From contig DASYHQ010000041.1 of the NCBI GenBank assembly GCA_035998445.1, positions 1-64,000 on the forward strand: a DNA stretch of 64,000 nt. The letters are read 5' to 3'. A program made the translations under genes and the position numbers. This document shows, one piece after another, positions 1 to 64,000 of this stretch (within the stretch, counting starts at the first letter, position 1; the number at the start of each line of letters is the position of its first letter). The DNA is from Tepidisphaeraceae bacterium (GTDB lineage: Bacteria > Planctomycetota > Phycisphaerae > Tepidisphaerales > Tepidisphaeraceae). Under the pieces are notes generated by a model. It ran no database searches. It worked only from the letters and a program-made list of their open reading frames with translations, and was not told where the DNA came from.

Positions 1-2
1 CC

Positions 3-137
3 GCATATAACTTCGCTAAGCGACTCAAAACCCTGCATGGCCTCACGCCCCACGAGTTCATCTGCAAGAAGTGGCTTGAAGACCCTAGCCAGTTCCATTC
101 AGATCCGAACCAGCACATGCTGGGACTGTACACCTAA
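3..137 (+). CDS. IS481-like transposase, C-terminal fragment
   Basis: The window opens inside this frame, which reads NFAKRLKTLHGLTPHEFICK and ends QHMLGLYT before a TAA stop. That ending is typical of integrase-core (rve) transposases of the IS481/IS3-like group, whose C-terminus carries an RLKTLxGLTPxEFIC motif. Only the last 44 residues are visible, so catalytic residues and intactness cannot be judged. No terminal inverted repeat was recognised in the following bases. A second IS481-type relic lies at 40597-40894. Confidence 0.7.
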   Translation, partial: AYNFAKRLKTLHGLTPHEFICKKWLEDPSQFHSDPNQHMLGLYT

Positions 138-185
138 CCTCATTTCAGGTCGCCCACTTGGCCCTATGAACGATTTGCACGAAAC

Positions 186-383
186 GTGGGGAACGAACAC
201 GTGATGCTCGGCGTCGCTCAATGGGTCCACCTGTTCGGGCTCTGCTCCGCCGCTCTTGCGATCGTGCCAAAAGGTTGGAGACGTTGGGTCGCGATGCTTG
301 CCTTCGCCACCAATTGCATGGCCCTCATCCAACTGGGACGGCCGCTTCGATACTGGTGGGGTGAACTGGCACCGCGATGGTGA
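186..383 (+). CDS. Small hypothetical membrane protein
   Basis: A GTG-started 65-residue frame with two hydrophobic stretches separated by a basic turn (PKGWRRW), as in a two-pass membrane peptide. It precedes another membrane protein on the same strand by about 40 bases. No family is recognised and no clear ribosome binding site is visible. It may be fortuitous. Confidence 0.3.
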   Translation: MGNEHVMLGVAQWVHLFGLCSAALAIVPKGWRRWVAMLAFATNCMALIQLGRPLRYWWGELAPRW

Positions 384-423
384 ACGCCACTCTAGTGAGA
401 TCAAGTACTTCGACGGAGTCCTT

Positions 424-1038
424 ATGCGGCATTCGACTGAGTCAGATGCGGCACCAACGGCCGACCCCATCCCCATGGCTTACGCCACGCCATCGGCCGG
501 CGACCCGCGGCGGGTGGGCCGGTTGCGGTGGACGCTCTGGTTGCTCGTGGCGGGATGGGCGGCGTGCCTGGTGGGGATCTTGTCGCTCGTCACCATCGAC
601 GCTGAAACGGCGGTCGTCAGCGGACCGGCGCTCGTCCTCATCGGCATTGTCACCATCGTCTATGCCAGCCGCGCTGGGTTGCCGCTGGCGCGCGCCATCG
701 GCATCGCGCACGTCGTGATCGTGACGTTTCTGACGTTAATGGTCTCCGTGAACAACTGGAGCCCCGGGCGGGCGCAGGACCCGCTTTTCGTGTTCGGTGG
801 GTTCTACCTGCTGTTGATCACGCTGCCGACCCTGGCCGCAGCACTGAGCCTTCGAGCACAGCTGCGCGATATCGAGGCGTACGACTTCGGCTGGATGCTG
901 GAGGGACGCCCCGTGGCGGTGTCGGGCATGCTGCTGGGCGGCATGATCATGATGATGGGTTTCTTCAGCGGCGTGGTGGGCGTCGGAATCGCCAGTGGCC
1001 TGATGTCGGCGGCGGGACGATCATCGCGGGTGGCCTGA
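424..1038 (+). CDS. Hypothetical multi-pass membrane protein, possibly frameshifted at its C-terminus
   Basis: A 204-residue protein with about five hydrophobic segments (for example WTLWLLVAGWAACLVGILSL and the glycine/methionine-rich region near residues 165-195). The ATG at 424 is preferred over upstream starts because the earlier part of the frame overlaps 186-383 and lacks membrane character. The last residues (GRSSRVA) leave the membrane pattern abruptly. A neighbouring frame entered at the G-run near 1014-1016 continues as TIIAGGLIAYAVASRPS and stops at 1070, which looks like the natural end. Either a one-base indel or a sequencing error could explain this. Function unknown. Confidence 0.55.
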   Translation: MRHSTESDAAPTADPIPMAYATPSAGDPRRVGRLRWTLWLLVAGWAACLVGILSLVTIDAETAVVSGPALVLIGIVTIVYASRAGLPLARAIGIAHVVIVTFLTLMVSVNNWSPGRAQDPLFVFGGFYLLLITLPTLAAALSLRAQLRDIEAYDFGWMLEGRPVAVSGMLLGGMIMMMGFFSGVVGVGIASGLMSAAGRSSRVA

Positions 1039-1117
1039 TCGCCTACGCCGTTGCCAGCCGACCGAGCTAGTTTTAAGAAGTCGTGCGACGCGACGCCGTC
1101 TCTCCTAAGATGTGTTG

Positions 1118-1471
1118 ATGAGTTCCGCCCCCGCGATCACGCCTTTGAAGCTCGACCTGAAGAAGGACGAACGGCTGCACGTCGAATGGTCCGACGGGCG
1201 GGCGTGCGACTACACGCTGTCGTACCTGCGGACGATGTGCCCGTGTGCGCTCTGCAAGACCGTGCGCGAGGGGGCCAACCCGCACGATCTCATGCCGCAG
1301 CCGAAGAAGAAGACGTCGCTGACGATTCTGCCGGGGAATTTCTCGGAACCGTTGAAGGTGTTGTCGGCGGAACTGGTGGGGAATTACGCGCTGCAACTGG
1401 AATGGTCGGACGGCCACGGCAGTGGGATTTACTCGTTCGCGTACCTGCGAGAAATCTGCCCGCCCGAGTGA
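1118..1471 (+). CDS. DUF971 protein (gamma-butyrobetaine hydroxylase N-terminal-like domain)
   Basis: A 117-residue single-domain protein with the DUF971/GBBH-like_N pattern: LHVEWSDGRACDYTLSYLR, then CPCALC around residues 43-48, and a second LQLEWSDGHGSGIY half ending YLREICPPE. Stand-alone members are small and sometimes linked to Fe-S or Mrp-type loci, but their role is unsettled. The Cys-Pro-Cys-x2-Cys cluster could bind metal (inference). The ATG at 1118 is chosen; a GTG two codons upstream is the alternative. Confidence 0.8.
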   Translation: MSSAPAITPLKLDLKKDERLHVEWSDGRACDYTLSYLRTMCPCALCKTVREGANPHDLMPQPKKKTSLTILPGNFSEPLKVLSAELVGNYALQLEWSDGHGSGIYSFAYLREICPPE

Positions 1472-1493
1472 GTACATCCCGCTATCCTGAAAA

Positions 1494-1600
1494 TGTCATC
1501 CCGAGCGGAGCGGTAGCGACTCGAGGGATCTCGAACGGCGGATGGCGTCAGCAGCGAATCGAGATCCCTCAGGTCGCTACCGCTCCCTTCGGGATGACAA
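1494..1600. repeat. PR1 dispersed palindrome, copy 1
   Basis: A long imperfect inverted repeat. The left arm starts TGTCATCCCGAGCGGAGCGG and the right arm ends CGCTCCCTTCGGGATGACA; inside are GAGGGATCTCGA and TCGAGATCCCTC. The same element recurs at 21176, 21525, 33962 and 37096, with variants at 12719 and 59069. It lies between the ends of the convergent DUF971 and radA genes, so its RNA hairpin could also end transcription from both sides (inference). Confidence 0.9.
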
Positions 1601-1642
1601 CCTGCGAGAATGCGACCGCTTTATTTCCCCCGAAAGCATTGC

Positions 1643-3133
1643 CTACATATTCCCCATCGCCTGCGACAGCCGCCGCACCTCGTGAAGCGCCATGCCGCCC
1701 AGCTTGGGGATGGTTTCGCCCATATGGGGGATGATGCCATGCCCCAGCCCCAGCCGGCTGGCCTCGCGCAATCTTGTCTCCAACTGCGGCACGCTGCGGA
1801 TCTCGCCGCCCAAGCCCAATTCACCGATCGCCAGCGTGCCGGTGGCCAGCGGTTTGTTCATGTGGGCGGATGCGATGGCGAGCGCGATCGCCAAATCGGC
1901 GGCGGGCTCGGCGATCTTCACGCCGCCGGCGACGTTCACGAAGACATCGTCCGCCGCCAGGCGCATCTCGGCGCGTTTCTCTAAGACGGCGATAATCATC
2001 CCCACCCGGTCCGCCGACACGCCGCTCACCTTGCGCCTCGCCGCGCCGATCACGCTGCTGGCCGTCAGCGCCTGCACCTCCACCAGCAGCACCCGGCTGC
2101 CCTGCATGGCCGCGGTGATCACGCTGCCGCTGGGTTGGCCTTGCGGGCCGTAGTGTTCCAGGAAGAGATTGCCGGGGTCCAGCACCTCGCGCAATCCTTC
2201 GCCGGTCATTTCGAACAAGCCCACCTCGTGCGTGCTGCCGAAGCGGTTCTTCACGCAGCGGACGATGCGGTGCGCGTGGTAGCGGTCGCCTTCAAAGTAG
2301 ACGACCGTGTCCACGATGTGCTCGACGATCTTCGGCCCCGCCAGCGTGCCCGCCTTGGTCACGTGGCCCACGAGCATGATCGCGATGCCGGTCGCCTTGG
2401 CTAAGTAAACCAGTTCCATGCAGCAATCGCGCAACTGTGTCACGCTGCCCGGGGCGGCCGGCAGGTCGGGCTTGTAGATCATCTGGATCGAATCGATCAC
2501 CACGACGGCCGGCTGCACCTTGTGGATCTGCCCGATGATGCGCTCGAGGTTCGTCTCGGCCAATACGAGCAGGTTGGAATTGCCCGCCCCCAATCGCGAG
2601 CCGCGCAACTTCGTTTGGCGCGCCGATTCCTCGCTCGTCACGTACAACACACGCTTGCCTTGCGCAGCCCACTCCGGCGTTTCCCCGGGCAAGCCCGGGG
2701 CTATGTCGGGGCGACGCGCCTTCTTCCGATCATCTTTGGCGACCTTGTCTGATCCCTTGGCCAGTTGATGCGCCACCTGCAGCAACAACGTCGATTTTCC
2801 GATGCCCGGCTCGCCGCCCACCAGCACCGCCGACCCCGGCACCACGCCGCCCCCCAGCACGCGGTCGAACTCGCTAATGCCGCACGGCGTGCGCGGCGTG
2901 TCCGCATCATCAATCTCATCAATGGCCACCGCCTGCGCCCCGGCGAACGCATCGCCGCCGATCGCCGCCCCGCGACTGCCCAACGGCTGCCGGCTCGCCG
3001 CCCGCGGGTCGGCGGTGGGTTCCTTGTACTGCTCCAGCGTGTCCCACGCGTTGCAATCGGGACATTTCCCGAGCCATTTGGGATGAACGCTGCCGCAGGA
3101 ATTGCACAGGAATTGAACGCGCGCTTTGGCCAT
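1643..3133 (-). CDS. radA: DNA repair protein RadA (Sms)
   Basis: A RecA-like ATPase that promotes branch migration in recombinational repair. Domains in order: a C4 zinc finger (C10, C13, C24, C27), a Walker A motif GGEPGIGKST (about residues 106-115), Walker B VVVID (210-214), the RadA-specific KNRFG motif (295-299), and a C-terminal Lon-protease-like domain. At 496 residues it is about 40 longer than usual. The surplus is mainly at residues 127-156, between the Walker A helix and the next strand (KRVLYVTSEES). That insert reads PDIAPGLPGETP and is encoded by a copy of repeat PR5 (2683-2703). It is probably a functional gene with a tolerated surface insertion. Confidence 0.96.
   Translation of the reverse strand: MAKARVQFLCNSCGSVHPKWLGKCPDCNAWDTLEQYKEPTADPRAASRQPLGSRGAAIGGDAFAGAQAVAIDEIDDADTPRTPCGISEFDRVLGGGVVPGSAVLVGGEPGIGKSTLLLQVAHQLAKGSDKVAKDDRKKARRPDIAPGLPGETPEWAAQGKRVLYVTSEESARQTKLRGSRLGAGNSNLLVLAETNLERIIGQIHKVQPAVVVIDSIQMIYKPDLPAAPGSVTQLRDCCMELVYLAKATGIAIMLVGHVTKAGTLAGPKIVEHIVDTVVYFEGDRYHAHRIVRCVKNRFGSTHEVGLFEMTGEGLREVLDPGNLFLEHYGPQGQPSGSVITAAMQGSRVLLVEVQALTASSVIGAARRKVSGVSADRVGMIIAVLEKRAEMRLAADDVFVNVAGGVKIAEPAADLAIALAIASAHMNKPLATGTLAIGELGLGGEIRSVPQLETRLREASRLGLGHGIIPHMGETIPKLGGMALHEVRRLSQAMGNM
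2683..2703. repeat. PR5 arm inside the radA reading frame
   Basis: CCCCGGGCAAGCCCGGGG followed by CTA is identical to one arm of the PR5 palindromes at 24171 and 30834. Here it is read in frame (minus strand) as APGLPG within radA residues 144-151. Confidence 0.85.
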
Positions 3134-3295
3134 AGGGGTATCGCTATTCTAGGCGATCTTGCCCGCCAAATCGCGTCGGTGAACAGGTGGTGCTTGTGGG
3201 ATAACGGATCAACATTCACTGGCCGGGGCCGACGGCGAGCGTTCGAATCACAAGGACCGTCGCGGCCCCGGTCCAGTGCAGAGTGCAGTGTTTGG

Positions 3296-3664
3296 TTAGT
3301 CTGCCGCCGCGCGGCCGGACAACAACCGAGCGACGCTGGTGATCGCGAACAGCGAGGCGACCACCCAGCCAACCATGAGCAGCAAGTATAGCGGAGGCGT
3401 TAGCAAACGGAGCGCTCCCGGAACAGCCTCGCCATTGGTCAGCCATCTCCCATGCGAGTCGGCATAGCGGAGGCCATCCGCGAAGTAGCCGTCGGGCGGA
3501 TGCATGAGGGTGATGGTCGCCATCTCGCAGAGCCGCACTGACACGAACAGGCCCAAGATCAGGCCGCCGAAGAACAAGACGCCTGTCATGCAACCGAGCC
3601 GTTCGTACCTTGCCCGCCACGCGGACCTGATCCGATTTCGAAGAGGTTTGGAGTTCTCATCCAC
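3296..3664 (-). CDS. Hypothetical two-pass membrane protein
   Basis: A 122-residue protein with a basic N-terminus (NRIRSAWRARYERL), a first membrane segment near residues 25-45 (TGVLFFGGLILGLFVSVRLC), a polar central loop and a second segment near 88-110. It ends with LLSGRAAAD. No family is recognised. It follows radA on the opposite side of a short spacer. Confidence 0.6.
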   Translation of the reverse strand: MDENSKPLRNRIRSAWRARYERLGCMTGVLFFGGLILGLFVSVRLCEMATITLMHPPDGYFADGLRYADSHGRWLTNGEAVPGALRLLTPPLYLLLMVGWVVASLFAITSVARLLSGRAAAD

Positions 3665-3894
3665 GATCGCCCCGGCAGACTAACTAGTGATTAATCCGAC
3701 CGGCGCCTCTCGCGAATCACGCTAATCTGCGCCGGGCGCACATTATCATCCGGCGGGTCGGATGGCCAGATCGTCGGTATCGCTGCTTGGGGGCGGCGGT
3801 TGGGGAATGGCGGGGCGCGGGGTGGGGGGACGATAGCCGGTGTGCGGCGCACATCAGCATGCCGGGTGCCACGGGCGGTACGCCGCCCGTGCGC

Positions 3895-4058
3895 TAGAGC
3901 GTGTTACGCACTTTCCAGCTCAGAAACTGGCTTGGGTGCCACGGTTTGGTACTCCAAGCCGTGCCGGTACGCGCAGACACGGCTTGGCGTACCAAACCGT
4001 GGCACCCAAGCGTCGTCACGCTTGCGTTACTGACCCCGAATGTGCCTAACACGCTCTA
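3895..4058. repeat. PR4 palindromic element, copy 1 (164 bp)
   Basis: Terminal inverted repeats TAGAGCGTGTTA and TAACACGCTCTA flank a strong central palindrome (GGTGCCACGGTTTGGTACTC and its complement). One subterminal arm contains CTTTCCAGCTCAGAAACTGG and the other GTTACTGACCCCGAA, so the element has a left and a right. Other full copies are at 44455 (same orientation) and 60780 (inverted), with a fragment at 40938. Confidence 0.92.
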
Positions 4059-4071
4059 GGGTCTGGCAGAA

Positions 4072-4281
4072 ACATCGGAGTGGTCAGATGTTTCGTCTGA
4101 CCGGTCAGATGAGTCATTGGAGTGGTCCGAAGGAAAATCGGAGTGGTCCGATGAATCATCGGAGTGGCCCGAAGGAAAATCGGAGTGGTCCGATGGTTCA
4201 TCGGAGTGGTCCGAAGGAAAATCGGAGTGGTCAGATGAATCGTCTGACCGGTCAGAAACAAAATCGGAGTGGTCAGATTTC
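4072..4281. repeat. 21-bp minisatellite (ten units)
   Basis: Ten consecutive 21-base units related to ATCGGAGTGGTCCGAAGGAA, alternating between two types so that a 42-base higher-order period shows. Two units carry the self-complementary TCTGACCGGTCAGA. Because 21 is a multiple of three, open frames exist on both strands (repeating EWSEGKS or SDHSDFP), but they have no start, ribosome site or flanking protein logic. The array begins 13 bases after a PR4 copy. Confidence 0.9.
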
Positions 4282-4292
4282 GGGGTCAGACG

Positions 4293-4551
4293 GGTGCAGG
4301 ATTTTGGCATGCGCCGGGGGAGGGTTGGATGGGGCGTTAAAGCGGGTTTTTATGGGGCGGGGGTGGGAGGGGGGCGAGGCGGGGGTGGATTTTGCGAGCG
4401 ATTGCGGGGCGGCGTTAAAGTTGGCGCGGGAGTGGGGCGATAGTCTTAATACGGCGATGGCCGCGCGGGGCAATCGGCGGGGGGGGCGAACGGTTAGGGC
4501 ACTTGAACGACGCGCGGGCCTGCGGGGCGGGCGGCGCGGGAGAGGATTGGG
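4293..4551. other. G-rich non-coding spacer
   Basis: This strongly G-skewed stretch (runs such as GGGGCGGGGGTGGGAGGGGGG) lies between the minisatellite and the gene at 4552. No convincing gene, tRNA or promoter was recognised. The G-runs could form G-quadruplexes (inference). Confidence 0.5.
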
Positions 4552-5250
4552 ATGGGTAAGACGTACCTGCCAGTGAAGGATGCGGAGTTCCACACGTTCG
4601 CCGGCGGTCTGGTGGCGGCGGTGGCGGCCGATTATGCGGCGCTGGGCGTGCCGCAGGCGTTGGCCGACCGGATGGCGGCTGAATATGCGGCGTTCGACGA
4701 GCGCTACGCGCGGTCGAACAATCCGGAGACGCGCGGCCGTGCGACGATCGAGCGTCGGCGAATCGGCCGCGCCGTGCTGACGCGCACGATCCGAGAGGCC
4801 GTGGGCATGATTAAGGCGAACCCACCGGTCACAGCCAGTCAGCTTTACGATCTGGGTCTGAACGAGCGCGCCGATGCCGTCCGCCGCTCGGTGATGGCCC
4901 CCATCGATTCGGCGCCCGCGCTAACGGTGGCGGAGGTGGAAGGGCACCGCGTGACGGTGACGCTGGGCGACGTCGCATCGCCCAAGAAGCGGGCCAAGCC
5001 CGAATCGGCCGACGGCGCGGTCATCCTGATGCACATCGGACCAACGCCCCCGGCCGACCTGGGCGAGTGGCGCTTCGCCGCCCTCACCGGCCTGACGCAG
5101 GTCGACATCGACGTGCCCGCCTCGGCCGCGCCCGGCGCGATCGTCTGGCTGTCCGCCCAATGGTTCGACGGCCGCAAGCGTATGTCCGCCGCCTGCCACC
5201 CCATCTTCACCCACGTCCAACACGGCGGCTCGCTGCGCATCGCGGCGTGA
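4552..5250 (+). CDS. Uncharacterised protein with MGKTYLPVKDAEF start
   Basis: A 232-residue soluble protein. The N-terminal half is alpha-helical and alanine-rich (residues 1-110: AADYAALGVPQALADRMAAEYAAFDERYA, then TRTIREAVGMIKANPPVTASQLYDLGL), and the C-terminal half looks beta-rich (fibronectin-like guess). I associate this layout with uncharacterised planctomycete proteins that begin with xTYLPxxDAxL, but know no function. The ATG at 4552 follows GAGAGG at a suitable distance. No signal peptide is visible. Confidence 0.75.
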   Translation: MGKTYLPVKDAEFHTFAGGLVAAVAADYAALGVPQALADRMAAEYAAFDERYARSNNPETRGRATIERRRIGRAVLTRTIREAVGMIKANPPVTASQLYDLGLNERADAVRRSVMAPIDSAPALTVAEVEGHRVTVTLGDVASPKKRAKPESADGAVILMHIGPTPPADLGEWRFAALTGLTQVDIDVPASAAPGAIVWLSAQWFDGRKRMSAACHPIFTHVQHGGSLRIAA

Positions 5251-5264
5251 GGCGGCGTTTCGTG

Positions 5265-5518
5265 GGGTGTGCTTCAGCACCTTGCGCATCAAACAGGCAG
5301 TCCGTTGAACGAAACGGCCTTCAAGACCGAAGAATGCGTAGCCCACGAATGAGCACGAACGAACACGAATGAGTGCCAAACCCATCGCATGCACCTTCCT
5401 ACTTTTCGTGCTGATTCGTGCCTGTTCGTGGGCACGCTTTCCTGCTTGATGCGCAAGGTTCTTCTGCACGCATCTTGCGATTCGACCCGGAACAGGACGC
5501 GCGTTGAAGCACGCCCTA
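5265..5518. repeat. Nested palindrome with a PR7 element inside
   Basis: Outer arms: CTTGCGCATCAAACAGG near 5281-5297 pairs with CCTGCTTGATGCGCAAGG at 5441-5458, and GGTGTGCTTCA near 5266 pairs with TTGAAGCACGCCC near 5503-5516. Between them, 5341-5433 is a separate palindrome built of CACGAATGAGCACGAACGAA and its complement (PR7). Confidence 0.75.
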
Positions 5519-5721
5519 CGCACCTGGCCCAGCGGGCGACGCCAATCGGAAGGCGGAAGGTGGCCGGGGGCGAATGAACAAGCCCCAATACCAAACAGAT
5601 GACGGAGGCCCGAATCCCAACGGGAAGCGCCTGCTCTGCGTCTGCCTCAGTGCGCTCTGTGTCCTCTGTGGTTCGATCGCTTCTTTCCCCTGCCCTCATC
5701 CGCCTTTATCATCCATCCCAC

Positions 5722-6510
5722 ATGCTGCCTGCGCTCTGGACATATCAGCGGTTCATCTGGTCGCGAGCCATTGGCGATTTGCGGCATCGGTATGCGGGGA
5801 CGGGGCTGGGAATCGTGTGGAACGTGGTGCATCCGCTGACGTTGATCGGGTTGTATTCGGTGATCTTCACGGGGCTGTACCGCAACACGCCGGTGCCGGG
5901 GTTGGATAGTCGGTTTGCGTATACGCTGTACTTGTGTGCGGGCTTTCTGCCGTGGCTGGCGTTCGCCGAGTGCGTGTCGCGGGGCAGCGGGGCGTTCATC
6001 GACAACGCGCCGTACCTGAAGAAGCTGCCGGTGCCGGAACAGGTGTTCGTCGCGCAGACGGCGGCGTCGGCGACGCTGGGGCTGGTGGTGAGTTTCTCGC
6101 TGTTGGTAATTCTGTCGCTACTGCTGGGACATCGGCCGATGTGGACGTGGCTGCTGTTGCCCGTGCCGTTGGTGGCGATGCAGATGCTGGGGTTTGGCAT
6201 CGGGCTGCTCGCGGGGACGATCAACGTCTTCCTGCGCGACGTGGGGCAGCTGATTACGATTGGCCTGCAGGTGGCGATGTGGAGCCTGCCGATCGTTTAC
6301 CTGATCGGCACGCTGCCCGCGTGGCTGCGGCCGGTGATGCTGTTCCATCCGCTCTACCCCGCGGTGGCGATCACGCGCGATTTGTTTCTGTACGGCCAAC
6401 TGCCCGAGCCCTGGATGTGGGCAGCGCTGATCGGCTGGCCGGCGATCTTCATCGCGATCGCGGCAATGGCGTTCGGGCGACTGCGCGCGGAGATACGGGA
6501 CGTGCTGTAG
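5722..6510 (+). CDS. ABC-2 type polysaccharide/polyol-phosphate export permease
   Basis: A 262-residue inner-membrane permease of the Wzm/TagG/KpsM class. It starts LWTYQRFIWSRAIGDLRHRY and GLGIVWNVVHPLTLIGLYSVIF, typical of ABC-2 exporters. About six membrane segments follow, with the family pattern NVFLRDVGQLITIGLQVAMWSLPI near residue 175 and FHPLYPAVAITRDLFLYGQ near 210. It should pair with the ATPase at 7728-9056 to export a surface glycan. The ATG at 5722 is chosen; the frame is open further upstream, but that part is repeat-like sequence (CTCTGTGTCCTCTGTGGTTC) without membrane character. Confidence 0.9.
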   Translation: MLPALWTYQRFIWSRAIGDLRHRYAGTGLGIVWNVVHPLTLIGLYSVIFTGLYRNTPVPGLDSRFAYTLYLCAGFLPWLAFAECVSRGSGAFIDNAPYLKKLPVPEQVFVAQTAASATLGLVVSFSLLVILSLLLGHRPMWTWLLLPVPLVAMQMLGFGIGLLAGTINVFLRDVGQLITIGLQVAMWSLPIVYLIGTLPAWLRPVMLFHPLYPAVAITRDLFLYGQLPEPWMWAALIGWPAIFIAIAAMAFGRLRAEIRDVL

Positions 6511-6542
6511 AAAGCGGGCCGTCGGGCCTATGAAATTCGGAT

Positions 6543-6637
6543 AACCGCGGAGACGCGGAGAGCGCGGAGACAGAGGGAGAAAGCCAAAAAAGATTCTCTT
6601 CTCCTCCTGTCTCCGCGCTCTCCGCGTCTCCGCGGTT
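6543..6637. repeat. PR9 long palindrome between convergent genes
   Basis: AACCGCGGAGACGCGGAGAG pairs with CTCTCCGCGTCTCCGCGGTT around a short loop containing AAAAAAGATT. The near-perfect stem lies between the permease and the convergent pyruvyl transferase gene and could serve both as a terminator (inference). Confidence 0.85.
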
Positions 6638-6644
6638 CATTCTT

Positions 6645-7721
6645 TCATTGTAAAGATGCGCAACGCGCGGACAGATCGTCAGCGACGCGGGTGATGAGGT
6701 CGGCGACGTTGGCGCGGGCGGTGGCGGCTAAGGCGGTGAGGCGCTGCCGTGGAACGGGGACTGCGGTCGGCAACGCCGACAGGATGCGGGCGGCGTCGGT
6801 GAAGTCGGGGACGCGGGCGGTCCGCAACTGGTTGGCGAGGGCGGCGACCTTGCCGGCGCGTTCGATCAGCACCGGTCGCGCGCCGGCCCAGGCGGCGATC
6901 ACACCGCCGTGGTAACGGCTGGTGACGACTGCCTCGGGCACGCCCCACGACTGCACGAGGGCCGCAGCGGTGGGGGCGTTTTCGTAGTCCGGCAAGCGGA
7001 TGTCGGTCGGGCGCGAGGCGGCGTCGATCATCGACAGAAGCTGTCGTTCCGATCCTTCCAGATCGCGCACTTCCTGTACCAGCCAGCGCACGGTTTGCTT
7101 CGATCGCGCGCAATCGATGAGTTGCGCGATCGCTGCGGGCTGAAATTGCTTCGCATCTTCGAAGTTCAGCACTAGCCCCAGCACACCGGTTTCCGGCGCG
7201 GGCCACTTCACATCGGCCAGGTAGGCGTGGGCCAGATCGGCGCCGGCGGTCAGGGTCTGGCGATCGTACACGTTGCCGAGCAGTTGGGCGGACCAGTCGT
7301 CGCGCGTCCAGATGTGCGTGGCGGCGGCGATGATCGTGCGGGCGGCGGGTGCGCGCAGGGCGGTCTCGTCGTCCACGCCGATGCCCACGTAGTACATCCG
7401 CCGGCCGTGTTGCTGGCAGGTGGCGATCTCACCGATCAAATGGTCGTAGAACCAACTGCCGACCGACACCTGGAACGGCGTGTCGCCGACGCCGATCCAC
7501 GCATCGCAATCACGAATGGCGGCCTGGCGAATCTCGCGCGTGTAGTGCAGCCATTCGACCTGCGGGTAACGCAACTTCAGCGGGGCCAGTTCGAACGGCA
7601 CCGAACAGGTCAGCTTCACCTCAAGGCCGCTCTGCGCGACGCCCGCTAGAAACCCAGCGAGCATGAGGTCGTCGCCGACGTTGCCCGCACCGTAAAAATG
7701 ATGACCGATGTGAAGACGCAT
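6645..7721 (-). CDS. Polysaccharide pyruvyl transferase family protein
   Basis: A 358-residue protein that starts with the family hallmark HHFYGAGNVGDDLML (residues 7-21). It has a WIGVGDTPFQ loop near residue 95 and a C-terminal half with VTSRYHGGVIAAWAGARPVLIE near residue 270, which matches the SRxHxx(I/A) substrate-site region of CsaB/WcaK-like enzymes. Members add pyruvyl ketals to surface-glycan sugars or act as related transferases. It lies 6 bases downstream of the Wzt-like ATPase, so the two form an operon. No signal peptide is visible, consistent with a cytoplasmic enzyme. Confidence 0.88.
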   Translation of the reverse strand: MRLHIGHHFYGAGNVGDDLMLAGFLAGVAQSGLEVKLTCSVPFELAPLKLRYPQVEWLHYTREIRQAAIRDCDAWIGVGDTPFQVSVGSWFYDHLIGEIATCQQHGRRMYYVGIGVDDETALRAPAARTIIAAATHIWTRDDWSAQLLGNVYDRQTLTAGADLAHAYLADVKWPAPETGVLGLVLNFEDAKQFQPAAIAQLIDCARSKQTVRWLVQEVRDLEGSERQLLSMIDAASRPTDIRLPDYENAPTAAALVQSWGVPEAVVTSRYHGGVIAAWAGARPVLIERAGKVAALANQLRTARVPDFTDAARILSALPTAVPVPRQRLTALAATARANVADLITRVADDLSARCASLQ

Positions 7722-7727
7722 CCGAAT

Positions 7728-9056
7728 TTATTCCAACGTAATGTCCAACGGCAGTTTCGCGATGCCGTAATAGCGAGGCGGCGTTTCGCCCGTCGGGTGG
7801 ACGGCGATCGGGCCGAGGCCCTCGTGCTGGTCCTGAATCACGCCCACGTCTGGTGCTCCTGACATTTGGGTCGATTCGCTGCAACCGACGCTTAGCGTGT
7901 ACTCGCCCGGCTGCACGTCGAGCGTGAGGCGGAACGTAATGATGCGCTCGTCGCCGGCGGACATCGGGGGCAACGGCACGCGCTGCTGTTTCGTGCCGGC
8001 GGCGAAGACGAGGTTGCCTAGGCGGTCGTAAAGATGAATGCCGCACGACGGCCGCTCGAACGGTTCGGCCGCGGTCAGCAGCACGCGCAGGACGATCGGG
8101 TCGCCCTGCGTGGCGATAAGGCCGGACTGGCCGTGCGCGTTCGCAAGGGTGGCGGCGATCAGGCGCAAGCGCCCCTCGCCGTGACGCGCGCGGGCGCAGG
8201 GCAGGATGTCGTTGTCGATCAGCCCCTGGCGAACGTCAGCGAGTAATATCGCGGCCGGCGCGGCGTCGGTTGCATCTGTGTTGGCAGGCCCGGGCGCACG
8301 CAGCGTTTGCCCGAGCAGCGAGTAGTACCGCGCCACCGCCTCGTCGGCCGGGCCGGTGAAGGCGGTTTGGCCGTGGCTGAGCACCATCGCGCGGTCGCAG
8401 AGGCGTTGGACGAGTTGCATGTCGTGCGAGACGAAGAGCATCGTCACGCCGTTGGACAGCATCTGTTCGATCCGCGCGACGCACTTTTGTTGGAAGAAGA
8501 CGTCGCCGACGCTCAGGGCTTCGTCGACGATGAAGACGTCGGGTTCGAAACAGGCGAACATGCTGAACGCCAGCCGGACGAGCATGCCACTGCTGTACGT
8601 GCGCACCGGGCGATCGAAGAACGCGCCCAGTTCGGAGAATGCTTCAATCTCGCCGACCTTCTGCGTGCCGTAACCCGGCGGGAAACCGAGCAGTTCGGCC
8701 CCTTGCAGCACGTTCTGCCGGCCGGTCAGCTCGTGGTTCAGGCCCGTGCCCAGTTCTAGAAGGCTTAGCACCCGACCATGAATAGCGAACGTGCCGGCGT
8801 TGGCGTGCATGGCGCCGGAGAGGATCTTCAATAGCGTGGACTTGCCCGACCCGTTGTGACCCAGCACGCCGAAGCACTCGCCGCGGCGCACGCTGAACGA
8901 CACGTCGCGTACGGCCCAAAAATCGCTATGTTTGCTGACCGCGCCCAGCGTCAGCCACTCGGCCGCCCGGTGCCATGGGTTGGCATAGAGCTTGAACCGC
9001 TTGCCAAGCCGCTCGGCGATGACGATGGGTTGATCTGTGGAACGCTCGTCGGTCAC
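7728..9056 (-). CDS. Polysaccharide export ABC ATPase with C-terminal Wzt-like carbohydrate-binding domain
   Basis: A 442-residue protein. The ATPase domain has Walker A GHNGSGKST (66-74), a signature TYSSGMLVRLAFS and Walker B VFIVDEALSVGD followed by H-loop FVSHDM. The layout is the TagH/KpsT/Wzt class rather than an importer. Residues from about 290 to the end form a beta-rich Wzt C-terminal domain (FERPSCGIHLYDRLGNLVFAAGT and LDVQPGEYTLSVGCS), which in O-antigen exporters recognises the glycan end. The partner permease is at 5722-6510 on the other strand. The start is divergent from the glycosyltransferase fusion at 9261. Confidence 0.92.
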   Translation of the reverse strand: MTDERSTDQPIVIAERLGKRFKLYANPWHRAAEWLTLGAVSKHSDFWAVRDVSFSVRRGECFGVLGHNGSGKSTLLKILSGAMHANAGTFAIHGRVLSLLELGTGLNHELTGRQNVLQGAELLGFPPGYGTQKVGEIEAFSELGAFFDRPVRTYSSGMLVRLAFSMFACFEPDVFIVDEALSVGDVFFQQKCVARIEQMLSNGVTMLFVSHDMQLVQRLCDRAMVLSHGQTAFTGPADEAVARYYSLLGQTLRAPGPANTDATDAAPAAILLADVRQGLIDNDILPCARARHGEGRLRLIAATLANAHGQSGLIATQGDPIVLRVLLTAAEPFERPSCGIHLYDRLGNLVFAAGTKQQRVPLPPMSAGDERIITFRLTLDVQPGEYTLSVGCSESTQMSGAPDVGVIQDQHEGLGPIAVHPTGETPPRYYGIAKLPLDITLE

Positions 9057-9110
9057 GCGGCGGGCATGTTACGAGAGAACGATCCAGATGACGAATGCGG
9101 AATGTCGTCT

Positions 9111-9232
9111 GGCCCCTCTCCCGCATGCGCCGGGAGAGGTTGGGTGAGGGTGATTCGAACTGCTGGCGGTTCTCGTGATTCGAAATCACCCTCACCCTAA
9201 CCCTCTCCCGGCGTACCGGGAGAGGGGATAAG
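9111..9232. repeat. PR2 dispersed palindrome, copy 1
   Basis: The arms GGCCCCTCTCCCGCATGCGC and CCCTCTCCCGGCGTACCGGG carry subarms GGTTGGGTGAGGGTGATT and AATCACCCTCACCCTAACC. The loop contains TTCGAACTGCTGGCGGTTCTC. It sits in the divergent intergenic region, so it may separate or host the promoters of both operons. Related copies are at 15661, 18341, 20955, 21105, 31913, 38149, 43146 and 48975. Confidence 0.9.
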
Positions 9233-9260
9233 AGGAAGGTCCGCGGCTTTTGAACGAACA

Positions 9261-12200
9261 ATGCGTCTCCTCATCTCCAACCCGGACACCCTCGGCGACC
9301 TCGTGTTGCGCCAGCCGTTGATCGCGGCGCTGACCGAGGCCGGGCACGAACTGATGCTGATCGTCCGGCCGAGCGTCGAGGCGATGGTACGGCAGATCGC
9401 GCCGGCGGCGCAGATCGTCACGCTGCCGGCCGAGCCGTACGCGCTGGACACTGAGGGGCCGTGGGAACCGTTTGAAGACCTCTTCGCTCGGGCCCGCACG
9501 TTTGCGCCGGCGGCGCTGGTGGTTGCGCCGTTTCGGTGGACGCTGTTCGAGGAACAACTGGCGGTCCGACTGCCCGAGGTGCCGCGCGTCGGCATGAGCG
9601 GCAACCTGTACCGCGGCGACCCGTACGCGGGGGTGCCGGCGCCGTCGACATTAACGTTCGACCAAATCGCCCACGTGACCGAGGACGACCGCGAGATCAC
9701 CAAGAACGCCGCATTGGCAGCAACGCTGATAGGGCGGCCGATCGGACCGATCGACCCGGTCATCACCGTGCCGGCCGAGGGAATGGAAACCGCGCAGCAG
9801 TTGCTCGGCGAGGTGGGCTTCATTGCGGGGCAATACTGGACCGCCTGCCTCGGTGGCACCGCTCACGTCACGATCAAAACTTGGCCAACCGAGCGATGGG
9901 CTGCGGCGCTGTCGCATTGGGCACAGCGGTACGGGCGAAAGTTCCTGTTCATCGGCTTGCCAGAGGAACAACCGGCCGTCGATGCGGTGCGCGAGGCGAT
10001 GGGCGAGCAGGCCAGCGCCACGGCGGTGATGATGCGGCCCGGCATTCCGCTGGCGGCGCTGCAGGGGCTGATCGGGTTGTCCAGCGGGTACGTCGGTCAC
10101 GACACCGGCCCCATGCACCTGGCTGCGGCGCTGCGCAAGCCGGTGCTCGGCGTCTTCGGGCAGGGCACGTGGCCACGCTTCGTGCCGGCGGTCGATCCGA
10201 GCGTCGCGCTCTGCGTCGGCGTGCCGTGCGCGGGGTGCGGGTGGATCTGCACGTTCGACCAGTCGTACTGCATCAAGGCCGTGCCGGTCGAACGGGTGAC
10301 TGGCGCAATTGACGACTTGGAAGCCGGCCGGGTGAATGGCCGCGAGATGCGGGTGGTCGAAATGCCCCCGGCGCTGCTGGCGCGGTTGACGCGCGAGTCG
10401 GCACAGGTCGCCGAGGCACGCCTGCGCGAGGCGGCGGAGGCGCGCAAGCAGTTGGCGATCGTTCAAGCACAACTGGCCGAGACGCAGCATCGCGAAGCGG
10501 CTGTTGCGCCAAGCGCAGACGCGGCGACCGAGGCGACATTGGAGCCAATGACGCAAACCGCGCCGCCGGCGGTGTCGGTGGCGGAGGGTAATACGGGGGG
10601 AGAGGAGACGGGCGGAGAGACAGGCAGGAATGCCTGTCCTACAGAAGAGGGGGCGGGGCAGGCACCTGCCGAGATTGCGACGGTTGCCGAGATTGCGTCG
10701 CCCGCGGTGCCCGCGATCGATCCGGCGGCGCTGGCAGATCTCATTGCGCAGCAGGCCGCGCCGCTGCGCGAGCAGGTGGCGGCGCTCGAAACTCGGCTGC
10801 GGGCGATGCAGGAGGAACTCGACAAGCGTGCCGCGTTGGGCGTTTCGCCGCCACCGCCATTGCCACCAACACCACCCCAGCCCCGGCGACCGTTGCGGGC
10901 GGTGATGATCGATTTGGCGATCGGCCGACAGCACCTGCCGCCACCGCCGCACAAGGCGTTCATTCCCGTGTCGGTCGTCGTGCCGGCCACGGGCGATCTG
11001 GAAGCGGTGCGGGCCAGCGTGATGTCGGCGCTCGATCAGGAATACCCCAACCGCGAGGTGCTCGTCGTCGACGATTTGCGGTCAGCCGACGTCAGCGCGT
11101 TCGTCGAAAGCCTTGGCGACCGCGTGCGATCGCTCAAGTCGCGCGACGGGTCGATGTTCCAGCTGATCGAGCAGGGCTTCGAACAGTCGTACGGGCAGGT
11201 GCTGGGCTTCCTGCGCCCCGGCGTCACCTACAGCGCCGGCACCCTCCTGACGGCGGCGGAGTTGTTCCGCGATAACCGCGGCGCCAACGCGGCCTATTTC
11301 GAAACCATCTCGGCCGACGGCGCTTGGCGATTTAGCGCCGGGCCGGGTCGGCAAATCGATCTGGTCGATTTGCTGGACGCTGAGCCACTCGTCTACGAAA
11401 GCATCTTCTGGCGCCGCGGCGCGTATCAAATGCTGAACGGCCTGAACACGGGTCGTGGCGCTGCAGCCGACTGGGATTTGACGGCCCGGGCAACGCGCAT
11501 GTTTGGCCTCTTCCGTGGCGACGGCTCGGCGGCGATCGTGCCCCTCGGTGGCATTGCGCCCGATCCTGCACGCGCGACCGATCTGGCAGGCGCGCGGCAG
11601 ATCTTCAACGATCGTTTCGGCGCCGTCGGCCGGGCCCGCTGCGATGTCATCCATCGCGTGAACGCGGTGGGCAACAAGGTCGATGCACAAGTGGGCCCAG
11701 GCCGCCTCACGTTCCCGCCACCAGCCGGGCCACTATCGCCTGTGCCGCTCAGCGACGGCGGCGCGGCGGTGCCGGTATGCCCGCTGACCAAGCGGCCGGC
11801 GGACCGGTTGCTGTTCAGTGACTTCTCGCGCGACCGCGTGCGCACCTTCTACCTCGCCACCGCCAGCCGGCTCGTGCTGTCGCAGGACACCGCCAGCGGC
11901 GCGGCTTCGGCCGATGCTCAGCCATCGCTGTACACCGGCCATGCGATCAAAGGGCGCTGGTTGATCGATAAGAAGCCACCGGTCCATGCTGGGCCGCTGA
12001 TCACGACACCGCAACCCGTTCAGACGCTTGCGATGGCAAGCGATGCGCACGCGGCGGTGCAGTCGGCGCGCAGCTTGATCGATCTGTCGTGCGGCGATGG
12101 CGCCGTGCTGACGGCGTTCGGTCGCGACAAGGGCCGCACCAGCCTTGGGCTGACGACCGACGCCGCGCACGCCGCCGCCGCCCGCGCCGCCGGTCACGAG

Positions 12201-12686
12201 GTGATCGAGGCGGACGCGTTCGATGCGCCCTTTGTGGTGCCCGATGGCGGTACGTTCGACGTCGTCTTCGTCGGGCGGGCGCTGAACCAAACCACCGACC
12301 CGCTTGCCTTGCTGCGGCGGGCGAAGAACCTGCTAAATCCTGGGGGCGTCATCCTGTTGACGGCCGACAACCTCAACTCGCTCCTGATCGAGCTGTTCGG
12401 CCCCACCTGGGCCGGCTGGGACGGCAACCGGTCGCTCGTCACGCCCGCGTCGCTCAAACGCCTCGCGACGGCGGCCAGTTTGCGGGTGTTGATGATGCGC
12501 TCGCAAACGCCTGCCGTCCGGGCGGCGCAGTCGCTGGTGCGCAACCGAACCGGACTCACGCCACCGACGGACGAGATTGGCACAGACGATCTGGCGATCG
12601 GCCAGCGCATCGCCGGTTGGGCCAAGTTGCTCTACGACCGCCGCGGACGCGGCGACGTGATTCACGCGGTGCTGGGCAGTGTTTGA
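9261..12686 (+). CDS. Three-domain GT9 - GT2 - methyltransferase fusion
   Basis: A 1141-residue cytoplasmic protein. Residues 1-350 are a family 9 glycosyltransferase (heptosyltransferase-like): start MRLLISNPDTLGDLVLRQPL, then GHDTGPMHLAAALRKPVLGV near 278, and a cysteine-rich CVGVPCAGCGWIC near 316. A coiled coil spans about 375-415, and a low-complexity Pro/Ala/Glu linker about 415-560. Residues 565-680 are a GT2-like Rossmann domain (IPVSVVVPATGDLEAV, SALDQEYPNREVLVVDD). Residues 930-1060 are a class I SAM methyltransferase (SLIDLSCGDGAVL, FDVVFVGRALNQTTDP, LLNPGGVILLTADN). Within the linker, residues about 443-466 are encoded by repeat PR6. Likely role: glycan assembly for the adjacent exporter. 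Confidence 0.88.
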   Translation: MRLLISNPDTLGDLVLRQPLIAALTEAGHELMLIVRPSVEAMVRQIAPAAQIVTLPAEPYALDTEGPWEPFEDLFARARTFAPAALVVAPFRWTLFEEQLAVRLPEVPRVGMSGNLYRGDPYAGVPAPSTLTFDQIAHVTEDDREITKNAALAATLIGRPIGPIDPVITVPAEGMETAQQLLGEVGFIAGQYWTACLGGTAHVTIKTWPTERWAAALSHWAQRYGRKFLFIGLPEEQPAVDAVREAMGEQASATAVMMRPGIPLAALQGLIGLSSGYVGHDTGPMHLAAALRKPVLGVFGQGTWPRFVPAVDPSVALCVGVPCAGCGWICTFDQSYCIKAVPVERVTGAIDDLEAGRVNGREMRVVEMPPALLARLTRESAQVAEARLREAAEARKQLAIVQAQLAETQHREAAVAPSADAATEATLEPMTQTAPPAVSVAEGNTGGEETGGETGRNACPTEEGAGQAPAEIATVAEIASPAVPAIDPAALADLIAQQAAPLREQVAALETRLRAMQEELDKRAALGVSPPPPLPPTPPQPRRPLRAVMIDLAIGRQHLPPPPHKAFIPVSVVVPATGDLEAVRASVMSALDQEYPNREVLVVDDLRSADVSAFVESLGDRVRSLKSRDGSMFQLIEQGFEQSYGQVLGFLRPGVTYSAGTLLTAAELFRDNRGANAAYFETISADGAWRFSAGPGRQIDLVDLLDAEPLVYESIFWRRGAYQMLNGLNTGRGAAADWDLTARATRMFGLFRGDGSAAIVPLGGIAPDPARATDLAGARQIFNDRFGAVGRARCDVIHRVNAVGNKVDAQVGPGRLTFPPPAGPLSPVPLSDGGAAVPVCPLTKRPADRLLFSDFSRDRVRTFYLATASRLVLSQDTASGAASADAQPSLYTGHAIKGRWLIDKKPPVHAGPLITTPQPVQTLAMASDAHAAVQSARSLIDLSCGDGAVLTAFGRDKGRTSLGLTTDAAHAAAARAAGHEVIEADAFDAPFVVPDGGTFDVVFVGRALNQTTDPLALLRRAKNLLNPGGVILLTADNLNSLLIELFGPTWAGWDGNRSLVTPASLKRLATAASLRVLMMRSQTPAVRAAQSLVRNRTGLTPPTDEIGTDDLAIGQRIAGWAKLLYDRRGRGDVIHAVLGSV
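10587..10656. repeat. PR6 element inside the GT fusion gene
   Basis: GAGACAGGCAGGAATGCCTG followed by TCCTACAGAAGAG is the reverse complement of the intergenic copy at 48827-48895. It is translated in frame as GETGRNACPTEEG in the interdomain linker. Confidence 0.88.
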
Positions 12687-12718
12687 ATGGGGCAGCGGAA
12701 TGCCAGGGACTTTTAGTT

Positions 12719-12802
12719 CGTCATCCTGAGGTACGCCGAAGGATCTCTTTCGCCCCACGTGTGAATACGGGGGGAGATCCTTCGGGGTACCTCAGGATGA
12801 CG
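12719..12802. repeat. PR1-like palindrome (variant)
   Basis: CGTCATCCTGAGGTACGCCG pairs with GGGGTACCTCAGGATGACG, with GGATCTC and GAGATCC inside. It lies between two same-strand glycosyltransferase genes. Confidence 0.8.
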
Positions 12803-12862
12803 CGGTGTGTGTACGGGATAGATGGCTGCACCACAGCCGATGTTGGATCGTCAGAAGGGTCT

Positions 12863-13729
12863 ATGAACCTCCCGAAAATCTCCATCGTCACCCCCAGCTA
12901 TAACCAGGGGCCGTACATCGGTTGGACCGCGCGCAGCGTCTTTCTACAGCGGTACCCGAACCTCGAGTACGTGATGATGGATGGTGGCAGCAAGGACAAC
13001 ACGATGGAGGAACTGCAACCGTATGCCGACCGGTTCGCCCACATCAGCTCCGAGCGCGACAAGGGCCAGGCCGACGCGATCGCCCGCGGGTTCCTGAAGA
13101 CCAGCGGCGAGATCATGGCGTACCTGAACTCCGACGACATGCTCTCGCCCGGCACGCTTCACTGGGTGGCCAAGTACTTCGCCGACCATCCGGACGTGGA
13201 CGCCGTCTACAGCCATCGCTGCACGGTCGACAGTAACAACAAGGTGATCTGGTATTGGATTCTGCCCGAGCACGACAACTACAAGATGATGCGCTGGGAC
13301 CTCATCCCCCAGGAGACCTGCTTCTGGCGCCGGCGGATCTACGACAAGGTGGGCAACGTCGACCCGTCGTACCGGTTTGCGATGGATTACGATTTGTTTG
13401 CCCGCATCATGCGCGACGGCAAGATGGTGCGCGCCAACCGCTTCCTCGGCGTCTTCCGCGAGCACGAGGTCAGCAAGACGTCGACGCAGATGACGACGGT
13501 GGGGGCCGAAGAGGTCAGGCGGGTGCAGAATAAGTATGGCCTGACGTTCAAGAAGTGGGACTGGCTGCGCAGCGCCCGGTTCTACAACAGCGTGATCCGT
13601 AATGGTTGTAAGTTTGCCAATGCGCGGATTCAGCTGCCGGGGAACCTACCGGGCGTGGGGTACGACTACGACGAGGTGTGGGGCGGATTACTGGGAGACG
13701 GGCGGTTGGCACCACGGGTGGCGGGGTGA
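12863..13729 (+). CDS. Family 2 glycosyltransferase
   Basis: A 288-residue GT-A fold enzyme: KISIVTPSYNQGPYIGWTAR (residues 5-24), LEYVMMDGGSKDNTME, then the DxD-type NSDDMLSPG near residue 93 and QETCFWRRRIYDKVG near 150 in the acceptor region. This is the WcaA-like class that transfers one sugar to a lipid-linked or glycan acceptor. The ATG at 12863 follows AGAAGGGT. The frame is open for 258 codons upstream, but that stretch is the shadow of the previous gene and of a PR1-like repeat. Confidence 0.9.
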   Translation: MNLPKISIVTPSYNQGPYIGWTARSVFLQRYPNLEYVMMDGGSKDNTMEELQPYADRFAHISSERDKGQADAIARGFLKTSGEIMAYLNSDDMLSPGTLHWVAKYFADHPDVDAVYSHRCTVDSNNKVIWYWILPEHDNYKMMRWDLIPQETCFWRRRIYDKVGNVDPSYRFAMDYDLFARIMRDGKMVRANRFLGVFREHEVSKTSTQMTTVGAEEVRRVQNKYGLTFKKWDWLRSARFYNSVIRNGCKFANARIQLPGNLPGVGYDYDEVWGGLLGDGRLAPRVAG

Positions 13730-13734
13730 TGGAA

Positions 13735-13800
13735 ATTGCAAATCCCAAGCCCCAATGACCAACAAATGACCAAATCCCAATGACCAATGAAGAGGGAAAA
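13735..13800. repeat. Repeat-like AATTGCAAATCCC / CCCAATGACC segment
   Basis: Repeated words CCCCAATGACCAACAAATGA and CCAAATCCCAATGACCAATG follow the glycosyltransferase stop. A related text (AAGCCCCAATACCAAACAGATGA) occurs near 5580, so this may be another dispersed family. Confidence 0.5.
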
Positions 13801-13802
13801 CC

Positions 13803-14206
13803 TGGGTGATCGGCCCGCCTTCGATCTGGAGGAGCGTACTCCTGCCTGTGTTCTTCTTCGCTCATCGTAAACCGAACCGGTCCGCAGGCGCACCAGCGGA
13901 CCCTACAAGGCTGATCCTCTCTTGCGGTGGGAGTGGTGCCGGATGGCTGCGACGCCGTGGGGTAGGCGAGGCGCTCGCGATGCCGTCGGCGAGGTGCGGG
14001 CGCGGCGCGGGCGGCGAGCGGGATGGGTGTTGGGGACAGAGATGGGACGCGCGAGGGCGTTTTTGCGGGTGCGAAGGGGCCTTGTGGGGCAAAGCGGGGC
14101 GGGAGTGGCCCCGCTGGCGCGGGAGGGGGGCGGCGATCCGCTGCGTTCGGCGGGGTCGCGTCATCCGGAGAGGTTGCAAAAGAACGCTGCCGCGTCCGCT
14201 CCGACC
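13803..14206. other. GC-rich spacer with no recognised gene
   Basis: It contains a small hairpin GGTCCGCAGGCGCACCAGCGGACC near 13880 and a strongly G-skewed stretch (13930-14160) like the one at 4293-4551. Frames here have arginine/proline-rich compositions and no family signature, so I call no gene. Confidence 0.45.
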
Positions 14207-14342
14207 GTGGCATGGGCGTCTCGCCCATGCTGGTGGTAAGGCCAAAAAACCAGATTGATTGCAGCGGCTCGGTCGGCGCAGCATCAACTAAACAAATTTC
14301 TCATTCCAATCCACACGCATGGGCGAGACGCCCATGCCACGG
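14207..14342. repeat. PR3 palindromic element, copy 1
   Basis: GTGGCATGGGCGTCTCGCCC and GGGCGAGACGCCCATGCCAC form the outer arms; each arm is itself palindromic. Upstream CGCGTCCGCTCCGACC is shared with the copies near 19324 and 44200. It lies upstream of the GT2 gene at 14511. Confidence 0.9.
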
Positions 14343-14510
14343 GAAGAGCGGGCCCGTCCGTCTGAAAAAGCAACCGCTCAGGAGGACGAGCACGCGGATG
14401 AATTGCCAGCCGTATTGTGGGTCATTCGTGGGGCGGCGGGGCATGGGATTGGGGGATCGGCCCCGCCGTCATTCGTATTCCCTCTCCTTCCCGCTAGAAT
14501 GGGCCTTTCC

Positions 14511-15326
14511 ATGCCCGCTGTTGCGTCCTCATCTTCCCCGCGTTGCCTGATCATCGTTCCGGCGTTTAACGAGTCGCGATCGGTGGGGAAGCTGGTGGCA
14601 CGGCTCAGCCGGTGGTTGCCGGGATATGACGTGCTGGTGGTGGACGACGGGTCGACCGACGACACCGCCGTCCAGGTGCCGGATTGTGCGACGGTCATCA
14701 GCATGCCGTTCAACCTCGGCATTGGTGGGGCGATGCAGGCGGGGTACCGGTACGCGGCGTTGCACGGGTACGACATCGCGATCCAGTGCGACGGCGACGG
14801 GCAGCATCGGCCGTTGGAGGTGCTGCGGCTGGTCGATCACATGACGACAACAGGGTCGGACCTCGTGCTCGGCAGTCGGTTTTTAGAGAACGTGAAGTAC
14901 CGGCAGTCGATCATGCGCATGACCGGCAGCTTCGTACTGGGGTTTTTGATCCGCGTGCTGACCGGCATGCGCATCACCGATTGCACGAGCGGCTTCCGGG
15001 CGGTGAACCGCGAGGTGATTGAGGCGTTTGCCCATTGGTATCCGGAGGATTACCCCGAGCCGGAGGTCATCCTGCTGTTGAAGCGGGCGGGGTTCCGCAT
15101 TTCCGAGGTGCCGGTGCGCATGCGGCAGCGCCGAAGCGGGGCCAGCAGCATCGGCATGCTGGCGGGGATGTTTTACGTGTTGAAGGTCTTCGTCTGCGTC
15201 GTGCTCGACCTCGTGCGCGACCCGTGGCCGCGCAGGAAGGTGCCCGATGTGGATCCGCAGCGTGTTTCTGGTGGTGTTGGGCTTCGGCCTGCTCATTCTC
15301 GCCCTGCGCCGCCTTCGCCAGTTTAA
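14511..15326 (+). CDS. DPM1-like family 2 glycosyltransferase
   Basis: A 271-residue enzyme of the dolichyl/polyprenyl-phosphate sugar synthase class: CLIIVPAFNESRSVGKLVA, DVLVVDDGSTDDTA, NLGIGGAMQAGYRYA and the catalytic QCDGDGQH near residue 90, then GSRFLENVKYRQS. It is expected to load a polyprenyl phosphate with a sugar on the cytoplasmic face. The gene overlaps the DUF2304 gene by 80 bases, a common pairing. The ATG at 14511 is chosen; another in-frame ATG is four codons upstream. Confidence 0.9.
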   Translation: MPAVASSSSPRCLIIVPAFNESRSVGKLVARLSRWLPGYDVLVVDDGSTDDTAVQVPDCATVISMPFNLGIGGAMQAGYRYAALHGYDIAIQCDGDGQHRPLEVLRLVDHMTTTGSDLVLGSRFLENVKYRQSIMRMTGSFVLGFLIRVLTGMRITDCTSGFRAVNREVIEAFAHWYPEDYPEPEVILLLKRAGFRISEVPVRMRQRRSGASSIGMLAGMFYVLKVFVCVVLDLVRDPWPRRKVPDVDPQRVSGGVGLRPAHSRPAPPSPV

Positions 15327-15657
15327 GCTGCGCGAGCGCTACGCGCTGCTGTTCATGCTGATGGGCCTGCCGTTCATCGGCCTGGCCTTCTGGCAGGACG
15401 GCGTCGGTTGGATGGCCGAGCGGTTGCAGATGCAATACAACACGCTCGCGCTGATCTGCGTGGCGGTCTTCCTGTTCCTGGCGGTGTTCGAACTGCTGAC
15501 GATCGTGTCGATGCAGGACCGCAAGATCACCACGCTGGCGCAGATGGTCGGTATCCTCATGGAACGGCAGAACTTAAACGAGCGGGCCGTGCGGGATGAT
15601 CCGGAGAACCGCGCAGGGACGCCTCGTGTCGAGCAGAGGAACGAGGGACCGAACTAA
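15247..15657 (+). CDS. DUF2304 membrane protein
   Basis: A 136-residue protein with three hydrophobic segments (IRSVFLVVLGFGLLILAL, LLFMLMGLPFIGLAFW, TLALICVAVFLFLAVFELLTI) and then the family's cytoplasmic tail with SMQDRKITTLAQMVGILMER. DUF2304 proteins usually follow DPM1-like GT2 genes, as here, and may act as membrane partners of the transferase (inference). Its start lies inside the upstream gene, so translation is likely coupled. Confidence 0.85.
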   Translation: MWIRSVFLVVLGFGLLILALRRLRQFKLRERYALLFMLMGLPFIGLAFWQDGVGWMAERLQMQYNTLALICVAVFLFLAVFELLTIVSMQDRKITTLAQMVGILMERQNLNERAVRDDPENRAGTPRVEQRNEGPN

Positions 15658-15660
15658 GTT

Positions 15661-15881
15661 TGGCCCCTCTCCGGTACTCATGGGAGAGTCTGGGTGGGGG
15701 TGATTCCGAACCTAATGTCGACGCACGGAGAAGAAGACCGCCCACAAATGAACACGAAGGCACACGAATAGGAGCAATCTCGGCTTTCCCCATTCGTGTT
15801 CCTTCGTGCCAATTCGTGGTCCATCTGCAGTTCGAAATGCACCCCCACCTAGCCTCCCCCGGAGTACCGGGAGAGGGACCA
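15661..15881. repeat. PR2 element split by a PR7 element
   Basis: The left PR2 arm (15661-15711: TGGCCCCTCTCCGGTACTCA and on to GTGATTCCGAA) and the right arm (15830-15881: TTCGAAATGCACCCCCACC to GGTACCGGG-type end) are separated by a PR7 palindrome. Its arms are CACAAATGAACACGAAGGCA (15742 onward) and CATTCGTGTTCCTTCGTGCC (15791 onward). Unsplit PR2 copies have only about 20 bases at this position. Confidence 0.85.
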
Positions 15882-15982
15882 GAGACAGATCGGGCCTGTT
15901 CCCGATCGCAAAACGACATGCAACTTTGTTGCGTCTTGCGCGTGCCATCGTTTAAGGTAGGGCGCAACGGGAAGGACTGCGC

Positions 15983-16729
15983 GTGTCGATAGAACTCCAC
16001 AACCTGAAGAAGAGTTACCGTTCCCCGGAGGGTGGCGCGGTGCCGGTGATCGACGTGCCGGCGTTCGCGGCGGGCGATGGGGAGCAGATCGCGCTCGTCG
16101 GGTCCAGCGGGTCGGGGAAGACGACGCTGCTGAACCTAATTGCCGGTATTTTGTCGCCCGATAGCGGACAAATCCTGTATTCCATTGACGGCCGGCAGAC
16201 CGACCTCGCCGCCATCGGTGAACCGGCACGCGACGCGTTCCGCGGGCGCAACGTCGGGTTTATCTTTCAGACGCATCACCTGCTGCCCGGCTTCACGGCT
16301 TTAGAAAACGTGCTGCTCGGCATGAGCTTCACCGGTCGGTCCGCCGACGCCAACTGGGCGAAGCATCTCCTGAACGAGGTCGGCCTGAGCGATCGATTGA
16401 ACTATCACCCGGAAAAACTTTCCGTCGGCCAACAGCAGCGCGTCGCGATCGCGCGGGCGCTGGCCAACCGGCCCAAGCTGGTCTTGGCAGACGAACCGAC
16501 CGGCTCGCTCGACGCCGTCAGTGCGCAGCAGGCGCTCGACCTCATCCGCAAGCTGTCGCGCGAGGTCAGCGCGACCCTGCTGCTGGTCAGCCACGACGCC
16601 CAGATCACCGGCCAGTTCGAGCGCGTCGTGGATTTGTTTGAACTGAACCGAGCGGCCAAGAAGGTGGAATTGCGGAGTGCGGATCTCGGCGTGCGGATTG
16701 AAAGACCGCAGCCCGAAGCCGCGACCTGA
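15983..16729 (+). CDS. ABC transporter ATPase, MacB/LolD family
   Basis: A 248-residue ATPase with Walker A GSSGSGKTT (about 40-48), Q-loop IFQTHHLLPGFTALENVLLG, signature LSVGQQQRVAIARAL and Walker B LVLADEPTGSLD, the last typical of the MacB/LolD/FtsE group. It starts at GTG 15983. The permease follows after 49 bases. The last ~20 residues (KKVELRSADLGVRIERPQ) are encoded by repeat PR8 and look like an added tail. With the DUF3299 genes and the Fur-family gene downstream, I infer a metal-handling transporter. Confidence 0.92.
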   Translation: MSIELHNLKKSYRSPEGGAVPVIDVPAFAAGDGEQIALVGSSGSGKTTLLNLIAGILSPDSGQILYSIDGRQTDLAAIGEPARDAFRGRNVGFIFQTHHLLPGFTALENVLLGMSFTGRSADANWAKHLLNEVGLSDRLNYHPEKLSVGQQQRVAIARALANRPKLVLADEPTGSLDAVSAQQALDLIRKLSREVSATLLLVSHDAQITGQFERVVDLFELNRAAKKVELRSADLGVRIERPQPEAAT

Positions 16730-16778
16730 CTTCCCGTGTTCTCCATTCCGCAATCGGCAATCCGAACTCCGCAATCCC
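16672..16778. repeat. PR8-like inverted repeat over the ATPase 3' end
   Basis: GAATTGCGGAGTGCGGATCT pairs loosely with AATCCGAACTCCGCAATCCC, with TTCCGCAATCGGCAATCC between. It covers the last codons of the ATPase and the spacer up to the permease ATG. Related words occur at 39303-39412. Confidence 0.7.
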
Positions 16779-18335
16779 ATGAACCTCTTCCAGATCATCC
16801 TCAAGAACATGCGTCAGCGGGCGCTGGGCACGTGGCTGACGTTGCTGTCGGTCACGCTCGGCGTGGCGCTGGCGATCGCGGTGCTCATCGTCTACCGCGA
16901 GGGCAAGTCGCTCTTCGGGCAGACCGAGTTCGGGTACGACGTCATCATCGGTGTGAACCGCGGCTCGCCAATGCAGCTGGTCATGAACACGGTCTACCAC
17001 ATCGACCAGAGCCCCGGGAACATCCCGTACAGCATGTACGAGATGCTGGTGACCGACAACCAGTACCGCCGCAACGTGAAGATCGCGGTGCCGATCGCGG
17101 TGGGGGACAGCTACCTGAACCACCGCATCGTCGCCACGCTGCCGAAGATGTTCGGCTTCGAGAACGACGGTAAGACCCCGCTGCCCGCCGACAGCATCAT
17201 CCGGTACTCTGGCGACAAAGCGTACGAGTTCGAGACCGGCGGCAGCTTTCACGCCGACAAGTTCGAGGCCGTCATTGGCGCCGATGTGCCGCAGATGAGC
17301 GGGCTCGACATGGGCGGCACGTTCCAGATGACGCACGGCGTCCCCGAGCCCAACGCAGAGCCCGACGTACACGACGAGACCTGGAAGGTCGTCGGCCGGC
17401 TGAAGAAGACCGGCACTGCGATCGACCGCGTGATCTTCATCCCGCTCATCACGTTCTACTGCGTGCCCGACCACGAGGAGGGCCTTAGCGCCCAGGCGAT
17501 GATCCGGGCCGGCATCGACCCCACGAAACTGCCCGAGGAACTGCAGCCGAAGCCCGACACGCACGCGCACGACCACGGGCCCGCGACCCAAGGCGACGCG
17601 GCCGACGACCATGACGATCACGCCGTGACCGACGACCACGATGATCATGCCGTGACCGATGATCACGACGACCATGCCGAGGCCGGCCATGGTCATGGGC
17701 ACAACCACGACCATCACGACCACGTCTACCACATCAACGACGACGGCACGGTCGAACTGCACATGCCCAAGGACCAGTGGGCGCTCTCGGCCGTTCTCGT
17801 GAAGGCGCGCGGCGGGGACAGCAGCGCGTTTCGCGCCAACGAATTAATGTACATGTTCCGCGTGCGCAACGAGGCGCTGGCGGTGAACCCGGCCCAGGTG
17901 ATGCGAGAGTTTTTTGACACGTTCTTACGCAGCAGCACGCTGGTGCTGCTGCTGGTGAGCGCGCTGGTGACGATCGTCGCCGCGGTGGGCATTCTGGTGA
18001 GCATCTACAACTCGGTGGCCGCCCGACGGCGGGAGATCGCCATCCTGCGGGCGCTGGGCGCTACGCGCGCTAAAGTTTTGTCGATCATCTGCTTAGAGGC
18101 GGGCCTGATCGGCTTGGTCGGGGGCCTGTTGGGGCTGGTGCTGGGTCATGCGGTGGCGGCGGTGGGGTCGGGATACATGAAGGCGTTTTTGGGTCAAAGC
18201 ATCCGATGGACGACGATCGACGAGCGTGAACTGCTATACTTGGTTGGCGTAGTTGTTTTGGCCACCCTCGCCGGCCTCGTTCCCGCCGCCGCCGCGTATA
18301 AAACGCCGGTGGCGACGAACTTGGTGCCGAGCTGA
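16779..18335 (+). CDS. MacB/FtsX-type ABC permease with histidine-rich extracytoplasmic loop
   Basis: A 518-residue permease. There is one membrane segment near residues 14-36 (WLTLLSVTLGVALAIAVLIV), a large extracytoplasmic domain, and three C-terminal segments with the conserved turn YNSVAARRREIAILRALGAT. Residues about 260-316 hold roughly 17 histidines in DDHDDHAVT repeats (27-base DNA repeats at 17602-17682) and an HGHGHNHDHHDH cluster. This resembles Zn/Ni/Cu-binding loops and is not usual in MacB-type permeases. It is preceded by its ATPase and followed by two DUF3299 genes. I infer periplasmic zinc (or similar metal) capture. Confidence 0.9.
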   Translation: MNLFQIILKNMRQRALGTWLTLLSVTLGVALAIAVLIVYREGKSLFGQTEFGYDVIIGVNRGSPMQLVMNTVYHIDQSPGNIPYSMYEMLVTDNQYRRNVKIAVPIAVGDSYLNHRIVATLPKMFGFENDGKTPLPADSIIRYSGDKAYEFETGGSFHADKFEAVIGADVPQMSGLDMGGTFQMTHGVPEPNAEPDVHDETWKVVGRLKKTGTAIDRVIFIPLITFYCVPDHEEGLSAQAMIRAGIDPTKLPEELQPKPDTHAHDHGPATQGDAADDHDDHAVTDDHDDHAVTDDHDDHAEAGHGHGHNHDHHDHVYHINDDGTVELHMPKDQWALSAVLVKARGGDSSAFRANELMYMFRVRNEALAVNPAQVMREFFDTFLRSSTLVLLLVSALVTIVAAVGILVSIYNSVAARRREIAILRALGATRAKVLSIICLEAGLIGLVGGLLGLVLGHAVAAVGSGYMKAFLGQSIRWTTIDERELLYLVGVVVLATLAGLVPAAAAYKTPVATNLVPS

Positions 18336-18340
18336 TTTCT

Positions 18341-18460
18341 GGTCCCTCTCCCATGTACTCATGGGAGAGGCTAGGTGAGGGTGATTTCGAACTGCTGACG
18401 GTTCTCGGTAGAACGAAGTCACCCTCACCTAGCCTCTCCCGGCGTACCGGGAGAGGGACC
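18341..18460. repeat. PR2 dispersed palindrome, intact copy
   Basis: Arms GGTCCCTCTCCCATGTACTC and CCCGGCGTACCGGGAGAGGG with the loop TTCGAACTGCTGACGGTTCTC. It sits between the permease and the first DUF3299 gene. Confidence 0.92.
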
Positions 18461-18491
18461 GGAGCGCGATCTACTGAATGTGAGTTAACTC

Positions 18492-19247
18492 ATGGTACGT
18501 CACCTCCTGATCTTCACCCTCGCCCTTGCCCCGACCGTGGCATTCGGGCAGACCACACAACCGGCCGCCGCCGACGCACCGGCCGCTGCCGCCGCCGCGC
18601 CACTACCGGCCGATTACGAGCTGCGCACGATGCAGGCGTTCGCCAACAGCGAGTGGCGTAAGTCGCTGACGATGCTGAAGAAGCTCGAGGCATCGCTGGC
18701 CGACAAGCCCGACAAGCTCAAGCAGATCCAGGAGTACATCCGCGTCGCCGAGCGCAACATCGCCGACCCCAAGGCCGCCGCCGCGTTCGACCCGAAGTCG
18801 ATGCTGGTCAATCCGAACGACCCACCGACCGATCCGGACAAGCGCAAGAAGCACGTCGCGCCCACCGGCGACGCGGTGCTGCCGCTGACGATCAAGGAAC
18901 TGGGCAACTTCCAGTACGACGCCGACAAGGGTGGCAACGTCCCGGCCGACGTGAAGGCGCTCAACGGCGTGAAGGTGCGGCTCAGCGGATACATGATCCC
19001 GCTCGACCAGGCCAGCCGCATCACCAATTTCGCGCTCGTGCCCGATCTGCTCTCCTGCTGCTTCGGCGCGCCGCCGTCACTGCAGCACATGGTCGTGGTT
19101 CACGTGCCGCAGGATAAGGGCCTGAACTACTACCCCGACGAGATCGTCTGTGAAGGCACGCTCGTCGTTGAAGAGAAGAAGGACGATGAGTTCATCGTCA
19201 GCCTGTTCGAGCTGAACGTGACGAGCGTGAAGCCAGCGGTCCGGTGA
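18492..19247 (+). CDS. Exported DUF3299 protein
   Basis: A 251-residue protein with a signal peptide (VRHLLIFTLALAPTVAFG), an Ala/Pro-rich linker, a helical region (residues 45-85) and a C-terminal DUF3299 domain: VKVRLSGYMIPLDQASRI, then FALVPDLLSCCFGAPPSLQHMV with a vicinal Cys-Cys near residue 190, and CEGTLVVEEK. DUF3299 proteins often accompany MacB-like ABC genes. The CC pair and PPxxQHxV motif could bind metal (inference). The ATG follows a repeat, so the promoter context is unclear. Confidence 0.88.
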   Translation: MVRHLLIFTLALAPTVAFGQTTQPAAADAPAAAAAAPLPADYELRTMQAFANSEWRKSLTMLKKLEASLADKPDKLKQIQEYIRVAERNIADPKAAAAFDPKSMLVNPNDPPTDPDKRKKHVAPTGDAVLPLTIKELGNFQYDADKGGNVPADVKALNGVKVRLSGYMIPLDQASRITNFALVPDLLSCCFGAPPSLQHMVVVHVPQDKGLNYYPDEIVCEGTLVVEEKKDDEFIVSLFELNVTSVKPAVR

Positions 19248-19323
19248 TGGGAATCAGAACAGAGATCCTCGCCGCTCGTTATCCTGAGACGGTGTCAAAG
19301 AACGACGCCGCGTCCGCTCCGAC

Positions 19324-19462
19324 CGTGGCATGGGCGTCTCGCCCATGCGTGCGGAGTGGAATGGAAAATTGGATTTATGACCAACAGCGCCGGCCATGCA
19401 GGCAGGCATAAATGAGATTGACTGGCCCCATCGCGAGCATGGGCGAGACGCCCATGCCACGG
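19324..19462. repeat. PR3 palindromic element, copy 2
   Basis: CGTGGCATGGGCGTCTCGCC and GGGCGAGACGCCCATGCCAC bound about 100 unrelated bases. It lies between the two DUF3299 genes. Confidence 0.9.
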
Positions 19463-19515
19463 TGAAGGCAGTCACGATCGGATTGTCGCCTGCAATCCAT
19501 AATGTCGAGGAAGCT

Positions 19516-20043
19516 ATGACATCCACAAACCAAACCAACGTCCCGTTGTCCGAGCGGATCAACTTTCGGCTGCTGGCGTTCTCGATCATCGCGATCGTGC
19601 TGGTCGGCACGCCGATCTACTGGTACGTCGACGAGGTCGTCAGTGGCGGCATCAAGGTGCGCGGCGACGTGACCGAGGTGAACCTGAAGGCCATGAGCAC
19701 CTTCCCGTTCGACCAGGTCAAAGGCACCATCGAGGACGTCCCCGAACGCTGGCGCGCGCTGGACGGCAAGAAGGTCGAACTGGTCGGCGAGATGTACCTC
19801 GCCAACTCGGCCGGCGATGAGGTTCGCAAGTTCGACCTCGTCTACAGCATCGCCAAGTGCTGCTTCAGCGGCCCGCCGCAGATCCAGCACTTCGTGCAGG
19901 CCACCGGCCGCGACGGCAAGGCGCTACCGTACTACCAGGGCCTGGTGAAGGTCACCGGCACGCTGCACGTAAACGTGAAGCGAGGACCGGAACGCGTGGA
20001 AACCGTCTACCAGATGGTGGTGGATTCGATTCAACAGGGGTAG
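19516..20043 (+). CDS. Membrane-anchored DUF3299-like protein
   Basis: A 175-residue protein with one N-terminal membrane anchor (FRLLAFSIIAIVLVGTPIYW, residues 17-36) and a periplasmic DUF3299-like domain: KKVELVGEMYLANSAGDEV, then LVYSIAKCCFSGPPQIQHFV, again with a CC pair and PPxxQHxV. It is a paralogue of the protein at 18492. The ATG at 19516 has GAGGAA upstream. It completes an ATPase-permease-DUF3299-DUF3299 cluster. Confidence 0.82.
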   Translation: MTSTNQTNVPLSERINFRLLAFSIIAIVLVGTPIYWYVDEVVSGGIKVRGDVTEVNLKAMSTFPFDQVKGTIEDVPERWRALDGKKVELVGEMYLANSAGDEVRKFDLVYSIAKCCFSGPPQIQHFVQATGRDGKALPYYQGLVKVTGTLHVNVKRGPERVETVYQMVVDSIQQG

Positions 20044-20131
20044 TGGGGGAACGTCAGTACCGTGCGCGTGCAATGCGAATGGATCGGTCGTTCTGAGAGG
20101 GTGTCAACGAACATCGTCGCGGATGTCTTCC

Positions 20132-20268
20132 CGTGGCATGGGCGTCTCGCCCATGCGTGTGGACTGGAACTGGAAGCTCTATTTGTTGGCTGCTGCGCCG
20201 ACCGAGCCGCTGCAACCAATCGTGTCGTTCGGCCTCACGGCACGCATGGGCGAGACGCCCATGCCACG
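20132..20268. repeat. PR3 palindromic element, copy 3
   Basis: CGTGGCATGGGCGTCTCGCC and GGGCGAGACGCCCATGCCAC again bound a loop of about 95 bases. It lies between the second DUF3299 gene and the convergent Fur-family gene. Confidence 0.9.
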
Positions 20269-20358
20269 GCCGGAGCGGCCGCGGTCTTCAACACCTATCA
20301 AGGATGACGATTAGCGGCAGGGCGGCAGCACGCTGCCAACTGTTGCGCGCCGCCTATG

Positions 20359-20808
20359 TCACTCGGCGTCGTCGGCCTTGCTGCACTTGGGGCAGGAGCC
20401 GTGGAGCGTGACTTCGGGGTAGGTGATGCGGTAGTCGGATTCCACCTTCATCGACTGGACGAAGTTGGTCGGGATCTGGGCCGCGTCGAGGCATTCGACC
20501 TCGCCGCAGTCGTCGCAGACGAAGTGGGGGTGGCTGTGGTTGGCCGCGTGCTGGCGGGTCGCGGCGTCGCCGATCGCGTAGCGCCACGAGCGATCCTCGC
20601 CGCGCACGCGGTGGATGATCTTCTTGTCGACAAACGTGTTCAGCGTGCGGTAGACCGTCACGCGGTCGATGTGGCTCGACAGCTTGCCAATGATCTCGGC
20701 GGCGTCCAGCGGATGCTTCCCACCCGCCAACACGTCCAGCACGCCCAGTCGGACCGGGGTTCGGCGCAAGTCGTGGGCCTTCAGAATGACTTCGGCAGGG
20801 CTGGGCAT
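20359..20808 (-). CDS. Fur-family metalloregulator (Zur-like candidate)
   Basis: A 149-residue protein. The winged-helix domain has recognition helix DRVTVYRTLNTFVD (48-61). The dimerisation domain has HSHPHFVCDDCGEVECL (residues 91-107) and HGSCPKC (136-142), giving the structural zinc pairs C98/C101 and C139/C142. The ATG at 20808 is chosen because the open frame upstream is repeat DNA. Sequence alone does not separate Fur, Zur and PerR. Placement next to a His-rich ABC transporter suggests Zur (inference). It is convergent with that cluster. Confidence 0.9.
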   Translation of the reverse strand: MPSPAEVILKAHDLRRTPVRLGVLDVLAGGKHPLDAAEIIGKLSSHIDRVTVYRTLNTFVDKKIIHRVRGEDRSWRYAIGDAATRQHAANHSHPHFVCDDCGEVECLDAAQIPTNFVQSMKVESDYRITYPEVTLHGSCPKCSKADDAE

Positions 20809-21104
20809 GTCCCCATATCGTAGTAGCGCAGGCCGTGCGAGGAAAGCGGCGGGGGAAAGTGGGAAGTGGAAAGCGAATGCTGGCCAGGCACGCTCGCCGG
20901 CCAAATAGACTTGTCGTCCTGCCGGGGCGCTTACGAAGTAAGACGACGTCGCTCCGGTCCCTCTCCCGGTACGCCGGGAGAGGTTAGGTGAGGGTGATTT
21001 CGAACGGCGAAGTGTCCACGAATGGGCACGAATCAACACGAATGGGAAGAGGCAAGATTGGGCATTTACCTACTTGACGCACTCCTGAGCAAGCGATTGT
21101 CTCT

Positions 21105-21401
21105 CCGGTCCCCTCTCCCGGCATTCCGGGGGAGGGTTAGGCACCGTCTGACGTATCGCGCGTGGGCGAGAAGCTTGTCATCCCGACCCTAGAGGTAGCG
21201 ACCCGACCCATCTCCCCACGGGCGTGAATCGCTCGTCATTCGAGATCCCTCAGGTCGCTACCGCTCCCATCGGGATGACAACCACGCAGATGGGCACTCA
21301 CTTTGATTCGTCAGACAGTGCCTAGGGTGGGGCATAGCGTGGACGCGTCTAAACCGACCCCCTCTCTAGCCCTCCCCCGCGAGTACACGGGAGAGGGGAC
21401 C
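21105..21401. repeat. Inner PR2 element split by PR1
   Basis: The left arm CGGTCCCCTCTCCCGGCATT with GGGGGAGGGTTAGGCAC pairs with the right arm GTGCCTAGG near 21316 and CCCTCCCCCGCGAGTACACG near 21370. CGTCTGACG and CGTCAGACAG form a further complementary pair just inside. The PR1 copy at 21176-21281 lies in its middle. Confidence 0.78.
21176..21281. repeat. PR1 dispersed palindrome, copy 2
   Basis: TGTCATCCCGACCCTAGAGG pairs with CGCTCCCATCGGGATGACA; inner GAGATCCCTCAGGTCGCTAC is identical in other copies. The left arm is more diverged than the right. Confidence 0.88.
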
Positions 21402-21524
21402 AGAGCAGTGAATCAAGTATGTTGTCGCCCCAGATTGCTTCGCTCTTATTCGTGTTCCTTCGTGCCCATTCGTGGGCACTCCGCCGTTCGAAGTCACCCT
21501 CACCTAATGCGCTGGCAAAAGCCA

Positions 21525-21628
21525 TGTCATCCCGATGGGGGCCTTGGCGACCCGAGGGATCTCGAACCACGGACGGCTCTCAGCCTTGGGAGATCCCTCA
21601 GGTCGCTACCGCTCCCTTCAGGATGACA
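21525..21628. repeat. PR1 dispersed palindrome, copy 3
   Basis: TGTCATCCCGATGGGGGCCT pairs with CCGCTCCCTTCAGGATGACA. The following bases (21664-21713: ACAACCACGCAGATGAGCAC to CGTCAGACAG) repeat 21280-21322 in direct orientation. Confidence 0.88.
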
Positions 21629-21724
21629 TTGGGTTCTTTTCCGCTAGCCTTTAGGCTCCCATCGGGGTGACAACCACGCAGATGAGCACTCGCGTTGATC
21701 CGTCAGACAGGGCCGCGCCTGCAA

Positions 21725-22795
21725 TTACTTCACCTCGACCGGCTGGCCGTTCTTCTTGGCCGACTCGTACATGGCCAGGATGATCGCGACGGCCTTGCGG
21801 GCCTCGGGGCCGTTGGTGTCGGCTTCCTGGCCGGCTTCCCAGCGTTCCAGGATGTGCACGATGTTGTGGCCGTGCATGTCCAGCGGCACGTCGGTCGCGC
21901 TGGAGCCACCGGCGGTGCTGGTGGCCTTGCCGGCGCCCGGACCGAGGCGCTCGCGCAGGGCCTCGTCCTCGGGCGTCTCGTTGCGGAACTTGTAGCGGAC
22001 GAGGCTGTTTTCACTGACCGCGTGACCGTCGCCGCCGCCCACTTCCAGGCGCACGGCGCCACCGGGGTACATCGCCGTGCTGCCGACGATCGTGCCGAAC
22101 GCGCCGTTCTGAAACTGCAGCGAGCAGCTGAGCGTGTCCTCGACCTCGATCTCCGGGTGAATGCGGCTGCTGGCGTAGGCGCTGACCTGCTTCACCGGGC
22201 CGACGACCCATTGAATGAGGTCGACCGCGTGCACCGACTGGTTCATGATCGCGCCACCGCCGTCCAGCTTCCACGTGCCGCGCCAGCCGCCCTCGCGGTA
22301 GTACTGGTCGGACCGGTACCACGGCGTCATCGAACCGGCCCAGGCGATGGTGCCAAACCGACCGGCGTCGGCGGCATCCTTCAGCGCGCGGTTGGCGCCG
22401 TTCCAGCGGTTCTGGAAGATGCCCGCCAGCTTCACGCCCTTCTTGCTGGCCGCGGCGATGATCTTGTCGATGCGCTCGAGGCTGATCTCCATCGGCTTCT
22501 CGACGATCACATGCTTGCCCGCCTCGATCGCCATGATGGCCGGGTCCATGTGGTTGCCGCTGGGCGTGCAGACGTGGACGACCTCCAACTCAGGGTGCTT
22601 GGCAAGCATTTCGGCCTCGTCGGCGTAGACCTTCACGCCGGTGATCTTGTGCTTGTCGAGCGACGCCTGCGCCTTGGCCGTATCCTGATCGCACACCGCC
22701 ACGAGCTGGGTGTTGGGGATCTGGTTGATCAACCGGACGTGCCAATCGCCGACCACGCCCACACCGACCACTGCGTTCCGCCACATCTTTGCCAT
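21725..22795 (-). CDS. Gfo/Idh/MocA-family NAD(P)-dependent oxidoreductase
   Basis: A 356-residue enzyme. The N-terminal Rossmann fold (NAVVGVGVVGDWHVRLINQ, residues 6-24) is followed by the EKP motif KHVIVEKPMEISLERID near residue 95, the catalytic-region HAVDLIQWVVG near 190, and a C-terminal beta-sheet domain. The family acts on sugars, inositols or their derivatives; the substrate is not predictable. The ATG at 22795 is preceded by AGGAGC. It may form an operon with tyrS upstream (about 100 bases). Confidence 0.9.
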   Translation of the reverse strand: MAKMWRNAVVGVGVVGDWHVRLINQIPNTQLVAVCDQDTAKAQASLDKHKITGVKVYADEAEMLAKHPELEVVHVCTPSGNHMDPAIMAIEAGKHVIVEKPMEISLERIDKIIAAASKKGVKLAGIFQNRWNGANRALKDAADAGRFGTIAWAGSMTPWYRSDQYYREGGWRGTWKLDGGGAIMNQSVHAVDLIQWVVGPVKQVSAYASSRIHPEIEVEDTLSCSLQFQNGAFGTIVGSTAMYPGGAVRLEVGGGDGHAVSENSLVRYKFRNETPEDEALRERLGPGAGKATSTAGGSSATDVPLDMHGHNIVHILERWEAGQEADTNGPEARKAVAIILAMYESAKKNGQPVEVK

Positions 22796-22892
22796 CGAAA
22801 GTGCTCCTGAAGGGTGAGAAGAATGAGCGGGAAAGGGTAAGGGCATCGGCTGGGCAGTACAAGGCTGGACGAGCGCGCCCCGATCCTGTCGC

Positions 22893-24104
22893 CTACACCC
22901 GCACCCGCGCGAACCGTCGGCCGAGCTTCACGACGGTTGGCTCGGCGGTGATCGTGAATTCCTTCTGCGGGTCGGTGACCTTCTCGCCGTTGATGCTGAC
23001 GGCGCCCTCCTTCACCTTGCGGGTGCCCTCGCCGTTGCTGGTGGCCAGTTTGGCCAGCACGAGCAGCGGGCCGATCTTGTGCGGGCCGGCGGGCACGGTG
23101 AACTCGGGCATCTCGTCGGGGACTTCCTTCTTCACAAACTGCTGGATGAACTCGGCTTCCGCAGTCGCCGCGGCTTGGTCGTCGTGCAGCCAGGCGATGA
23201 TGTGCTTGGCCAGCCGCACTTTTGCGTCGCGCGGCTTGGTGGCGATCTGCTGGCGGATCTCGTCGAGCGGCAGTGTGGTCAGCAGTTGGTAGTAGCTTTC
23301 CATCAGGCTGTCGGGCAGGCTCATGATCTTGCCGAACATGCCGTTGGGGCCGCTCGGTGGGTCGGTCAGGCCGATGTAGTTGCCGAGCGACTTGCTCATC
23401 TTCTTCGTGCCGTCGAGACCGACCAAGAGCGGCGTGACGATGACGATCTGACCCGCCAGCGCGTCGTCGGGCTGTTCCTCCTGCTGAAACTCCCGGCCGA
23501 CCATGTTGTTGAACAGCTGGTCGCTGCCGCCCATCTCCACGTCGGCTTCGATCGCCACGCTGTCCCAGCCTTGCAGCAAAGGGTAGAGGATCTCGTGCAG
23601 CCGCACGTCGGTTCCCTCGGCGTAGCGCTTGGCGAAGTCCTCGCGCGTCAGCACCTGCGCGACGGTCTTTCGGCTGGCGAGCTTAATGATGTCGACCAGC
23701 CCCATCTTGCCGAGCCACTCGCTGTTGAAGCGAATCTCCAGATGCTCGGGATCGGTGCGCAGGACCTTGTCGATCTGCGCAACGTACGTCTTAGCGTTGC
23801 TGTCGATCTCGTCACCGCTCAATGGCGGGCGCGTCTTGTTGCGGCCACTGGGATCGCCGACGCGGGCGGTGTAGTCACCGATGATGATGACGGCCTTGTG
23901 GCCCCAGTCCTGGAATTGCCGCACGATGCCCAAGGGCACGGCGTGACCGAGGTGAACGTCCGGCGCGGTGGGGTCCATGCCGAGCTTGATGCGCAGGGGC
24001 TTGCCGGTCTGCTTCGATCGTTCGAGCTTCTTGCGCAAGTCGGCTTCGGGCAGGATGCGTTCGGCGCGTCGGGCGAGGATGGCGAGTTGGTCGTCGGTGG
24101 TCAT
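22893..24104 (-). CDS. tyrS: Tyrosyl-tRNA synthetase
   Basis: A 403-residue class I synthetase that charges tRNA-Tyr. The HIGH-type motif is HLGH (51-54), preceded by RIKLGMDPTAPDV, and KKMSKS lies at 234-239. The DQLFNNMVGREFQ segment near 195 is in the tyrosine-site region. Residues about 340-403 form an S4 RNA-binding domain (EGTRKVKEGAVSINGEKV). The pattern fits the TyrRS type 2 (TyrZ-like) branch. It is complete, with no oddities. Confidence 0.95.
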   Translation of the reverse strand: MTTDDQLAILARRAERILPEADLRKKLERSKQTGKPLRIKLGMDPTAPDVHLGHAVPLGIVRQFQDWGHKAVIIIGDYTARVGDPSGRNKTRPPLSGDEIDSNAKTYVAQIDKVLRTDPEHLEIRFNSEWLGKMGLVDIIKLASRKTVAQVLTREDFAKRYAEGTDVRLHEILYPLLQGWDSVAIEADVEMGGSDQLFNNMVGREFQQEEQPDDALAGQIVIVTPLLVGLDGTKKMSKSLGNYIGLTDPPSGPNGMFGKIMSLPDSLMESYYQLLTTLPLDEIRQQIATKPRDAKVRLAKHIIAWLHDDQAAATAEAEFIQQFVKKEVPDEMPEFTVPAGPHKIGPLLVLAKLATSNGEGTRKVKEGAVSINGEKVTDPQKEFTITAEPTVVKLGRRFARVRV

Positions 24105-24170
24105 GGTATCGCGATGGAGGATAGAGGATACGCCATAGCAAGCAAAGCGAGCCTGATGCGTGTGATCATT

Positions 24171-24226
24171 TAGCCCCGGGCTTGCCCGGGGCCTTCGTCA
24201 ATGCCCCCGGGGCAAGCCCGGGGCTA
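24171..24226. repeat. PR5 palindrome, copy supplying a stop codon
   Basis: TAGCCCCGGGCTTGCCCGGG on the left pairs with CCCCGGGCAAGCCCGGGGCT and a final A. The terminal CTA at 24224-24226 is the TAG stop of the protease gene on the minus strand. Other copies are at 30834 and 52645, with a half copy in radA. Confidence 0.9.
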
Positions 24227-25246
24227 TGTGGGCACGCTCACGTAGATCGCGGTCGACACCGCGTTGAACATCGCGTGCATGAGGATGCAGACCCACAGGT
24301 TGCCCGTGCGCTCATACGCGTACCCGAACGCGACGGCCAGCAGGAAGATCGGCGGCGCCGTCCACGCCGCGTGGACGAGCGCGAACAGCAACGCCGTCGT
24401 CAAAATGGCCGCCCAACGCGGCCAGGCCCGCGCGACCGGGCCGGGCTGGGCATAGGGGATGGTTGTGAAGTTGGGATCAGCCTCACCAACCGGAAAGCCA
24501 CCACGCGGGGCAAGCGCGGGCGTGGGGGTAGCCTCGGGGACTTCACTCCGCCTGCTCAACCGATCGAAGAACGCCGCTAAGATCGTCTGCAGGTGGGCGC
24601 GGAACAGCAGTTCTTCAAACACTGGCGCGACGACGACTGCGCCGAGCAGCAATCCCCATCGCGCCCAGCCGCCGGTCGCGGTCTTCAGTTGCAGTAACAC
24701 ATCGTGCGCCTCGGGATGTTCATAGCCGACGAGTTGGTAGATGAGCGTCGCGAAACTGCCGATCGCGAAGACGAACGGCAGCACGATCGCGATGCCCGCA
24801 AAAGCTGGCCACGTGCTGTCGAGAAAATGCCGCAGGCCATAGCCCAATCGCGTCACCAGCCCACGGCCCAGCAGGAAGTTGCCGCCGACCAGAACAAGCG
24901 CGCCCACCACGCCCGGCAGCGTCATCAGCAGTGCCGTCTCGCCCGGCGACAGCAGGGACAACAGGTCGCCTTGCCGTTGTTCGGGCGTGAGCGTTCCAGC
25001 CTTGTAGCTGAAGATCGCCCACTGCAGGCCGAGCCATGCGACCAGGGCCACACCGAGCGTGATGAACATCCCACCCAGATCGCCGCGCGATTCCCAGCGT
25101 TCGGGTCCGACGACGCTGCGCCGGCGAAATACGCCACCCCAATGCGCCAGGGGCAGGCCGATCAGCAGCAGAACGATCGCGAACGCGGCCACGTCTTGCA
25201 CGGCGGGTGCTTCGGCGACGGAAACGACGATTGACATGCCTACCAT
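24224..25246 (-). CDS. CPBP-family intramembrane metalloprotease (CAAX-like)
   Basis: A 340-residue multi-pass protein. The Abi/CPBP motifs are VAPVFEELLFRAHLQ (EExxxR, near residue 215), a middle TTALLFALVHAAW with the second histidine, and a C-terminal CILMHAMFNAVSTA (HxxxN). Such proteases act in the membrane; some process prenylated or bacteriocin-related proteins, but most substrates are unknown. The start is MVGMS (25246) or the ATG three codons in. The stop codon lies in the PR5 terminus. Confidence 0.88.
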   Translation of the reverse strand: MVGMSIVVSVAEAPAVQDVAAFAIVLLLIGLPLAHWGGVFRRRSVVGPERWESRGDLGGMFITLGVALVAWLGLQWAIFSYKAGTLTPEQRQGDLLSLLSPGETALLMTLPGVVGALVLVGGNFLLGRGLVTRLGYGLRHFLDSTWPAFAGIAIVLPFVFAIGSFATLIYQLVGYEHPEAHDVLLQLKTATGGWARWGLLLGAVVVAPVFEELLFRAHLQTILAAFFDRLSRRSEVPEATPTPALAPRGGFPVGEADPNFTTIPYAQPGPVARAWPRWAAILTTALLFALVHAAWTAPPIFLLAVAFGYAYERTGNLWVCILMHAMFNAVSTAIYVSVPT

Positions 25247-25299
25247 CCGTTATACATTGACCCGCTCGCGCCCCGGTTGGGGGGCGGCCGATTGTAGCG

Positions 25300-26127
25300 A
25301 TGTCCGACGCCAAGCCCACCATCCTCGACGAGATCATCGCCACCAAGCGACAGGAGGTCGCCGAGCGCAAGGTGCGCGTGCCCGTCGAATCGCTCAAGGA
25401 GACCATCCAAACCCTCGGCCGCCCGCGCAACTTCTTCCACGCCATCACGAAGACGCCCGTCGGCAAGCCCGTGAACCTGATCGCCGAAGTGAAGAAGGCC
25501 AGCCCCAGCGCCGGCGTGATCCGTGAGAACTTCGACCCCGTCGATATCGCCAAGCAGTACCGCGACGCCGGCGCCGATGCGCTGTCGGTCTTAACCGACG
25601 AGAAGTACTTCCAGGGCCACCTCGATTACATTCACGCGATCCGCGACGCGGTGAAGCTGCCGGTGCTGCGGAAGGATTTCATCGTCGACCCTTACCAGGT
25701 CTACGAGAGCCGCGCCGCCGGCGCCGACGCGATTTTGCTGATCGCCGAGTGCCTGAGCGCCAGCGAACTGGTCGATTTGCAGATCCTGGCGACCGAGTTG
25801 CACCTGACCGTGCTGATCGAGGTGCACGACGTCGACAACCTGATGCGCGTGCTCGACCGCGTGATCGGCTTCCCCCACAAGAGCTACAGCCTGCTGGGCA
25901 TCAACAACCGCGACCTCCGCACCTTCAAGACCGACCTCGGCACGACGCTGCGCATGACCGATTTGATCGAGGACCGCAGCGTCCTGGTCAGCGAGAGCGG
26001 CATCTACGCCTACGCCGACGTGAAGAAGCTCGCCGAGGCGGGTGTGCGCGGCATCCTGGTGGGTGAGAGCCTGATGCGCTCGGCCGACATCGGCGCAAAG
26101 GTCCGCGAACTGTTCGGGCAGGCGTAG
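25300..26127 (+). CDS. trpC: Indole-3-glycerol-phosphate synthase
   Basis: A 275-residue TIM-barrel enzyme of tryptophan synthesis, which closes the ring of CdRP to indole-3-glycerol phosphate. Start ILDEIIATKRQEVAERK; EVKKASPSAGVI carries the first catalytic lysine region; LRKDFIVDPYQVYESRAAGAD the second; then LIEVHD, GINNRDLRTF and LVSESGI, and the phosphate-binding VRGILVGESLM. It is a stand-alone gene with no other trp genes nearby. It is divergent from the CPBP protease with about 50 bases between, so both promoters must be close. Confidence 0.96.
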   Translation: MSDAKPTILDEIIATKRQEVAERKVRVPVESLKETIQTLGRPRNFFHAITKTPVGKPVNLIAEVKKASPSAGVIRENFDPVDIAKQYRDAGADALSVLTDEKYFQGHLDYIHAIRDAVKLPVLRKDFIVDPYQVYESRAAGADAILLIAECLSASELVDLQILATELHLTVLIEVHDVDNLMRVLDRVIGFPHKSYSLLGINNRDLRTFKTDLGTTLRMTDLIEDRSVLVSESGIYAYADVKKLAEAGVRGILVGESLMRSADIGAKVRELFGQA

Positions 26128-26167
26128 ACACTTCGCAACGTCTATCAGTTTGATCGCTCTTGGCGTT

Positions 26168-26308
26168 CCGTGGCATGGGCGCCAGAGCCCATGCGTGCAA
26201 TAGGGCCAGGCGATCAGATAAGTTTCAGCAGCTTTGGCCGGCGCGTACCGAGCTAATCAGATTCCTCGTTCCAATCCATACGCATGGGCTCTGGCGCCCA
26301 TGCCACGG
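26168..26308. repeat. PR3 element, variant core
   Basis: CGTGGCATGGGCGCCAGAGC and GGGCTCTGGCGCCCATGCCA form the arms. The core differs from other PR3 copies (GCCAGAGC instead of GTCTCGCC) with the change present in both arms, so pairing is kept. Confidence 0.85.
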
Positions 26309-26423
26309 TCCAACGCCGGCGCTGCCACGAATTTCGTGCCATCTGAGCGAAGACGAGAACGACGGTTTGGAGCACAGCGCGAAGCGTACGTTCGCGCTGT
26401 AGTCTGCTTCTCTTAAGCGAAGA

Positions 26424-26458
26424 ACGCCGGACGGGTCGCTCAAGCGAACCGTCCGGCG
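26424..26458. terminator. Hairpin between convergent genes
   Basis: ACGCCGGACGG and CCGTCCGGCGT form an 11-base stem, extended by GTCGCT/AGCGA. It lies between trpC and the convergent PEP-CTERM gene. There is no strong T-run, so the terminator role is tentative. Confidence 0.5.
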
Positions 26459-26491
26459 TGTCTATCCTTCCTTACGTTTTGCTGGCGCAAA

Positions 26492-27349
26492 CTACCCTTG
26501 CGTCCCCCCAACGCGCCGGCGTCGCTTGAGCGCGGCAAGGCCGCACGCGCCCAGCAGGCCGAGCGCCCCCGGTTCCGGCACCGCGGCGACCTGGAAGTCC
26601 ATGAAGAATCGGCCGGAGTCGCCGAACGTACCCGATCCGTCGGTCAATCGGAACTCGGCCGAGTAGGTGCTGCCGGGCGCAGCCGAATCGTCGACCCAGA
26701 ACGTGGGCAGCACTTGGAAGAACTCGTCTCCGTCGCCAAGGTGGACGTCGCTGCCGGCCGTCAGGGCGTTCATGTTGCCGCCGATCGCGATGCTCAGACC
26801 GGGCGTCGCGGAGATGAGCTCCAGGTGAATGTCGGCCCCGTCCAGCGAATCGTTCCAGCGACCGCTGGAACTGTTGAAGAGCACATTGCCCTCAACGCCC
26901 TCATTCACGAGCGAGTGAGCGTTGCGGAACTCGAGGTTGCCGTACTCCACGTCCTGCAGCTGGGCGCTGGGCAGCCCGCTGCGGAACGTGCCGCCCCAGG
27001 TCGATCCCGTGCCGGACTGAAGCGAGATCGGGGGCATGTTCTGGTACGTCTCGGGCAGGCGATTGTTGGTGCTCGTGTCGTTCAGGGTCGGCGAGCCGGC
27101 GGGGCCGGTGTAGTTGTAGGTGCCGATCGAGTGATAGTGATTGCCGTGCGCCAGCAGCAACGTGAGGCGGTTGTGGTTGGGGTTGTCCGGGTAGGCGACG
27201 GCCGGCACCGTGCCGGCCTCGTTGAACGGCGCGCTGCGCCCGTCCAAGCCGATGTAGTACGTGGCGATGTCGGCCTGAACGTCGGCCGGACCGATTAAAC
27301 CGACCAACGCGAGCGCCACGGCACCGGCGGTGTTTGCAATGCGATTCAC
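26492..27349 (-). CDS. PEP-CTERM protein (VPEP type)
   Basis: A 285-residue exported protein with a signal peptide (NTAGAVALALVGLIGPADVQA), a choice-of-anchor-like beta-rich body, and a C-terminal sorting signal VPEPGALGLLGACGLAALKR ending in basic residues. Such tails are recognised by exosortase-type systems. The function of the body is unknown; YYIGLDGRSAPFN and an HLGDGDEFFQVLP segment recur in planctomycete surface proteins. The GTG at 27349 is chosen because AGAGGAG precedes it at ideal spacing. Confidence 0.85.
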   Translation of the reverse strand: MNRIANTAGAVALALVGLIGPADVQADIATYYIGLDGRSAPFNEAGTVPAVAYPDNPNHNRLTLLLAHGNHYHSIGTYNYTGPAGSPTLNDTSTNNRLPETYQNMPPISLQSGTGSTWGGTFRSGLPSAQLQDVEYGNLEFRNAHSLVNEGVEGNVLFNSSSGRWNDSLDGADIHLELISATPGLSIAIGGNMNALTAGSDVHLGDGDEFFQVLPTFWVDDSAAPGSTYSAEFRLTDGSGTFGDSGRFFMDFQVAAVPEPGALGLLGACGLAALKRRRRVGGTQG

Positions 27350-27392
27350 GAGAACTCCTCTGCCGCTTATCATGCGGCTGCAGTTGTGACCC

Positions 27393-27426
27393 GCGGCCCA
27401 TCGGTGTTAGCGCACCGGTGGGCCGC
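27393..27426. other. Leader hairpin before a PEP-CTERM gene
   Basis: GCGGCCCATCGGTG and CACCGGTGGGCCGC form a near-perfect 14-base stem with a six-base loop, about 45 bases upstream of the GTG at 27349 in its leader. CATATGCAGCTGCATATG (27462-27479) is another perfect palindrome further upstream and could be a regulator site (inference). Confidence 0.55.
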
Positions 27427-27492
27427 ACTGTTGAACATTCGATGCGAGACAAGCTAATTACATATGCAGCTGCATATGCAATTAGCGGAGCG

Positions 27493-27529
27493 ATGAAAAA
27501 GCCCGTCAGCTGCGAGATGACGGGCCTCC
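27493..27529 (-). terminator. Rho-independent terminator
   Basis: On the minus strand GGCCCGTCA, a short loop and TGACGGGC are followed by TTTTTC. It lies just downstream of the stop of the gene at 27547-28230. Confidence 0.85.
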
Positions 27530-27546
27530 CACCGCTTAGAGAACCT

Positions 27547-28230
27547 TTACACCGACGCGCGGCGCCGGCGCAACGCCATCAGGCCACCGAGCGCCAGCAG
27601 CCCGGCGGTCGCGGGCTCGGGGACCGCGGCGATCGTCGCGTCGACCGCGGCTTCGTGGTTGAACTCCGAGTCGCCGTAGTTCAGGACGATCCAGAACGGC
27701 AGCGAGTCGTCGACGCCGCTTTGCGTGGTCGAGAGGCCCAGTTCGATGCGGTACACCCCTATGTCAGGCGTGGCCGAGCCCGGCGCTTCCAGGCTGAACG
27801 TGAAGTGTTCGTGCCAGCTGCCGGCGCCGTTGGTGTTCACGGTCAGCGTGTTGCCACCGCCGGCCGTGTTGATGGCGTCGGGCAGCACGGACACGTTACC
27901 GTTGTAGATCTGCAAGCCCTCAGCGACCGAGCCGAGCGAACCGGGGCTAACGAAGGTGGAGGTCGCCGAGTCCCAGGCATCCAGGCCGCTCAGCAGGGTG
28001 AGCGTCACCGGGGTGTTGGGGGCGAACGTGCCATCTTCGGAGTCGAAGCCGGGGCTGCTGGTCGATGCCGTTACGGTGCTGAGCTCGCCCTCGAAGACGC
28101 GGGCGCCGTGCGTGACGATGGCGTTGTCCTCGATTTCCAGTTCAATGTCGCCGCCATGAACGTGTTGGGCATAAGCCGCTGAGCTTGAAAGGCCCATTGC
28201 GATGATGGAAGAAGCGATGAAGCGTTGCAT
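27547..28230 (-). CDS. PEP-CTERM protein (VPEP type)
   Basis: A 227-residue exported protein with a signal peptide (RFIASSIIAMGLSSSAAYAQ), a beta-rich body with HVHGGDIELEIEDN at the mature N-terminus and WHEHFTFSLEAPGSA near residue 140, and a C-terminal VPEPATAGLLALGGLMALRR tail. It resembles small planctomycete all3515-like or similar PEP-CTERM proteins, but I cannot assign a function. It lies downstream of the prepilin-like gene on the same strand and has its own terminator. Confidence 0.85.
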   Translation of the reverse strand: MQRFIASSIIAMGLSSSAAYAQHVHGGDIELEIEDNAIVTHGARVFEGELSTVTASTSSPGFDSEDGTFAPNTPVTLTLLSGLDAWDSATSTFVSPGSLGSVAEGLQIYNGNVSVLPDAINTAGGGNTLTVNTNGAGSWHEHFTFSLEAPGSATPDIGVYRIELGLSTTQSGVDDSLPFWIVLNYGDSEFNHEAAVDATIAAVPEPATAGLLALGGLMALRRRRASV

Positions 28231-28262
28231 GTACTCTCTCCTGTTGTCGTGAACTACCTGCT

Positions 28263-28310
28263 CGCCACGTCGGCCCCGCGACCTTCGCAGGGGCCATTAC
28301 AGGCGTGGCG
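28263..28310. other. Hairpin in PEP-CTERM gene leader
   Basis: CGCCACG with CGTGGCG, and inside it GGCCCC with GGGGCC, form a two-tier stem between the prepilin-like gene and the PEP-CTERM gene. It may be a terminator without a T-run or a leader structure. Confidence 0.5.
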
Positions 28311-28333
28311 ATTTAAATGACGCCCCGTGCCGC

Positions 28334-29104
28334 TCATCGCGCCACGTTCGGGTCAAACTTGTTCTGTGCCCGCGATACGAAAACGTCGCGGAATCGCATT
28401 CGCTCGGCGTGTCCGTCGAGGAACGCGTAGTTGGCCGCTGCGTCCCAGGTGGCGCGCTTGCCGCCGTGCATGTGGGTGGCCATCTGGTCGGCGGCGTTGT
28501 GGAGCGTGACGAGCGGGTTGCCGGGCGGCACCCACCAGTCTTCCACGTGCGGGTGATCGCTGCCGGCGTACTCGCCGACGATCGGCATCTCGATGAAGTG
28601 CACGACCGCCGACGACTGCCGCACCTGGGTGATTCTGCGGTAGGGCCCAGCCGGGTAGTTCACGCCGGTCGGGCAGAGTTCGACATCTAAGAAGTTGTTG
28701 ATGCCGTAGCTGGTCCGCCGCCAGCGCGGGTCGGCGAGCGTGGACGGCGGGACGGGCGTGGCACCTTCCCAGTGCGGGCTGTCGTCGCTCGGGCAACGCA
28801 GCAGCAGCGGGGCGGCGTAGTACTTCTGCAGCGTGTAGAACCAGGCGCCCTGCTCATCGTGCACGGTCGAACCATGCCCGAAGCCGGCCTGGATGATCGC
28901 GCCCTTGTTGTCGTTCACGTAGATGGCGTGGGCCATCGCCATGTTGCGCATGTTGGCCAAGCACTTGGTGGCGCTGGCCTGCTGGCGCGCCTTGCCAAGC
29001 GCGGGCATCAACAGGCCTAGCAGCAGCGCGATGATGCCGATGACCACAAGCAACTCGACAAGGGTGAAGGCGCGCTGCCCTCTACTTGCACTCGTGATGT
29101 ACAT
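28334..29104 (-). CDS. Prepilin-like protein (type II secretion pseudopilin fold)
   Basis: A protein of about 256 residues. The class III signal is RGQRAFTLVELLVVIGIIAL with the peptidase site before Phe and the conserved Glu at +5. Then comes a helix MPALGKARQQASATKCLANMRN and a C-terminal domain with SYGINNFL and NYAFLDGHAERM, typical of the abundant planctomycete DUF1559-like/prepilin family. These proteins are exported by type II/IV machinery; their role is largely unknown. The ATG at 29104 is chosen; an alternative ATG is five codons upstream. Confidence 0.85.
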   Translation of the reverse strand: MYITSASRGQRAFTLVELLVVIGIIALLLGLLMPALGKARQQASATKCLANMRNMAMAHAIYVNDNKGAIIQAGFGHGSTVHDEQGAWFYTLQKYYAAPLLLRCPSDDSPHWEGATPVPPSTLADPRWRRTSYGINNFLDVELCPTGVNYPAGPYRRITQVRQSSAVVHFIEMPIVGEYAGSDHPHVEDWWVPPGNPLVTLHNAADQMATHMHGGKRATWDAAANYAFLDGHAERMRFRDVFVSRAQNKFDPNVAR

Positions 29105-29119
29105 GCAACATGATGGCAT

Positions 29120-29526
29120 GTGTGCGAGTGTAGCAAGTCATCCTTGGGCGTCAAGTTCATTTGCAACAGAGTTGCGTTTAGGGCTGCTTCGCAGTTCAGT
29201 AACGTGTGGAGCAGATGTTCTCTGGTGTGGATGAGAGATCGCGATACACCCGTCCCACGCCGCGGCGTAACGCGCGAATCTTAAGGGCGACAGCATGCGA
29301 AACGCGCGGAATCCGCAGCTTGCGCCACGGCGTCGAAGCACCATTCAATAGAGATTCCAACGCTCTGGTTTGACTAAATTGCATGTAAGGTATTTGTTAG
29401 GGTTTTTTCTTGCCTCGCGCAGCGGATTCAGCTATTCTAGTGCAGGTGAGAGGATTTGGAGCCGTGGCACCGGTTTCTGATCCTTATCCGATGTTTGTTG
29501 AATGGTGAACAACAGAAGGAGCGGTC
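29120..29526. other. Divergent intergenic region, no recognised gene
   Basis: This 400-base spacer is AT-richer than its surroundings and lies between the prepilin-like gene (minus) and the HTH gene (plus). Short frames here lack family features. GCTATTCT near 29430 could be a -10 element for the HTH gene, but no matching -35 is clear. AGAAGGAG precedes the ATG at 29527. Confidence 0.4.
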
Positions 29527-29979
29527 ATGCCGATTCACGAGAGCCGCGTGATGGAGCGGGTGGACGGGGTGACGCCGCGGGCGTTGGACGGGGAGCCGAC
29601 GGTCATCCTCAAGCGGGCGCGGTTGCTCGAGCGCGACGATCGCCTGCTGGTCGAGCTGGCGCTGCAGGGGCGGTTGTCCCGGCGGAAACTAGGGGAGGTC
29701 TTCCACGTTCCGGCCGGTACGGTCACCCGGCGGCTACAGCGCATCGCGGCGCGGTTGTACGACCCGTTGGTCGTCGATTTGCTCGACGACACCTGCCCGA
29801 TCGCGCCCGAATATCGGCAGATCGGGGTCGAGCACTTCCTGCAACGGCTGAGCATTGCCACGATCGCGGGCAAGCACTGCATGCGCCTTGCCGACGTTCG
29901 GGCCGCGATCCACTTCATCCGCGGTTGGCACCGCGGCATTCGCGCCCAGCGCGAGTGGACCCGCGTCGGTCGGCGGTAA
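29527..29979 (+). CDS. Helix-turn-helix protein, sigma-70 region-4-like
   Basis: A 150-residue basic protein. Residues 38-68 (LLVELALQGRLSRRKLGEVF then HVPAGTVTRRLQRIAARL) look like a sigma-factor region 4 or phage-type HTH. The C-terminal 60 residues (FLQRLSIATIAGKHCMRLAD to WHRGIRAQREW) are helical. No catalytic residues are seen. It starts a same-strand cluster with ABC ATPase, GNAT, small-terminase-like and terminase genes and may regulate it (inference). AAGGAG precedes the ATG. Confidence 0.65.
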   Translation: MPIHESRVMERVDGVTPRALDGEPTVILKRARLLERDDRLLVELALQGRLSRRKLGEVFHVPAGTVTRRLQRIAARLYDPLVVDLLDDTCPIAPEYRQIGVEHFLQRLSIATIAGKHCMRLADVRAAIHFIRGWHRGIRAQREWTRVGRR

Positions 29980-30147
29980 CCGTCCGGCCGGCGTCATCGC
30001 CGTCGGCGAGCATTCCTACTGCCGTGGGACGATGGGGGGAAAGCTGGCCAAGGCCTGCGTCCTTCGACCCCGCTTGCGGGTCGGTGTGAGCGTTCCCTCC
30101 GCTCGCACCTTCGCAACGAACTTCCTTCGAATATCAGGAGTCTGACC

Positions 30148-30816
30148 ATGTCTTCTCAAGCGAATGACGCCGGCGTCGCATTGCCGTCGATCGGCCAACT
30201 CCGCCCGGCGCCGCCGAGCGCGATGGCGCAACAGGTGGCGCGTTGGTTCGACTTAGACACGACCGCGGATGTCGCGGCGTCCAGGGCGCGCGACGTGGAG
30301 GTGCCGTTGCCCAAGGTGGGCGAGTTGATGCTGGTCACCGGTCCCAGTGGCGCGGGAAAAACTTCGCTCCTGCGTCGACTGCGCGCGCGTCACGCCGCGG
30401 CGCAAGCCTTCGTCGATCTGGCAGACATCGCGTGGCGCGACGGCCTGGTCATCGACCAGTTCGGCGACGACATCGAGGCGGCGCTGATGCTGCTGGCGCG
30501 CTTCGGCCTTGGTGAGGCCCACACTTACCTGCAGCCGCCGAACACGCTCAGTGATGGCCAGCGATGGCGCCTGCGCCTGGCGCGGGCGGTGCACGATGCG
30601 CCGCCGAAGTCCATCCTGATCGCCGACGAATTCGCGGCGATCCTGGATCGCGTGACGGCGCACGTCGTCGCGCGGGCGTTGCGCCGGGCGATCGATGCGT
30701 CGCCTCGTCTTGGCGCGATCGTCGCGACGAGCCATGACGACCTGGGTGGTGCGCTCGTGCCCGACCTGGTCGTGCGGTGCGACTTCAACTCGATCACGTG
30801 GACGCGCCGGACGTGA
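30148..30816 (+). CDS. Soluble ABC-type ATPase of a phage-like module
   Basis: A 222-residue protein with no membrane segment: Walker A TGPSGAGKTSLL (near 66-77), a signature-like NTLSDGQRWRLRLARAV, Walker B SILIADEFAAI, and an H-loop VATSHDDL. No permease is nearby. The next gene encodes a GNAT protein; ABC ATPases next to or fused with GNATs are known but poorly understood in phages and archaea (from memory). Its role in the terminase module is unknown. AGGAG precedes the ATG at 30148. Confidence 0.8.
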   Translation: MSSQANDAGVALPSIGQLRPAPPSAMAQQVARWFDLDTTADVAASRARDVEVPLPKVGELMLVTGPSGAGKTSLLRRLRARHAAAQAFVDLADIAWRDGLVIDQFGDDIEAALMLLARFGLGEAHTYLQPPNTLSDGQRWRLRLARAVHDAPPKSILIADEFAAILDRVTAHVVARALRRAIDASPRLGAIVATSHDDLGGALVPDLVVRCDFNSITWTRRT

Positions 30817-30833
30817 CGCACTTGCGCGCCACA

Positions 30834-30888
30834 TAGCCCCGGGCTTGCCCGGGGGCATCTACGAAGAACCCGGGCAAGCCCGGGGCTA
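30834..30888. repeat. PR5 palindrome, intact copy
   Basis: TAGCCCCGGGCTTGCCCGGG, a 15-base loop and CCCGGGCAAGCCCGGGGCTA. It lies between the ABC ATPase and GNAT genes. Confidence 0.92.
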
Positions 30889-30944
30889 TGGGGTCGCGCT
30901 CACGCACACCTCCGTTCACGAATCCAAAACCATTGGAGGTACCC

Positions 30945-31571
30945 ATGATTCCGATCATGCCGACTTTCCTGCCCGGGCGGTTCCGCATCGTGGCGGGCAC
31001 GCGTGCGGACTACCTGGCGCTTCGGTGTTTTCACTACCGTCAGCATGACCCGCGGACCTGGGCCGCCATCTGGGCCATTCGTTACGCCGCCCGCGATGCG
31101 CCGATCGCCGACGAGCGCGCGATCGCGGTGGGGGTGCTGTCCTGGCCCACCGCGGTCAATGGCGGGCGCGATCGCGCGTTCCGCCTGACCGGCCTGCGCT
31201 ACGGGCAGAAGATCGCGTTCGCCAACGCGAACGTGCGGACGATCAGCCGGGTGATCGTGCACCCGCAGTTCCGCTCGCTGGGGCTGGCATCGGCGCTCGT
31301 GCGGTGGCTGTGCACGCACTGCCCCACGCGCTACGTCGAGGCGTCGGCGCAGATGGGCCGGGCGCACCCGTTGTTTGTCGCCGGTGGAATGACGCGCATC
31401 ACCGGCACGCCGGCCGACAAGCCGGTGTACTACCTGTTCGACCGTGAACGACCTTCGGAGGGACCGAACCATGCACAAGCGAAACCTGAAGATGGAGCAG
31501 TTGATCGCCGAGATGAACCACTCGACGAAGCCGATCGCCGAACTGCTGGCGGAGATGGAAATGCCGCCTGA
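30945..31571 (+). CDS. GNAT-family N-acetyltransferase of the terminase module
   Basis: A 208-residue protein. The acetyl-CoA loop is SRVIVHPQFRSLGLASALVR near residue 105, followed by CPTRYVEASAQMGRAHPLF and AGGMTR, as in GNATs that pair with ABC ATPases. The N-terminus RFRIVAGTRADYLALRCFHY is the usual lead-in. GGAGG lies six bases before the ATG at 30945. The last 34 residues (from about 31470) overlap the next gene and are low-complexity, so they may be a by-product of that overlap. Confidence 0.78.
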   Translation: MIPIMPTFLPGRFRIVAGTRADYLALRCFHYRQHDPRTWAAIWAIRYAARDAPIADERAIAVGVLSWPTAVNGGRDRAFRLTGLRYGQKIAFANANVRTISRVIVHPQFRSLGLASALVRWLCTHCPTRYVEASAQMGRAHPLFVAGGMTRITGTPADKPVYYLFDRERPSEGPNHAQAKPEDGAVDRRDEPLDEADRRTAGGDGNAA

Positions 31572-31902
31572 GCAGTTCCAGGCGTGGCTGGCGTCGCCGG
31601 TCGGCCGCAAGGCGATGCGGCGGCTGCGGCGCACGCTGGCGACGTTCCGCGAGATCGACCTGGCCCGCGGTGGCGCGGGTGGCGCCCAGCGCCTGCTGGC
31701 CGCGGTGGGTGGTAAGAAAACCATGTCCGCCCAGGCCCGCGCCGTCGCCGTCGCGCTGGTCAACCTCGCCCGCACCCGCCGGCAGTCGGCTAAACCCGTC
31801 GCGGGTGGCGCGAGCACGGCGGCCGGCATATCGGTCGATGCGGGATTGCTCGATGAGCTGCGCGACGCGCAGGCGTCCGGTGATGCAGACCCCGTCGACT
31901 AG
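31471..31902 (+). CDS. Small-terminase-like helical protein
   Basis: A 143-residue helical protein: KRNLKMEQLIAEMNHSTKPI then ELLAEMEMPPEQFQAWLASP suggests an N-terminal HTH as in terminase small subunits or other recruiters, and the C-terminal half is Ala/Arg-rich. The identity rests mainly on its position before terL and on the HTH-like start. The ATG at 31471 is chosen for its GGAGGG site; the gene overlaps the GNAT gene by 101 bases. Confidence 0.5.
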   Translation: MHKRNLKMEQLIAEMNHSTKPIAELLAEMEMPPEQFQAWLASPVGRKAMRRLRRTLATFREIDLARGGAGGAQRLLAAVGGKKTMSAQARAVAVALVNLARTRRQSAKPVAGGASTAAGISVDAGLLDELRDAQASGDADPVD

Positions 31903-31912
31903 CCAGACGGCT

Positions 31913-32125
31913 GTTCCCTCTCCCTCCGGGAGAGGGCAGGGGTGAGGGCCCGACACTGCAGACAGGCCAGCCTGGGCTAGACGCATCATCCATCGCTTGC
32001 GGCTTCGCAGACCGACACGCTCTGGTCTGCGAAACCGCAAGAGATGGATTGAGTTGGTCCGCAAGTGCGTCGCTCCCCGCATGACGTGCCCTCACCCTAA
32101 CCCTCTCCCGGAGGGAGAGGGGACC
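31913..32125. repeat. PR2-like palindrome with a different nested core
   Basis: The outer arms GTTCCCTCTCCCTCCGGGAG with GGGGTGAGGGCCCG pair with GCCCTCACCCTAACCCTCTC. Inside, CTTGCGGCTTCGCAGACC pairs with GGTCTGCGAAACCGCAAG, a separate palindrome. It separates the small-terminase-like gene from terL. Confidence 0.8.
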
Positions 32126-32177
32126 AGACTGCGTCCCGCGCTTACTTCGCTTCAACACCCATTCCAACGAGGCCCCC

Positions 32178-33782
32178 ATGCCCACCAAGACCAAACAAGC
32201 GATCCTCGCCGACCTGCTGCTCGCGCCGTGCACGACGCCCGCGGCGTTGCACCTGTGGGTGCGGGTGTTCCTGCAGATGAACGTGCCGACGACGCCGGTC
32301 TGCCCGCACCACGACGCGCCGTTCGAGTACCTGAAGCACGCCTACTTTGAACCCGCCAAGGACGTCGTCGTCTGGGCGCCGCGGGGCGGCGGGAAGACGC
32401 GCCTCGGCGCGGCCGCGACGCTGCTCGATCTGCTGCACAAGCCGGGCGTGGCGGTGCGCATCCTGGGTGGCAGCGTCGAGCAGAGCCTGAAGATGTGGGA
32501 ACACCTGCTGCCCGACCTTGAACGCGTCGCCGGCGGCATGTTGCTGGGCAAGACGCGCCTGCGCCGCATTGGCCTGTCCAACGGGTCGGCGGCGGCGGTG
32601 CTCACGCAGTCGCAGCGGGCCGTGCGCGGGCTGCGCGTGCAGAAGCTGCGCTGCGATGAAGTTGAACTGTTCGACCCGGCCGTGTGGGAGGCGGCGCAGC
32701 TTGTCACGCGATCGATGAACGTGCTACCAGACGGGCAACGACGCCGGCGCATTCGTCGCGCGCAGCATCAACAAGTAGGCAACGCAGCGAATCCGGCAAG
32801 CCCTTCAGAGATCGGCGCACGCGAGATCGGCGGTGTGGTCGAGGCGCTGTCGACCTTGCACGCCCCCTATGGGTTGATGAACCGCGTGGTCGAATCGGCC
32901 CAGGCGTCGGGCACGCGGGTGATTCGCTGGTGCGTGCTGGACGTGCTGGAGCGCTGCCCACCATCGCGCCCGTGCGGCACGTGTCCGCTGTGGGACGAGT
33001 GCCAGGGCGTCGCGAAGACCAAGTGCAACGGGTTCATGCGCATCGACGATGCGATCGCGATGAAGCGGCGGGTCAGCACCGAAACGTGGCAGGCCGAGAT
33101 GCTCTGTCGTCGACCAAGCGTGAAGGGGTGCGTGTTCCCATCGTTTGACCCGAGCGTGCATGTTCGCGAAGCGGGTCCGTTGCCTGTGGTCAGTGGTGCG
33201 GTGTTGTCGGATACAGCGCATTCCGGCCGGTCTGTCGCCACGGACAACGGACGACGGACCACAGACATTCGCTTGGCAATCGACTTCGGCTACGCCAACC
33301 CGTTCGTCTGCCTCTGGATCGCGACGCACGATTGCGTGACGCACGTGGTGGACGAGTACGTGCAGACCCAGCGGACGGTGGACGAGCACGTGGCGCATCT
33401 GGCCTCGCGGCCGTGGCCGGTGGGGCGGGGGACGCTCGTCGCGTGCGACCCCGCGGGTAACGGGCGCAGCGAGCAGACGGGCCGCTCGTCGGTCGACGCG
33501 CTGCGGGCCGCGGGGTACGTCGTGCGCTCGCGGCCGAGCCGGATCGTGGATGGACTGGAACTCGTGCGTGCCGCGCTACGGCCGGCCAGCGGGGCGGCAG
33601 CACTGTTCATCCACCCGCGATGCACGCGGTTGATCAAAGCGATGCGCTCCTACCACTACCCACCGTGCGGCGGTGAACTGCCCGTGAAGGACGGCGAGCA
33701 CGATCACCTGATCGACGCGCTGCGGTATCACTTCGTGAACGCCAGCGTATGCCAGACGGTGGTGGAGCGACGGCGGTATTGA
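32178..33782 (+). CDS. Phage terminase large subunit
   Basis: A 534-residue DNA-packaging motor-nuclease. The ATPase has Walker A APRGGGKTRLG (67-77) and Walker B LRCDE (157-161). A cysteine cluster C260, C266, C269, C275 may bind zinc. The RNase H-like nuclease starts LAIDFGYANPF (Asp near 369), with middle acidic residues ACDPAGNG and the terminal DHLIDALRYH. Residues about 332-363 look like an insertion just before the nuclease and contain a repeat-like sequence (GGACAACGGACGACGGACCA). No portal, capsid or tail gene is present in the window. Both active sites look intact. Confidence 0.88.
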   Translation: MPTKTKQAILADLLLAPCTTPAALHLWVRVFLQMNVPTTPVCPHHDAPFEYLKHAYFEPAKDVVVWAPRGGGKTRLGAAATLLDLLHKPGVAVRILGGSVEQSLKMWEHLLPDLERVAGGMLLGKTRLRRIGLSNGSAAAVLTQSQRAVRGLRVQKLRCDEVELFDPAVWEAAQLVTRSMNVLPDGQRRRRIRRAQHQQVGNAANPASPSEIGAREIGGVVEALSTLHAPYGLMNRVVESAQASGTRVIRWCVLDVLERCPPSRPCGTCPLWDECQGVAKTKCNGFMRIDDAIAMKRRVSTETWQAEMLCRRPSVKGCVFPSFDPSVHVREAGPLPVVSGAVLSDTAHSGRSVATDNGRRTTDIRLAIDFGYANPFVCLWIATHDCVTHVVDEYVQTQRTVDEHVAHLASRPWPVGRGTLVACDPAGNGRSEQTGRSSVDALRAAGYVVRSRPSRIVDGLELVRAALRPASGAAALFIHPRCTRLIKAMRSYHYPPCGGELPVKDGEHDHLIDALRYHFVNASVCQTVVERRRY

Positions 33783-33961
33783 GTGCCCACTGGACGACGG
33801 ATGAACGCCAAGACGCCGTGACGCGTGCCGGTTCCTCTGCCGGTACGCCGGGCGCGTTACGCCGGGCGCGGCTGGGTGAGGGTGATGGGAATGCCGAATG
33901 CCGGATGCGGGAAGTCAAAGGGCTCGCGACGATTCCGCCGTTGGCCGCGTTCGGGACTAGT

Positions 33962-34068
33962 TGTCATCCCGAGGGGAGCGGTAGCGACCCGAGGGATCTC
34001 CCAAGGCCGAAAACCGTCCGTCGTTCGAGATCCCTCAGGTCGCCTGAGGCTCCCTTCGGGATGACAAG
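33962..34068. repeat. PR1 dispersed palindrome, copy 4
   Basis: TGTCATCCCGAGGGGAGCGG pairs with CTCCCTTCGGGATGACA. A further partial arm (CTTTGGGTTCCGCTCGGGATGACA) follows at 34101-34124. A degenerate PR2 left arm precedes it at 33830-33890. Confidence 0.88.
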
Positions 34069-34264
34069 TGCGCACGAGGCGACAGAGTTCGGTCCGCCAG
34101 CCTTTGGGTTCCGCTCGGGATGACATCTCGAAAAGGTCGGCCGCCACATCTGATCGGCGAGACAATGTCTACCCTTCCCGGCCAACTCGGCGACTCAACC
34201 CAACTCCAGCACCTACTCCGTCCCACCAAACGCCTATAATGCCTATAGGAATTGAGTAAAATCC

Positions 34265-34293
34265 CTTGACACGCTTCTGCCCCCGCGTTAGAA
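34265..34293 (+). promoter_or_regulatory. Candidate sigma-70-type promoter
   Basis: TTGACA (34265-34270), a 17-base spacer and TTAGAA (34288-34293). It would drive the gene at 34455 with a leader of about 155 bases. The -10 is imperfect. Confidence 0.4.
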
Positions 34294-34454
34294 CCTGCGC
34301 ACCATGTGGTTCCGAATGTCTCGTACCTGTCTGTCCTGCACCGAGCCGCGAATGCCGCGGTGTTGTCGCCGCTAAGGAAACCGCGGCGGTGGATGTGCAA
34401 CGGGCAGCAGACAGTTAGCCGGCGAACGACGCTGGTGACATTCGGGAGACAACC

Positions 34455-34754
34455 ATGTGGAACGAACACGCCAATGGCGACAGTGCCGTCGCCGATCATG
34501 ACCTGCAGACCGACGCGCAGTTGTTGGGTGGCCTGCGCGACGCGTACCACGGGCAGGGGTATCAACAGGGTTACATCCGCGGTTCGCGCGACGCGTCGGC
34601 GATGCTGGTGCTGGCGGTCGAGGAGTTCATCCGCGCCCGCGCGCTGGACACCGCCGAGCGCGCGATGCTGCGCCAGTTTCACCGGTACACCGAACGGCAT
34701 CTCGATGCGCTCTCCCCGGCATTCACGGATGTCGAGGGTGGGCTGGGGATTTGA
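34455..34754 (+). CDS. Small hypothetical protein after the terminase
   Basis: A 99-residue acidic soluble protein: LGGLRDAYHGQGYQQGYIRG near residues 27-46, then a helix VLAVEEFIRARALDTAERAM and HRYTERHLDALSP. GGGAG precedes the ATG. No family is recognised. It may be the last gene of the terminase module or an independent gene; it lies 85 bases before the sulfate-binding protein gene. Confidence 0.6.
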   Translation: MWNEHANGDSAVADHDLQTDAQLLGGLRDAYHGQGYQQGYIRGSRDASAMLVLAVEEFIRARALDTAERAMLRQFHRYTERHLDALSPAFTDVEGGLGI

Positions 34755-34839
34755 TGGGTAGAGGTTTCGGGACGATGCGGGAACGCATGCCGCTTAAGCG
34801 GCTAGTCCGGTGCGGTAGGGTTGGATCGGGAGGTTGGCG

Positions 34840-35874
34840 ATGAAGAATGTTCTGATAGTGGCGGCAATCGTGGCGGCGCTGGCGGTCGTGGTGTATTCGA
34901 TGGTGGTGCCCGCGAGCCCCGCGCGCGGGGCGGACATCGAACTGTTGAACGTCAGCTACGATCCCACGCGCGAGCTGTACGCCGAGTACAACAAGGCATT
35001 CGCGTCCCACTACAAGGCCATCACCGGTGACAACGTCACGATCAGCCAATCGCATGGCGGCAGTGGAAAGCAGGCGCGGGCGATCATCGATGGGCTGCAG
35101 GCCGACGTTGCGACGCTGGCGCTGGCGTACGACGTGAACGCGCTGCACGAAAGGGGCGGTCTGATTCCCGCCGACTGGCAATCGCGCCTGCCGGGCAATA
35201 GCTCGCCGTACACCAGCACGATCGTGTTCCTGGTGCGGGCGGGCAACCCCAAGGGCATCAGGGATTGGTCAGACCTGATTAAGCCCGGCGTGGCGGTCGT
35301 TACGCCCAACCCGAAAACGTCCGGCGGCGCCCGCTGGAACTACCTGGCGGCGTGGGGGTACGCGCTGCACCAGAACGGTGGCGAAGAGGCCAAGGCGCTG
35401 CAGTTCGTAACCCAGCTGTTCCAGAACGTGAAGGTGATGGACGTGGGCGCCCGCGGGGCGACCACTACGTTTGTCGGGCGAGGCGTGGGCGACGTGCTGA
35501 TTGCGTGGGAGAGCGAAGCGATGGCGACCCTGCAGGGGCGCAACGTGGGGCAGTTCGAGATCGTCACCCCGAGCGAGAGCATTCTAGCCGAGCCACCGGT
35601 GACGGTGGTGGACAAGAACGTCGACGTCCGCGGCACGCGGGCGGCGGCCGAGGCGTACGTGCAGCACCTGTTCAGCTACGAGGCGCAGCGGATCGTCGCC
35701 AGGCACTTTTACCGCCCGCGCAACGACAAGGTTGCTGCGGAGGTGGGCGTGAAGTTTCCGAAGCTAAAGCTGTTCAGCGTCACCGATCTCGACCCGACCG
35801 GCTGGACCGGGTTGCAGAAGCAGCACTTCGACGATGGCGGAGCGTTCGACGGGATCGTCAAGCAGATGAAGTAA
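34840..35874 (+). CDS. sbp: Sulfate-binding protein of the sulfate ABC importer (first copy)
   Basis: A 344-residue periplasmic binding protein with an N-terminal hydrophobic signal/anchor ([20 protein letters not shown]). Family motifs: [74 protein letters not shown] near residue 160 and [17 protein letters not shown]. It delivers sulfate or thiosulfate to CysTWA encoded downstream. GGGAGG precedes the ATG at 34840. It is a close paralogue of the next gene. Confidence 0.93.
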
Positions 35875-35992
35875 GGGAAGGTTCGCAAGCGAATGCCACG
35901 CGGTTAGGGCGGGTTCGGACGGCGCAATTGGACGTGCGTTCAGAATTGCGAAGAATGTACGGCTCGGCAGCAGGGACGAAACGAGGAGCAGA

Positions 35993-37075
35993 ATGATGAT
36001 CGTGAAACAGTTAAGCGTGTTGGCGTTGTCCGCAATTCTGGCAGCCACCGGTTGCAAGAAGGTCGAGGAAGTCGGAACGGGCACGGCGGGCGGCGGCGGG
36101 GCGACGGCGGCGACGGCGAAGGACGTCGAGTTGATCAACGCGTCGTACGACCCCACGCGCGAGATGTACGTCGCGTTCAACCCGATCTTCCAGAAGCACT
36201 GGAAGGAGACGACCGGGCAAAACGTGACGGTGACCATGTCGCACGGCCCCAGCGGCAAGCAGGCGCGCGATATCGCCGCCGGCAAGGAGGCGGACATCGC
36301 CGCGCTGAGCGTCGACTTCGACATCGACGAGATCGCCAAGGTTGGCCTGATCCCGACCGACTGGCGCAGCCGGCTGCCGAACGACGCCGTGCCGTACAGC
36401 AGCGCGGTGGTCTTCCTCGTGCGCAAGGGCAACCCGAAGAACATCAAGGACTGGGACGATCTGGCCCGACCGGAAGTGACCGCCCTGGCGCCCGACCCCA
36501 AGACGGGTGGCGGCGCGCGGTGGATCTACCTGGCCACCTGGGCCCACGCGTTGCGCAAGGCCGAGGCCGCCGGGCAGACGGGTGAGGCTGCGGTGCAGGC
36601 GGCGCGCGAGTTCACGAAGAAGGTCTACGACGACGCGATCACCGACCCCGCGATGCGCGGCAGCACGACGCGCTTCATCCAACAGCAGACCGGTGACGTG
36701 CTGTTCGGCTGGGAAAACGAGATCCTGCAGGTCGTGAACGACCCCAAGAGCGGCGGCGCGTTCGAGATCGTGGTGCCGAGCGACAGCATCGTGATCGAGG
36801 TACCGATCAGCATCGTCGATAAGGTGACCGAAAAGCGCGGCACGACCGAGGCCGCAAAGGGCTACGTCGACTTCCTCTTCAGCGACCCCGGCCAGGAGAT
36901 CGCCGCCAAGTTTTACAATCGCCCCTCCAGCACCGCGGTGCTGGAGAAATACAAGGACCAGTTCCCGCCACTGAAGTTGTATCGGTTTAAGGAGCACTTT
37001 AAGGATTGGCCGACGGTGATGAAGGCGCATTTTGAGCAGGGCGGGGAACTCGATCAGATGCGGCGGAGCAAGTAA
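35993..37075 (+). CDS. sbp: Sulfate-binding lipoprotein (second copy)
   Basis: A 360-residue paralogue of the preceding protein. Here the N-terminus has a lipobox (AILAATGC, Cys21), so it is probably membrane-tethered, followed by a Gly/Ala linker. Motifs: VELINASYDPTREMYVAFNP, MSHGPSGKQARDIAAGKEA, PNDAVPYSSAVVFLVRKGNP, TGGGARWIYLATWAHAL and DSIVIEVPISIVDKV. GAGGAG precedes the ATG. Two differently anchored binding proteins before one permease pair is uncommon. Confidence 0.93.
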   Translation: MMIVKQLSVLALSAILAATGCKKVEEVGTGTAGGGGATAATAKDVELINASYDPTREMYVAFNPIFQKHWKETTGQNVTVTMSHGPSGKQARDIAAGKEADIAALSVDFDIDEIAKVGLIPTDWRSRLPNDAVPYSSAVVFLVRKGNPKNIKDWDDLARPEVTALAPDPKTGGGARWIYLATWAHALRKAEAAGQTGEAAVQAAREFTKKVYDDAITDPAMRGSTTRFIQQQTGDVLFGWENEILQVVNDPKSGGAFEIVVPSDSIVIEVPISIVDKVTEKRGTTEAAKGYVDFLFSDPGQEIAAKFYNRPSSTAVLEKYKDQFPPLKLYRFKEHFKDWPTVMKAHFEQGGELDQMRRSK

Positions 37076-37095
37076 GCCGCGGGTCCTGCTAGCCA

Positions 37096-37203
37096 TTGTC
37101 ATCCCGAGCGGAGCCTAAGGCGACGGGAGGGATCTCCCAGTGGCCAGCGGTCCAGGCAGTTCGAGATCCCTCAGGTCGCCAAGGCTCCCATCGGGACGAC
37201 ACG
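37096..37203. repeat. PR1 dispersed palindrome in the sulfate operon
   Basis: TTGTCATCCCGAGCGGAGCC pairs with AGGCTCCCATCGGGACGACA. It separates the second binding-protein gene from cysT. Confidence 0.88.
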
Positions 37204-37254
37204 TCGCGCGACCGCGGCAAACGATAGACTCATCACGCGACAGACCTCCGCCTC

Positions 37255-38139
37255 ATGGCCTCACGCAAAGTCATCCCCGGCTTCGGCCTCTCGCTCGGTT
37301 ACACGGTGCTGTACCTCAGCATCATCGTGTTGCTGCCGCTGTCGGCGTTGTTCGTGAAGACGGCGACGATGGGGTGGGGGCAGTTCTGGGAGCTCATCAC
37401 CAGCGATGAGGTAATGGAGGCCTACCGCTTCAGCTTCGGCGCGAGTCTGCTGGCGGCGTTCATCAACATCTTCATTGGGCTGCTGATCGCGTGGGTGCTG
37501 GCGCGGTACGCGTTTCCGGGCAAACGATTTGTGGACGCAGTGATCGATCTGCCGTTCGCGCTGCCGACGGCGGTGGCGGGGATTGCGCTGACGGCTCTGT
37601 ATTCGGAACGCGGGTGGATCGGCAGCCAATGGGCGAAGACCGGCTGGCAATATCCGTGGCCAACGTGGGCCGGGTTTAGCGACGGGCTGTGGCCGATCGG
37701 GCTCGAGTGGCACGCGCGCATCGCGCTGGCGCCGCTGGGCGTGGTGATCGCGCTGATGTTCGTCGGCCTACCGTTCATCGTGCGGACGATTCAGCCGGTG
37801 CTGGAAGATCTGAGCAAGGACGTCGAAGAGGCCGCCGCGAGTCTGGGGGCGGGGCGGTTGCAGACGTTCTGGCGGGTGATTTTGCCGGCGACATACCCGG
37901 CGATTGTGACCGGGTTTGCGCTGTCGTTCGCCCGCGCGCTCGGCGAGTACGGCAGCGTGATCTTCATCACCGGCAACATGCCGGGCGTGGCGATCGCGCC
38001 GCAGCTGATCATCGAGAAGCTCGAGCAGTACAACTATGCCGGCGCGACGGCGATCGCGGTGGTGCTGCTGATCGTGTCGTTTGGAATGCTGCTGGTGATC
38101 AACATCGTGCAACGTTTTACTGCGGAACGGGTGGGGTAG
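37255..38139 (+). CDS. cysT: Sulfate ABC transporter permease CysT (CysU)
   Basis: A 294-residue inner-membrane permease with about six membrane segments and the MetI-like EAA loop DVEEAAASLGAGRLQTFWRV (near 190-209). It starts KVIPGFGLSLGYTVLYLSII, and FALPTAVAGIALTALYSERG is a CysT hallmark. It forms a heterodimer with CysW on CysA. The last segment IVSFGMLLVINIVQRFTAER is usual. Confidence 0.95.
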   Translation: MASRKVIPGFGLSLGYTVLYLSIIVLLPLSALFVKTATMGWGQFWELITSDEVMEAYRFSFGASLLAAFINIFIGLLIAWVLARYAFPGKRFVDAVIDLPFALPTAVAGIALTALYSERGWIGSQWAKTGWQYPWPTWAGFSDGLWPIGLEWHARIALAPLGVVIALMFVGLPFIVRTIQPVLEDLSKDVEEAAASLGAGRLQTFWRVILPATYPAIVTGFALSFARALGEYGSVIFITGNMPGVAIAPQLIIEKLEQYNYAGATAIAVVLLIVSFGMLLVINIVQRFTAERVG

Positions 38140-38148
38140 ATTTTTTCC

Positions 38149-38273
38149 GGTCCCTCTCCCGGTACGCCGGGAGAGGCTAGGTGAGGGTGATTTCGAACTG
38201 CTGACGGTTCTCGAATGAAACGAATCACCCTCACCCTCACCCTAACCCTCTCCCGGCGTACCGGGAGAGGGGA
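38149..38273. repeat. PR2 dispersed palindrome in the sulfate operon
   Basis: Arms GGTCCCTCTCCCGGTACGCC and CCCGGCGTACCGGGAGAGGG, loop TTCGAACTGCTGACGGTTCTC. It separates cysT from cysW. Confidence 0.92.
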
Positions 38274-38288
38274 TAAGAGCAACGGTTT

Positions 38289-39302
38289 ATGAGTCACGCG
38301 CCCGCAAAAGTAGCCTACAACTTCCCTCCTGCACCGCCGTCGGCAGTCACGGAGTCGCCGACGGTGAAGTGGGTGTTGATCTCGCTGACGTTGCTGGTGA
38401 TCAGCCTGTTTCTCCTGCTGCCATTGATCGTGGTGTTCTACGAGGCGCTCGATCTGAACGTCGCGTTTGAGCGAGCGTTCGCAAAACCGCAGACATTACG
38501 CGCCAAGATCGTCGAAGCTCTGTTCAATGCCGATTGGAAACAATGGTGGGAGCACGTGTCCACGCCCGAGACGTGGGAGGCGATCAAGCTCACGCTCTTC
38601 ACCGCCGCCATTGCGGTGCCGTTGAACACGCTGTTCGGGCTGGCGGCGGCGTGGCTGGTGACGAAGTTCGAGTTCCGCGGCAAGAGCGTGCTGCTGACGC
38701 TGATCGACTTGCCGTTCAGCGTATCGCCGGTGGTGGCGGGGCTGACGTTCGTATTGCTGTTCGGCGCTCAGGGCACGTTCGCGAACTGGTTGGCCCACCC
38801 GAACCTATCCTTATCGTTGACCCCGTGGCGATGGACATCAATCGACCATGCTTGGACATTCTGGCAAGGTGATCAAATCCGCATCATCTTTGCATTGCCC
38901 GGCATCGTGCTGGCGACGATCTTCATCACGTTCCCGTTCGTCGCGCGAGAGTTGATCCCGCTCATGCAGAGCCAGGGCACCGACGAGGAACAGGCCGCCC
39001 GCGTGCTGGGGGCCGGCGGATGGCAGACGTTCTTCCGCGTCACGCTGCCCAACATCAAGTGGGGCCTGCTGTACGGCGTCATTTTGTGCAACGCCCGCGC
39101 CATGGGCGAGTTCGGCGCGGTCTACGTCGTCAGCGGCAACTATTCCGGCCAGATCACGCTGCCGCTGCACGTGGAACGCGTTTACTATGCCAGCTTCGTC
39201 AGCGTGGTGCCGGCCTTCGCCGTCGCGTCGCTGCTGGCGGCGCTGGCGGTGGTCACGCTGATTGTGAAGACGTTCGTCGAGTGGAAGTTTCGCGAAGAGT
39301 GA
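38289..39302 (+). CDS. cysW: Sulfate ABC transporter permease CysW
   Basis: A 337-residue permease with a first membrane segment [40 protein letters not shown] as CysW hallmark, and EAA loop [40 protein letters not shown] near residue 275 is strongly conserved in CysW. The N-terminal 25 residues are Pro/Ala-rich and cytoplasmic. It completes the permease pair. Confidence 0.95.
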
Positions 39303-39412
39303 GGGGAATTGCCGATTGCCGATTTCCGATTGCCGAATGAAAAGACGGGAGGCGGGATCGGAAAGCATCGCATCCAATCGGCAATTGGCATTTGGCAATT
39401 GGCATTGAAACC
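39303..39412. repeat. PR8 repeat in the sulfate operon
   Basis: Iterated GATTGCCGATT words (GAATTGCCGATTGCCGATTT) on the left and their complements (CAATCGGCAATTGGCATTTG) on the right form an imperfect inverted repeat. It occupies the whole cysW-cysA spacer. Related words occur at 16672-16778. Confidence 0.8.
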
Positions 39413-40483
39413 ATGAGCATCGAAGTACGCAACATCACCAAGTCGTTCGGCTCGTTCAAGGCGTTGGACGACGTCAGCCTTAGCGTTGCCAGTGGCGAGC
39501 TCGTGGCGCTGCTGGGGCCGTCGGGCAGTGGCAAGACGACGCTGCTGCGGATCATCGCCGGGCTAGAGACGGCCGACGCGGGCAGCGGGCAGGTGCTGTT
39601 TGCCGATGAGGACGTCACGCATCGCGAGGTGGGGGCCCGGCGGGTGGGGTTCGTGTTTCAGCACTACGCGCTATTCCGCCACATGACGGTGATGGAAAAC
39701 GTCGCGTTCGGCATGCGCGTCCTGCCGTGGCGCAAGCGGCCATCGCGGTCGGCCATTAAAGCGAAGGTGATGGAACTGCTGTCGCTCGTGCAGCTCGAAC
39801 AGCTCGCCAAGCGATACCCGTCGCAACTGTCGGGCGGCCAGCGGCAGCGCGTGGCGCTGGCACGGGCGCTGGCGGTCGAGCCGCGCGTGCTGCTGTTGGA
39901 TGAACCCTTCGGCGCGCTCGACGCGAAGGTCCGCCGCGAGCTACGCAAGTGGCTGCGCAAGCTGCATGACGAAACGCACATCACGACGGTCTTCGTCACG
40001 CACGACCAGGAGGAAGCGCTGGAGGTCGCCGACCGCGTCTGCGTGATGAGCAACGGCAAGATCGAGCAGATCGGCACGCCCGAAGAGGTCTACGAGCACC
40101 CGGCCACGCCGTTCGTCTACAACTTCCTGGGCAACGTGAATTTGTTCCACGGCCGGGTGGAAGACGGACAGTTCGCTGCCCCGGGGCAGGACGGCGACGC
40201 GCGCGGCGGCGCGTCGACCACCGCGGCGCCACTGACCTACGTCCGGCCGCACGACGTGGAGATTCTGCGCCACGCCAACGGCAGCACGTTCCCCGCCCGC
40301 ATTGACCACATCAGCTTCGCCGGCCCGGTGGTGAACGTCACCCTTCGCCGCAACGATGACGGCGCCACGATCGAGGCGGCGCTCACGCGTGATCGGTACA
40401 AGGAACTCTCGCTTCGCCAGGACGATGCCGTGCACGTTCGATTCAAACACGCCGTGACGTTCGAGAACGATTACTCGATCTGA
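39413..40483 (+). CDS. cysA: Sulfate ABC transporter ATPase CysA
   Basis: A 356-residue ATPase: Walker [14 protein letters not shown] (about 37-49), Q-loop [20 protein letters not shown], signature [15 protein letters not shown], Walker [17 protein letters not shown]-loop [16 protein letters not shown]. Residues 235-356 form a TOBE-like regulatory domain ([20 protein letters not shown], then [10 protein letters not shown]). The ATG at 39413 is chosen because the seven codons before it belong to repeat PR8. Confidence 0.96.
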
Positions 40484-40596
40484 TGACTCTTCTCCTCACG
40501 TAGCTTGCGCGGCCCGCCCATGGCGTCGGTACGCCGGCGCTATCCGTGGCACGAGCCTCCGGCCCGCGAAGCTATTCATAGGAAGGATCGCTTAAG

Positions 40597-40894
40597 GGGC
40601 CGCGCAAGATCCACGCGGTGATGGGTCGCGGCCTGCCGCGTGAGCAGGTGCCGTCGGTCAGCAGCTTCGGGCGGATCCTGCGCCGCAACGATTGCATCAG
40701 CCCACGCGCCTCTAAAGCCGCTGAGCGCTACCAGCGCTTCGAGCACCCCAACGACCTGTAGCAGATGGACTTCAAGGGCGACGTCGCGCTGGCTGCCGGC
40801 GGGCGACGACGGCGTGTGGCGCGTCCACTTCGGCCGGTTCCCGATCCCCCTCCTGGACGAACGCGACGGCAGCGTGAGAATGGTCAGACCGTGA
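40597..40894 (+). pseudogene. IS481-family transposase relic
   Basis: From 40606 the frame reads VPSVSSFGRILRRNDCISP and YQRFEHPNDL, then a TAG stop (40759-40761) where homologues have Trp, then QMDFKGDVALA. That is the segment leading into the DDE core. The catalytic core is missing. A shifted frame then reads DDGVWRVHFGRFPIPLLDER, the C-terminal motif of the family. So a nonsense change, an internal deletion and a frame change are all present. Confidence 0.8.
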
Positions 40895-40937
40895 CAAGGC
40901 CAGTGTCACCCATGTCCCGGGTCCGCACACGCAGCCG

Positions 40938-40970
40938 ACACGGCTTGGAGTACCAAACCGTGGCACCCAG
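40938..40970. repeat. PR4 fragment
   Basis: ACACGGCTTGGAGTACCAAA followed by CCGTGGCACCCA is one inner arm of PR4; the other arm and both termini are absent. It lies just after the transposase relic. Confidence 0.8.
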
Positions 40971-41041
40971 AGGACAAGCCGCTACAGGAATGGGTCGGTT
41001 GCTCTAGTTGGCCGGGGGATGATCTCAACAAGAAGCTCTCG

Positions 41042-41638
41042 ATGAACCCCACTGAAGTTGGCCAAAGTTACGACGCTATAACCGACCGCTGGTCATCGCC
41101 GGCGCATCCGTTGACTGGTGTGGCGGCGCACGATCGGGCGGTGCGGTTTGTGAAGGGGCGCGGGGCGGCGCTGGATGCGGGGTGCGGGTGTAACGGGCGG
41201 TTGATCGACTACCTGCTGTCGCAGGGGTTCTCGGTGGAGGGCGTGGACGTGTCGGAGCGTATGGTTGCGCTGGCCCGCCAGCGCAACCCGGCGGCGACGA
41301 TCTATCATGCCGATATCTGCCGATGGAGTCTGCCGCGGACGTACGATTTGATCAGCGGGTGGGACAGCATCTGGCACGTCCCGCTCGCCGAGCAGGCGGC
41401 GCTGCTGGAAAAGCTGTGCGCGGGCCTGAACCCTGGCGGCGTCCTGATCTTCACCCTCGGTGGCACCGACGCGCCGGGCGAGGTGCATGATGCCCACATG
41501 GGCGTGCCGATGTACACGGCCACGCTGGGGATTCCGCAGACGCTGGACCTGCTGGCGCGGTGCGGCTGCGTGTGCCGGCATCTGGAATACGACCAGTTCC
41601 CCGAACTGCACGTGTACGTGATTGCGCAGAAGGCGTAA
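41042..41638 (+). CDS. Class I SAM-dependent methyltransferase
   Basis: A 198-residue enzyme: motif I AALDAGCGCNGRLIDYLL (residues 43-60), motif II FSVEGVDVSERMVALAR, motif III-like IYHADICRWSL, then DLISGWDSIWHVPL and LNPGGVLIFTLGG (motif post-III). It resembles methyltransferase type 11/12 proteins; the substrate cannot be inferred. The GC(x)C in motif I is slightly unusual (GCGxG is normal). It stands alone between a transposase relic and the M48 protease. Confidence 0.85.
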   Translation: MNPTEVGQSYDAITDRWSSPAHPLTGVAAHDRAVRFVKGRGAALDAGCGCNGRLIDYLLSQGFSVEGVDVSERMVALARQRNPAATIYHADICRWSLPRTYDLISGWDSIWHVPLAEQAALLEKLCAGLNPGGVLIFTLGGTDAPGEVHDAHMGVPMYTATLGIPQTLDLLARCGCVCRHLEYDQFPELHVYVIAQKA

Positions 41639-41679
41639 CGGCCGCTGGACGGTGGTATCGTGCGGCGGCGCCGCCCGCC

Positions 41680-43008
41680 TCAAGCCCCAACGCCTGCCGC
41701 CGTCTGGCGGACGTGGGGCGCGGTGGTGGGGAAGAGGTGTTCGGCCTTCAGGTTTTGGCCGAGCACGGAGCGGTAGAAGTCGACCGTCGCCAGCTTGCAC
41801 AAGTCGTCGAACTCCTTGAACAGCACGGCGGTGGGGGCGTCCAGCTTCATGACGCCGCGCAGCTTGGCCTTGCGTAGCGCGGCGATGCGCTTGAACAGGG
41901 GCGGGTGCGTGTCGAACCAACTGGTGTCGGCGGACAGGATCTGCGCCTCGATGCCCGACTTTACCTTGGCCGGCAGATCGCGGCGGACGAGGTCGGTCAG
42001 CTGCACGAGGTCGTCGGGCAGGGTGCGGCGTTGCCACTGGGCGTGGGCGTGGTCGATCGCGATCGAGTTGGAGAGGTCGACGTAGGGAACCAGTTCCAGC
42101 GCGGCGCCCATCGCGTCGCTGCCGACGATGCGGGCGGCCTTGTGGTCGGCGTCGAACTCGGCCTGGCGCGACAGGTGCATGCTGAGCCCGTGGCTGAGCA
42201 GCGCCATACCCTTCAGAATCAGCCGCGTGAGGCCCATCGACAACTTACACAGCAGCGCGATCAGCCCGATCGTCCAGTGCGAGTCGCCGTCGGCGAACGA
42301 GTCGACGGCGTCGTCGAGGCCGTTGCGCTGGTAGGCGAGGCGGGTGAACCACGCGTTGATGTGGTGCACGACGTACGACAGCCGCATGAACCCGCCCTGC
42401 GCGAAGTGGCCGAACTCGTGGGCGAGCACGCCGGTGAACTGGCGCAGGTCCATCGCGGTGGCCAATGGCATGCCGATCGTCAGCACGAGGCGCCGGCGGA
42501 AGATGCCGAGCAGGCCGTTGTCGATGTGGGCCGACGCGTTGGCGCTGGCGATCACGTCGATGCGCGACGGCCGCGGGGTGTTCATCGCATCGCACAGGCG
42601 GTCGACGTAGGCGTACAACAGCGGTTGCTCGCGACGGTCGACCCAGTACGGCCGCGGTCCGTTCTTGCTCGATCGCCATAACAGCGGCAGCGTCATGAAC
42701 ACCACCAGCACCGCGCCGGCGATGATCGGCGCAACGTACGCAATCGCGATGAGGATGATCGCCCGGCCGCGCACGCCCTGGAACATGGCGCCCGCGTGCG
42801 TGGCGTACCAGACGACGCCCGCGACGGCGGCGGCGATCATCGCGAGGTAGACGAGCGGCAGCAGCACCATCACGCCCGCGACGAGCACGATGCCCACGCG
42901 GTACGCCAGCGACCACCGCCGCGGTTCGAGTTGCCCGTCGAACGCGGTGGCAAGGTCCGCACCGGTCACCGGCCGATTGCGCGGCACGGCGGGCTTCATC
43001 TGTGTCAT
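41680..43008 (-). CDS. M48-family membrane metalloprotease
   Basis: A 442-residue protein. Two membrane segments (residues 38-68 and 82-112) precede the catalytic domain. The zinc motif GVLAHEFGHFAQGG has H197, E198, H201, and the third-ligand region is LSRQAEFDADHKAARIVG. It is the HtpX/Ste24-like class involved in membrane protein quality control (inference). The ATG at 43008 is chosen since the longer frame runs into a PR2 repeat. Confidence 0.9.
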   Translation of the reverse strand: MTQMKPAVPRNRPVTGADLATAFDGQLEPRRWSLAYRVGIVLVAGVMVLLPLVYLAMIAAAVAGVVWYATHAGAMFQGVRGRAIILIAIAYVAPIIAGAVLVVFMTLPLLWRSSKNGPRPYWVDRREQPLLYAYVDRLCDAMNTPRPSRIDVIASANASAHIDNGLLGIFRRRLVLTIGMPLATAMDLRQFTGVLAHEFGHFAQGGFMRLSYVVHHINAWFTRLAYQRNGLDDAVDSFADGDSHWTIGLIALLCKLSMGLTRLILKGMALLSHGLSMHLSRQAEFDADHKAARIVGSDAMGAALELVPYVDLSNSIAIDHAHAQWQRRTLPDDLVQLTDLVRRDLPAKVKSGIEAQILSADTSWFDTHPPLFKRIAALRKAKLRGVMKLDAPTAVLFKEFDDLCKLATVDFYRSVLGQNLKAEHLFPTTAPHVRQTAAGVGA

Positions 43009-43145
43009 TGGAAAGGCCCCTGTTTGTGGCGTTGATCCTGTACCGCTTCCCCAGCGGTTGTCGAACAGGATACCCGCCACGTTGCGGGCCACCAAATTGG
43101 GCGACGACATCCGTGAACCAGCCCTCTGCAGACGCGTCTCACTCT

Positions 43146-43258
43146 GGTCCCCTCTCCCGGTACTCCGGGGGAGGGTTAGGGAGGAGGCCAACTACCTTGT
43201 ATTGCGGTTGAAGACCCCCTCCCTAGCCCTCCCCCGCGAGTACGCGGTAGAGGGGACC
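43146..43258. repeat. PR2 palindrome (diverged)
   Basis: GGTCCCCTCTCCCGGTACTC with GGGGGAGGGTTAGGGAGG pairs with CCTCCCTAGCCCTCCCCCGC and AGAGGGGACC. The middle differs from other PR2 copies. Confidence 0.85.
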
Positions 43259-43266
43259 CGCGTGCG

Positions 43267-44085
43267 TCAGTCACCCTCCACGACCGGTAGCGCGGCCGTG
43301 CGGTGATGGCCGCTGGAGGCCTCGATCTGCCGGCGGGCGGTGGCGACGATCTCGCCGGCGTCGGCGGTGTCCTTAAGCAAGGCGACGACACCCTGGCTGC
43401 CGCGCGCCTTGTGCAACGCGGCGGCGGTGGCCTCGGACAGTTCCGTCAACGTCAGTTCCAAGTCCGTCATGCGGTCGCGCAGGTTGGTCGGCGAGCCGGT
43501 GAGGCCCTTGTGACGGCGATAGGTCTCCACGTCCATGCCGAAGGTGCGGTTCATCAGCTCGTTGGTCAGCGCGCGGAAGTGCTCGCTGTCGGTGGCGCCG
43601 CGGCGGGCCCACTCGCTGGTGAGGTCTTGCCGGGCGCGCACGGCCCGCAGGCGCTGGTTGACCCACGGGCGGTCGAAACCGCGGCGTTCGTACAACTGCC
43701 GAGACCTGGCCGCGGGGCGGTCCGGGTCGCGAGTGGCCTGCAGGCGTTCGACACCGGCGGTCGCCAGCCATCGCTTGATCGGCTCGGCCCGGCGCGACCG
43801 CACCGCCTGTACCACGCGCAGCACGCCGGGCAGATCGAGGAAGTCGGCATGGCGGACGGAGCCGTCGGTGTTTGTCGCTTCGAACGTGCGCGCCAGGCCC
43901 GCGAGCGACGCATCGCTGCGCTTCAGCTCGGCCCACGCCGCGGCGGGATCGGGCAGGTCTACGTCGCTCAACGCCGTCAGTAAATCGGTGGCGGCGTAAT
44001 AGGTGATACGCCGCTGGCGCGTGCGGTCGATCCGCGTGTCGTTCAGCAGATTAGCCAGAATGGATGAGTCTGTCGTTTGGCGCAT
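43267..44085 (-). CDS. Bro-N / DinD-like protein
   Basis: A 272-residue protein. The N-terminal Bro-N-like domain has RITYYAATDLLTALSDVDLP and HADFLDLPGVLRVVQAVRSR, then EPIKRWLATAGVERLQ. The C-terminal half matches DinD: LTSEWARRGATDSEHFRALT, NELMNRTFGMDVETYRRHKG and NLRDRMTDLELTLTELSEAT. DinD-type proteins are DNA-damage inducible in enterobacteria, and Bro proteins occur in phages. Its role here is unknown. Confidence 0.85.
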   Translation of the reverse strand: MRQTTDSSILANLLNDTRIDRTRQRRITYYAATDLLTALSDVDLPDPAAAWAELKRSDASLAGLARTFEATNTDGSVRHADFLDLPGVLRVVQAVRSRRAEPIKRWLATAGVERLQATRDPDRPAARSRQLYERRGFDRPWVNQRLRAVRARQDLTSEWARRGATDSEHFRALTNELMNRTFGMDVETYRRHKGLTGSPTNLRDRMTDLELTLTELSEATAAALHKARGSQGVVALLKDTADAGEIVATARRQIEASSGHHRTAALPVVEGD

Positions 44086-44199
44086 AATCGTATGGCTGTT
44101 AAAGAGTTAGCCATAGAATTATACGCTGGAACGGGTGAAAAGATCGTGTGAAAGCTACCTTGGAGGGTTTTTCAAGAACAATGCCGCGTCCGCTCCGAC

Positions 44200-44397
44200 C
44201 GTAGCATGGGCGTCCCGCCCATGGAGCCGCGGTACCCCGCGGTGTCGGGCCGTACTCGGCCCGAGTTAAAGAGCGCAAGCGGTCTGCTCTTCCATTGGTG
44301 CTGGCAACCCCTTCGCTGGCGCGATTGCTGATTCGGATGGCGTACCATCCGACGCGTCGGCGTACCGACGCCATGGGCGAGCCGCCCATGCTACGGT
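44200..44397. repeat. PR3 element, enlarged copy
   Basis: CGTAGCATGGGCGTCCCGCC pairs with GGCGAGCCGCCCATGCTACG. Inside are further complementary words (GGTACCCCGCGG, GCGTCGGCGTACCGACGCC), suggesting another palindrome in the loop. Confidence 0.82.
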
Positions 44398-44454
44398 GAA
44401 GACCGGCCCCAACGGTGTTCGTAAACGCCCTCTCAGGATGACGAGGTCTTGAGC

Positions 44455-44616
44455 TAGAGCGTGTTATGCACTTTCCAGATCAGAAGCTGGCTTGGGTGCC
44501 ACGGTTTGGTACTCCAAGCCGTGTCTGCGTGTACCGGCACGGCTTGGAGTACCAAACCGTGGCACCCAGCGTCGCACGCCTGCGTTACTGACCCCGAAAG
44601 TGCCTAACACGCTCTA
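44455..44616. repeat. PR4 element, copy 2, supplying a stop codon
   Basis: Termini TAGAGCGTGTTA and ACACGCTCTA, same orientation as copy 1. The last three bases (CTA, 44614-44616) are the TAG stop of the lipoprotein gene on the minus strand. Confidence 0.92.
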
Positions 44617-45255
44617 GTTAATCCCCTCGGCGGCCCGGTGGTTGTAGAGCAGTTTGGCTACCTGATCGGCCAAGCTCTGGATCATCTGCTGGTTCAGCGC
44701 GGTCTCGTTGGTTTTCTGGTCGACGCGGACGAAGGGGGTTTGCAGGGAGACGGGATAGCCGTCGACCGTGTCGGTGGGCCAGCGGGTTTCGCCGGTGGTG
44801 GTGTCGACGATCTTCAACCGGCCGCTCGCGCTGGCGCGGGCCATGATGCCGTCGCTGCTGAGGCCCATCTGCTGCAGGTTCAGGTAGAGCACCTGCTTGG
44901 CCCCCGTGGCCCGGCCGATCTGCGGGATCGACATCGACCGATAGCCGGCCGGGTTGGTGTCGCGCAGCAGGTCGAGCGCGTCGGCGTCCACCAGCGGGGC
45001 GACCTGGTGGGCGGTCAGCTCCTGTCGAAGTTGGGCCGTCAGTTGCTGGGCGCCGATGTGGTTGACGCTGGGGTTGTCGAAGTTCTCGATTAGCACCAGC
45101 ATCGGCTCGGCCTTCGGCTGGTACTTAGCGTAGATCATCGGTGGTGGCATCAACCGCTGCGACGCGAGCGCCGCGACGTTGCAACCGGCCGCCAGGGGCA
45201 GCAGCGCCAGGGAACCAAGCAGGCAGAGGATCACGCGGGGCGCGAACTGGGGCAT
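44614..45255 (-). CDS. Hypothetical lipoprotein
   Basis: A 213-residue protein with a lipoprotein signal (VILCLLGSLALLPLAAGC). The body has LVLIENFDNPSVNHIGAQQL, TAQLRQELTAHQVAPLVDAD, QIGRATGAKQVLYLNLQQMG and a beta segment ASGRLKIVDTTTGETRWPTD. The fold resembles curli CsgG/PelC/YbaY-type or DUF4136-like lipoproteins (weak guess). It is paired with a second lipoprotein gene of similar theme just upstream. The stop codon is given by PR4. Confidence 0.75.
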   Translation of the reverse strand: MPQFAPRVILCLLGSLALLPLAAGCNVAALASQRLMPPPMIYAKYQPKAEPMLVLIENFDNPSVNHIGAQQLTAQLRQELTAHQVAPLVDADALDLLRDTNPAGYRSMSIPQIGRATGAKQVLYLNLQQMGLSSDGIMARASASGRLKIVDTTTGETRWPTDTVDGYPVSLQTPFVRVDQKTNETALNQQMIQSLADQVAKLLYNHRAAEGIN

Positions 45256-45324
45256 GGCAATCGTTCCTCTGTTGGCGTGAGGTTCTTCACTCCGCACTCG
45301 ACAATCATCACTCAGCACTTCCCA

Positions 45325-46062
45325 CTAGTCTTCCGGCGCCGCGTGTTCGATGAACCGGTTAACGATTTCCTGCGCAAAGGTGCTGACGGTGCCGCTGTAG
45401 GTTTTGCCGTCGCCCAGATCGGGCACACCTTCGCGTTGGGCCTTGCGGGGGAAGTCGACGCGGACGTCGTTTTCCTCGTAGGCGACCTTCGCGGTGCCGT
45501 CGGGGGCCACCTCGACGACGCGGAGCGTGCCAACCATCGACCCGCGGTACAGCTCGACGGCCGAGTCGGAGCGGGTTTGGAACGACTCGATCTCCACGTA
45601 AATCAACCGCGACACACCGAGCCGCGGGGCGACCTCGGTGATCGGCATGCCTTCGGTCTCGGGGTGCTCGCGCTGAAAGCGCACGACGCTGGCGGGGATG
45701 TAGGGAAACTTGGCGCCGGTGAGTTCCTTTGCGACTTTCTGCGGCTTGCCCTTGGCGTCCTTGGGGGTTGCCAGGCGGTTGTGAACGCCGGTGGCGACGT
45801 CGAGGCTGATGCCGGGCCAATCGATGCGCACCCCGCGGTCGGTCCAAACCATGATCGCGACCGACTGGTCCTGCAAACCGGTGTACTTCGGTTTGATCGG
45901 CGGCTTTGGCATCGCGTTGGCCAGCACCGCGAGCGGGCCACACCCCGCCAGCGACAGCATCGCGGCCGATGGCAGGACGAGCGACGCCAGCACGAGCAGC
46001 CGCCCAGGCAGTTGGCGGGCAGCGTGGGGGCGACGGTGGCGCGGGCGGTGGGTTGGCTTCAT
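45325..46062 (-). CDS. Hypothetical lipoprotein, related in theme to the next gene
   Basis: A 245-residue protein with an Arg/His-rich N-terminus, a hydrophobic core and lipobox MLSLAGC near residue 41. The body has KYTGLQDQSVAIMVWTDRGV, ITEVAPRLGVSRLIYVEIES and GSMVGTLRVVEVAPDGTAKV, parallel to the architecture of the following gene. The ATG at 46062 is chosen. It precedes 44614-45255 on the same strand, so the pair is probably one operon with DUF2752. Function unknown. Confidence 0.75.
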   Translation of the reverse strand: MKPTHRPRHRRPHAARQLPGRLLVLASLVLPSAAMLSLAGCGPLAVLANAMPKPPIKPKYTGLQDQSVAIMVWTDRGVRIDWPGISLDVATGVHNRLATPKDAKGKPQKVAKELTGAKFPYIPASVVRFQREHPETEGMPITEVAPRLGVSRLIYVEIESFQTRSDSAVELYRGSMVGTLRVVEVAPDGTAKVAYEENDVRVDFPRKAQREGVPDLGDGKTYSGTVSTFAQEIVNRFIEHAAPED

Positions 46063-46097
46063 TTCATCCTTCATCCTTCGACCCTCATGCTTGCGAA

Positions 46098-46583
46098 TCA
46101 TCCCCACCCGTCGATGCCGCGCAGGTGGATGAAGATCTTCCACGCCCAACCCCCGATCGCCAGGGCGAACAGGCCCAGCACGACCGGCACGCCCGGCAGC
46201 GCGCGAAGCACGCGGTACGCCGGCCGACCACTGATCGCGACGTACGCCCCGCCCCAAACCGCCAGCGACGCGAGGATCGCCAGTGCAAATCCCATCGGCT
46301 GTACGTAGGCGCTGGCAACAGCGTTCCCACGAACGAAGTGGGCGAAGCTGGTCGTCATACCGCAACTGGGGCAGGGCAAGTCGGTGCGGGCCAGGAAGCC
46401 GCAGTTCTGCATGCCCAAGCGCATGTGCGTCCCCATGCCGTTCGCCGCCGGCGGCACCTGGGTCGCCGTGATCAGGACCGCCAGCGCCGCCAGCGCGATG
46501 GCCAGCGCGATCAGGCGCGCCATCAGCGACGCCCGCGCAGGGACCGTCAGGCGGAGGTAGAGGTTGGGAACGAGGGTCGACAC
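46098..46583 (-). CDS. DUF2752 membrane protein
   Basis: A 161-residue protein with three membrane segments. The family motif DLPCPSCGMTTSFAHFVRGN (residues 69-88), with two cysteines before the second segment, identifies DUF2752. Its role is unknown. It sits at the head of the lipoprotein pair (36-base gap). Confidence 0.9.
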   Translation of the reverse strand: MSTLVPNLYLRLTVPARASLMARLIALAIALAALAVLITATQVPPAANGMGTHMRLGMQNCGFLARTDLPCPSCGMTTSFAHFVRGNAVASAYVQPMGFALAILASLAVWGGAYVAISGRPAYRVLRALPGVPVVLGLFALAIGGWAWKIFIHLRGIDGWG

Positions 46584-47275
46584 TAGAAAATATCAGGGCA
46601 ACCGGGGCGTTGGTGAACACCGTCATGCTAATGGGCAAACGGGCTTATCGCAAAACGTGCTCGCCCATTTTTTGCGCGATGTTAACACGCTGCGGCGGAA
46701 GTTGTGTTATTCAGCAACAGGGCTGAACGTTACCCTAATCCTGCGTTCCCCCGCACGAAATCCGGCCGATCGATTCCATGCCGCATTTCCCGCTGAACGC
46801 TGATGTTGAAGGCGGTCCCGATTTTGCGGTTGGCAAGGCGCGTGCGTCGTAATTTTGAGCGAGGATCGGCTAAGGATTTTCGCCACATAAACAAGCAGGC
46901 CGTGGTGTGGTATTGACATTCGACGCGCAGAAGCATAATTCTGGTCATCGCCGGTGGCGCGGTCGGACTATGGCAGTCCGTCACGTCCGTCGATCGAGAC
47001 ATGGGTGCGTCACTCCCCACGACCGGTGGTTCTCACAGCTATTTTTTGGCCCGGTTCCCGGATCGACGGCTTCGCGTTGCCGCTAGCCGCTCGATCATTT
47101 ATTTGGCGATTCCGATCGTTCGGCACGTTCGCGGGGCCCGCGCTGGCGGGGCGTGTGGGAGGCCGGGGCTGGCTTTTCGGAAAACGGGCATTGACGGTTT
47201 TCGGGTTCGGAATGTATTGGGACGGTCCCGCTCGCGCCGGTGAGTGGGGCACCCCTTAGAAAGAGCGGTTTCACG
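46584..47275. other. Long divergent spacer, no recognised gene
   Basis: 690 bases between DUF2752 (minus) and the glycosyltransferase (plus), locally AT-richer. Short frames on both strands show no family features. It must hold both promoters. AAAGAGCGG lies 6-14 bases before the ATG at 47276. No repeat of the PR1-PR9 type was recognised, unusual for this window. Confidence 0.4.
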
Positions 47276-48781
47276 ATGCGCGTGTTCATGTTGGGCTGGG
47301 AATTTCCACCGTTCATCAGCGGTGGACTGGGGACCGCGTGCTACGGCCTGACCAAGGCGATGAGCGCGCTGGGGACCGACATTCTCTTCGTCTTGCCGCG
47401 CCCCGTCAGCACGCCGTTCTCGTCGCACCTCACGCTCGTCAGCCCCAGCCCCGAGGCCGTCGCCACCGCGTCGGCCGGTGGGCGTTCGTCGTCGTCACCG
47501 GGTGTCGGGACATCGCCGGTAGTGACCGAGTTTCGGATGGACGAGTTCGAGCACGTCACGTTCCGCACGGTCGACGCGCAGATGGTCGACCCGTACACGC
47601 GACCGGAAGATTACGACGTGCAGATCAAGACGATCCGCGAGGAGCGCACGCGCATCACCGACGCCACGCCGATCGACCCGATCCTGACCCCCCCGGTGGG
47701 AGCCCGCGCCGTAGCCGCAGTCGCTTCGTCCCACCCGGCCCCAAGCGCCTCGGCGCCGCAACAGAACCGCGAGCCCGGCCTGAAGGTGGATGGGCCGATC
47801 AAGAGCTTTTTAGGCAATGGCAGCCCCGGCGCGCACTACGCCGGCGACCTGTTCAGCGAAATCCAGCGGTACGCGATGCTAGCGACCGACATCGCGCGCA
47901 CCGAGCATGCCAACGTCGTGCATGCCCACGACTGGATGACCTTCCCCGCCGGCATGGCCGTCGCCGCCCAGAAGGGGCTGCCGCTGGTGGTGCACGTGCA
48001 CAGCACCGAGTTCGATCGCTCCGGCGTGCACGTCGACACGCGCATCTACGACATCGAACGTCGCGGCATGCACGCGGCCATGAAGGTGATCGCGGTCAGC
48101 CATTTGACCAAGAACATCATCGTGCAGCAGTACGGCATCGACCCGTCGAAGGTCGAGGTGGTCTACAACGCCATCGAGTCCAACGGCGCGCTGAGCGATT
48201 TTGATGAAGAGAAGTACAAGATCCACAAGGACGAGAAGGTCGTCCTGTTCCTGGGCCGCATCACGATGCAGAAAGGCCCGGAATACTTCATCGCCGCCGC
48301 CAAGAAGGTGCTGGAGGTGATGGACAACGTGAAGTTCGTGATGGCCGGCTCCGGCGACATGATCCGCCGCACGATCGAGATGGCCGCCGCCATGGGCATT
48401 GGTCACAAGGTGCTGTTCACCGGCTTCCTGCGTGGCGGCGACGTGGACAAGGTCTTCAAGATGGCCGACCTCTACGTCATGCCCAGCGTCTCCGAACCCT
48501 TCGGCATCGCGCCGCTGGAGGCGATGAGCAACGACGTTCCGGTGATCATCAGCAAGCAGTCGGGCGTTTCCGAAGTGCTCACGCACGCGCTGAAGGTCGA
48601 TTTCTGGGACGTGAACGAGATGGCCAACAAGATCATCGCTGTGTTGCGCCACCCGCCCCTGGCCAGCACGCTGCGCCAGCACGGCAGCTTCGAGGTAAAG
48701 GCCATGAGCTGGACCGACGCCGCCAAGGGCTGCGTCGACGTCTACGAGATGGCGACCGGCGGGATGACGGCGCGGGTATAA
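47276..48781 (+). CDS. Family 4/5-type glycosyltransferase (glycogen synthase-like)
   Basis: A 501-residue GT-B enzyme. The N-terminus MRVFMLGWEFPPFISGGLGT is the starch/glycogen-synthase-like start, then ANVVHAHDWMTFPAGMAVAA near residue 217. A C-terminal GT4-type donor site has KVVLFLGRITMQKGPEYFIA, FVMAGSGDMI and MPSVSEPFGIAPLEAMSNDV. Residues 55-90 and 145-170 are low-complexity insertions. Likely ADP/UDP-glucose-dependent glucan synthesis or a trehalose-type role (inference). The ATG at 47276 is chosen from homology. Confidence 0.88.
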   Translation: MRVFMLGWEFPPFISGGLGTACYGLTKAMSALGTDILFVLPRPVSTPFSSHLTLVSPSPEAVATASAGGRSSSSPGVGTSPVVTEFRMDEFEHVTFRTVDAQMVDPYTRPEDYDVQIKTIREERTRITDATPIDPILTPPVGARAVAAVASSHPAPSASAPQQNREPGLKVDGPIKSFLGNGSPGAHYAGDLFSEIQRYAMLATDIARTEHANVVHAHDWMTFPAGMAVAAQKGLPLVVHVHSTEFDRSGVHVDTRIYDIERRGMHAAMKVIAVSHLTKNIIVQQYGIDPSKVEVVYNAIESNGALSDFDEEKYKIHKDEKVVLFLGRITMQKGPEYFIAAAKKVLEVMDNVKFVMAGSGDMIRRTIEMAAAMGIGHKVLFTGFLRGGDVDKVFKMADLYVMPSVSEPFGIAPLEAMSNDVPVIISKQSGVSEVLTHALKVDFWDVNEMANKIIAVLRHPPLASTLRQHGSFEVKAMSWTDAAKGCVDVYEMATGGMTARV

Positions 48782-48826
48782 CCAAAAGGCGTTCGCGTCT
48801 CCCGCAACTTTCGGAAGCATGCCGGC

Positions 48827-48895
48827 CCCTCTTCTGTAGGACAGGCATTCCTGCCTGTCTCTCCCCCCGGTATTCTTCTCCCCCCGTATTCTTGT
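48827..48895. repeat. PR6 element, intergenic copy
   Basis: CTTCTGTAGGACAGGCATTC followed by CTGCCTGTCTCTCCCCCCGG and TATTCTTCTCCCCCCGTATT. The inner GACAGGCATTCCTGCCTGTC is a near palindrome. It is the reverse complement of 10587-10656 inside the GT fusion gene. Confidence 0.85.
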
Positions 48896-48974
48896 CCCCT
48901 CTACCACGTACTTGCCCCTCAGTGCTAGGGAGGGCGCCCGAGCGCGGACACCTTCAAGATCGCACCATGCGACC

Positions 48975-49015
48975 CCCGCCCTAACCCTCCCCCGGAGTAC
49001 CGGGAGAGGGAACCA
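48975..49015. repeat. PR2 half element
   Basis: Only a right arm is present (CCCTAACCCTCCCCCGGAGT, then ACCGGGAGAGGG), without the partner arm. Confidence 0.75.
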
Positions 49016-49030
49016 GAGGCACGCGCACGC

Positions 49031-49510
49031 CTACCTGTTCAACCAGTAGAGCGCGGCGTTCAGCACCGTCGCAAAGCTGGCCCACAGCAGATAGGGCACC
49101 ATCAACGCGCCCGCGGCCCGCGACAGGCGGAAGAACAGCACGATCGTCACGATGATCATCCCCAGCAGTGGCACGATGACGATCAGGCCCGCCAACGGCG
49201 ATCGCAGGCCAAAGAAGGCGGGGGACCAGAGGGCGTTCAGGGCCAACTGGATCGCGAACGCGATCGTCGCGCCGCGCACGCCGGGCGTTGACCCGCCGCG
49301 GCGCAGCACGAGGAAGAGCGCAACGCCCATCATCGCGTACAGCAGCGTCCACACCGGCCCGAACAGCCAAGCGGGCGGGTTGAACCACGGTTTGTTCAGC
49401 GTCGGGTACCACTCGCGCACGCTCGACATCGTCGCGACACCGCTGGCGATGCCCATGAGTTCACAGCCGGCGATGCAGGCGAGCAACAGCAGCCAATCAC
49501 GCAATTTCAT
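49031..49510 (-). CDS. TspO/MBR family protein
   Basis: A 159-residue, five-segment membrane protein: WYPTLNKPWFNPPAWLFGPV then WTLLYAMMGVALFLVLRR is the TspO signature (residues 33-70), followed by AIQLALNALWSPAFFGLRSP and LLWASFATVLNAALYWLN. TspO binds porphyrins and cholesterol-like ligands and affects stress responses in bacteria. The ATG at 49510 (MKLRDW) is chosen. Confidence 0.92.
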   Translation of the reverse strand: MKLRDWLLLLACIAGCELMGIASGVATMSSVREWYPTLNKPWFNPPAWLFGPVWTLLYAMMGVALFLVLRRGGSTPGVRGATIAFAIQLALNALWSPAFFGLRSPLAGLIVIVPLLGMIIVTIVLFFRLSRAAGALMVPYLLWASFATVLNAALYWLNR

Positions 49511-49622
49511 GCGCCGAATCGTAGCAGAAATGGGCAAGGAACTCGGACCGGCGGCGGTCCAACGGACGCGGTGGGGCGATCATCGCGATTCGAGCGGCAG
49601 CGGATAGAATCGCCGCCCAACC

Positions 49623-50621
49623 ATGACGCATGTCTCCTTCACCGCTGTTCTCGTCCTTTTGGCCATGCTGACCACGACCACCGCTGTCGCCGCCGAGCGG
49701 GCGTTCCTGTTCGCGACGTTCAAGGGCGAGGCATCGCCGATGACCGAGCAGGTCTACTTTGCCACCAGCCGGGATGGCCGGCAGTGGACGGCGCTGAACG
49801 GTGGCGAGCCGGTGCTCGTGAGCGACCTGGGGGAAAAAGGCGTGCGCGACCCGTTCCTCATAAGGTCGAAGGACGGCCGCAAGACGTACATCATTGCGAC
49901 CGACCTCTCCATGGCGCGCGACGGCGACTGGACGCGCGCGGTGCGGGCCAGCAGCAAGTCGATCGTGATCTGGGAGTCGACCGACCTAGTGAATTGGTCG
50001 GACGCGCGGCTGGTGAAGGTGGCGCCGGACGACGCCGGCTGCACGTGGGCGCCCGAGGCCATCTACGACGAGGCGCACGACGACTACCTCGTCTTCTGGG
50101 CATCCACGACGGCCGGCGACGACTTTGCGAAGCATCGCATCTGGGCGAGCCGCACGAAGGATTTCCAGACGTTCAGCGAGGCGTTCATCTACATCGACAG
50201 GCCGCAACAGGTAATTGACACGCACATCGTGCGCGACGGCGGTCGGTATTACCGCACATCGAAGGACGAGAAGAACAAAACGATGATCTACGAGGTCGCC
50301 GACCAGCTGATGGGCCCGTGGCAGGACGTGCCCGGTAACACGCTTGCTGCGGTGCGCGGGCACGAGGGACCGCAGTCGTTTCTACTGGAGCCCGCCGCCG
50401 ACGGTAAGCCGGCGACGTGGTGCATGCTGCTGGACTACCACAGCCGAGGCGCCGGTTACTAGGCGTACCTCACGCGCGATCTGGCCAAGGGGCAGTTCGA
50501 GCCTGCGACTGGTTTCACGTTCCCGTTCATCTTCCGGCACGGATCGGTTCTGTCAGTCACCGCCGACGAACTGGATCGGCTGACGAAGGCGTACGGAGCG
50601 GCCGAGGCTGGGAAGCAGTAG
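49623..50621 (+). pseudogene. GH43-like exported glycosidase gene with an in-frame stop
   Basis: Signal peptide (FTAVLVLLAMLTTTTAVAAE), then a five-bladed-propeller-type hydrolase: RDPFLIRSKDGRKTYIIATD, STDLVNWSDARLVKV and GCTWAPEAIYDEAHDDYLVF match GH43/arabinanase-like enzymes. The frame meets TAG at 50460-50462 after SRGAGY, yet continues without shift for 52 homologous-looking codons (AYLTRDLAKGQFEPATGFTF then PFIFRHGSVLSVTADELDRL) to a second TAG at 50621. A Lys or Tyr codon changed to TAG, a sequencing error, or readthrough would all fit. The 279-residue product would lack part of the last blade. Confidence 0.75.
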
Positions 50622-50724
50622 CTGCCGGCGTTAGACGTTCCCGTTTCTCCACTGCCCGGGCAAGGTTCCACGGCACTGCTGCGGGCGTTTTGGACGTGGT
50701 CCGATCGCAAGGTGCACCGCTATA

Positions 50725-51984
50725 GTGCGCGGTGTGGCCGTGGCGGAATTGAACACTGCACCTGCGACTGACGAAAAGGCCGGTGGCGATGCGCCACGGG
50801 CCGAGCCGGAGCACGTGAAAAAGCGCCGCACGCGCCGCCAGACGTTGCTGGGCCTGCTTGGCATCGTGATCGTGCTGCTCATCGTTGCGCGGCTGCTGTT
50901 GCCGAGCGGTGTGCGGTGGTACGTGAACCGCGTGCTCGATCAGGACCCGATCTACAAGGGCCGCATCGGCGACATCAAGATCGCGCTATGGCGTGGCGCC
51001 TACTCCATCAACGACATCCGCATGAACCAGGTGATCGGCAGCGTGCCCGCGCCGCTCTTCTCGGCCAAGCGGCTCGACCTGGCGTTGGAATGGCGCGCGC
51101 TGCTGGAGGGGAAGGTGGCGGGGAAGGTGTCGGTCTACGAACCGGAGATCACCTTCGTCGACTCCGAAGACCCCGCCAGCGACCAGACCGGTGCCGGTGG
51201 GCCATGGCTGCAAATCTTGAGTGAGCTGTTCCCGTTCGACATCAACAGCGCCACCGTCGTCAACGGCACCGTGAACTTCCGCGCGACCGACACCGACCCG
51301 CCCGTCGACGTGCAGCTGACCGAGCTGAACGTGCAGGTGGACAACCTCACCAACGTCCACGACGAGGTCCGCCGACTCGTCTCCACCGTCACCGCGACCG
51401 GGCTGGCGATGGGGCACGCGAAGATCGACTTCCAGACGGAGTTTGACCCGTTCTCGTACAACCCGACGTTCAAGATGGGTCTGAAGATGCTCGGGCTGGA
51501 CGTCACTAAGACCAACGACCTCGCCAAGGCGTACGGGCAGTTCGACTTCGAACACGGCTGGTTCGACCTCGTCGTCGAGATCGACGCCAAGGAAGGCCAG
51601 CTCGAGGGGTACGTGAAGCCGCTGTTCCGCAATTTGAAGATTTTCACGCTGAAAGAGGTCGGCGAGAAGGACATCTTCGCGCTGTTTTGGGAAGCGATGC
51701 TCGGGACGGTGTCGGAGGTGATCGAGAACCAGCCGCGCGACCAGCTGGCGACGTTCATCCCCGTCAGCGGCAATTTCAGCGGGCCGGACACCGACCTGCT
51801 CGCCACTTTACTGAACGTGCTGCGCAACGCGTTCATCCGCGCCTACCTGCCGCGGCTGGAGGGCCAGACGCCGGCGGGGCAGGGCATGCAGTTCGGGCGC
51901 GGGTCGCCGGAAGACCCCCTGGCGCCCGCCCCCGGCGGGGCCGGCGCGGCCCGCGGCGCGGATGACGCGAAGGCGAACGAATAG
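50725..51984 (+). CDS. DUF748/AsmA-like membrane-anchored protein
   Basis: A 419-residue protein. One N-terminal membrane segment (LLGLLGIVIVLLIVARLLLP, near 41-60) precedes a long beta-rich periplasmic part: IKIALWRGAYSINDIRMNQV, LFSAKRLDLALEWRALLEGK, EITFVDSE, VNGTVNFRATDTDPPVDVQL and AYGQFDFEHGWFDLVVEIDA. This is the DUF748 pattern of the AsmA superfamily, linked to envelope lipid transport. The start is uncertain among GTG codons at 50725-50740. It may be in operon with the haemoglobin gene six bases downstream. Confidence 0.82.
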   Translation: MRGVAVAELNTAPATDEKAGGDAPRAEPEHVKKRRTRRQTLLGLLGIVIVLLIVARLLLPSGVRWYVNRVLDQDPIYKGRIGDIKIALWRGAYSINDIRMNQVIGSVPAPLFSAKRLDLALEWRALLEGKVAGKVSVYEPEITFVDSEDPASDQTGAGGPWLQILSELFPFDINSATVVNGTVNFRATDTDPPVDVQLTELNVQVDNLTNVHDEVRRLVSTVTATGLAMGHAKIDFQTEFDPFSYNPTFKMGLKMLGLDVTKTNDLAKAYGQFDFEHGWFDLVVEIDAKEGQLEGYVKPLFRNLKIFTLKEVGEKDIFALFWEAMLGTVSEVIENQPRDQLATFIPVSGNFSGPDTDLLATLLNVLRNAFIRAYLPRLEGQTPAGQGMQFGRGSPEDPLAPAPGGAGAARGADDAKANE

Positions 51985-51990
51985 GAACTT

Positions 51991-52611
51991 ATGAACATGA
52001 CGACCCGATGGACATCAATCGTGACGATCGCGCTGCTGAGCGCAGCAACGCTTCAGGGCTGCGCCAGCCAGGAGAAGGAAGACGACAGCTTCCACACCTC
52101 CGGCAGCCGTGAGGCCGACCAGCGCGCCGAACAGCGCATCACCAAAGATCAGCAGCTGAAGGGCGGCGAGGAGGGCGCGCTCAGCGAAGAGGCCAAGACG
52201 CTCTATGGGCGCCTTGGCGGTGAAGAGGGCGTGACGCGCATCGTCGATGACTTCATCGACCGCGCGCTGGCCGACCCGCGCGTCAACTGGGCGCGCAAGG
52301 GCGTCACGCGCGGCGGGCTGCTGGGCATCGGCGACAAGTCCGTCGAGTGGGAGGCCTCGCCGCAGAACGTTGCGACATTGAAACGCCACATGGCGCAGTT
52401 CGTCGGCCTGGCCACCGGTGGGCCGGCGGTGTACGAGGGGAAGGACATCAGGGCCAGTCACGCCGGCATGAAGATCACCAATGCCGAGTTTGACGCAACG
52501 ATCGGCGATCTGAAGGCCACCCTCGATGCACTGCAGGTGCCCGCGGACGAACAGAAGGAACTGCTCTCGATCATCGAAAGCACGCGACCACAGATCGCGG
52601 AAGAGCGGTAG
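51991..52611 (+). CDS. Exported truncated haemoglobin (group I-like) lipoprotein
   Basis: A 206-residue protein. The signal peptide ends in a lipobox (SAATLQGC near residue 24), then an acidic linker. A group I truncated globin follows: LYGRLGGEEGVTRIVDDFID, LKRHMAQFVGLATGGPAVYE and IRASHAGMKITNAEFDATIG, where the His of SHAGMKI is the expected proximal haem ligand. Truncated globins are normally cytoplasmic, so export to the envelope is notable. It directly follows the DUF748 gene. Confidence 0.88.
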   Translation: MNMTTRWTSIVTIALLSAATLQGCASQEKEDDSFHTSGSREADQRAEQRITKDQQLKGGEEGALSEEAKTLYGRLGGEEGVTRIVDDFIDRALADPRVNWARKGVTRGGLLGIGDKSVEWEASPQNVATLKRHMAQFVGLATGGPAVYEGKDIRASHAGMKITNAEFDATIGDLKATLDALQVPADEQKELLSIIESTRPQIAEER

Positions 52612-52644
52612 GGCACTCCACTTTCACCCGAAGCGTTCCCCGTT

Positions 52645-52702
52645 TAGCCGCGGGCTTGCCCGCGTTCGACGAACGAATCGATCGCGGGCAAGCCCGCGGC
52701 TA
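52645..52702. repeat. PR5 palindrome, variant copy
   Basis: TAGCCGCGGGCTTGCCCGCG pairs with CGCGGGCAAGCCCGCGGCTA. Compared with other copies CCCGGGC has become CGCGGGC in both arms, so the stem is preserved. Confidence 0.88.
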
Positions 52703-52893
52703 AAACGAGAAGACTCATCCTTTGATCGAACGGTATATCCTGCGCAGGTTATCGGATAATCGTTGCGTTGGTCGTTGCGCGCAGACATGAAGGACCGAAA
52801 AGGGGAATTTAGCATCTACTAGGCGGAATTAGCTTAAAATCTGCGAAAGTTGCCCATCCGCAAAATCGGCTACGCGTCCTATGTTGGCACGTG

Positions 52894-54144
52894 ATGGGTG
52901 GCGGTCGTTTGCTCAACTTCAACAAGGCGGCGCACTGCCGGCGATTCATGTTGCTGGCGTTGTCGCTGTTCACCGCGGCGCCGATCGCCAGCGCGCACGA
53001 GATGGACGCCTTCAGCACGCCTGCGGTGCGAACGGGGGAAGCCGAGCCGCAGTTCGTCGACCTCGGGCCGATGCTGGACGCGTGGATGTACCGCGTGCTG
53101 GAGACGGCCGTCGCGAAGGTGAACGAACCGCTGCGACCACTGGTGGAGGCCGGCAACGATCCGGCGCGACTGGCGATGCTGCAACGGCCGGACGAGGTGG
53201 TGAAGTCCGTTACCGCTGCGCTGCCGCGATCGATTGAGTTGATCAATTCGATCGAGCGAACGGTCGCCTCGAAGCGACTGCAGGCGCGGTTCCCGGGGCA
53301 GATCGTGGCGTTTCGAGCCGGTGGGCCAGGCGTCTACCGCAGCGCGTTTCCGTGGCCGGACCTGCGCAGCATCACGCACAACGTGCTCAGCTCGACGATG
53401 CTGGTCCACGGCGTCTACATCGGCGCCGATAAGGTTGGGCACTTCACCGACGTGGGCGTCGGCTACTACTGGACTTATAAAAAGGCCCTGCGCGAGGGCG
53501 CGACCGAGATGGGCGCGATTCAGCTTGCCGTCGCCAGCGGCACGGACGGCATGTTCTCGGAAGGGGGCCTGCTCGGCCTGGCCGCCACGGGGGCCTACAG
53601 CAACGCCGACCTTGCGGCCAACTTCGCGGGAATGTTGTTCTACGTAAACCTGACCGAAGCGATCGAGGTGAACGGCCAGCGCCACAAACCGCTGATGGTG
53701 CGCGATGGACCGTACTGGCGGCTCGCCGATCACGTGCGGCCCGGCACGCCACTGTTGCGGCCGTTCGTTACCGATCATTGGGATGAGGCGCTGAACCCCA
53801 ACCTGCTCGACCGAGCCCTGCGGCCCGCGATCTTGCGCGCGGTGCAGGCGCGGGCCGAGGGCATCCTGCGCCGCTATGCCGATGAGGACGGAGAGCCGCG
53901 ATCGTACACGTACTTCGCCCGGCGGCAGTACGAGCTGAGCAGCTACTTCGGCATCGACTACGGCCACGAGGGTGGTCCCGCGGAGCTGATCGGCATGGCT
54001 GAGGCCGCGCTCGCCGTAGAGCCGGGGCCGGCGATCGTGGAGATGGCGCCGCCGCCGCAGGAGGCGGCGGTAGTTGAAGTCACTAAGCGCGCGGATCGCG
54101 TGAAATCGAAGCCGACACGCATCGCATCCCATCGCCTGCGGTAA
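52894..54144 (+). CDS. Exported protein of unknown function
   Basis: A 416-residue protein with a signal peptide (CRRFMLLALSLFTAAPIASA) and a mostly helical body: SKRLQARFPGQIVAFRAGGP, LVHGVYIGADKVGHFTDVGV and GYYWTYKKALREGATEMGAI, then GLLGLAATGAYSNADLAANF with small-residue stretches and RPGTPLLRPFVTDHWDEALN. KVGHF and the following aromatic-rich GVGYYW resemble membrane-surface or lipid-handling proteins, but I recognise no family. The C-terminal 50 residues are low-complexity and basic. Confidence 0.7.
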   Translation: MGGGRLLNFNKAAHCRRFMLLALSLFTAAPIASAHEMDAFSTPAVRTGEAEPQFVDLGPMLDAWMYRVLETAVAKVNEPLRPLVEAGNDPARLAMLQRPDEVVKSVTAALPRSIELINSIERTVASKRLQARFPGQIVAFRAGGPGVYRSAFPWPDLRSITHNVLSSTMLVHGVYIGADKVGHFTDVGVGYYWTYKKALREGATEMGAIQLAVASGTDGMFSEGGLLGLAATGAYSNADLAANFAGMLFYVNLTEAIEVNGQRHKPLMVRDGPYWRLADHVRPGTPLLRPFVTDHWDEALNPNLLDRALRPAILRAVQARAEGILRRYADEDGEPRSYTYFARRQYELSSYFGIDYGHEGGPAELIGMAEAALAVEPGPAIVEMAPPPQEAAVVEVTKRADRVKSKPTRIASHRLR

Positions 54145-54150
54145 CGTACG

Positions 54151-54288
54151 CCGTGGCATCGGCGTCTCGCCCATGCGTGTTTGGTGCCGGAAGATTTTCT
54201 TAGCGGGGATCTGTCTGGTCAGCGCGGTCCACCACTAAAAGCATCGCTCGTACTATCCACGGGCATGGGCCAGACGCCATTGCCACGT
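54151..54288. repeat. PR3 element, diverged copy
   Basis: CGTGGCATCGGCGTCTCGCC pairs imperfectly with GGGCCAGACGCCATTGCCAC. Mismatches in both arms suggest decay. Confidence 0.78.
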
Positions 54289-54343
54289 GGAGAGCGGCCT
54301 TGTCGTGCACTTGTTTTTCCCGCCAACGCCTTAGCGGTCGTCT

Positions 54344-54499
54344 TTAACGTAAGTTGCTCGTCTGCTTGCCCGTGGCGGCTTTGTTGGCGGGGGTGGAGGG
54401 GACGTCGGGGCGGGTCTTTCCCTTGCTAGGACCGGCGCTGTTCTGCTTCTGACGGCTGTCCTCTTCGCTCACTCGGTTGCGTAGCTTCTTCTTGGCCAT
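54344..54499 (-). CDS. Small basic disordered protein (51 aa)
   Basis: MAKKKLRNRVSEEDSRQKQN starts a lysine/arginine/serine-rich peptide ending ATGKQTSNLR. AAGGAG precedes the ATG at good spacing, which supports a real gene. There is no membrane segment or known domain. A nucleoid- or RNA-associated role is only a guess. It is followed by a PR3 element. Confidence 0.6.
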   Translation of the reverse strand: MAKKKLRNRVSEEDSRQKQNSAGPSKGKTRPDVPSTPANKAATGKQTSNLR

Positions 54500-54564
54500 G
54501 GCGTGCTCCTTTTGATTTGTTTATCCGTTCGTCCATCCACCCAATCCGTCGGCGCGGAGGGGAA

Positions 54565-54798
54565 CTAGTGCTTGTCCTGCCCCGGTTGCGCACCGGCGTT
54601 GTCGGCGTCCTTGCCGAAGATGCGCTTGCGGTCTTCCGTCACGTCGCCGCGCGTCACGGCGTCACCGGCGCGCATCACGGTCTCGGCGTCCGGGATGCCG
54701 GCCCCGGCACCACCGCCGCTGTCGACGTCGTTCGACCCACCGCCACCAGCGCCGATCTGGCCGAGGTTCTCGTCGATGCGTTCGCGTTGTTCCGCCAT
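54565..54798 (-). CDS. Small acidic glycine-rich protein (77 aa)
   Basis: It starts MAEQRERIDENLGQIGAGGG and ends RIFGKDADNAGAQPGQDKH. GGAGG lies six bases before the ATG at 54798, which decides the start. The composition is typical of disordered planctomycete small proteins. It is upstream of the 51-residue gene on the same strand, 65 bases apart. Confidence 0.6.
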   Translation of the reverse strand: MAEQRERIDENLGQIGAGGGGSNDVDSGGGAGAGIPDAETVMRAGDAVTRGDVTEDRKRIFGKDADNAGAQPGQDKH

Positions 54799-55290
54799 GT
54801 TGTCCTCCATCTCGTGCAAAGATGACCCGGCGCCAGCGACCGACGCGCCGCAATGGCAACCGCGGGCGCTCGCGACGCGAACGCGTGGGTCATGGGGTGC
54901 TGCAGATGCAAACCGCGGTCCGCCGGAGGGCCCGGTAACATGCCATTTTTGACTCCCGCGAAGGGATGGGTCGTTATCCGGACCCACTGCACGCTAGATT
55001 TTCACGAATTTAGTCAGCCGGCGCACGGCCGATGGCCCGCGCCGACCGATGACAGAGAGGTGCAGGCCGACACATCTGTTCGGTTGCCATGGTCTGCATT
55101 GGTGCGTTTTCGATACCGCTGTGGTTTTGGAACGCCGTGGTATGATTGACCGCGTCACCCGGGGATGACGGGCTTCAATACGAACGGGAACTAGAGACTT
55201 CTCAAGCGAAAGCACGCTGCGTGCGCGATGCGGTCACCTGCGTCAGGTGGACCGTGGCGGGCGGCGTGCGGGTCTTGAAAGGGAACGAAC
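54799..55290. other. Divergent spacer, no recognised gene
   Basis: 490 bases between the small minus-strand gene and the metallopeptidase-like gene. No repeat family or RNA was recognised. GGTATGATTGACC near 55139 may hold a -10-like TATGAT (55141-55146), and GAAAGGGAACGAAC precedes the GTG at 55291. Confidence 0.4.
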
Positions 55291-57273
55291 GTGGGCGATC
55301 AATGGTCCGAAGCGCTGGAACGGCGCACGCTGCTCTCGGTGGCGTTTCAGTTTGATTACTCGCTCGACAGCGCCGGCTTCTTCACCGACGCCGCGCGCCG
55401 CGGCGCGCTGGAAGCCGCCGCCAAGTCGATCACGTCGCGCTTGTCCGACTCCTTGACCGGCATCACGCCGACCGGCAGCAACGCGTGGTTGCTGGCCGGC
55501 TACCACCCGGAAACGGGGGGCGTCTACCAGATCGACAACGTCACCGTGCCGGTCGACCGGATCATCGTCTACGTCGGCTCGCGCGACCTGCCCGGCACCA
55601 CGCTGGCGGTCAGTGGTCCCAACGGGTGGTCGGCCACCGGGGACCCTGCCTGGTACGACACCGTCCATAAGCGCGGGCAGGACGACCCGTCGACCGATTT
55701 CGCGCCGGCCAGTGGCACGATCGCGTTCGACAACGGCACCAACTGGTTCTTCGGTGAGACGACGGTCGGCCTGACGACCGACCAGTTCGACTTCTACTCC
55801 GTGGCCGCCCACGAACTCGGTCACGTGCTGGGCGTTGCAGCCAGCGATGCCTGGTGGAACCAAACCGCCGAGCGCACGTTCAACGGCCCGAAATCGGTGG
55901 CGGCGTACGGGGCGCCCGTGCCGCTGGACGACGAACGGTCACATTGGGAGAACGGCCTGCTCTTCAAGGGCAACGAAACATCGCTCGACCCGACCATCGC
56001 CACCGGCCGACGCAAGGAATACACCGGGCTCGACTTCGCGGGGCTCGACGATATCGGTTGGAGCGTCACCGAAGCGCCGCCCGCGCCACAGCCGCAACCG
56101 ACCGTCGGTTCCATCGCGAGCGTGTCGCTTATCGACGCGAAGACCGACAAGGTCGTCGCGACGCTTGCCGACCAGCAGACGATCAGCCAGGCGACGTTCC
56201 CCGGCGGGCTCACGCTGCGCGCCGACACGACGGGCCGCATCGGCAGCGTTCTGTTCGCGGTCGACGGCAAGGTGGTGCGCGTCGAGGGTTACGCGCCCTA
56301 CACGATCGCTGGTGACGCCGGGACCGACTTTTACGCGTGGGACGTGGCCCCGGGCACCCACACCCTCACCGTTGCCCCATTCGCGGGTCCCAACGCTACG
56401 GGCGAGGCGGGCGCCGTGCGGACGATCACGTTCACGATCAACCCACCGCCCGCGTCGACCGGCATCTCCGCGACGCAGCGCATCAACGCCACGAGCAAGC
56501 CGATCACGGTCGCCGACGGTCGGATCTTCACTGCGGCCGAGGGGTTCATCGGTGGCACGGAATCGACCGGCGCCGCCGACTACGCCGACACGATCGACGA
56601 TGCGCTCTTCTACACGCGCCGTTACGGCCGCGACTTCGCGTTCAACCGCGCGGTGCCCAACGGCAACTACACGGTCCAGCTGTACTTCGTCGATCCGGTC
56701 TACTCCGCCAAGGGCGGTCGCGTCTTCGACGTGCTGGCCGAGGGCGTCACGGCGCTGGCGAACTTCGACATCGTGGCGGCCGGTGGGGCGAAGCGCGGCA
56801 TCGTGGTGAACGTGCCGGTGACCGTGGTCGACGGGCAACTGTCGCTGCGCTTCCTGGCCAAGCGCGACAACGCGATCATCAGCGCGATCGGCATCGCGCC
56901 GCGCATCGAGGCCGAGTCCGCGACCCGCGTGGGGGCGCAACCGAGCACTCAGTGGGCCGGCTATACCGGCGCAGGCTACGTCGATTACGGCGCTGCCAAG
57001 GGTGAATACCTGGAGTTCAACGCGACCAGCGCGTCGGCTGGCAAGTATCGGCTGGTCATCCGCTACGCCAACGGCGGCACGAGCGATCGGCCGTTGGAAC
57101 TGCGCGTCAACGGCACCGTCGTCACACCAACGCTGTCGTTCAAGTCGACCGGCGGCTGGTCGACCTGGGCCACGACCGAGATCATCGTCGACCTGCTGGC
57201 CGGTGACAACGCGATCCGCCTGACCAGCATCGGCGCCAGTGGGGCGAACGTCGACTCGCTTCTGGTCGCCTGA
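55291..57273 (+). CDS. Exported metallopeptidase-like protein with malectin and CBM6/35-like domains
   Basis: A 660-residue protein. It starts with LEPR-XLL-like EALERRTLLSV, a planctomycete export/anchor motif. A metzincin-like domain follows with AAHELGHVLGVAAS near residue 172, where the third zinc histidine of HExxHxxGxxH is replaced. An Ig-like linker spans about 270-390. A malectin-like domain follows (RINATSKPITVADGRIFTAA, near 396), and a C-terminal carbohydrate-binding module (IEAESATRVGAQPSTQWAGY to ANVDSLLVA, about 540-660). Probably a surface enzyme acting on or bound to polysaccharide. The GTG start is supported by homology to the motif. Confidence 0.82.
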   Translation: MGDQWSEALERRTLLSVAFQFDYSLDSAGFFTDAARRGALEAAAKSITSRLSDSLTGITPTGSNAWLLAGYHPETGGVYQIDNVTVPVDRIIVYVGSRDLPGTTLAVSGPNGWSATGDPAWYDTVHKRGQDDPSTDFAPASGTIAFDNGTNWFFGETTVGLTTDQFDFYSVAAHELGHVLGVAASDAWWNQTAERTFNGPKSVAAYGAPVPLDDERSHWENGLLFKGNETSLDPTIATGRRKEYTGLDFAGLDDIGWSVTEAPPAPQPQPTVGSIASVSLIDAKTDKVVATLADQQTISQATFPGGLTLRADTTGRIGSVLFAVDGKVVRVEGYAPYTIAGDAGTDFYAWDVAPGTHTLTVAPFAGPNATGEAGAVRTITFTINPPPASTGISATQRINATSKPITVADGRIFTAAEGFIGGTESTGAADYADTIDDALFYTRRYGRDFAFNRAVPNGNYTVQLYFVDPVYSAKGGRVFDVLAEGVTALANFDIVAAGGAKRGIVVNVPVTVVDGQLSLRFLAKRDNAIISAIGIAPRIEAESATRVGAQPSTQWAGYTGAGYVDYGAAKGEYLEFNATSASAGKYRLVIRYANGGTSDRPLELRVNGTVVTPTLSFKSTGGWSTWATTEIIVDLLAGDNAIRLTSIGASGANVDSLLVA

Positions 57274-57618
57274 TCAACTGCACTTGTTTCATGCAACTGG
57301 AGCGACTCAACTTCAGAGCGACTGCCGGCCTCATCTATAGAACGGGTAGCTAGCCCTTGGTAACGGCTGCAGTGTCGAGTCAATACAACAGTTGTACATA
57401 CATTTTATGAAGGTCTCATAACCACTGTTGACACAAGGCTCTACCGGCACGGACGGAAAATATTGAATCTTCCTCCTCGTTGGCCACGATAAGTGTCTGG
57501 AACTGCAACTGAAAACGTGCGGTTTGTCGCGCAGCGTGAAAATAATTCGTGTATAGTCTCGCTGACACGCCAGCGCTCAGTGGGTGAGACTGTTGCTTAG
57601 TCGATTAAGGAAAATCAT
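57274..57618. other. AT-richer leader region of ugd
   Basis: 345 bases with TTGACA at 57428-57433 and TATAGT at 57552-57557, which are not at a standard spacing from each other, so no single promoter can be called. No gene or PR repeat was recognised. Confidence 0.4.
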
Positions 57619-58974
57619 ATGGACGTAACGATCATTGGCTGCGGCTACGTGGGCCTCGTGACCGGTGTTTGCCTCGCAAGCATTGGCCACAACGTACGTG
57701 GGGTCGAAAAGGACAAGCGGAAGCTCAAGGCGCTTCAGGACGGGCACTGCCCGATCTTCGAGCCCGGCCTGCAGGAGCTGATGCAGGAGAACTACGCCAG
57801 CGGGCAAATCCAGTTCACCGACAACGTGAAGGAAGCGGTGAAGGACGCCGAGGTGGTGTTCCTGTGCGTCGGTACCCCACCGAAGGATGACGGCACGGTC
57901 GACATGTCGTTCCTGGAAGGGGCCGGCAAGGAGGTCTGCGACGCGCTGGCCGAGCACAACAACGAGTACTTGGTCACGATCATCGTCAAGAGCACGGTGC
58001 CGGCCGGTACGAACCGCAAGCTGTACAACTTCCTCAAGAGCCAGACGAAGGCGTACGTCTCGGTCGTCAGCAACCCCGAGTTCCTGAAGGAAGGCACCGC
58101 CGTTCAGGACTGCCTGAACCCCGACCGCATCGTGGTGGGCGGCGAGAGCCCCGAGTCGTTCCGCATGATGCGCCGGTTGTACGACCCGCTCATCAAGCGT
58201 GAAGAGAACTTCATGACGATGAACTGGGAGTCGGCCGAGCTGACCAAGTACGCCGCCAACAGCATGCTCGCCGCCCGCATCTCGTTCATGAACGAGCTGA
58301 CGGTGCTGTGTGAGTTCTACGGCGCCGACGTGGAAGACATCCGCAAGGGCATCGGTTCGGACAGCCGCATTGGGCCGGCGTTCCTGCGTGCCGGCTGTGG
58401 CTACGGCGGCAGCTGCTTCCCGAAGGACGTCGCCGCGATGGAACACATTGCCAAGTCGGCCGGTCACGAGTCGCTGTTCGTGCACGCGATTCAGACGGTC
58501 AACAAGAACCAGAAGAAGCGCTTCGCCGAGAAGATCGTGCAGAAGCTGGGTCGCCCGATCGAGGGCGCCACGATCGCGGTGTGGGGTCTGGCCTTCAAGG
58601 CCGACACCGACGACATTCGTGAGTCGGCCAGCATCGACGTGATCGAGTACCTGCTCGAGAAGGGCGCCCACGTGCGAGCGCATGACTACAAGGGCATGGA
58701 GCACATGAAGGAGCTGTTCAAGGGGACCGAGGTCGAGTGGTCGCAGGACCCCGTGACGGCCGCCGCCGGCGCCGACGCCGTCGCGCTGCTGACCGATTGG
58801 CCGCAGTACACCACGCTGCCGTTCCGCAAGATCGCGGCGACCATGAACCAGCCGATCATCTTCGACGGCCGCAACTGCCTCAACCGCGAAGTGATGCGCG
58901 AGACCGGCTTCCAGTACTACCCCATGGGCCGTCCCGCCGTCGAGAACGCGCTTCGGTTGAAGAACCGGGTGTAA
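57619..58974 (+). CDS. ugd: UDP-glucose 6-dehydrogenase
   Basis: A 451-residue enzyme that oxidises UDP-glucose to UDP-glucuronate with two NAD+. Rossmann motif IIGCGYVGLVTG (5-16), VFLCVGTPPK (80-89), SNPEFLKEGTAVQDCLNPDR (151-170) and the active site GYGGSCFPKD with Cys266. The C-terminal UDP-binding domain has WGLAFKADTDDIRESASIDV. UDP-glucuronate would feed surface-glycan synthesis elsewhere in the window (inference). A strong terminator follows. Confidence 0.96.
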   Translation: MDVTIIGCGYVGLVTGVCLASIGHNVRGVEKDKRKLKALQDGHCPIFEPGLQELMQENYASGQIQFTDNVKEAVKDAEVVFLCVGTPPKDDGTVDMSFLEGAGKEVCDALAEHNNEYLVTIIVKSTVPAGTNRKLYNFLKSQTKAYVSVVSNPEFLKEGTAVQDCLNPDRIVVGGESPESFRMMRRLYDPLIKREENFMTMNWESAELTKYAANSMLAARISFMNELTVLCEFYGADVEDIRKGIGSDSRIGPAFLRAGCGYGGSCFPKDVAAMEHIAKSAGHESLFVHAIQTVNKNQKKRFAEKIVQKLGRPIEGATIAVWGLAFKADTDDIRESASIDVIEYLLEKGAHVRAHDYKGMEHMKELFKGTEVEWSQDPVTAAAGADAVALLTDWPQYTTLPFRKIAATMNQPIIFDGRNCLNREVMRETGFQYYPMGRPAVENALRLKNRV

Positions 58975-59000
58975 GTTCGACGACGCATACGTAAACGAGA

Positions 59001-59034
59001 AAGCCCTGCGACCTAGGTCGCAGGGCTTTTTTTG
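59001..59034 (+). terminator. Rho-independent terminator of ugd
   Basis: AAGCCCTGCGAC, loop CTAG region, GTCGCAGGGCTT and a run of seven T. A perfect 12-base stem about 27 bases after the ugd stop. Confidence 0.95.
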
Positions 59035-59068
59035 CGTCACGTTGTGGATGGCACGCCAACGAAAAACG

Positions 59069-59151
59069 TCATCCTGCAGCGCCTGAAACACCTTAGCCTT
59101 CCGGGGCTGTGCCGGGACGGGCTGAGGCGCATCAGGCGTCGCAGAATGACG
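59069..59151. repeat. PR1-like decayed palindrome
   Basis: GTCATCCTGCAGCGCCTG pairs with CAGGCGTCGCAGAATGAC, with AGCCTTCCGGGG and CCGGGACGGGCT inside. Confidence 0.6.
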
Positions 59152-59189
59152 ATGTTGGAGTCAAACGTCCGACGTGAGATCAGCCTGGA

Positions 59190-59723
59190 TTACAGGCGGA
59201 TACCGATGCCGAGCGTGTAGAGCAGCTGACCATCACCGTCGAAGATCTCATCGAGCTCTTCGTCTTCGTCGAAGAAGTACTGGTACTCGACGCGACCGAA
59301 GACGAACACGTCGTTGGTCTCACCGAGGTAGAACTTCACGCCCGCTTCCGGGCCGGCAGCAAAGGTGTCGCTGACGGTGTCGCCGTAGACGTAACCGAAG
59401 TTGACACCGATGAACGGGGCGAATCGACCCAGGTTCAACTGGTAGTCGAGGAACCCGCGCGTCGAGGCGTTGACGTTCGTGCCCGCGCCGACATCGCTGT
59501 AGCCGACCGTCTGACGAACGCCGAGCTCGAAAGAGGGCCCAAGGAAGATGCCGAGGCTCGCCTCACCGTTAAACGAACCGGTCTCGACGTCGTTGTCGCT
59601 CGAACCGTTACCGGCCAGCGTGAACTCCAAGCCACCGTCGCGCGTGTTGTCGGCGGCCATGGCAGGTGCCGTGGCCAACGCCAACGGAAGCGCCAGTGCG
59701 GGTAAGAAGCGTGCGTAACGCAT
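59190..59723 (-). CDS. Outer-membrane beta-barrel protein
   Basis: A 177-residue protein with a signal peptide (FLPALALPLALATAPAMAAD). Alternating amphipathic strands follow: GEASLGIFLGPSFELGVRQT, TRGFLDYQLNLGRFAPFIGV and EAGVKFYLGETNDVFVFGRV, ending in LLYTLGIGIRL, a barrel-type terminal strand without final Phe. It resembles small porin-like OMP_b-brl proteins. GGAG precedes the ATG at 59723. An acidic loop DEDEELDEIFDGDG (near residue 153) could bind calcium (guess). Confidence 0.82.
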   Translation of the reverse strand: MRYARFLPALALPLALATAPAMAADNTRDGGLEFTLAGNGSSDNDVETGSFNGEASLGIFLGPSFELGVRQTVGYSDVGAGTNVNASTRGFLDYQLNLGRFAPFIGVNFGYVYGDTVSDTFAAGPEAGVKFYLGETNDVFVFGRVEYQYFFDEDEELDEIFDGDGQLLYTLGIGIRL

Positions 59724-60022
59724 GTGTTCTCCTTCGCCTCGTAGGCGATAATACGTGTTAACAGCGGATGACACCGACCGTTCGGGTATCCGCCTACCGA
59801 GCACACCTACATCATGGGGGAACTGAGCCCAATTTGACGACGTGCAAAATTTGAAGCTTGTGTGGAATGTTACGCTTGGGTTGTAAGTGTCTTACATCCA
59901 TGCGTTTGCGTTTCAGTAAATTCGCACGCAATCGCCGTTTATGCGGATTCTGCCGTTTGAGCGGGGGCGAATGAATGATCAGATAGCGTAGATGGGGCTG
60001 TTTCCACATATGCCCGGGGCGA
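59724..60022. other. Spacer, no recognised gene
   Basis: About 300 bases, AT-richer at 59830-59990, between the barrel protein (minus) and the lipoprotein relic (plus). A minus-strand frame of 115 codons here is lysine/arginine/proline-rich and lacks family features, so I call none. Confidence 0.4.
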
Positions 60023-60673
60023 TTGCCCGGCCTGCTGGCAGTGGTTGGCTGCTCAGGCGAGCCGTGGCAGAGCAAATCCGCCAAGGTGTTTCTGCGCGAC
60101 GCCGAGGCGAAAAAATCGGCCAACCCGATCGTCGCGATGGCGCAGCTGCGCGCTGTCACAGCAGGCTATGGTGTTGGAAATTGCTGACGCCGTGCGCGCC
60201 GGTGACGTGCCGCGGGCGCAGTTCTGGAGCGCCCGGCTGAACAAGCCGAAGGGGTGTTGCTGCTGCAAGCGCTACCGAAAGGATCAGAACAACAGGATGA
60301 GGCGGCCCGCGAGGAGATCGAGTGGCAGACGAGCCGGGCACGGCAGTTGATGGACGAGGCGATGCGTTACGCGCGTCAAACCGAAACGCCACTGCCCGGC
60401 CGCACGGTCGAGCGGTCCAACGAGGCCCCGACGCTCGCCGACCCGCCCGCGGCCCTGCGCGAGGTGGCGGGCATCCCGGCCGGCTCGTGGCCTAACTGGA
60501 TGGGCAACTGGCTCGGCTTCTACAACACGTGGGAAAGCGTGATGGCCCAGGTGCTGACCGCACTGGTGGTCTTGGGCACCTGGCGCGTCGCCCGCTGGAA
60601 CGCCAAGCGCACCAGCGAACAAAAGCGCCGCGAACGCGCCATTGCTACCTCCGCCACGCCAAGCATGGCCTAG
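60023..60673 (+). pseudogene. Lipoprotein gene with two compensating frameshifts
   Basis: One frame gives a lipobox-like GLLAVVGCSGEPWQ and KVFLRDAEAKKSANPIVAMA, up to about 60168. A second frame continues VLEIADAVRAGDVPRAQFWS to about 60245. The first frame then resumes as EGVLLLQALPKGSEQQDEAA, with a membrane segment near WESVMAQVLTALVVLGTWRV, and stops at 60673. The pieces join into one sensible helical protein with a lipoprotein N-terminus and a C-terminal membrane anchor. Two indels in the assembly or a decayed gene would explain it. The start (TTG at 60023 is the first option) is uncertain. Confidence 0.6.
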
Positions 60674-60690
60674 GCCACGAACAACTGTTC

Positions 60691-60768
60691 AACCACGAAG
60701 GCACGAAAGTACGAAGCGATTCCAGACAGTCTGGAATCGCTTCGTGTCTTTGTGCCTTCGTGGTGAAA
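60691..60768. repeat. PR7-like perfect palindrome
   Basis: AACCACGAAGGCACGAAAGT and CGAAGCGATTCCAGAC pair with GTCTGGAATCGCTTCG and TTGTGCCTTCGTGGTG. It follows the lipoprotein relic and directly precedes PR4 copy 3. Confidence 0.88.
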
Positions 60769-60779
60769 CTGAACTCGTT

Positions 60780-60942
60780 TAGAGCGTGTTATGCACTTTG
60801 GGGGTCAGTAACGCAGGCGTGACGACGCTGGGTGCCACGGTTTGGTACTCCAAGCCGTGTCTGCGTGTACCGGCACGGCTTGGCGTACCAAACCGTGGCA
60901 CCCAAGCCAGTTTCTGAGCTGGAAAGTGCATAACACGCTCTA
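60780..60942. repeat. PR4 element, copy 3, inverted, supplying a stop codon
   Basis: Termini TAGAGCGTGTTA and TAACACGCTCTA, with the subterminal arms swapped relative to copies 1 and 2 (GGGGTCAGTAACGCAGG on the left, CCAGTTTCTGAGCTGG on the right). The last three bases, CTA, are the TAG stop of lpd on the minus strand. Confidence 0.93.
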
Positions 60943-62340
60943 GATATGGATCGCCTGCTTCTCCACGTTCATCGCGGCTTCCTTGAAGGCCTCGGCAAGG
61001 GTGGGGTGGGCGTGGACGCTGCGGGCGATGTCTTCGACGCTGCTGGCGAACTCGATCGCGACGGCGGCCTCGGCGATCATGTCGCTGGCGCGGGGGGCTA
61101 GGATGTGCACGCCCAGCAGGCGGTCGGTCTTGGCGTCGCCGATGACCTTCACGAAGCCGTCCGTCTGGCCCATCGCGCGGGCGCGGCCGTTGGCCATGAA
61201 GGGGAACTTGCCGACCTTGATGTCGAAGCCCTTGGCCTTGGCGTCGTCCTCACCGTAACCCACGCTGGCCAGTTCGGGGTTGGTGTAGATGACGTTGGGC
61301 ACGGCGTTGTAGTTGACGTGGCCCGCCTTGCCGGCCATCAGTTCGACGGCGGCGTAGCCTTCCTCTTCGGCCTTGTGGGCGAGCATCATCCCGCCGATCA
61401 CGTCACCAATCGCGTAGACTCCCGGCACCTTCGTCTGGTAGTGCGCGTCGACCTGCACGAAGCCGCGCTTGTCGATCTCCACGCCGAGTTCCGTCAAGCC
61501 CAGCCCCTGCGTGTAGGGCTTGCGGCCGACCGCCACCAGGACGACGTCGGCCTCTTCCACGCCTTTCTCGTCGCCGCTGGCCCAGTCGACCTTTACCTTC
61601 CCGTTGGCGATGGTCGCCGTCTGGGCGCCGGTCTTGAACTTGAACTTGAAGCCCTGCTTTTCCAGCAATTTCTGCAGGGCGGTCGTCATCTCCTTATCCA
61701 TGTTGGGCGCGATGCGGTCGAGGAACTCGACCACCTGCACCTGCGAGCCCAGCCGGGCCCAGACGCTGCCCAGTTCAAGGCCGATGACACCCGCGCCGAT
61801 GATCAGCAGCTTTTCGGGAATCTTCGGCAGGTTGATCGCGTGATCGGAGCTAACGACGTGCTTGCCGTCGTACTTGAAGGCCGGCAGCTCGATCGGGGCG
61901 CTACCGGTGGCGATCAGCACGCGCTTGGTCGACAGCGTCTTATCACCATCGCTGGCGGTCACCACCACGCTGTTCGCGCTGGCGATGCGGGCGGTGCCCT
62001 TCACGTGGGCGATCTTGTTCTTCTTCATCAGGTAGGCGATGCCGTTGGCGTTGGCGCTGACAACGCCGTCCTTGCGCTTCAGCAATGCGGGCAAGTCGAT
62101 GTCGATCGAACCGACCTTTAAGCCGTGCTTGGCGAAGTCGTGCTTGGCCTGATGGTAGAACTCGCTGGAGTCCAGGAGCGCCTTGGTCGGAATGCAGCCC
62201 CAGTTGGAACAGGTGCCACCGAGGGCCGGCTCCTTTTCAACAATGGCGACGCTCATTCCCAGTTGGGCCGCCCGAATGGCAGCGACGTAACCCCCGGGAC
62301 CGGCACCGATAACGACGAGATCGTAGTTGTTTTCGCTCAA
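60940..62340 (-). CDS. lpd: Dihydrolipoyl dehydrogenase
   Basis: A 466-residue flavoprotein, the E3 component of pyruvate/2-oxoglutarate dehydrogenase complexes. FAD motif VVIGAGPGGYVAAI (9-22), redox-active GGTCSNWGCIPTK (C44, C49), NAD motif IIGAGVIGLELGSVWARLG near 180, second FAD motif GVYAIGDVIGG and C-terminal catalytic HAHPTLAEA (His-x-His-Pro). No E1/E2 genes are adjacent. The stop codon is inside PR4. Confidence 0.96.
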   Translation of the reverse strand: MSENNYDLVVIGAGPGGYVAAIRAAQLGMSVAIVEKEPALGGTCSNWGCIPTKALLDSSEFYHQAKHDFAKHGLKVGSIDIDLPALLKRKDGVVSANANGIAYLMKKNKIAHVKGTARIASANSVVVTASDGDKTLSTKRVLIATGSAPIELPAFKYDGKHVVSSDHAINLPKIPEKLLIIGAGVIGLELGSVWARLGSQVQVVEFLDRIAPNMDKEMTTALQKLLEKQGFKFKFKTGAQTATIANGKVKVDWASGDEKGVEEADVVLVAVGRKPYTQGLGLTELGVEIDKRGFVQVDAHYQTKVPGVYAIGDVIGGMMLAHKAEEEGYAAVELMAGKAGHVNYNAVPNVIYTNPELASVGYGEDDAKAKGFDIKVGKFPFMANGRARAMGQTDGFVKVIGDAKTDRLLGVHILAPRASDMIAEAAVAIEFASSVEDIARSVHAHPTLAEAFKEAAMNVEKQAIHI

Positions 62341-62561
62341 GGCAATCCTTTGGTTTTACCAGCCTCTTGGCTCGCGCGGGATTATAGGGGATGACGGGCG
62401 CGGGATCGATACGGCCATCAACTGCTCACTGAAGCAACCAAGCCGTTGGCTTCGCGCCTGGCGCAGGATTCGGAGAGGTTAAGTCTTGCAAGTGCATGTG
62501 GTTGTGCGGAGGGCAGGCGCGGGCTCGTTGACCCGTCGGGCGCGCAGGTCTACGCTATTGG
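62341..62561. other. Spacer between lpd start and riboswitch
   Basis: 220 bases that should hold the divergent promoters of lpd and of the riboswitch-permease transcript. No gene was recognised. GATTATAGGGGATG near 62380 is a possible -10 region. Confidence 0.4.
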
Positions 62562-62745
62562 CCATGTAGCCGCCGAGACCGAGGGCCTGCCAAGGGCCAG
62601 CGGTGCGGGGAACCCAAGGGTGCAGGGACGGGCCGGCAGACGTGTGGTCTGCGGGTCAGGTCTGTACCGGGGGCGAAGGGACTCACAAAAGTTCCAGGGC
62701 ACTTTCAAGCCCCAGCCCGTCAGCTAACCCCGTAGGCATGTGAAA
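62562..62745 (+). ncRNA. ydaO/yuaA-type c-di-AMP riboswitch
   Basis: The sequence has the conserved blocks of the ydaO class in order: CCGCCGAGACCGAGG, then GCGGGGAACCCA, then GGGGGCGAAGGG, then CAGCCCGTCAGCTAACCCCG (62713-62732), which is almost identical to the hallmark AGCCCGUCAGCUAACCUCG of the Bacillus ydaO RNA, and GGCATGTGAAAG. It precedes an APC-family permease, a common target. The 5' boundary is approximate. Binding of c-di-AMP would be expected to turn expression off. Confidence 0.9.
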
Positions 62746-62923
62746 GGGCGCAGCACGCCGCGCGCCACGTGATGACCTTCTTGAATGACGATCGGGCCCA
62801 CGCCTGACTGCTTACTTTGCCGCTGAGGCGGCAAGGCCGGTGGTAGGGTAGCGCACGTCTGTCTTTTGGTGGTCGGTCACGGAACGCGCGGTTCCTGCCT
62901 TCGTTCGACTGGATCAGGCAAAA

Positions 62924-64000
62924 ATGGAAACGTCTTCGGACAACGGGCGTGAAAAACCGCTCGCGCTGGCCTTGCTGTCGAGTACCCGTCCGCGAACCTT
63001 AAGCTGGAAGCAGGCCGCGGGGCTGCTGTTTGGCGATTGGGGCACCAGCCGCCTGTACGTATTGGGGCTGGCTTTTCTCTTCGCGGGTCGAAGCAGTTTT
63101 TGGCTCATCCTGTCGATGAGCCTGTTGATCCTGGCGGTGGGCTGGGCCTACAGCCAGATCTGCCGGATCTACCCCGACGGTGGCGGTGTGTACAGCGCCG
63201 CCAAGCGGCGCAGCCGCACGCTGGCGGTGGTGGGGGCGCTGCTGCTGTTCGCCGACTACACGATTACCGCCAGCCTGAGCGCGCTGGAGGCGTTCCACTA
63301 CTTCGGCCTGCCCCTTCAGAAGCACGCGATGGTCCAGCAGGCCGTCGCCGCCACGACCAATCCCGGCATCGCCGCACCCGACATGCCCGCGGGCTCGCCG
63401 GCAACCGTGGTCGATGCTGGCGATGCGATCGTGCTGAACCACAAGGCCGCGGCGGCCGAGCACGAGCAGTTGTTCGCCTGGGACTCGCCCGGCCTGTGGG
63501 CGATTGTCGCCATCGGTGCGCTGGGCCTGTTTAACCTGCTGGGCCCGAAACACTCCTCCGCGTTCGCGATCGCCGCGGCGCTGGGGATGATACTCATCAC
63601 AATGCTGATCGTGTTCGGGTCGATCCCGCACGTCGACTGGGGGCAACTGGAGATCGGCCACCTGAACCACGACTTCGGCTCGACGTGGGTCGCGTTTGTC
63701 TCGATCGTGCTGGCGCTGTCGGGCGTGGAAGCGATCGCCAACCTCACTGGCGTGATGAAGAAACCCGTCGGCGCAACAGCGAGCAAGGCGGTGTGGATCG
63801 TCGCGATCGAGGTGGCGCTGTTCAACGTGCTGCTGGCGCTGGTGATGCTCTCGATCTTCCCGCTCGACCGCGAGGCGCACAAGAACGACATGCTCGCCTA
63901 CATCGCCAAGGTGCGCGTCGGTGAGTGGGCCGAGTGGTGCGTGCGCATCGTGGGTGGCGTGCTGCTGCTGAGCGCGACGAACACGGCCATTAACGGGCTG
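62924..64000 (+). CDS. APC-family amino acid/potassium permease, N-terminal part
   Basis: The frame runs open from the ATG at 62924 to the window end (359 codons, no stop). After a 30-residue cytoplasmic lead come AAGLLFGDWGTSRLYVLGLA and LILSMSLLILAVGWAYSQIC with YPDGGGVYSAAKR, the GxG-type first helix and loop of APC transporters. Then follow TLAVVGALLLFADYTITASL, LWAIVAIGALGLFNLLGPKH, FVSIVLALSGVEAIANLTGV and later segments. A ydaO riboswitch upstream suggests control by c-di-AMP and a role in osmolyte, amino acid or K+ balance. Confidence 0.88.
   Translation, partial: METSSDNGREKPLALALLSSTRPRTLSWKQAAGLLFGDWGTSRLYVLGLAFLFAGRSSFWLILSMSLLILAVGWAYSQICRIYPDGGGVYSAAKRRSRTLAVVGALLLFADYTITASLSALEAFHYFGLPLQKHAMVQQAVAATTNPGIAAPDMPAGSPATVVDAGDAIVLNHKAAAAEHEQLFAWDSPGLWAIVAIGALGLFNLLGPKHSSAFAIAAALGMILITMLIVFGSIPHVDWGQLEIGHLNHDFGSTWVAFVSIVLALSGVEAIANLTGVMKKPVGATASKAVWIVAIEVALFNVLLALVMLSIFPLDREAHKNDMLAYIAKVRVGEWAEWCVRIVGGVLLLSATNTAINGL

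Follow-up and report, generated by a model that had tools for sequence, protein, structure and literature searches.

The window analyzed here, i.e., the whole 64,000-nt stretch of DNA, corresponds to bases 1-64000 of contig C41 of a 5.84-Mb metagenome-type genome (64 contigs) of Phycisphaerae type. Within it lies a block of nested palindromes. One neighbor is a minus-strand gene of the Fur family; the other is a Gfo/Idh oxidoreductase gene, whose 3′ end faces the block and which is followed by the gene for tyrosyl-tRNA synthetase. The nearest relatives of a flanking gene are encoded in Phycisphaerae-type MAGs. In the fur-family gene, the longest frame (20359-21039) crosses a PR2 hairpin (PSPNLSRRTGRGTGAT), and automatic annotation may therefore lengthen the protein wrongly.

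Architecture of the nested block

The segment 20953-21507 folds into one concentric hairpin of -185 kcal/mol (DNA parameters). Nested arms in the order PR2, PR7, second PR2, an inner pair, and PR1 had been proposed in the initial annotation, and all of them are present at or a few bases away from the places given there; the longest exceed what is found in shuffled sequence, the best 30-nt inverted window having 28/30 matches versus at most 24 in any of 60 Markov shuffles. The outer inverted arms (20984-21043 and 21448-21507; 60 nt, 92% complementary) are part of PR2 plus PR7, the inner PR2 arms pair at 21103-21120 with 21388-21405 and at 21127-21140 with 21366-21379, and the ends of the first MITE-A element occupy 21138-21157 and 21305-21324. 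A second PR1 and a direct repeat of about 45 bases had also been reported, and both exist, the repeat actually being 60 nt long with 90% identity (21263-21322 and 21655-21714). At the right outer PR2, placed at 21481, the stem is present but the terminal hairpin is missing. Two components had been overlooked, namely an arm pair bracketing the inner PR2 (21061-21103 and about 21407-21429), which belongs to element Y, and a piece of a further element, X. All features are listed in Table 1.

Table 1. Components of the nested block, in window coordinates
Feature	Position	Strand	Comparison
Outer composite PR2(PR7), left half: REP-like hairpin, stem of PR2, left arm of PR7, left target duplication at end	20953..21060	+	~90% identity over 90 bp to L036, L037, L038, others
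Left 8-bp target duplication CAAGATTG, PR7 hairpin tip	21053..21060	+	same 8 bases intact in empty paralogue L036
Element Y with internal PR2 (369 bp counting MITE-A)	21061..21429	+	ends GGCATTTACCTACTTGACGCA..TCAAGTATGTTGTCGCC shared with other Y copies
Inner PR2 carried by Y, split by MITE-A	21104..21406	+	unsplit Y-PR2 paralogues L207, L209, L221
Left TA duplication of MITE-A #1	21138..21139	+	
MITE-A #1 (CGTCTGACG element), ends GGCACCGTCTGACG..CGTCAGACAGTGCC	21140..21322	+	38 matching ends in genome
PR1 palindrome, centre of MITE-A #1	21176..21280	+	
Right TA duplication of MITE-A #1	21323..21324	+	
Right 8-bp target duplication CCAGATTG	21430..21437	+	7/8 versus left
Outer composite, right half: right arm of PR7, stem of PR2; no terminal hairpin of PR2	21430..21507	+	
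MITE-A #2, left end missing	21508..21716	+	direct repeats D1, D3 with MITE-A #1; right end matched
PR1 #2 within MITE-A #2	21525..21628	+	
Element X right end (reverse complement of AAGGCTAGCGGACAAAACC) and TA	21629..21653	+	joined to remainder of PR1 arm, 21654-21672

Composite elements and their insertion sites

PR2 alone is an element of approximately 125 bp composed of two inverted REP-like hairpins, a size and structure within those of REPINs (100-130 bp). With PR7 at its center, it occurs in more than 12 places in the genome with identical junctions, and PR2(PR7) is therefore a composite that moves or has spread as a unit rather than the product of a separate insertion at this locus. Seven Y1_Tnp matches exceed the cut-off in the genome; three are flanked by REP families other than PR2, namely C, HGRD, and F, with a Y1 transposase gene for each, and no RAYT with PR2 or PR7 as its immediate flanks was detected among these matches. 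The RAYT-type gene at L263 (C64, around 27844-28008) is flanked by C-family REPs and fused in frame to the end of an apparent thiamine-phosphate synthase gene, that at L264 (C58, around 2109-2273) has inverted REPs of family CATGGGCGAGACGCCCATG on either side and lies in frame inside a helicase-like ORF of ~927 aa, and that at L265 (C56, around 27353-27592) sits between tandem inverted REPs of family GGGTGCCACGGTACGG. A PR2 stem pair is located near the L264 gene without bracketing it.

Joined together, the sequences flanking Y in the window form a single 178-nt hairpin of -83 kcal/mol with AAGATT at its tip, and the PR7 tip before entry of Y would have read ..GCAAGATTGC... The paralogue L036 reads GACGCAAGATTGCTTAGC where the window has CAAGATTG / CCAGATTG around the insert, with CAAGATTG uninterrupted at the PR7 tip. 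The target duplications agree at 8/8 positions in five further Y copies (L205, L207, L281, and two in G016, a genome of another genus) and at 7/8 in the window copy, L209, and an element of G004. A first reading with a 6-bp duplication was dropped in favor of the 8-bp reading, which suits all copies better. In G004 (L288), Y-type ends lie 2,668 bp apart in a full-length element whose transposase matches DDE_Tnp_IS1595 (PF12762, E 2.5e-37) and Zn_ribbon_IS1595 and which also encodes a PIN-domain protein. On the strength of the 8-bp duplication and of ends common with this transposase-bearing element, Y is assigned to the IS1595 family as a predicted miniature member. An IS1595 transposase was not detected in the searched part of this genome (the 1.26-Mb sample and other loci). 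Bare copies of Y without PR2 (110 bp at L281 in this genome, 120 bp in G016) show that Y(PR2) is a composite as well. IS4-type (PF01609), IS630-type (PF13358), and Y1 loci were rejected as partners of Y, MITE-A, or X, their ends not being shared. As for copy number, contigs C17, C22, and C64 start inside Y elements, breaking ~140 bp from the element end, so that more Y copies must exist than the assembly displays.

MITEs of the Tc1/mariner-IS630 type have TA on both sides and inverted ends. MITE-A is alike in its TA flanks, inverted ends, and length: its end pattern has 38 matches in the genome versus 0 for a reversed control pattern, and every full copy examined is ~183 bp long, with TA on either side and PR1 in the center. 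Since the PR1 junctions are fixed across copies, PR1 in MITE-A is again a composite and not a separate insertion here. The TA duplication typical of such MITEs is found for MITE-A and X, with TA on both sides in the window, L096, and L097 and empty TA sites in PR2 and PR1. However, no transposase with MITE-A ends was found, and none of the eight DDE_3 (TA-type) transposase matches in the genome has MITE-A or X ends nearby, so that MITE-A and X are not filed as Tc1/mariner-IS630 members. A 60-bp pair of MITE-A-like ends lacking PR1 (L267, C32 near 239804) is perhaps a PR1-less form.

Joining the flanks of MITE-A #1 restores PR2 as it is seen unsplit in the Y paralogues, and the empty site GGGAGGGTTAGGGTGGGG is uninterrupted in the other arm of L203, the nearest twin of the window copy. 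The inner PR2 is entered at its left TA in the window and at its right TA in L203, so the two MITE-A insertions were independent. PR2 TA is the target in approximately 8 of 24 MITE-A copies and PR1 TA in 2, PR2 and PR1 sites together making up 5.5% of intergenic TA as estimated with a crude coding mask in this single metagenome-type genome (P about 2e-7; like all binomial values given here, it treats insertions as independent, is overstated if composites moved as one, and concerns a target pattern picked after the sites had been seen). X follows a similar rule, with about 8 of 16 copies in PR1 TA (P about 7e-12, subject to the same reading), the eight or so being from the 1.26-Mb sample. As X itself holds PR1, a recursion of PR1 in X in PR1 does occur, and X with its PR1 has been inserted in the TA of another PR1 at C61:37765, C61:54725, C18:636863, and C41:232407. 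Flank symmetry around PR1, considered as a mark of insertion into palindromes, was overall no higher than in mismatched pairs and was discarded.

Proposed order of insertion and possible role of hairpin loops

Very probably, the block grew by successive insertions into a stack of mobile palindromes, none of them autonomous. The bottom layer would be the REPIN-like composite PR2(PR7), whose PR7 hairpin tip would have been entered by the IS1595-type Y with its own PR2 aboard, duplicating 8 bp; MITE-A(PR1) would then have entered a TA in an arm of the inner PR2, and a second MITE-A a TA of the outer PR2, the relative order of these two steps being tentative. The entries of Y and of MITE-A #1 are supported because paralogues in the same genome have the empty sites. 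The later damage to MITE-A #2 is probably due to PR1 copies recombining once X was in the PR1 of this element, and the transposases presumably acted in trans. The earlier proposal that every layer arose by nested insertion thus holds for Y (7/8 of the duplicated bases matching) and MITE-A (TA on both sides), both with paralogous empty sites, but not for PR7 in PR2 and PR1 in MITE-A, which are composites with fixed junctions. The nesting would come about because each element supplies the favored target of another, either an AT-rich loop of 6 nt with C-G closing it or a TA within a G+C-rich arm.

The joint travel of some layers, i.e., PR2(PR7), Y(PR2), MITE-A(PR1), and X(PR1), might suggest that the whole block spread as a ready-made unit and that the arm order reflects an old element. 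This reading is largely refuted and very improbable, considering that no second copy of the full block occurs elsewhere in the genome and that the use of different TA sites here and in L203 reveals separate insertions. A search of relatives with the whole block returned PR2-type and PR7-type matches only, with no MITE-A or PR1 among the matches listed (few candidates per genome were scored). At the oxidoreductase loci examined in other genera, the fur neighbor was kept by none within the ~1.5-kb flanks scanned, and neither an empty nor an intermediate state was seen there. It is just as improbable that the concentric palindrome was generated without transposition, by inverted duplication, template switching at hairpins, or assembly error. 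The inverted rather than direct flanks of the L203 copy (C12:17527-17915; CATTCTCG / CGAGAATG), which make its host a long perfect palindrome, and the apparently recombined junction between MITE-A #2 and X would fit such processes; however, they do not leave direct duplications of 8 bp and of TA for which corresponding empty sites exist, and these are marks of transposition.

A different question is whether extruded cruciforms or single-stranded hairpin (REP) loops are the physical target of the transposases, so that palindromes gather palindromes by structure. If so, concentric hairpins would grow in the genome as a rule. Loop insertion, as suggested in the initial annotation, is partly supported: Y lies in the PR7 tip here and in REP loops elsewhere, whereas MITE-A and X go into TA sites of the PR2 and PR1 arms. 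In this genome, about 9 of the 15 Y flanks are hairpin loops of four families with differing stems (C, C2, D, and PR7; family C also flanks a RAYT gene), and in the sample all three C/C2 hairpins split by a recognizable element had Y in the loop. In 4/7 two-sided Y copies, the stem has 4 bp or more with G-T pairs counted (P 0.002 after C-AT-rich6-G matching), the composition-matched stem excess at Y targets being modest (P 0.002-0.004). On the other hand, REP hairpins account for 64% of the intergenic GC-A-N4-T-GC sites of the sample (P 0.4); since most sites of the dyad consensus are already such hairpins, sequence preference alone yields the same result, and because the consensus itself is a hairpin, it accounts for the Y data about as well as a cruciform. 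In addition, the targets of L207, L282, and L287, as well as those of all three copies in G016 and G004 (two other genera), have no hairpin. Targeting by structure is therefore a possible but rather doubtful explanation.

Relation to known systems

Catalogues usually present nested palindromes of bacteria as mosaics that lack a history, whereas here the surviving insertion marks allow the stack to be ordered. Both IS insertion in REPs and REP dimers inside palindromes have already been published, and the block is a deeper, resolved variant of these; no description of its nesting depth, of an IS1595-type element in this role, or of mutual targeting was found in the literature searched, which covered few subscription papers. 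A single genome offers numerous examples (REP loops with Y, PR1 with X, and PR2 with MITE-A) and is suited to testing hairpin structure against sequence as a guide of insertion, as well as the origin and spread of composite palindromes.

PR2 resembles the REP/REPIN systems with RAYT transposases in having two inverted REP-like hairpins in about 125 bp, and differs in that no RAYT with either PR2 or PR7 immediately beside it was detected (PMC3116915, PMC2817692). Y shares with the IS1595-family element ISApl4 ends starting with G's and AT-rich 8-bp duplications, which have been reported for that element, and DDE_Tnp_IS1595 in a full-length relative, but the window copy of Y lacks a transposase and has a PR2 palindrome inside it (PMC12561309). 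ISRm22, ISPsy8, ISPpu9/10, and IS1397 insert at a fixed point in REPs, ISRm22 with 6-bp repeats at the axis of palindromy and ISPsy8 at the symmetry axis of the hairpin (PMC1525189). Fixed-point insertion in REPs is common to these elements and the block; however, they are autonomous members of the IS3, IS4, and IS110 families and form one layer, whereas Y is a non-autonomous IS1595-type element, itself both palindrome and target. REP dimers within longer palindromes are known as GTAG-15 of A. variabilis, CGTC-1 of H. neapolitanus, and GTAG-23 of T. roseum (PMC3733652). They likewise present a palindrome within a palindrome at a fixed junction, but comprise two layers, and an empty target was not found for GTAG-15 and CGTC-1; the block, in contrast, shows several layers, along with target duplications and empty sites.
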